From positions 23,848,412 to 23,912,411 of the forward strand of contig NC_092675.1 in the NCBI RefSeq assembly GCF_964355755.1: a stretch of 64,000 bases of DNA, given 5' to 3'. The position numbers and the translations under genes are program-made. Every line of letters starts with the position of its first letter. Position 1 is the first letter of the stretch. Below the pieces are notes generated by a model. The model was not told the origin of the DNA, ran no database searches, and worked only from the letters and a program-made list of their open reading frames with translations. The stretch is from Antedon mediterranea. Taxonomy: Eukaryota; Echinodermata; Crinoidea; Comatulida; Antedonidae. Shown here piece by piece: positions 1 through 64,000 of this stretch.

Positions 1-90
1 AATATGGTAGTGATATGCTCAAATATGGTAGTGGTATGACATTATCATATCCATAGGCACATAACATTTTTTGTCACAAAAAGACACATC
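1..90. repeat. Partial TCTACACTATCAAAC-family MITE
   Basis: The window opens inside a short element with the internal 'aaatatggtagt' subrepeats, the 'cataggcacataaca' block and the 'ttttgtcacaaaa' block. The same blocks recur in the same order in the full copies at 1693-1859 and 45258-45405. The left end is cut by the window edge and the right terminal repeat is diverged. It lies in DEPTOR intronic sequence. Confidence 0.55.
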
Positions 91-761
91 ACATTGCAAT
101 CGCTTGTAGCAATTACGACATTTTATCATATTTCCAATCTCAATACGAAATCGTGTGTGAAAGCTCACATTAATATTGCAATTCAATTCATTGGCTATTA
201 CAATCTTTGTTAATCCTGATCACATGGAAAAAATTGATTTATAAACTCTGTTCACAAAATTTTGTAAAAAGTATTGTAAAAATATTCAACAAAACTTAAC
301 CTAGTTTGGAAAATTTTCTTTCTATTTACTGTATCTTATTTTCTATTTTTGTACAAAAATATGAGATAAGATTATAAAATGTTGAGTCCGTTCAGGGTAA
401 GTTATGTTCCTACCCGGGTAAAATAACTAAACTTTATTTAAGGTGGACATATTATGCTCACACCAATTCCTTATTTAGATTACAATTGATTCTTTTCATT
501 GTCAGTCAGTTTTTATATTCATTTTCATATGCTTGCATTTTGTGTTCGTTGCGTCAAAGCAAACTCTGATCAGAGCATGGCTTCTCTAAGAGTATTCTGA
601 AACCATCTCCTGTCATCCTACTGGCTTGCTCCATAGAGCCAAACACATCTGTTATAGTCTTTTCTCATTTACATCTTGGTATTCCACTTCTTCTCTTCCC
701 TGGAATATAAGCCTCCAACACTCTCTTCTTATACACACATTATTTTCCTTGTTCATTTCAG
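91..761. other. DEPTOR intron, no other feature seen
   Basis: This AT-rich sequence sits upstream of the final DEPTOR exon. It ends in a pyrimidine tract and the acceptor 'ttcatttcag' at 752-761. No exon or repeat boundary could be supported in it. Confidence 0.5.
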
Positions 762-1010
762 ATTACAAGTGATTCTGTAGGGTATGGTTTTATTGTACGA
801 GGTAGTGCTCCTTGCTACATACAAACAGTGGATCCGACCGGACCAGCAGCTGAAAAGGGTCTAAAGGTGCGTCAATATGTCTCATCCGTCAACGGCCATG
901 ATTGCCTTAAGATGTCGCATCAAGAAGTTGCAGATCTAATCCTAAAGCGGCAAAACGAGGTTACTCTCGAAATCATGACCCATTTCAGAGATGCCTCGAA
1001 AACTACATGA
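762..1010 (+). CDS. DEPTOR: DEPTOR-like, last coding exon (PDZ domain)
   Basis: Terminal exon, starting in phase 0 after the acceptor AG at 760-761 and ending at the TGA at 1008-1010. The 82 residues form one PDZ domain: the carboxylate-binding loop region reads GYGFIVRGSAPCYIQ, followed by DPTGPAAEKGLKV and the helix HQEVADLIL. Vertebrate DEPTOR ends in the same kind of PDZ (GWGFVVRGSKPCHIQ, DPSGPAAAAGMKV), close to the stop codon. DEPTOR is the DEP- and PDZ-containing mTOR-binding inhibitor, and the PDZ is the part that contacts mTOR. The N-terminal DEP domains must lie left of the window. P-Rex exchange factors carry a related PDZ, but internally. A stop a few residues after the domain favours DEPTOR. 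Confidence 0.78.
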   Translation: MTSDSVGYGFIVRGSAPCYIQTVDPTGPAAEKGLKVRQYVSSVNGHDCLKMSHQEVADLILKRQNEVTLEIMTHFRDASKTT

Positions 1011-1692
1011 ACAGCTACAATGAGATTGTATGCTACATTTGTATTACTGTATTCCAATATTACAAGGTAACTTCTCATACGTAGGGCAATTTCAGGTAAA
1101 ATGCAGCCAAGTGGTATTACATAAATTCTTGTCACTTATTTCAAAGAGACACAATTTGTACACAAATTATGTACAAACCCAGAAAGTAGAAACAAATGCT
1201 TTTTTCTTGTTTGCTACATCAGTGACAATTCAAATTTTAAAAAAAGGAAAGATGTTCAATTGTTGTATATTCTGTTACATGCATTAGATGTATAGGATTG
1301 TTGGACCAACTGGTTATTAACAAGGGCATTGTCCATAGGACTCAACTGATTCCATTCATAATGCAATGGATCAAAGGCTGTGAAATATTTATACTTATTA
1401 ATTGTGATCCAAAGAGTGCATATGTTACAGATCAAATTGTTATGAGTGTATCATATATTTTGGAATCATTATGTAAAATTGTAAGATAAATCTGTTGATG
1501 AAACATCGATATACAACACAATGATTCTAAAAGGATGATATATTCATAAATTTTGGGCAGCCCTTACAATATGGTAGATAAGAAAAAAGATTTTTAGAAA
1601 AAGGATTCTTCTACCTCTGTTTCGACAATCAGAAGAATTAATGTGAGGAGTGCCAGCAAAATGTTAGGTCGGTCATCTAATACACTATTGTC
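1011..1692 (+). other. Probable DEPTOR 3'UTR
   Basis: Non-coding AT-rich sequence follows the DEPTOR stop with no splice-consistent exon. It is assigned to the 3'UTR by position only. Confidence 0.4.
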
Positions 1693-1859
1693 TAAAGCCT
1701 TGTCTACACTATCAAACTTTATGTGTTAAAAAAGTTTGATGTGCCTATATATGGTAGTGCTATTTTTAAACATGGTAGTGATATGACATTATCATGTCCA
1801 TATATGGGTACATCACATGTTTTTGTCACATAAAGTTTGATAGTGTAGACAAGGCTTAA
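1693..1859. mobile_element. MITE, TCTACACTATCAAAC family
   Basis: The left end reads taaagccttgtctacacta and the right end reads agtgtagacaaggctta, near-perfect terminal inverted repeats of about 25 bp. The interior holds 'tgtgatg/tttgatgtgcc', 'tatggtagtg' and 'gtcacataaagtttgata' blocks shared with many other copies in this window. There is no coding capacity, so this is a non-autonomous DNA element. Confidence 0.8.
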
Positions 1860-1962
1860 AATGCTGTCAACGACTCTGCGAGTCTTATCTTGTATATGCA
1901 TATTAATAGATATTCGTAATTAGATTGTATAAGTAGTGCCTATGCAATAACTTCCATGTTTT

Positions 1963-1968
1963 AATAAA
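1963..1968 (+). terminator. Candidate DEPTOR poly(A) signal
   Basis: AATAAA lies about 950 nt downstream of the DEPTOR stop. It is the first canonical hexamer after the stop that is followed by T-rich sequence. It is supported by motif only. Confidence 0.35.
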
Positions 1969-3937
1969 ACATTTTTCAGATTTTAAAATAGAGCACAAAT
2001 CTTAAGCTGGTGACTTAATTGAATAATCTCTATCTTTGATAACATGTTGAGGCTTCCAGTTTTGCTATAAACTTCTTCATACTTAAAATATATAATATAG
2101 AAAGATTATAATCATGTGTAGGAGTTTTTGTCAACCTCCTTACAATCTTGAAATTCTGTCGAAACAAGAGGTTTATTTTGTAAAGAGATAATTCAATTCA
2201 TGAAACCGTAGTAAATTTGTTTTTTGGACAATTCTAGAAACTTTTTGTTGGATGCATTTGTAGCAGACCCCACAACTACTATAGATTGTAAACTGTCAAA
2301 AATCTTACAAAAATAAACACCCTTGTCTCAAAGTGTTTTTTCTTTCCAAAAGGTGTCGGATTAGAAGTATTTTAAAGAATAGAAATTAATGCGAGGCCTT
2401 CAAAATAAAAGTCTGGTTTTGGGAGTTTTCAGTGTGTACTGAAAATTTATTCAAAGGTAACTTTATTTTAATGTTGATTCTTTAGGATGTATTTGTTCAT
2501 AGTATTTTACTGTATTTGGTTTTGGGATACTAGTATTTGTGTTTCTGTGCATAATAATCATATAAACAAAAAAAATATTTATTTTCATTTGGATGCCAAT
2601 TCTATATAACTTTATATTTAGTGTGTGATATAAGCTGATTATTTTATCGACTAAATGAATGGTTTATAATTAATTATTCCAACATAGGAAAACGAATATT
2701 GTTTAATTTTAGAATAGATTTTAACTACTCTAACAATAATAATATTGTATATTATTTTATGGTTGAAAATATACCTACAATTTATTTACGAAGGCCAGTT
2801 CGTTTATATTCCGCAGTATATTTTATAATTACGGTTTTACTTTCAGCATAATTCTAAGAATTTTAGAACAGTATAAATAAACCTAATAAGGGTATTTTTT
2901 ATTAAAGACAAAGGCTAACAGCCTAATGGTTCAGAAAATAATAAAAATTATGTCAATATTTTTTTTATCTGAAGTTCATTATTTGGTTCAAAGTGTACTT
3001 TTATTGTAATTGATTGCATGTTCAGTTAAAACACATGAAACACTACGGTTGGCATCTTCAATTTTTCACTACACATTTAGTAGAAATTACAGGATGAGAA
3101 AGAGCCCTTTATGATACATTTCTAGAGCCAGAACCTGAATTTAATTTGGGGAGGCAAGCATAATATACTGTTCTTTTTATTTGTAGGCTACACACATATA
3201 GGTATAATAGATTTGTATTTATAATGCGCTTTATATAACAACCATGTCAAAGGTCAATCAACTAGATACTTTTCTCTTGTATTGTGTGAAGCTGCCACCG
3301 AAGAAGACTGCTTTCTCATCCGTTCACAATGACACTAACTGGCAGTAATCTGGGGTAAACTCCTACTCTTCTGAAAAATGCATGACTTTTGACTATTTGT
3401 TTTGCAATGTGGAACCAGCATTCTGTACGAAGAATTCGTGTCTTTCTACACCACACCATTTTTTTGCTGCCAAGTGTAGTGCATATCAATGCATCGGTAT
3501 TTGCACTAAAATACAGTGTATCTGGTTATATGCCAAAATTAGTTTGTTTATTGTCGCATGCAACTCAACTCTACAGCTCACTATGTCGGTCGGTAAACAC
3601 TAACTTGAGCACGCGACTGCAGCCATGTATATGGCCTTGTTGATATTCTTCCCAGGAAATATACTCTCCCAGATGATTCTTTCATTTTTACTAACATGGT
3701 TACCTTGTATAACCAATCTTTATAAATTACAAACATTGCCTGTGAGAACTTTGTTCCTGTTGAAATTACAAATTTAGGGTTTCATAAATATTGTAAATTG
3801 AATTTTCAACAGGTTTGGTTGATAGAAGCTAGACGCATACATTTATTCAACAATAGGCTTAAATACATTTACAGATTGTCAGTTCAGTGAATCAAACTAA
3901 TCCGAATCTGTTTATTGTAAACAAATAATTACACACT
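1969..3937. other. Intergenic, nothing recognised
   Basis: AT-rich sequence between the convergent DEPTOR (+) and RPS20 (-) genes. Short open frames, for example at 3382-3643, overlap in two phases and resemble no known protein. No RNA gene or repeat boundary is visible. Confidence 0.4.
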
Positions 3938-4130
3938 AAAGTGTCTTTCACACTTGTTCCAGTTCAGATGACGCGTACAGCATTAGAGACTTTTGATTTC
4001 ATGACGCACTATATGGCTATGCGCATATCGAGAAAAAGGTCATGGGCCGTCATAAAAATGAACATTGAGATGCAATTTTATTTGCTGGAGCCATTTCACT
4101 TCAATTAAGAAAACACTACAAACTATGTTT
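3938..4130. repeat. Diverged copy of TTTCACACTTGTT element
   Basis: The left end 'gtctttcacacttgttcca' and the interior 'atggctatgcgcatatcga' match the left end and interior of the better-preserved element at 52446-52636. The right terminal repeat here is degenerate. It adjoins the 3' end of RPS20. Confidence 0.45.
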
Positions 4131-4144
4131 CAAGTTACAGTATC

Positions 4145-4150
4145 TTTATT
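4145..4150 (-). terminator. RPS20 poly(A) signal
   Basis: AATAAA on the minus strand (tttatt on plus) lies about 95 nt downstream of the RPS20 stop codon. This is a typical distance for the short 3'UTR of a ribosomal protein mRNA. Confidence 0.6.
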
Positions 4151-4244
4151 TGCTTTATCACACATGTGCTCTTTTTTAAAACCTGGTAATTTGATCTATT
4201 ATCAGCCTGGTCTACACATGATAGGTTTAGACTTTTAAGACTGT

Positions 4245-7200
4245 TTATGCATCAGCAATGGTGACTTCAACTTCAACGCCTGGTTCAATGCTGATTGATG
4301 TCTATAAAATAAGGTTAAGGGGTACAGAACAAAAATTAATACACTTTTGGCAAGGTATATAATTATATACAAACTGCACAAAGACAAAGAATATGCAAAA
4401 AAAAAAGAAGATATTTATGTTCAGATAATCTAATTTGCGGTTGTCTTCTTAACTACTCTACTGCCAGGGAGTCTGATAAAGAGGCCTTGGAGAGTGCCTT
4501 ATCAATTGGAGAGGAACTACTACTATCGGATGACGAAAAAGCTATTCTTCCAAGATGACAAATGCTCGAAACGTGGTAGAAATACAAACACGTTATTTAA
4601 ACAAGTTCTAGATAATGTTGGAATGGTCAGACAAGCCTTCATTAACTCGAAGGCCCGCTAATTTTGAATCGGCATTTATTTATCATATGCCATCTAGAAC
4701 ACTCTGTCAGAGTTATAGATTAAATTTTTATATTATATTAAAACATTAATAGTGGCTTCAACATTTCCTTTTAAACATATTTCACCTCATGAAATTATTT
4801 ATACCATTGCATGCATAAACATTCATTATTAGTATAACATTGTAATAGAATTACTCTTATCAAATTATTTAGAACCTGAAACCACAAGGGTTAACTTCAA
4901 TGTATACAACAGTAAAACACCTTATTATGAGGCACCTTCATGACCTCAATAGAGAAGACACCTTAATGACCTCAATAGGGGAGACACCTTAATGACCTCA
5001 ATAGGGGAGACACCTTCATGAACTCAATAGGGGAGACACCTTCATGACCTCAAAAGGGGAGTCTTAAAACCTTATATTTCCCCTTATTCGTTTGACACAA
5101 AAATACCCACTTATTATAGGGGTGTCCTAAAGGACTATCAACTGATAGTCAACACAATATTTAAACACATTTGCACCCATTATAATTTTAAACTATTTTA
5201 CGATTGTAGAACAAAGCAATTTACTGATGCTTTTGAATTATAAATAAAAGGATACAATCTGCTTAACAATCTCCGAGGGGCTGTGAAGATCAATTAGACG
5301 CTTGTGAATTCGCATTTGGAATCGATCCCAAGTTTTGGAACCTTCACCACATGGAGTTTTACGGGTGGTAATTCGAAGAATCTTGGTTGGCATGCGGATT
5401 GGTCCTTTCACTTGCAGATTTTTATCTTGTGCTCCACGTTTCAACTCAGCACAAACTAAAAAAATAAATGTTTGGTTATAAATATTAGTTTACTATTAAT
5501 AATTATCCTCAAAAAGTGTTTTTATAGTAAAACTTGTCATCTCTCCTACTTTAGAAATATTTGAGAAAAAGGTCTGGTTTAAAAATACATATAGTTAAGG
5601 TTAATAAATGAAGTAATTTTTCTGTAAATTATTGGCCAATCTTCTGGTTGTTAAGCTATGTCTACACTATCAAACCAGTTTGACAAAAAAGTGTGATGTG
5701 CCCAAATATGGTATTGATATGATGTCATCGCACCCATATATGGGCACATCACATTTGTTTGTCACATAAATGTGATAGTGTAGACAGAACTTAAGAGAGC
5801 TATTAACACACTACCTTTTTCTAAATTTTTGACATTGCGACTTGTCAATGTTATTCTTATTCGGTGCACAGTCACATCCTCGGCAGGTCCTTTTCCAGAG
5901 TCTTTGTAGTGAGCCTGAGAATATTCAGAACATTTCATTAAATTGTTTATTTAATAAAATTTAAAAAAATTAAAAAGCACTTAAAATCCATCAAAAAAAA
6001 CACCATGCATAGGCATTTGTCGCAGCTGTTTTCCGAGGTGCCTATGCTTAACTAGTGAAAAACATTTTTCAAATTTTTTTCAATCATAATTATGTAGGCC
6101 TAGGTTAATCTTTTAAGAACATTTTAGTTTTTACATTTTTTTTTTCTCATACGACCCTCCATTCAGAAAGTATGATTTTTAAATTAACACAGTGTCCTGA
6201 AATCCCCTGAAAACACTGTTATTTTTGCTGAGCTGGCCGCGACTGTCATCTCTGCAAGATGGCTTCCGTAGTATGAAAATTGTCTATTAAAAAATTATGA
6301 GGAAATAAATTTTTTTTTAAATAATGAATCTGATTCTGGGATTTTAGAAGCACCATACGCCACAGATAGTTCAGCAGTATAACGTTCATTTCTCAAACAA
6401 TCATTGTTTCATCATCGATCAGAAGTGCGTCCACAATACACATACACTTTATTTTCAGAGAGACTATGGGGTAGTACTACTAGGGATTCTTACCTTACCT
6501 TTAGTGATTAAAAGAGGCTGTGAGCTTAATGCTCGTAATAGTTGCCTCCTCTCCTTTTGTTTATGTGAATGTCGAGGTTTTTTTTTTTATGATGTCATCG
6601 CACCCATATATGGGCACATCACATTTGTTTGTCACATAAATGTGATAGTGTAGACAGAACTTAATAAAGATGCAAATTATAGCTTGCACTAATAGTGCCA
6701 CACACCACACCACCGAGAGTCTGAGTGTTATAGGGATTTACTGTAGCCTAGATAGTCGAGTCGTTGCGCGAGCGAGAGAGCGATAGATGTCCTGTGTCCT
6801 GAAATCCCCTGAAAACACTGTTATTTTTGCTGAGCTGGCCGCGACTGTCATCTCTGCAAGATGGCTTCCGTAGTATGAAAATTGTCTATTAAAAAATTAT
6901 GAGGAAATAAATTTTTTTTTAAATAATGAATCTGATTCTGGGATTTTAGAAGCACCATACGCCACAGATAGTTCAGCAGTATAACGTTCATTTCTCAAAC
7001 AATCATTGTTTCATCATCGATCAGAAGTGCGTCCACAATACACATACACTTTATTTTCAGAGAGACTATGGGGTAGTACTACTAGGGATTCTTACCTTAC
7101 CTTTAGTGATTAAAAGAGGCTGTGAGCTTAATGCTCGTAATAGTTGCCTCCTCTCCTTTTGTTTATGTGAATGTCGAGGTTTTTTTTTTTATGATGTCAT

Positions 7201-7968
7201 CGCACCCATATATGGGCACATCACATTTGTTTGTCACATAAATGTGATAGTGTAGACAGAACTTAATAAAGATGCAAATTATAGCTTGCACTAATAGTGC
7301 CACACACCACACCACCGAGAGTCTGAGTGTTATAGGGATTTACTGTAGCCTAGATAGTCGAGTCGTTGCGCGAGCGAGAGAGCGATAGATGAAACTTGGC
7401 CTATACCATACATGAATTAATAATTAAAATACGACTACGCCACGCGTTAAAATAATTATAATGATATTAATAAGAATCAGTATCTATCTAAGAATCGTAA
7501 TGCTGTTTTTAACGTTGCGACCCCGAATTCCCGAACAGTTTTTTCACATCCACGCGGTGGCTGCCGTCAACAAATCAACTTGTGATTGCATGTTATAATA
7601 TGTACAGTATATTAAATGCGTATGAAAAATCATAAAACTAGTCATGTAATTATATAATTCATAATGATATGAAGTTTATATATGAATGAAGCAACCACTT
7701 TTTAATTACAAAATAAATAGGCCCAAAAGTGGGCCGAATCGTCCCACCAAAAATGGGCCGAATAGTCCCGGGCCGAATCGTCCCTGAATCTGCTACTACT
7801 ACTAGCCTAGGCCTAGGCCCCTAGCTCCATGTGTGTGCGATGACTGGGTGGGCCTAACCTAGCTAACAAAAATGAATCATAAATGTACTATTATTTCAAG
7901 ATACCTACAGAATATATACATACACAATAACATCATGAATTGTATTACAACTCTATCATACTAACCAT
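4245..7968 (-). CDS. RPS20: Ribosomal protein S20 (uS10), complete
   Basis: The four coding exons on the minus strand are 7968-7966 (ATG only), 5914-5815, 5455-5256 and 4301-4245 (stop TAA). Together they make 360 nt and 119 aa, the usual eukaryotic length. The protein begins [10 protein letters not shown]. It then has the conserved [18 protein letters not shown] strand, [18 protein letters not shown] and [19 protein letters not shown], and ends [13 protein letters not shown]. Phases are consistent across all junctions (0, 1, 0), and introns are GT-AG. uS10 is a small-subunit head protein of the 40S ribosome. The ATG is the last codon of exon 1, as in many ribosomal protein genes, so the long intron 1 begins directly after it. 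The gene is convergent with DEPTOR and divergent from TM9SF4. Intron 1 holds a 598-bp tandem duplication and intron 2 a MITE. Recognition is secure. Confidence 0.97.
4933..5062. repeat. 26-bp minisatellite, 5 units
   Basis: The unit 'caccttaatgacctcaatag' plus 'gggaga' starts at 4933, 4959, 4985, 5011 and 5037, an exact 26-bp period with few substitutions. It lies in RPS20 intron 3. Confidence 0.9.
5652..5794. mobile_element. MITE, TCTACACTATCAAAC family
   Basis: The terminal repeats 'ttaagctatgtctacactat' and 'atagtgtagacagaacttaa' flank a 95-bp centre with 'aatatggtattgatatgatg'. TTAA is present at both edges, which could be a target duplication or part of the repeat. It sits in RPS20 intron 2, 3' of exon 2. 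Its right half (5718-5794) is repeated exactly at 6588-6664 and 7190-7266. Confidence 0.85.
6192..6789. repeat. 598-bp tandem repeat, copy 1
   Basis: This block in RPS20 intron 1 is repeated without a visible mismatch at 6794-7391 (offset 602, 4-bp spacer 'tcct'). It contains a 77-bp segment identical to the right half of the MITE at 5718-5794. Even the homopolymer runs (T9 and T11) are the same length in both copies, so the duplication is very recent or an assembly artefact. Confidence 0.92.
6794..7391. repeat. 598-bp tandem repeat, copy 2
   Basis: Second copy of the block at 6192-6789. Both copies end 'cgagagagcgatagatg'. The flanking base differs on each side ('a' at 6191 and 't' at 6793), which sets the limits of the duplicated unit. 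Confidence 0.92.
7790..7866. other. CTAG/TAGGCC-rich tract at start of RPS20 intron 1
   Basis: A dense run of CTAG and AGGCCTAGG words lies about 100 bp inside the first intron of RPS20. The same kind of tract starts the first intron of TM9SF4 at 8540-8775 and recurs at 50630-50990. Confidence 0.6.
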
Positions 7969-8049
7969 GGTTTTAGTTGCTGACCGACTTAAACAAATTC
8001 AATTTTGAACAGCGGTGAGCCAGCGACTTTTCTGTTCCAAACATGCAGC

Positions 8050-8061
8050 AGCAGAGAAAGG
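8050..8061 (-). promoter_or_regulatory. 5'TOP-like start of RPS20 mRNA
   Basis: Read on the minus strand, CCTTTCTCTGC begins at 8061, about 93 nt upstream of the ATG-bearing exon end. Terminal oligopyrimidine starts (a C followed by pyrimidines) are the established mark of ribosomal protein mRNAs and place them under mTOR/LARP1 translational control. The exact start nucleotide is inferred. Confidence 0.5.
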
Positions 8062-8400
8062 ACCAAATCTAGGGCATAGGCCAGCTCAAAAATTCGCTAA
8101 TATTGATTTTGTTTCAAACATTTAAAAATGTTTAATTGATTTAATTTGCTCTATTAAAAAATATTTATAAAGTATTTCAATTTATATATAGAAAAAAATA
8201 ATATATTGACTTTAATATTACAGTTACAATACTTGTAATTTGTAAATTATATAACCCATACCTATAACACGAAAAATATGCAGTCCGACATGGTATAATA
8301 TTAGAATAATTGTTAAATTATCACTGTTACTAACAGTGGAACTGCCATACGTGACGTCAGATATCTAATTCCACGTTGATGTCTCCAACTCCTCCTTCCT
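8062..8400. promoter_or_regulatory. Shared divergent promoter RPS20 / TM9SF4
   Basis: About 340 bp separates the likely RPS20 start (8061, minus) from the first TM9SF4 exon (ending 8479, plus). The region is AT-rich in its centre and has a perfect palindromic TGACGTCA (CRE/ATF site) at 8352-8359, on the TM9SF4 side, followed by a CT-rich initiator-like stretch at 8387-8407. No TATA box is obvious. Confidence 0.5.
8352..8359. promoter_or_regulatory. CRE-type site TGACGTCA
   Basis: Perfect 8-bp palindrome for CREB/ATF-type bZIP factors. It lies roughly 50-120 bp upstream of the inferred TM9SF4 transcription start. Motif match only. Confidence 0.45.
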
Positions 8401-8479
8401 TTTTCCACACAAGTCACCAGTTTTGAGTCGTTTTCTGTAGATTTTAAAAACAACAATATAAAGCATACAGAATAGAAAT
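8400..8479 (+). other. TM9SF4: TM9SF4 non-coding exon 1 (inferred)
   Basis: The sequence ends 'agaat agaaat' followed by the strong donor GTAAGTAAC at 8480. No in-frame coding is needed, because the ATG lies two bases into the next exon at 9255. The start of this 5'UTR exon is a guess. Confidence 0.5.
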
Positions 8480-8539
8480 GTAAGTAACATTATCTCAATT
8501 ACTTTAAAGATAAATTTTATGAATTATACGACTAGAGGC

Positions 8540-8775
8540 TATCCCTAGCTTGGTAAAATAGCTGGGCTAGGCCTAGCCCTAGCTAGCCTACCTAGCTAGC
8601 CTACGACTACGTACTAGACTAGCTGCACTACCTAGCAGGAGCTAGCCTCTATCTAGGATAGCCTGACCTAGCTAGCTAGGCTGCAGGAGGAGGGCCTAGT
8701 CTAGATGTTAGGCCTAGCTACTAATAGTTCTAGTACTTAACCTTCTCTAGGAAGCTAGACTACTAGGTAGGCCTG
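8540..8775. other. CTAG/TAGGCC-rich tract in TM9SF4 intron 1
   Basis: About 235 bp of densely packed CTAG, GCCTAG and TAGGCC words begin 60 bp after the exon 1 donor. It mirrors the tract at 7790-7866 on the other side of the shared promoter. Confidence 0.65.
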
Positions 8776-9035
8776 GAATGGATAGCCCGGACCTGGTCGT
8801 CAGGACAGGTATTTAATTTTAGAATGAAGCTTTAAAAAAGGTAACCCGAAAATTTCATTTCGGTCTGTTTTTTTTGTGTAAAAATTATATTTGAAAAATG
8901 TTATTTTAGATTTGGTGCCAATGGTTTTAATGTTCATTGATGTGCTGCATGTCAGGCCCAACTTCAATTAAACTAGCCTAAATAATGAAATGACATTGAA
9001 CATCTTTGTTACAATGTTAAATATTAGGAAATAAC

Positions 9036-9073
9036 TAGAATTTAATTCGTCACTTTGACGAATTATAGGTGAT
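9036..9073. repeat. AATTCGTCA palindrome, copy 1
   Basis: The hairpin aattcgtcactttgacgaatt is flanked by 'actagaattt' and 'ataggt'. The same 37-bp context recurs at 37675-37711 with one or two changes. It is probably a fragment or end of an interspersed element. Confidence 0.5.
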
Positions 9074-9255
9074 AATTTTTATAATTTTACTGATATTTAT
9101 TTTTTTGTAAACATGCACATACGTTAAATATGACTGCAAAATAGTGATGTATGTTATCCTATGACCTGATGCATACTGTTAACTGTATATGCTTAGGGTG
9201 CAGATTGGTTAGTCATAGAATTTATACTCAATACTGTACATGTTTATTTTTCAGA

Positions 9256-12200
9256 ATGTCGCGATTGTTTTTGTTAGTTTTTCTGGTTAGCTTGTTTAAT
9301 AAATGCAGTGCCTTCTATGTACCTGGAGTTGCACCTGTGGAATTTAAAAAAGGAGAAAATGTTGAAATAAGGGTAAATATGTATATTATACTATAACCTT
9401 TTCATTAATGAATTCCTTACATTAGGTTAGATCTCGTTTAAATGTGATGGGGAAGCAATAAAAACCACTCTTGACAAGTTAAAAGTTATAAAACAATACA
9501 TTACAGTAGGCCAAAATATAAAACAGCATAAAAATATCATCGGCATGATATGAAACAAACTATAAACCATCAATGGTTATGCATTCTTTTAAACAATGGA
9601 ACTAAATTAAGGTCAAGAAAGCCTTCCAACCTTCCTTGAACAAACAAATCTACTGTATAACTTAGGCGCCACGCTTGCCATATGATTGTTGTTCCTTGTT
9701 GTTTTATCCTGCTAATTACTTCTTCATTTACATACAATCTGTCCTATTGGTATATAAGTACTCTAGGCGTTGTTTTCTGTTCTGATGATGAGAATAGTTT
9801 CTTGAATAAGTCAAGACATTTTAAGTCAGTTTGCCTATTTATCAAATGCCTGACAATCCAGTGTTCTCCCCAGGATTCACATCAAGCGTCACGCTTCGGC
9901 CCCGCCCCCTGGGGGGCGGGGGGCATTCCGACACTAAGTACTTGAGTCACAGCCCCACCATGGTTGGGGCTGTGGCGAAGCGGTTTTTGGTAATTTACCC
10001 CCTAGATGGCCGGAAATGGTACTCTCGCACATAACATTTATGTTGAATGACACCTCTGGTTTGGCCGGAAATAACACTTATAGCGCGCTAGCAAACAACA
10101 AAACGATCGTAGCCAACTTTTTCCGCCGGTAAACATACGCGAAGAAACATTTTTTGCGTTCATTACGAACGTCAGGGGGAAGCCCCAATGAAAAAAATAG
10201 GCCTAATCTATTAGCCTACTCATCAGTTGGACAACTCTAGTTGGCCGGAAACGAAACTTTATAGCGCACTAGCAAACAGTAAAACCATCGTAGCATACTT
10301 TTTCCGCCAGTAAACATACGCGATAAAAAAATGTTTTTGCGTTCAATACGAACGTCAAGGGGAATTCCCCGATGAAATAAAACTAGGCCTACTCATGAGT
10401 AGAACAACTCTGTAGTTGGCCGGAAAGACACTTCATAGCGCGCTAGCAAACCGCACGATCGTAGCCTGCTTTTTCCGCCGGTAAACATACGCGATAAGAA
10501 ACATTTTTTGCGTTCATTACGAACGTCAAGGGGAATTCCCCGATGAAATAAAAAATGCCTACTCATCAGTAGGACAACTCTGTAGTTGGCCGGAAAGGAC
10601 ACTTCATAGCGCGCTAGCAAACAGCCCGATTGAGCCTACTTTTCCGCATGTAAACATACTGTACGCGATATATGAAAAAAAAATATGCCTCATCAGTAGG
10701 CAACTGTAGTTAGCCGGAAACGACACCTAATAGCGCGTTAGCAAACATTAAAAACGATCGTAGCCTACTTTTTTTTCCGCCGGCGGGTAAACATATGCGA
10801 TAAAAAAACATTTTTTGCGTTCAAATACAAATATCGGGGGCAAGTCCCGATGAAATAAAACTAGGCTTACTCATTAGTAAGACACCTCAAGTTGCCCGGA
10901 AATAAGACTTCATAGCGCACAAGGAAATAGGAAAACATTCGAAAGAGAGACATGGCAGTAACAAAACACGTGCTTACATCTCTCGGCGGCGGCCGGTGAA
11001 AGCACCATGTGACATACAGTATCGCAGTACTGATATCACAATACCATGTGACATCCCTTGTCACTCGACTTTCTCACGAAGTAGGGCCTAAAACATTCTA
11101 GCACCGATGTACAAATGTACCTTAAGTTAAGTGAAATAAGACTTTAGCACACTAGCAAATAGGAAAACGATCGTAGCCTTCTTGAATGTATTATACGATC
11201 AAAGCAGCTAGCATTGAATTGCGCCTAGAAATCATTTGATGACATGCGTATGTTACCAACGAAAGAGTAAATCCCACCGATAGAGTCGATTAATTCAGTG
11301 TGATATTGAAAATAATAATATCATCGATATTTATTTTTAATACACATAACATTTTTACAAGAAAAACAATACAATCAATCATTTACTTTATTTACAATAT
11401 ACAAGTTACTACACTTTAGACAACAGCCAAATACTAGAGATCGAAAGAGAGACATGGCAGTAACAAAACACGTGTTTACATCTCTCGGCGGCGGCGCGGC
11501 CGGTGAAAGCGAGTCTCAGTTGTTTAACACTTTGTTACGCAGTCTTTTGTTTTTCGTCTAGTGGTCATGTCACGTGTCTCGTATGCATTAGGCTCTCTAT
11601 GCATGCCGCGCCTCAGCTCTAGAAAAAGTACCGTACCTGCCTGTTAATCTATTTTTAGATTGTTGTGGTTGATATTTTTAAGCGTCACGGATAAGGTTTT
11701 AAGCGTCACGGCCGACCGTAAAGCGTCACGGTAGAGAACCCAAGCGTCACGGTACCGTGACGCTTCAAAGGCCTGGGGAGAACACTGCAATCGTTATTTT
11801 AACTGGGAACTACTACAAACTAATTTTATTTATATATTCGTACATTATCATTATTTTATATATTTATTATTAATTTATCACAGTCAAATGCCTTGCATTT
11901 ATTAATTAAATATTATTGTTGCGGTCCAAATTCTCTGAAATGTATTAAATCTCAATGTTATGCTGTTTTGAATAGCCTATTGTAAGGTCTGTGACAGTTA
12001 ATTTGTATGTTTCTTGATTGCAGGGAGTGAAATTAACGAGTAGCAAAACTCAACTTCCATATGAGTACTTTTCATTGCCATTCTGTAAACCTGAAGGTAT
12101 AGATCTTCACTACAAACCAGAGAATCTGGGTGAAGTATTAAGAGGAGATAGAATTGTAAATACACCATATCAGGTAAATATAAGTGATATACACAACATA

Positions 12201-15200
12201 ATTTGCATTAATGCAGTCATCAAAATTATATAAATATAATATTCCTTTACAAAATATATTTGTGTTGAATCTCTGTGATAACAATATGCAGATATACTGT
12301 ATATATGTATAAACGCAAACGCATTCTATGTGATCCTCGTATACAAAAAATGCTAGATTACCAAAAAATTATTAATTCCATTGCGATTAAAAATAAATTT
12401 AATTTTATAAAAAACTTCACTGTGCTTTGACAAGAATATGTGTTGTAATTAAATGCGGTCTTAATGTATTATATTAGATTATTATTTTTGAACACATTTA
12501 CGGCCGCCATCTTCTTGGTTCCCCCTCCTGTCTGTCGGCTTATTACACCTCTCAGTCTGGTAATTACTTGTACCTGTTTTAACTCTTTGCTATTTACAGG
12601 TGGAGATGGCAACAGATAAATCATGTACAGTGTTGTGTAAGATTACATTAGATGAGAAAGCTTCTAAGCTGCTAGCACAGCGCATTAAGGAGGATTACAA
12701 TGTACACTTGTTATCTGATAATTTACCAATAGCAACAAGAATTCCAGAAGATGAGTTAGGCATTAAATTCAGCTATGTTCATGGATACAAACTGGGGTTC
12801 ACGTTATTGAAGGAAAATGCAGAGGGCAAAAAGGAACCTGTGGTAATTTTCATTTATTGCTTATTATTTATTTATTTATTACACCTTATTTATAGAGGGT
12901 GCCCCTAAACAGCGTATGAGTGCCAGTGGCTGTGTGTATACTAGTACACCAGGGTAAGAACACCTACTCGTCTCGAAAGTTGTATTAGGTTATAGTACAC
13001 ACGAGCCAGAGGTGTACACTGGAGAAGACTTGGTCTATCACCAGAACCATGGAGCGAGTGACGCTCGAACCCTTGCCGATGTTAATATGGCAAGATATTA
13101 CGGTTCTACTGTATTAACTGCTTGGCCAATCACCGCTTAATAGTGTATCAAGCTACATGTATTGTATTACATACCCATACCTCTTACATTCTATCGATCC
13201 CTTAAATTTTACTTTATTTATAAGCAATTAGTGTTCATCTTTCTACTTGTGGTGAATATAATGGAACCAAATCTAACTTTTACATGGGCTGATGAAGGTT
13301 GAAAATTAATTTTTGATGTGTTTCCCTCCCCCTACCCTCTTTCCAATTTATTCCTATATAATTTATTTGTAATCCTCAGATGTACATCAACAATCATTTG
13401 CGTCTTAACATGAAGTACCATAAAGTTGATGAGTATGGGTAAGTTGCAATTATTTAATTGTTTTGAATATTCACATTTTGTTAGGAACCCTGTATTTATT
13501 CAAACGCGTAACATCAACATCATTAACATGGTCTAACATTTAATGGGTATGGCATATGTTAACATTTTTGTGGAAATCAATTAATTAGTTAATTGGTTTC
13601 TGGATAAGTATGATCAGAAATACAATTAGATTCTCAGTTTCATGTGAGACTACAGAATATAGAACCTCCTTTGGAACAGCCATACTGTATTTATGTCGGA
13701 GATATCTCTACTAAGGAGGCGCCACACCACGAGCAACCTCTATTCAAGACACACCTATGTAGTTGTTTTATGCTTACTATATTTAGTTTTTGTTAGATAA
13801 TTTGGTGTTTTTTTCTAACAGAGATGATTACAGGGTGGTTGGTTTTGAAGCAGTAGCTCAGAGTCGAAAGTATAAAGCTGATGGACTAGAGATTGTCGAT
13901 GATAAGACATGCTCAGTTGATAAGGCCAAACCACTTGTCTTTCAAGAAGTTGTAGCTGGAGGTATGCCTCAAATCTTAAGCTCTATCTACAGTATCAAAC
14001 TAGTTTGACTACTAGATATGGTAGTAATATGATGTCATCGTATCCATATATTGGCACATCACATTCTTTTGTCACGTAAAGTTTGATAGTGTAGATACAA
14101 CTTCAGAATTAGAAAAATGTCATAAATCGAAGAACTTTAAAAAGTTTATAAAGGAAAACATTTTCTGTTGTGTTTAAATAACTTATTATACTTTCCAACC
14201 TATAATTATTTTTTTTGTATTGTTTTTATTTATTTTATTGTCTTTTATGCTTGCAGAGAGTCAAGAAATTTATTACACATTTGAAGTGAACTGGGAACCA
14301 AGTGATGTTAGATGGGCTTCACGTTGGGATACATACCTTGCCATGAGCGATGTCCAGATTCACTGGTTCTCAATTATTAACTCGCTTGTTGTGGTCTTCT
14401 TTTTGGCAGGTAAATTATTCTAAATAAATAAATAAAGTACCGTATTAAAATGACATATAATGTACTTTATTTCCCTATGGAAACAATGGTGTACCGCAAA
14501 CCTAACTTTCCTAGTCTTTTGTTATTGTTTTCTTGCAAATTATTATTTTTGATATATATTTTTCAAATACTCGCATAAAAACTTAAAATTCTTTATCTTT
14601 TAGGAATTTTGACAATGATAATTATCCGAACTCTGAGAAGAGACATTGCTCGTTACAACAAAGATGAGGATATGGTGAGCATTACTTTTCTTTATTTCAT
14701 CTATTATCACACTTTGAGATTATAATCATGAAATACAGTTGATCGATTAATGATAACCTGAAAAAACTGCTACAAGGTGTATTTTTGTAATTTATTCTAA
14801 TTTATTTCTTTTTGTTGTATGTTTTTATTCTTTTAGATCATATATAATAATAATTTATAATATAATAATTATATATATAATATGTACTTTGTACTTGGTG
14901 TCTTAAGAATATTTGGTCTATTGTAATGTGCTTAATCACTACTAGTATTATATCATATCATTTTTTTTAAATTTAAATATAATAATAATATTACTTTTTA
15001 GAATAATTAAAGAAAAACATTGTAAATGTATACAGGCCCCCCGTCATGCATATATCATGGGTGTTGGAAGTACACACCTAATTAGTGAAATTTAGCGCAT
15101 TTTTTTAACAGCTAGTGACTATGATTTATCCTTACCTTCTTATTTATTTTGTTTTATGTATCATTTCTAAATGTATCTTATTTGCCAGAATAAATAACAT

Positions 15201-18200
15201 AGTGTATGTTTGTAATTGTTGTCATAATATTTGATTTATACAGGAAGATACCATGGAGGAAACTGGGTGGAAATTAGTCCATGGGGATGTGTTCCGTCCT
15301 CCTAAGCACAAGAAGCTTCTATCATCAATGGTTGGGGCTGGCATGCAAGTCTTTTTTATGGCACTGATCACAATAGGTGAATACATTTATTTTCTTATTT
15401 AATTTAGGTTTTAATAAGGAGTTATTTATATGCAATATAGGATGACCAAACTATGTTAATTCATTGTGCGCATGCGGAAATATTGCGATGTGTGCTATTG
15501 CTCTTCACCTCAACTTATGTTTGATGATTTCTTGGTTCCAGGTGACAACGGAAGACACAACGATTGACCTGACCTAGGTCGGTCGTTGATACTTGGTCAT
15601 CGAAAATCGAAAGCTCCCTCTTATAATTTCTGAATGCATCATTTGTTTTATACCAAAAATGAACGTTTTATGAGTGGTATGGATAAATGATATTTAAAGA
15701 GATGGAACCAAGTTAAAATAGACCAGTGTATCTTTTAACTCATATCCTTAAAATGCAAAACATTCACTATTTGTACACCTACTGTGACTGTTGAAGGCCA
15801 TGCCTTAAAATCCATGAAAAAAAAAAATTATAAAATTATAAATTTAGAAAAAAAAATGTGTCAACTAATACTTAGCACACGTACGTGTAATCAACCAATC
15901 ATAAGGCAAAGATACTCTTAATGTGGTTATAAAACAATACAAATTTTTATTTCAGTTACTGCCATGTTTGGTATGCTGTCACCAAGTAGCCGTGGATCTT
16001 TGCTCACTGCAAGTTTATTCCTTTTTGTTTTTATGGGGTAAGTTTCAGTTGCATGATTTCTGATAGCAATAAATTGTTGATATAAAGTTTGCAGTACACC
16101 ACGTATATTAGTTCTGAAAAGAACTGTTGAGTTCCTCGACGTTTCAATCAATATGCTTTGATCATCCTCAGGAGTGAGAATGCAATAAATTGGTAATAAT
16201 ATTGTTATTTCATACTTTAAAAACAATAATAAATTTATATTAAACCAGAAAAACAACTTTGTGCATGTATTTAAAATGTATACATTGCTAGTTTTATTTT
16301 GTTTTTTAGAAAAATTAATGAATTAAAATAGTTTTGTTTTTTTTGTATTATAATGTAATCTCTGAATTGTAAATTCTTTATATAATTGTAACTTGTTTAC
16401 ATTGATATTGTTTTTATATTTTATTTTGACACCGCAAATACTTTTAACCAGATGGTAACTTTTTACGTCATTTACATCGGCCTAAATTTTCGCTTCCCGG
16501 GTACGACTCTGGTTACACAATTACGGATCAACTCCTCATTTTTTATGCTGGTGTAAAAGGGGTAAAATTTTAATTTATAATAATATATTACAAATTCGTC
16601 TTGCTTTACTTATATTCATATCTTTTTATTGTAGTGTCTTTGCTGGTTACTTTGCTGGAAGACTTTATAAAACTATTAAAGGCACAACATGGAAGCGTGC
16701 CGCTTTCTTGGTAAGATATTTTATTCTTTTTTTTCTATCATAATTTTTTATTTTCAGTTTATTGTGTATTTGCACAAAAATGGTGATTGTGTAGGTGGAG
16801 ACCATGTATTACTAGACTAGAAAGACTAGAAAAAATGATAATCCCCTGACAACAATACATTATGAGGCATTGTATGTAGTACATACTAGCATGTCTGTCT
16901 GTGTTTTTTTAAGGATTTAAACTCATGTTTACTTTACATTCAAACTGATGTGTCACACACAACACAGATTGTAGACCAGTATTTCCAGAGACAACTTCAA
17001 TCCCCTCCAAATAGAAAAACAGTACAAAACATTGTATATACATATATCCTAGCATGTCTGTCAGTGTTCTATTAAGAACTTAAATTCATGTTTGTTTTCC
17101 ACAAGAGAAAACTACAATTCACTGACAACAGAATAACAGTACATCTATCATATCAGTGTTTATATTTAAGTTCTTTAAATGTTTTCTTCACTTCCAGACT
17201 GGCACAGTTTTTCCTGGTGTATCATTTGGAATAGCATTCATACTGAACTTCTTTATCTGGGGTAAACATTCATCAGGTGCTGTACCCTTCACCACAATGA
17301 TCGCGTTGTTATGCATGTGGTTTGGTATATCACTTCCACTTGTGTACCTTGGGTACTATTTTGGATTCAGGAAACAGGTAAAATGTAATATGTAAATGCC
17401 AAAATATGGTCGAATTGGAATCAAAAACCTTATATTGCCCTAGAGGGAAATATAACTGAAATATAAATTTTAAAGTAAATATTAAGATCTTGTATGTGTG
17501 CATTTTATTAGAGTAAGAGAATGGTAAAAGAATTGAACTATGTTAGAGACATGGGTTATTTTTTTGCTTGTATCCCTCTAATGATATAAAACTCAGGGGA
17601 TCATCTCCCAGTGTGCTAGAGGATCTCCCAGTGTGCTAGAGGATCTCCCAGTGTGCTGGCAGATGCTGCAGTGTGACCGCCGTGGGTATGTGGAGGCCCT
17701 TAACATAATTTCTTAATTAATGGAAGATATATTTTTGTATTCATGTTGTTTATTTTGTTACAGCCATATGAGCATCCTGTAAGAACTAACCAGATCCCAA
17801 GACAAGTACCTGAACAAGTCTGGTATCTTAACCCACTGCTAAGGTTAGTTATAATTTGGTTAATGCTAAATGTTATTGTGTAGTGTGTAAACAAATATTG
17901 AATGTACATAAATATATATATGTAAATATATATCACTTTTAAAGACTATTTTAATAGTGTAATAATATTATTATATGTGTAATTTATTTTTGTAGTACAT
18001 TGATGGCTGGTATCCTACCATTTGGAGCTGTATTTATTGAATTATTTTTTATCCTATCGGTAAGACTTGCTTATGTTGTTTTGTTTGTTGGCTATTTTAT
18101 TAACCTATATGCCATGCCATTCTCTAACTTACATCATTGTCAAATGATATGAAGATCTGATAATGTACAGTCTACTGTGGCTTGTGTATATTCCAAGAAC

Positions 18201-19863
18201 CCAGTTCATCTTTCAGAAGGTAGTTACCTCGAAGTACTGGTTCATTTCAGCCCCTGTCATGGTAAACCCTGCACTAGAAATGACGGCCTAATCCAAATTT
18301 CCTCGGAGGATGAATATTATCAAAACAAAGATTTCTTAGCTTAGATTTTTTTCTACGCATTGATTATTGTAGTGAATTGAGGAAGTAAACATTGACAGAA
18401 TAGTTTTCTGTATTTCAGCAATCTTTACGAATGTTACTTTTGGTTAAATCTGTGAAACATGATTTTTCTTAAGGTTTTTACTTTTAATAATTTGTTTTCT
18501 TTTGTTTTTTCTAGGCCATTTGGGAGAATCAGTTTTACTACTTGTTTGGATTTCTGTTTTTGGTTTTTATTATTTTGATGGTTTCCTGTGGTCAGATTGC
18601 TATAGTTATGGTCTATTTTCAACTGTGTGGTGAGGTAAGCAAAACTAAAAACCAAAATATACAATTAGCGATATTTGTTTTATAGTCAACTCTACAAAAC
18701 TGGAATTTTGTTTAGGGTCAAAAGGAACAGAACTGACCTCATGCCTCATTTACTGTATACCATTGGTTACTGAATCAGGTTATATAAAGACAATTTATCA
18801 TGCTATTATATATTGTTAGCTCCTCGATATAAAATCTGTATAAATAACACAAGAATATCAATGATTTTTATCATTCCTTTCAGGACTATCATTGGTGGTG
18901 GCGCTCATTTATCGTGTCTGGTGGCTCAGCATTCTACGTATTTCTCTACGCAATATTCTATTTTATTACAAAGGTAATTACTTTTTTAATGCATTTATGT
19001 ATGTTACCCGATTCTGATTTCTGAAACAAGTGAAGCTGATGTGTGTACTATGGTTAACTCTCTTGAAAACCAAACACTGAAAATTGTCTTAAAGGCCAGG
19101 TGCGGGCCAACAATTTCTTTTGATCATACATTCCAATAATTATCGATCTATATTTTTTCCCCTATGTTTCATAATTTGGGGGTTTTATTTGTGTTACACA
19201 AGCTTGTTGAAAATATACACTTTCTTATCAGTGGGGGGGGGGGGATAGTTCAAATTACACTTCATAGTTTTATTTTCATGCTATAGCAAAAATTATCCAC
19301 CATCTTTTTTCACCTTCTAGGGAGTCACCAAACATGTTATTACATTAGGTTAAACTACCTAACTACTGAAAAAAAGGTCTTCCTGGTTTTTATAGCAGAA
19401 TTTTGCCAAACTTTGTATTTGACCATTTTAAGGAAAATTCATATTTTTTCATCTTGATTTCTGTTACAAATATTTGATTTATGTACAATTAACCAGATAT
19501 CAAATTTAAAATTCATGCTTTTACCTGAGCTTCAAAGCCATTTACGGCCAGTTCTAAAACGTACAATTTTTTGCGAGAGTTTACTATATTTGTACAGTAT
19601 ACTCAATACACTAATTTTGATCGACAGAAAATATTCTGTTCATACATTAGATAATTTAAGATTTTTAACATAAAATAATATCTATTTGTTGTTTGTTTTT
19701 TGTTTGTTAACAGCTTGAGATTACACAGTTTGTTCCTGCGTTGCTCTACTTTGGCTACACGCTCATTATGGTGTTCACATTTTGGATCGTCACAGGAACT
19801 ATAGGATTCTTCGCTGCTTATTGGTTTATTCGCAAAATTTATGCGGCCGTGAAAATTGATTGA
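9256..19863 (+). CDS. TM9SF4: Transmembrane 9 superfamily member 4, complete
   Basis: The sixteen coding exons are 9256-9372, 12024-12173, 12600-12842, 13380-13438, 13822-13961, 14257-14409, 14604-14674, 15244-15376, 15956-16037, 16635-16710, 17198-17377, 17764-17843, 17996-18059, 18515-18634, 18884-18973 and 19714-19863 (TGA). They total 1908 nt and 635 aa with all phases matching; human TM9SF4 is 642 aa. A signal peptide ends near CSA, just before [11 protein letters not shown], the mature N-terminus of the family. The lumenal domain carries [16 protein letters not shown]. Then come [33 protein letters not shown] and the nine-helix region with [22 protein letters not shown] and the C-terminal KIYAAVKID. 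That ending fits the KxD/E COPI-type Golgi-retention signal described for the family. The sequence is closer to TM9SF4 than to TM9SF2 ([14 protein letters not shown]). These are nonaspanin endosome/Golgi membrane proteins linked to adhesion, phagocytosis and V-ATPase control. Confidence 0.97.
10061..10900. repeat. Tandem array inside the DNA transposon
   Basis: TTGGCCGGAA-type unit starts occur at 10061, 10241, 10416, 10586, 10710 and 10892 (spacings 180, 175, 170, 124, 182). Each unit has 'tagcgcgctagcaaac', 'acgatcgtagcc', 'ccgccggtaaacatacgcg' and 'ttgcgttcattacgaacgtc'. The fourth interval is shortened by an internal deletion. Confidence 0.88.
10940..11509. repeat. Direct repeat of a ~60-bp GC-rich block
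   Basis: The block 'gaaagagagacatggcagta' through 'cggccggtgaaagc' occurs at about 10940-10999 and again at 11444-11509, with a few extra GGC units in the second copy. Both copies are inside the DNA transposon. Confidence 0.8.
12893..13145 (-). mobile_element. tRNA-derived SINE, minus orientation
   Basis: Read on the minus strand there is a tRNA-Ser/Leu-like start with an A box 'ttggccaagcagttaa' (near 13130-13110) and a B box 'gggttcgagcgtc' (near 13070). A tail follows, containing 'ggttctggtg', 'agtcttctc' and 'gtgtacac'. The same order of blocks is found on the plus strand at 27665-27975. It sits in TM9SF4 intron sequence. Confidence 0.65.
13977..14104. mobile_element. MITE, TCTACACTATCAAAC family
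   Basis: It starts 'ttaagctctatctacagtat' only 16 bp after a TM9SF4 exon end (13961) and ends 'tttgatagtgtagatacaac'. Terminal repeats are slightly diverged, and the interior has 'gatatggtagtaatatgatg' and 'gtcacgtaaa'. Confidence 0.8.
16066..16192 (-). mobile_element. 105-bp hammerhead-bearing insertion with 11-bp TSD
   Basis: The direct repeats GCAATAAATTG lie at 16066-16076 and 16182-16192 and are identical. They enclose 105 bp (16077-16181) in a TM9SF4 intron. The insert has no coding capacity. Its minus strand carries the hammerhead-like core annotated separately, followed by a small hairpin (GTTC/GAAC). The exact flanking duplication indicates integration of a short element, plausibly a retroelement remnant of the Penelope or retrozyme type, in which hammerheads are known. 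Confidence 0.6.
16127..16178 (-). ncRNA. Hammerhead-ribozyme-like motif
   Basis: Minus-strand order: the stem I strand ends CTC, then CTGAGGA (16171-16165, the CUGANGA box). Next is a stem II hairpin GATCAA...TTGATT (one G-U) with one extra base before it, then GAAAC (16145-16141). GTC (16140-16138) supplies the cleavage triplet, and the second stem I strand begins GAGGA. Stem I forms GAG:CTC plus two pairs across a one-base bulge. Stem III is the self-complementary ACGU, so activity would need a dimer, as described for Penelope-element hammerheads. Activity is not shown. Confidence 0.55.
17601..17680. repeat. 20-bp minisatellite
   Basis: The unit 'ggatctcccagtgtgctaga' occurs three times at 20-bp spacing (17601, 17621, 17641), followed by a diverged fourth unit. 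It lies in a TM9SF4 intron. Confidence 0.85.
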
Positions 19864-21642
19864 TGATAAGTTTCTCCTGCTTTTCACAATTGAATATTAC
19901 CCATCTTAGAAAAATATATCTTGAATCTTGCTTAGTATATCTATCTGTATACATATATTTCAATCGCAAGAAAGATTCATGTAGGTCTACTAAAGAAAAA
20001 AGTAAAATTTGACGAAGCACTGAACTTTTGATTTATGCAGTTACAAGGCCTGTTTCTACTGAAATTAAATCTTGGGAACCAGTTTTGGTAGTTGCAGCTT
20101 ATTTAATTCAATACAAACAAAACCAGTTTGGTCAATTAGTGTTTGTTATGAAATGATATCAATACCCACAACACAGTCAGTGTGACTAGAATACGTGTTG
20201 GCGCTTTTTTTAGTTGACCTAATTAAAACCCATGGTGATTTGGAGCCAATTTAAAATCCTGAAATAACCATTTGATTAATATGAACTATGATGCCCTCCT
20301 GTGACCTCTTTTTAGTTTTGCAAATTGTAATGGAAAATATAATGATCACTACCATTTTTCAGCTAGCTGTTGTAAACACTGATCAAGTTTGATTTTCATT
20401 GAAAGTCTAAAATCATTCTTTTAACAGTAAAATCAGATAAGCATAGCTTGCTGTCTCTCTAATCAACCAAATTCAAATCTTACCTACTTTATACATACTC
20501 AAAAATTGTTATCTTTTCATTTTATTTGTTCTAATGAATATGCATTGTAAATGAAATGTCTTTGAATCAATTTATTATTATTGACAGTTTCTGTTAAATT
20601 AAATAGATTTCAATTACTGCATATTCTTCCAAACCAAGTCATTTCTTGTGGCAGTGACATTGGTGTATCCATGTTTTAGTGACTAAGGATTTTCTTGTAA
20701 ATAACATGATTAGCTATCTTGGTACTTTGGTATTAATGCCTTTTCATGTTCACTAGACTACACACCTATCTAGTCAAACAGTCATTCTGTGCATGCAAAT
20801 AAATTTGAGCATGAGCAGTATAATCTTATTACTTAATAGCTGTGTGGTGCCTGTGCGTCATGAAAAAACGATTGGACGCTATTATCTATCGATTAAAAGT
20901 AATTTCATTTCTGGATATGGAGCAAGTATTTATGATATAAGAAATCTGTATATAAGCAACTTATATGACATTGTATATAATTTCTTTCTCAATTTATAGT
21001 TAAGGCAAGAGGTTTGCTGGCATTTTTCAAGATTTACAGTAACTATAACACTTTTAGTAAATATCTGGATTTTTTCATATTTTCACTTCATTTGTTTGAA
21101 TACATTGTTTTCTTTAGGTTTCATTTTTTTAATTCAAAATACCTTCACAATGTGGCTATGTGTATTGCTAATGAATTATTATAGGTAGTGTTCATGGAAT
21201 GAATTATTATAGGTAGTGTTCATGGAATAAGTTAAAGCACAATTTTGATTTATTATTATAACAATTTGAAAATAAAGGATATATGCTAATTAAGTTATTT
21301 TATATATTAGAAAGTTTTTAGATTATTCTTATACTATTAGGGTGTATGCAACAATTAACTCACCTGGCTTTGTGGTTATATTGCTGCATACCAATCCCAA
21401 TGTACTGGGTTCTGGTCCTGTGATCTGCACACCCTCAACATTCAAGTGAAAACCACTTAATGGAAATAAAATATTTATTAATGACTTGGAATAACTTAAT
21501 TGTGATTTGTGAATATGACTATGTTAATTTGTGTCGGATATTTTAAAGTAAATATTAAATTAATTTAAAACATTTAGATATGAGGAATTTATTTAGCCCA
21601 AGTTTAAACACAACCATTGGCTCTGCCTGCCACAACAAGATT

Positions 21643-21769
21643 TAAGCTTGTTTCCCACTAGCAACGCAATGCAAGAACATTTACGCAACGCAAGCTAGTT
21701 GACCAATGACAACCGACCGTTTGAATAATCCATTGCTTGCGATTAGTTGGTAGTGGGAACCAAGCTTTA
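21643..21769. mobile_element. MITE, GGTTCCCACTAG family
   Basis: The ends 'taagcttgtttcccacta' and 'tagtgggaaccaagctttag' are inverted repeats. The interior has 'caacgcaa', 'acgcaacgcaag' and 'gaccaatgacaa', shared with the compound structure at 25305-25673. Confidence 0.75.
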
Positions 21770-22269
21770 GGACTGAATACACCTAAGCCTTAAATAATAT
21801 GTAGTTTAGAAACATGGGCCTTCTTTTTTTTTGTCATTATTGTTACACATTTAATGGTTATGTGACAATTATTGGGTGTTTTTTTTATGTATTTATCACT
21901 CATGTTTATAATTCTATTTTAATGACACAAAATATAGTTTTTTATTAATAACGATTATTATTGTCCAATTTTATTATTATCCAATATTTAGTAATAGTAA
22001 ATCATATTTTATTATTCTGTTAATATATAGAATAATATTTTTAGTTGTACAGTTTGTTTATAATGTAGAATGGCATCACATTTAGAGGATTTAATTTTTA
22101 TTTGTAAATTATTGTGTTTGATTTATTTGACTGATTCATAGAAGTAGTTTTTTTGTTTTCGATAATGTAATTTGTTTTCGAGACATTTTTTTATGTAATC
22201 GAACTTGGAACTTAATTTTGCACTGACAATGTTTGGTTGTTTGTGGTACAAAGGGATGTAAAACTATAA

Positions 22270-22279
22270 AATAAATAAA
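22270..22279 (+). terminator. Candidate distal poly(A) signal of TM9SF4
   Basis: Overlapping AATAAATAAA about 2.4 kb after the TM9SF4 stop codon. It is a motif only, preferred because no later signal precedes the repeat cluster. Confidence 0.3.
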
Positions 22280-22609
22280 AAGTATACACCATATCCGTTT
22301 ATTGTTATATTTCCTTAGTTATACTGTAGCTGCGAAAAAAATGACTGGAAATGATGATTTTTATAGCTCTTCAGAATGAAAAGTGATTAAATGATTAAAA
22401 CCAATTCTGGAAGCTATTGGATTGTAGATAAGTTAATTCATGTAAAAAGAGCATGCATCTTTAGCTGGCTTCTGTGTCGGAATTTCTTCAGAAGTTTGCT
22501 GTTGCTTTCTTAATGTTTATTTTTTTAATTTTGATGATGATGTAGTTTTAAAATATTAGAAAATAAGAGGGTCGCATAATTTGAAGCTAACATACGGTCA
22601 TAAACAATT

Positions 22610-22838
22610 AAGATTACCGGTTTGCTCAGTCGACCGAGGGCTCGAATGTCATGGGTTCGAATCCCATGATGATCAGAATGTAAACTTGAAGCATGGTGGA
22701 AGAATGGTTCACAGAATAATACGTCCCCTTTCTAGACACATAATGTGGCTGCAACATCAAAGCATCTGATGTCGTGGAACCGACCCAAGGCTGTGTAAGG
22801 GCCTTACCGTACAGTACTAGAGGCAGGGGAGCAGACAT
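22610..22838 (+). mobile_element. tRNA-derived SINE, copy 1
   Basis: The tRNA-like head has an A box around 'ggtttgctcagtcgac' (22619) and an exact-type B box 'gggttcgaatccc' (near 22653). It is followed by the family body 'aatacgtccccctttc'-like, 'catcaaagcatctgatg', 'cccaaggctgt' and 'actagaggcaggggagca'. The same body follows the tRNA head at 24562-24800. The LINE fragment begins about 90 bp downstream. Confidence 0.8.
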
Positions 22839-22934
22839 CTTTATTTCTAGACTTGCCACAAGTCTGTAGTTATTGTCTTTTTTTATGTTGGTCTCCATAC
22901 ATAGTCATACATACATACATACTTTTTGATTTTT

Positions 22935-23985
22935 GTACGAGCTTAAATAGTATACGTATAGACAAGCTTAAATCATTTAACTTAGATGTCTCTATTATAA
23001 ATTGGTTTAAAGACTATCTTTGTGATCGTACGCACTTAACACAAGTAAATGGTGTCCGATCAGATAAATGCTATAGTAATTGTGGAATCCCCCAAGGATC
23101 AATTTTGGGACCACTCTTATTTATACTTTATGTAAATGATCTACCAAAGCATGTAAATAGTGTACAGATTAGTATGTATGCAGATGATACAGCTCTTTAC
23201 TTTGCATCTTCTGATATAAATGAAGTACTTGCAAAAATTAATGAAGATTTAAAAAAAATCAAATCATGGCTAGCAAGTAACAAGCTTAGTCTAAATGTAA
23301 ATAAAACTCAGTGTATGTTTATAGGAACACAACAAAGGCTTGCAAAATTAGCAAACATTGATCTAAATTTAAACATAGACAATGTTCGGCTACAAAGAGT
23401 AAAAAGCTGTAAACATCTAGGTGTTGTTATTGATGAATATTTACTGTGGGATAAACAAATAGATAATGTTAAAAGTAAAGTATTGCCAGGCTTGTTCTAC
23501 TTAAAAAAATCTTCAAATCTCGTCCCAAAACATGTATCTTGCTTAATGTATAATAGTATTATCTCTCCACAGTTTAACTATTGTAATATTGTGTGGGGCA
23601 GATCAAATAAAAAAAATACTAATAAACTACAAATGCTACAAAACAGAGCAGCCAAAATTATTACAAAACAAGGAAATACGACTCAAGTACACAAGCCCTG
23701 CAAAACTTAAACTGGATAAATCTTAATACTCAACTACATAATAATGAAGCCAAAATGTTATATAAAATATTCCATAATCAAGCACCACCATATCTAAACG
23801 AACTATTTACACCCAAACTAGACACATACAATACAAGATCAAAGGATGTATTAAAATTGAATAAACCCAAAACAGAATATAAAAAAAAAAGTTTTTCATA
23901 TCATGGTGCTAGTTTATGGAATACTCTAAAAAAACCAATGCAAAATGCCACAAATTTAAATACTTTCAAAAAATTATTGGTGTGA
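22935..23985 (+). pseudogene. Reverse transcriptase remnant with frameshift
   Basis: The open frame from about 22935 to 23707 covers RT motifs from the fingers/palm (WFKDYL) through the YADD box and thumb. It ends with ...NRAAKIITKQG and then meaningless residues to the TAA at 23708. The homologous continuation (YDSSTQALQNLNWINLN) is readable from about 23674 in a different frame, so there is a one-base indel near 23665-23675. Only this one break is seen, suggesting a fairly young insertion. No upstream endonuclease is present. Confidence 0.85.
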
Positions 23986-24171
23986 TTTATTATTTATTTT
24001 GTACTCTTATCACAAATGTAATTTCTGTTCATATATTTTTGTTCTCTAATTTGTTATTTTTAAAATTTGTTATTTTTAAATGTGTAATGTACTACTGTTA
24101 GTTGATCACGGCCTTGTAGAAGAACACCTTTATGGTGACACAAGCTTTTCCGTGTTAAAATAAAGTATTTA

Positions 24172-24190
24172 TTATTATTATTATTATTAT
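24172..24190. repeat. (TTA)n microsatellite tail of LINE
   Basis: About six TTA units directly after 'aataaagta'. It is the 3' terminal simple repeat of the LINE. Confidence 0.85.
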
Positions 24191-24337
24191 ACGTATGAAA
24201 CGCCATATGTGCCAAGATATTTATCTTTTTAATAATATATAAGTCTACATTATTATTATTTCTTAAAATAATTACCTTAACTTCTAAATATCTCTCTTTC
24301 AAAAGAAAAAAATATTTATTTGCAAAAAAAAAACAAA

Positions 24338-24415
24338 AACCGGAGGATTTTAACCGTACCTCAGAGAGGGCCGAGAGTACTCACAACAGAGCACTACCCA
24401 TTACGCCACAGAAGG
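24338..24415 (-). repeat. tRNA-like degenerate SINE head
   Basis: On the minus strand 'tgtggcgtaatgggtagtgc' resembles an A-box region and 'acggttaaaatcctccg' a weak B box. The spacing is tRNA-like, but loops are diverged and no cloverleaf could be closed. Probably a SINE head or tRNA pseudogene. Confidence 0.35.
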
Positions 24416-24561
24416 ACACGACTAAACATATGGCACATAATATTCTATTTATCCTACGTGCCTATATGACGTAATTAATCGTTACGTCATAAATATGCAT
24501 ATTCATGACCGTCATCTTGAGAGAACAAAACTAGTATTAGTTTTACCTGGTTATGAATCAG

Positions 24562-24800
24562 AGGACTGGATAGCTCAGTCGTGGAACACAATTATCGTGG
24601 GTTCAAGCCATGCCGGTCTCGATGGAATAGATTAAAGCTATGCGAGCTTCTGTGTTTGGGGTTCACAGATTTAAACGTCCCCCTTTCCACCTACATCATG
24701 AGGCGGTAACATCAAGGCATCTGATGATGTGTACCCAAGGCTGTACGAGGGCCTTTACAGTGCTAGAGGCAAGGGAGCACAACACGGGTTTTTTTTTTTC
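24562..24800 (+). mobile_element. tRNA-derived SINE, copy 2
   Basis: The head 'ggactggatagctcagtcg' (A box) and B box 'gggttcaagcc' (24599) are followed by the body shared with copy 1: 'aaacgtcccc', 'aacatcaaggcatctgatg', 'acccaaggctgtacgagg', 'gtgctagaggcaagggagca'. It ends in an 11-T run at 24789-24799. Confidence 0.82.
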
Positions 24801-24809
24801 TGGCCTTTT

Positions 24810-25160
24810 ATGATCTCGTAGATGTTATGTTTAGCGCCCTCAATTTTAAGAACATCCGTTTTATAATGTCAGAAAATTACGAAAAATACACTAATCTATC
24901 TAAATAAAAGGCAAACACAAAAAGTTTGTCCTCTATGCACGCCGCGGTACAACCTCTGATTGGTGTGAACTTACACAATTTCTGTAGTCTAGGCCTATAT
25001 CTTTAGCGGTGACCATGACAGGTGCAATACAAACTGGTACCGACCGCGCTGGCAACATTGCTCTTCTTGTGGGTTAGGTTTTTGAAAATTTCCAATCTTA
25101 AATGCAAACCAGTTTGTTTCAATGATTCTAGGCCGGCTACTTTTTTATTGTTTTCTATAT
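24810..25160. other. Intergenic, somewhat CpG-enriched; nothing recognised
   Basis: It contains 'gcacgccgcggta', an inverted CCAAT (attgg) and 'ggtaccgaccgcgctgg', so it is less AT-rich than its surroundings. No reading frame or RNA structure is supported. A promoter is possible but not shown. Confidence 0.3.
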
Positions 25161-25162
25161 TT

Positions 25163-25309
25163 TAAGCTCCATCTACACTATCAAATTTTATGTGACAAAA
25201 AATGTGATGTGCCATCCATCATATGGACATGATGATGTCATATCACTACCATATTCAGGCGCAGCACATCACACTTTTTAGTTAAACTTGTTTGTAGACA
25301 GAGCTTTAA
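25163..25309. mobile_element. MITE, TCTACACTATCAAAC family
   Basis: The left end is 'taagctccatctacactatc' and the right end is 'ttgtagacagagcttta'; interior blocks are 'gtgccatccatcatatgg' and 'atatcactaccatattc'. It abuts the next palindromic element, so the TTTAAGC junction is shared. Confidence 0.8.
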
Positions 25310-25673
25310 GCTTGGTTCCCACTAGAACGTAACGCAAGGACGTAAACGCAACGCAAGCGTTTTAACCAATGACAAGCGAAGTTATAGGCAGTAAAGCGTG
25401 GTTCCCACTAGCGACGCAACACAAGGACGTAACGCAACGCAAGTGAATTGATCAATCACAAGCGATGGCTTATTCGCTTGTGATTGCTAACTGTCTATAA
25501 CTTCGCTTGTCATTGGTTAAAACGCTTGCGTTGCGTGTACGTCCTTGCGTTACGTTCTAGTGGGAACCAAGCTTTAGCAATCACAAGCGAATAAGCCATC
25601 GCTTGTGATTGGTCAATTCACTTGCGTTGTGTTACGTCCTTGTTTTGCGTCGCCAGTGGGAACCATACGCTTA
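25305..25673. mobile_element. Interlocked double palindrome (GGTTCCCACTAG MITEs)
   Basis: Four segments lie in the order A (25305-25394), B (25395-25487), A' (25488-25575), B' (25576-25673). A' is the near-exact reverse complement of A, and B' of B, including distinctive words (A: 'ttttaaccaatgacaagcg'; B: 'caatcacaagcgatggct'). Both A and B begin GGTTCCCACTAG; both A' and B' end with its complement. The arrangement is interleaved rather than nested, so it is not a simple insertion of one MITE into another. Confidence 0.85.
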
Positions 25674-25844
25674 AGGATGCTCTGACGGTCTTCAAACGGA
25701 TTGTTGCAATTTCAATTTCTGAGGTTAAATCCTCTTCTATAACACTGTACCTTCAAATCTTCGATCCTTTTCATTATTCACATCTAACTGCAGTCATCCA
25801 TATATACATTGTTAAGGATGGTAGATGTGTTAATCTTTTTTACT

Positions 25845-26162
25845 AAAATAGATGTATTGTCCCCCTGAAAATTAATGTTTATTTTTTTTAATATGCCATT
25901 TTAATGTCACATAATAGTTATCCTCTTTGAACACAAATTGAATTGAAAAAAAAGTATTTACCTGAAAAAACTAAAGCAAAAAAATAGTCAAATTGACTGC
26001 CAGCCAGAGGGGTTTTTGATTGAATTTGACCATTTATTTTGTCATTTATATGAGATGAGATACGGAAGGGATTAACTTTATTAAAACTACAAAATAACCT
26101 ATTCGAAGTATGATTTAATTAATCTTCATTTTTCTTGTTTTTGGAGGAAAATACATCCTTAA
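25845..26162. mobile_element. ~320-bp element, GATGTATTGTCCCCC ends, copy 1
   Basis: It begins 'aatagatgtattgtcccc' and ends 'aaatacatccttaa', an imperfect inverted pair. The interior matches the copy at 46403-46736 along its length ('tgccattttaatgtcacata', 'gtcaaattgactgccagcca', 'attaactttattaaaactac'). Confidence 0.78.
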
Positions 26163-27530
26163 GTTTCTGGTCGTTTTCAATTCATTTCACAACTTTGGAC
26201 CATATAAAGACTGTAACAATAAAAGGAACTTCTATTCTTTTGGTTTATATACTGGTACATTGCATCTATATATAAATTTACGTAAGGGCAAAATTCGGTA
26301 AATCGCGCCTTACATTTAGAATTTGTACTCGATGGTATATAAAGTTGGTTCGTACTTTCGGTACTGATTTTAACCACCTGATGTAACCCTGTTTACTAAT
26401 TAAATTGAGTTAGATAATTAGTTATTGACGATTAAAACGAATTTAGGTTCAACGATTTGCCCCAAATAGGGGTGTTTTCCGATCGTGGTATACACTGTCT
26501 AATGGATGTCCGTCTTGAAAAATACCCGCCACAAAAATGCGAGGAGGCTTCGCATTTTCCTATCTCCTCCTACGATAATTGTTTTTAATAGCTGAAAACC
26601 GGTTGAACAGCTAGAGTACACCATCATAATGTTAAAGACAGGCCGATTTTCTTTAAAAAATACTATTTTGATAGATTTAATATACGATTATACAAATCTA
26701 TTGATTTGCGATGAATGGAACATCCCAATCTCTCAGTCTGCCAGAGTTTGGTTTAACACAAGTACTGTAGGTAAATTTATGAGCCCTTGGTTTAACACAT
26801 ACGGTAGGTAAATATATGGGCCTTTTGAGAATAAACTTGCGAGATTGTGGATAGGCTCTACTGTTAGATATATAAACACATTATTATATACAAATAAACT
26901 TTATACTGACAGTTCTTTATCAACGTTTGTATTAATTAATAATTACCAAATATAAACGTCGTAGTTGTGTATCGTGACATGGTACTTTAATATTTCAATC
27001 GATTATGACAGTGACAGTTTTAACTAAACTAAATAAAGAATGTTCTCTAATATAATTAGGAATCTCTTGCCATACAAGGGGAAAATTAGTGTACAATGAA
27101 TATTTAAAAGAAATAAATAAATAAATAAAATAAAAAAAGTATTAAATCGCAAATGTTTTACTGTATTTAGAGGTATATTATTTATAGGCCTATAAAACAT
27201 GAAAAAAATATTTCGTTACTGAGTGGATAAAGAATATATTTAAAAATTGTTCCTCTTTGTACCTATCCGCTTTACCATCCCTCAACCCTAATGTTACATA
27301 CAAAACACAAATTGGGTTTCTTTAAATGAGTCCAAATCAATTTTGTGATAAGTTTCTCCTTCGGAAGTAATTCCCAGGGTGCTAATTTTAGTTGACTACA
27401 TAAATCATCGTGTCTATTTATTCGTTTCTGTAAACGACAATGTATATAGTCCTGCGGTACGTACATTTGAAATCGCCAGTTTTGTTACGCTGAAATTACT
27501 GTGTATTCGAGAACCATCTGTGGGCACGAC
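26163..27530. other. Intergenic, nothing recognised
   Basis: AT-rich sequence with short overlapping open frames and a small (AAAT)n run near 27110-27135. No homology or splice-consistent exon was seen. Confidence 0.4.
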
Positions 27531-27567
27531 CTAGATGGTACGCGAGCGAAGCGAGCGTACCATCTAG
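27531..27567. repeat. Perfect 13-bp inverted repeat
   Basis: The arms CTAGATGGTACGC and GCGTACCATCTAG are separated by gagcgaagcga. The CpG-rich hairpin is isolated in AT-rich DNA; it is likely the remnant core of a small palindromic element. Confidence 0.7.
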
Positions 27568-27664
27568 TAATATTAAAGTTTACCAACAATGTTTGAGATT
27601 GAGATTAGTAATAAATTATTCACATAAAATGAAAAAGTAGGCCTACTGGTAGCAGTACGGATTA

Positions 27665-27975
27665 TGTCAAAAGACCGAGCGGTTAAGGCAGGGGCGCCAT
27701 TTACCGTCGTACCTAAAGAGCCAAACAACATTATTGGCAAGGGTTCGAGGCTGACTCACTCCTAGTTCTGGTGGTGTAAAAAGTCTTCTCGGATAAGGAC
27801 TATAAACCGAGGTTCAGTGTACACATGGCTTATAACATGTGTAATGTGTACCAGTTCATTACTCGAGAAGAGTAGGGGGTTTCCCCGTTGAACTGGTTCA
27901 CAAAATAGCCCTTGTATCAGGGGGATTACCACCTATCTGATAGGACAGTGATTAATTTCTATTGGTAATCCTTGG
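27665..27975 (+). mobile_element. tRNA-Ser/Leu-like SINE
   Basis: The A box is 'gaccgagcggttaaggc' (27673) and the B box 'gggttcgaggctg' (near 27740). The body 'ctagttctggtggtgtaaaa', 'agtcttctcgg' and 'gtgtacac' is homologous to the minus-strand copy at 12893-13145. Confidence 0.7.
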
Positions 27976-28015
27976 CCACATTGTCTAAAGACATAAAATA
28001 TTTAAAAAATACCAC

Positions 28016-28210
28016 TCAATCAATCAATCAATCAATCGTTCGATTTATATAGCGCCATTCCAACATTCATTGCTCATGGCGCTGTAAAAAATCAGAAAAG
28101 GTGAGTTTTGAGTAGTTACTTAAAGTGACTCAATAATGATGTGTCAAGGGTAGGTGGTTCCAGAGCCTAGATCCAGCAACACTGAAAGTCCGATCTCCCC
28201 AACTATGTTT
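28016..28210. repeat. (AATC)n plus 'tttatatagcgcc' interspersed repeat
   Basis: Six AATC units (28016-28036) run into 'gatttatatagcgccattcc' and 'ggcgctgtaaaaaatca'. Words of this kind are widespread in animal genomes at the ends of retroposed repeats. The family is not identified. Confidence 0.4.
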
Positions 28211-28905
28211 GCTCCTTGGAATGTCCACTAGCACTATGACTAGATCTTAAATAACATACCAATGATGATAAACGTCATCGGTTCTGAATGAATGACTTAG
28301 CCTATGATTCTGTCGTTATTGAATAATCTTTCATTTCATTATTTTTTCGGTCTATTTCAGTTTATAAAAAACTGAAATTAGTATATAATGTTAGCACCGT
28401 AGGACGTTCGACACCATTGCCGCCGCAGCATATTTTATCATCTTGTTAAATATATAAATAAAACGTAAATTCAATAGGTATGATATTGTAATGATATATT
28501 GACTTATAGACTATAGCATGAAAATGACATCGTATTGAATGAACCGTGGCACGTTTTGTTTGTACAGTGAGAACGTTCACGCATTGGTGTACCTGACAAA
28601 AGCTATTGTATGCTTTAACAAAAGACTGCATTCAAATGACCGTGTACAGTATTATACGTTACTAAACGACGCGACGCAATTGCCATTATCCTGTTATTCA
28701 AAAAATATATCAACACTTGTTGCGTCAATCGGTATCAGACTATACAGTATACAAACTGAAATACTGGTTTCAGGATTTTATAGGCCTACCACAGGAACCG
28801 GATTCATCAAACTTAGGAGATATTTTATTTAGAAGATCCTCAATGACATCTGTGTGATGCTATTTACTTATCTGTAGTCCCGTTTAACCAAATTTAGAAT
28901 TTAGT

Positions 28906-64000
<35,095 letters not shown>

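Follow-up and report, generated by a model that had tools for sequence, protein, structure and literature searches.

A short insertion with a hammerhead-like motif in an EMP70/TM9SF intron of Antedon mediterranea: a probable pLTR copy of a Penelope-like element

The window analysed here, a stretch of 64,000 nucleotides from Antedon mediterranea, carries a 105-bp insertion flanked by exact 11-bp repeats in an intron of an EMP70/TM9SF gene. With a probability of about 0.93, we consider this insertion to be a tail-less, 5′-short pLTR copy of a Penelope-like element (PLE), placed antisense to the gene by the PLE mechanism proposed below. The source of the repeat to which it belongs is the pLTR (pseudo-LTR, the 3′ terminal part) of a PLE with a GIY-YIG endonuclease (EN). 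A suggestive tiny intronic hammerhead element turns out in this way as an ordinary Penelope pLTR insertion. A pLTR insertion with a minimal hammerhead fits the known PLE pattern, and the present one looks like a typical example of it, not a new kind of ribozyme element.

The insertion and its hammerhead-like motif

The insertion and its surroundings have the following features (positions are those of the window).

15124–15378, plus strand: EMP70 (TM9SF) exon match upstream of the insertion (PF02990; G000:C6:23863535-23863789)
16066–16076, no strand: target-site duplication, left copy (exact repeat; the final 2 bp possibly belong to the element)
16077–16181, minus strand: probable tail-less pLTR copy of a Penelope-like element, 105 bp (genome matches, copy count, EN linkage)
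16077–16084, minus strand: tail-less 3′ end (TATATCAA, plus CA common to the duplication; 3′ end distribution and PLE biochemistry, PMC11167929)
16182–16192, no strand: target-site duplication, right copy (exact repeat; the first 1–2 bp possibly belong to the element)
17189–17380, plus strand: EMP70 (TM9SF) exon match downstream of the insertion (PF02990; G000:C6:23865600-23865791)

The repeat GCAATAAATTG occurs at 16066–16076 and again at 16182–16192 with 105 bp between, exactly as the first-pass annotation of this DNA had it. Other copies of the element end in ..TATATCAACA and begin with (G)CATTCTC..; because up to 3–4 of the 11 bp may be the element's, the true target duplication was taken as 8–11 bp. 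A splice donor lies at 16038, and the insertion starts 28 nt beyond it (by eye). Because the insert and the EMP70/TM9SF gene lie on opposite strands, transcripts of the gene would contain only the complement of the insert. Exact 11-mers repeated 80–150 bp apart numbered 21 in the window, compared with 1–6 in 20 controls (first-order Markov; low-complexity 11-mers excluded). The observation is real, because the 11-bp repeats border a dispersed repeat at both ends.

On the minus strand, the insert holds a minimal type-I hammerhead-like motif, identified by direct reading, pattern and family comparison. Its parts, and a hairpin downstream of it, are as follows.

16135–16174, minus strand: whole motif, CTC / CTGAGGA / T / GATCAA-AGCATA-TTGATT / GAAAC / GTC^GAG
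16174–16172, minus strand: box CTC (direct reading)
16171–16165, minus strand: box CTGAGGA (direct reading)
16163–16158, minus strand: box GATCAA (direct reading)
16151–16146, minus strand: box TTGATT (direct reading)
16145–16141, minus strand: box GAAAC (direct reading)
16140–16138, minus strand: box GTC (direct reading)
16137–16135, minus strand: box GAG (direct reading)
16137–16138, minus strand: predicted cut GUC^G (by the rule UH^ for hammerheads)
16110–16125, minus strand: hairpin AGTTCT-TTTC-AGAACT (sequence)

Hammerheads cleave according to the rule UH^. The earlier reading of CTGAGGA, the stem-loop, GAAAC and GTC proved correct, and the cut it had predicted between 16138 and 16137 is consistent with the box coordinates. 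Its account of the stems held in part: the boxes and their pairing are present, while stem I consists of three contiguous pairs only (CUC/GAG) and stem II has a G-U pair beside the core, with an extra T (16164) between CUGANGA and the stem. Both the window copy and a better-kept copy (L007) have all core bases, three contiguous pairs in stem I and six of six pairs in stem II. The sole possible stem III in these two copies is the palindrome ACGU, in agreement with the self-complementary stem III of the annotation; such a stem requires two RNAs or two copies. For PLEs, minimal type I hammerheads that act as dimers were reportedly described by Cervera and de la Pena in 2014 and by Lunse et al. 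in 2017. The core CTGANGA..GAAACGTH was kept in 13 of the 28 motif-spanning copies in the sample of 88 described below.

The annotation had proposed a check with covariance models, and this check was negative: no match to the Rfam hammerheads was obtained in the window at the gathering score, nor in 15500–16800 or in a better-kept copy (L009) at E up to 10. The window motif is hence without the match to Rfam models that marks a canonical type I hammerhead; the window and L009 gave weak matches to non-hammerhead families only. A minimal PLE hammerhead would be compatible with this miss; passages of two reviews describe such hammerheads without helix III (PMC7761336, PMC6155905). The window motif appears to fit this minimal, dimer-type PLE hammerhead. 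Like its published counterparts, it has the full core, no helix III of its own, a palindromic ACGU for helix III of a dimer, and dispersed non-coding copies. It may differ from them in the additional base that separates A9 from stem II. Dispersed minimal hammerheads are already described, in passages of the same reviews, both in non-coding animal DNA and in PLE pLTRs (PMC7761336, PMC6155905).

In the predicted single-strand fold, CUGANGA is buried in a hairpin (TTCTCA/TGAGGA). A hammerhead formed by a dimer would have 22 pairs, every one of them standard, but the dimers of predicted minimum energy are other folds. For the hammerhead of an Anolis PLE, cleavage was obtained only when the PLE protein was present (PMC11167929). 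Any ribozyme activity of the window copy is therefore putative.

A loose hammerhead motif has two occurrences in the window where 0.38 would be expected, and 6 of 100 shuffles reached two. The second CTGAGGA..GAAAC string lies at 41686–41715 on the minus strand; two such strings are about chance level. The hairpin downstream of the motif recurs in L009 (1555–1601), where it resembles the histone 3′ stem-loop RF00032 at 18.0 bits, below the threshold of 34 (E 0.012 for a 181-base search).

The dispersed repeat and its source element

A 127-bp query was run against the genome to which the window belongs (354 Mb, 18 contigs). There were 50 matches including the window (best 40 of 1583 candidates): the query itself, 39 matches with 91–97% identity over most of its length, and 10 pieces that were either shorter or neighbouring. 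When up to 3 mismatches were tolerated, a 23-base anchor immediately downstream of the motif had 1,540 matches (784 + 756), compared with 3 for the control. Counted in the same way, the 23-mer that starts from CATTCTC (CATTCTCACTCC..) gave 576 matches and the next 23 bases upstream 158, while the tail gave 877 and the stretch preceding the tail 1,435. Where well-kept copies have CGATCAA..TTGATCG, the window copy has TGATCAA..TTGATTG; changes such as these look like CpG decay.

For the anatomy of the copies, we used 80 loci on contigs C1 and C2 at which the anchor matched exactly; these held 87 copies. With the window copy these made 88, of which 8 were dropped because their 3′ flanks were shared with another copy, leaving 80 to be counted. 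The loci came from the first 100 of the 1,540 anchor places listed, excluding five places on C3 and those matched earlier by the 127-bp query (two without a fetched locus); older copies with altered anchors are under-sampled in this set. In eight loci (L040, L053, L064, L070, L077, L100, L103 and L115), the same pLTR piece lies within the same larger flanking sequence, so that one insertion appears to be carried inside another dispersed repeat.

The source element was recognized from its endonuclease. A fragment in one locus of the repeat (L010) matches GIY-YIG (PF01541) with 28.1 bits at a cut-off of 22.6, and its frame has an inverted copy of the repeat on one side and a partial direct copy on the other, in the order inverted pLTR, EN, UTR and part of a pLTR. 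An 83-residue piece of this EN matched the genome at no fewer than 15 places with E ≤ 2e-14 (best 150 of 421 candidates). Two of these, L010 and L022, were first found through the repeat; 12 of the other 13 were fetched, and had been picked by EN alone. Eight of the 12 (L117–L120, L124 and L126–L128) carry UTR and pLTR on the same strand, 303–451 bp past the EN match, as do L010 and L022 after their EN. The annotation was right to place the insert among Penelope-like and hammerhead-bearing elements. Within the fetched stretches of the remaining four (L121, L122, L123 and L125), no UTR and pLTR were found downstream; in L121, the 23-mer that immediately precedes the pLTR has a match on the same strand, some 3.3 kb farther on.

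Two of the EN loci match an 857-aa PLE of the same genome from RT into EN, L118 with 29.6% identity (E 7.6e-24) and L120 with 30.1% (E 4e-26). For the PLE family of the window repeat, no complete ORF with both pLTRs was found; the EN copies seen are short, interrupted or 5′-truncated.

Ends of the copies and the proposed mechanism

The 3′ ends of the 80 copies fall mainly at two points 32 nt apart. Tail-less copies (..TATATCAACA) numbered 28, and another 28 were tailed, ending at or just after ..CTTCAAACAATA; 7 ended between the two points and 17 were shorter. The window copy was counted by the program with these 7, its called end lying 7 nt inside the duplication; inspection by eye shows it to be tail-less, with TATATCAACA as its end. 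The 5′ ends are scattered. Relative to the anchor, 6 lay beyond −52, 18 at −52 to −46, 22 at −45 to −30, 11 at −29 to −15 and 23 at −14 to 0, and 18 of the 80 copies had their 5′ end near that of the window copy, close to CATTCTC. A fixed unit of 105 bp was rejected on account of this scatter.

An inverted neighbour was present upstream in 43 of the 80 copies (13-mer test). By BLAST, 39 of the 80 loci contained opposite-strand pairs, 51 of them head-to-head and 2 tail-to-tail. Same-strand repeats were limited to three loci (L049, L063 and L081), where they are partial and adjoin inverted copies; this BLAST count supersedes one made with exact anchors, which had given 1 of 80.

Of 37 simple copies, 7 had direct repeats of at least 10 bp near both ends (6 of 36 when the window copy is left out), compared with 5 of 1332 swapped-flank controls. 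For composites the figures were 15 of 43 and 40 of 1806, some of the 43 being two or three copies from one locus. These counts come from a wider search with swapped-flank controls, which replaced a strict search near the called boundaries that had missed clear cases (L039). Some copies carry target duplications of 8–13 bp, well above control, and the annotation's view of an integration with target duplication, as opposed to a leftover of decay, is sustained. Once low-complexity repeats were set aside, 27 of the 37 simple copies had no end repeat of 8 bp or more; decay and the calling of boundaries may hide some of them. The window insertion, with its duplication of 8–11 bp, fits the pattern of the copies.

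In the mechanism that we propose, a pLTR-bearing PLE RNA would be bound by the PLE protein, whose GIY-YIG endonuclease would cut the target DNA. Reverse transcription would begin within the RNA, in this case at the first of two sites separated by 32 nt, and would end at or before the 5′ end of the RNA, in the window copy at CATTCTCACTCC. Repair of the staggered break would then produce the 8–11-bp duplication, with the hammerhead carried along as part of the pLTR, and the target site before insertion would have held a single GCAATAAAT(TG). In longer copies, CATTCTC lies 27 nt past a TATATT box. From the TATA-like box and the drop in 23-mer counts, the CATTCTCACTCC point is probably near the transcript start, and the window copy would accordingly span the stretch from the transcript 5′ end to the first internal start site of reverse transcription. 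By analogy with the Anolis PLE, positions 16077–16084 would be that first start site in the insert, and reverse-transcription start sites are presumed for the PLE family of the window repeat as a whole.

The ends of the copies recall known systems. In the Anolis PLE PAc, a tail of 30–40 bp is the stretch between two internal start sites of reverse transcription in the RNA (PMC11167929), and in the account of Adineta vaga, as far as its relevant passages go, Penelope copies have an optional 31-bp tail and target duplications of 8–10 bp (PMC3846280). PAc and the A. vaga families share with the present repeat the optional tail of 30–40 bp and the two 3′ ends (PMC11167929 and passages of PMC3846280). 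PAc also has a pLTR with a hammerhead, as here (PMC11167929). Short duplications, head-to-head inverted pLTRs and 5′ truncation are likewise found in these PLEs with GIY-YIG EN (PMC11167929; PMC3846280, in part). In contrast to them, the window copy consists of the pLTR only, the EN copies of its family are few and broken, and there are about 100 pLTR matches per EN place listed. The genome thereby offers a test case for whether two start sites of reverse transcription account for the ends of genomic copies.

Other PLE families and the excess of pLTR copies

Other PLE families of the genome carry hammerhead-like motifs near their ORFs. In the 870-aa family, the motif has CTGAAGA, stem I GCAA/TTGC and stem II GTC/GAC; in the 857-aa family, TTGAGAA, stem II GATCTC/GAGATC and one pair only in stem I; in the 477-aa family, TTGAAAA, stem I GATC/GATC and stem II GGT/ACC. 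Four families were compared by eye, too few for a statistic: stem I has 3, 1, 4 and 4 contiguous pairs, and stem II is paired throughout. All four have the extra base between A9 and stem II (aligned by eye, small sample). Core positions 3 and 8 hold C-G or U-A, the latter in two of the four (by eye, small sample); U3/A8, a natural change of two bases at once, replaces C3-G8 in L031:336-2906 (G000:C2:9542700-9547200) and in L134 (G000:C5:16830600-16833300). Mutagenesis of the Anolis PLE showed that the 3–8 pair matters (PMC11167929). Sister families that differ in their hammerhead stems within one genome, two of them with U3-A8 for C3-G8, make a direct test of activity possible.

Six loci (L129–L134) were examined for the hammerheads of other families. 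L129/L130 and L134 were usable, L132 belongs to the L031 family, the hammerhead of L131 is degenerate, and none was seen by eye in the inspected stretch of L133. L134 and L133 match RT and GIY-YIG, the GIY-YIG of L133 below the cut-off, while L129 matches RT by Pfam and EN only by 42% similarity to the EN of L010.

PLEs with 857-aa open frames (RT + GIY-YIG) and three pLTRs were noted at G000:C2:9542700-9547200 and G000:C4:19285900-19290400. The frame matches RVT_1 at the cut-off and GIY-YIG one bit below it, and is flanked by three pLTRs of its own; a complete pLTR-ORF-pLTR copy is thus present in a PLE family (L031) other than that of the window repeat. The open frames suggest recent activity. 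The 857-aa PLE was rejected as the source of the window repeat, since the only recurring match at its three pLTRs was an 18-base hammerhead stretch.

The window repeat has 1,540 pLTR anchor matches to at least 15 clear EN places (EN: best 150 of 421 candidates), a ratio of about 100:1. For the 857-aa family, there were 213 pLTR matches (control 13) to at least about 50 EN places, and for the 870-aa family 111 (control 0) to at least about 37, the EN places being in both cases among the best 150 of 421. Their ratios are about 3–4:1 at most among the matches listed; EN was counted by eye in these two families, so the EN numbers are lower bounds, and several pLTRs per insertion are possible. Tentatively, and at somewhat less than even odds, we propose that the stretch from the transcript start to the internal start of reverse transcription (about 105 nt, or about 137 nt with the tail) could be a self-sufficient template, giving pLTR-only copies by default. 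Monomeric transcripts would begin in the pLTR, with the start of reverse transcription only about 105 or 137 nt away; pLTR-only copies would have grown to about 1,500 in this manner, compared with about 15 EN copies, and would have spread hammerhead motifs as a SINE-like by-product. If true, this would account for the minimal hammerheads dispersed in animal genomes, and the genome is a test case for why these can so greatly outnumber PLE coding copies. A limited literature search by title returned nothing on pLTR-only copies, and the by-product model is not put forward here as new to the literature.

The same excess might point to a SINE-like lineage apart from the PLE: a short element made of the pLTR only, which would have a master copy of its own and be mobilised in trans by the PLE protein. 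The ratio of about 100:1, compared with 3–4:1 at most in the 857-aa and 870-aa families (EN among the matches listed), agrees with it, as does the start of 18 of the 80 copies near CATTCTC, but age and decay of the long copies could raise the pLTR:EN ratio as well. When 22 UTR-linked matches were compared with 128 unlinked ones, allele frequencies differed by less than 30% in every pLTR column, and this test hence gave no sign of a separate master. The median divergence was 5.0% for unlinked and 2.9% for linked matches, the linked set being biased to good matches. We regard a lineage of this kind as rather unlikely.

The first-pass annotation had favoured a discrete tiny hammerhead element. 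In its retrozyme form, a small circular RNA would have been cleaved by its own hammerhead into single units, then reverse-transcribed and integrated as a 105-bp monomer. The intact core of the window copy, its small size and its target duplication would suit such an origin, and type I hammerheads are present in animal retrozymes, according to passages of PMC7229834; metazoan non-LTR retrozymes are, in the same passages, likewise small, non-coding, hammerhead-bearing and dispersed. However, the predicted cleavage site does not coincide with the ends of the element, the 5′ ends are scattered, the 3′ ends lie mostly at two fixed sites, and the repeat is linked to EN. Animal retrozymes are tandem repeats of 150–450 bp in the part of PMC7229834 concerned, whereas tandem units were not found here, same-strand repeats being confined to 3 of 80 loci, partial and next to inverted copies. 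The insert is a single linear pLTR copy, in contrast to retrozymes, which form tandem repeats of about 300 bp and whose type I hammerhead is canonical (PMC7229834, in part). A circular-RNA origin of the insert is unlikely, in our estimate very much so, and the claim of a discrete element gives way to that of a PLE 3′ terminal part. Even less credence is due to a chance hammerhead-like string between chance 11-bp repeats. Motif alone and repeats alone are each near chance in this AT-rich window, and there was no Rfam match, but the insert belongs to about 1,500 related copies, and other copies carry the same motif (core kept in 13 of 28 spanning) and repeats at their ends; the dispersed copies and their end repeats refute a reading by chance.

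Elsewhere in the window, at 25308–25665, there is a foldback of two interleaved inverted repeats, with arms of 85 and 92 nt that are 98% and 96% complementary, and with internal direct repeats. It looks like a nested or duplicated foldback transposon.
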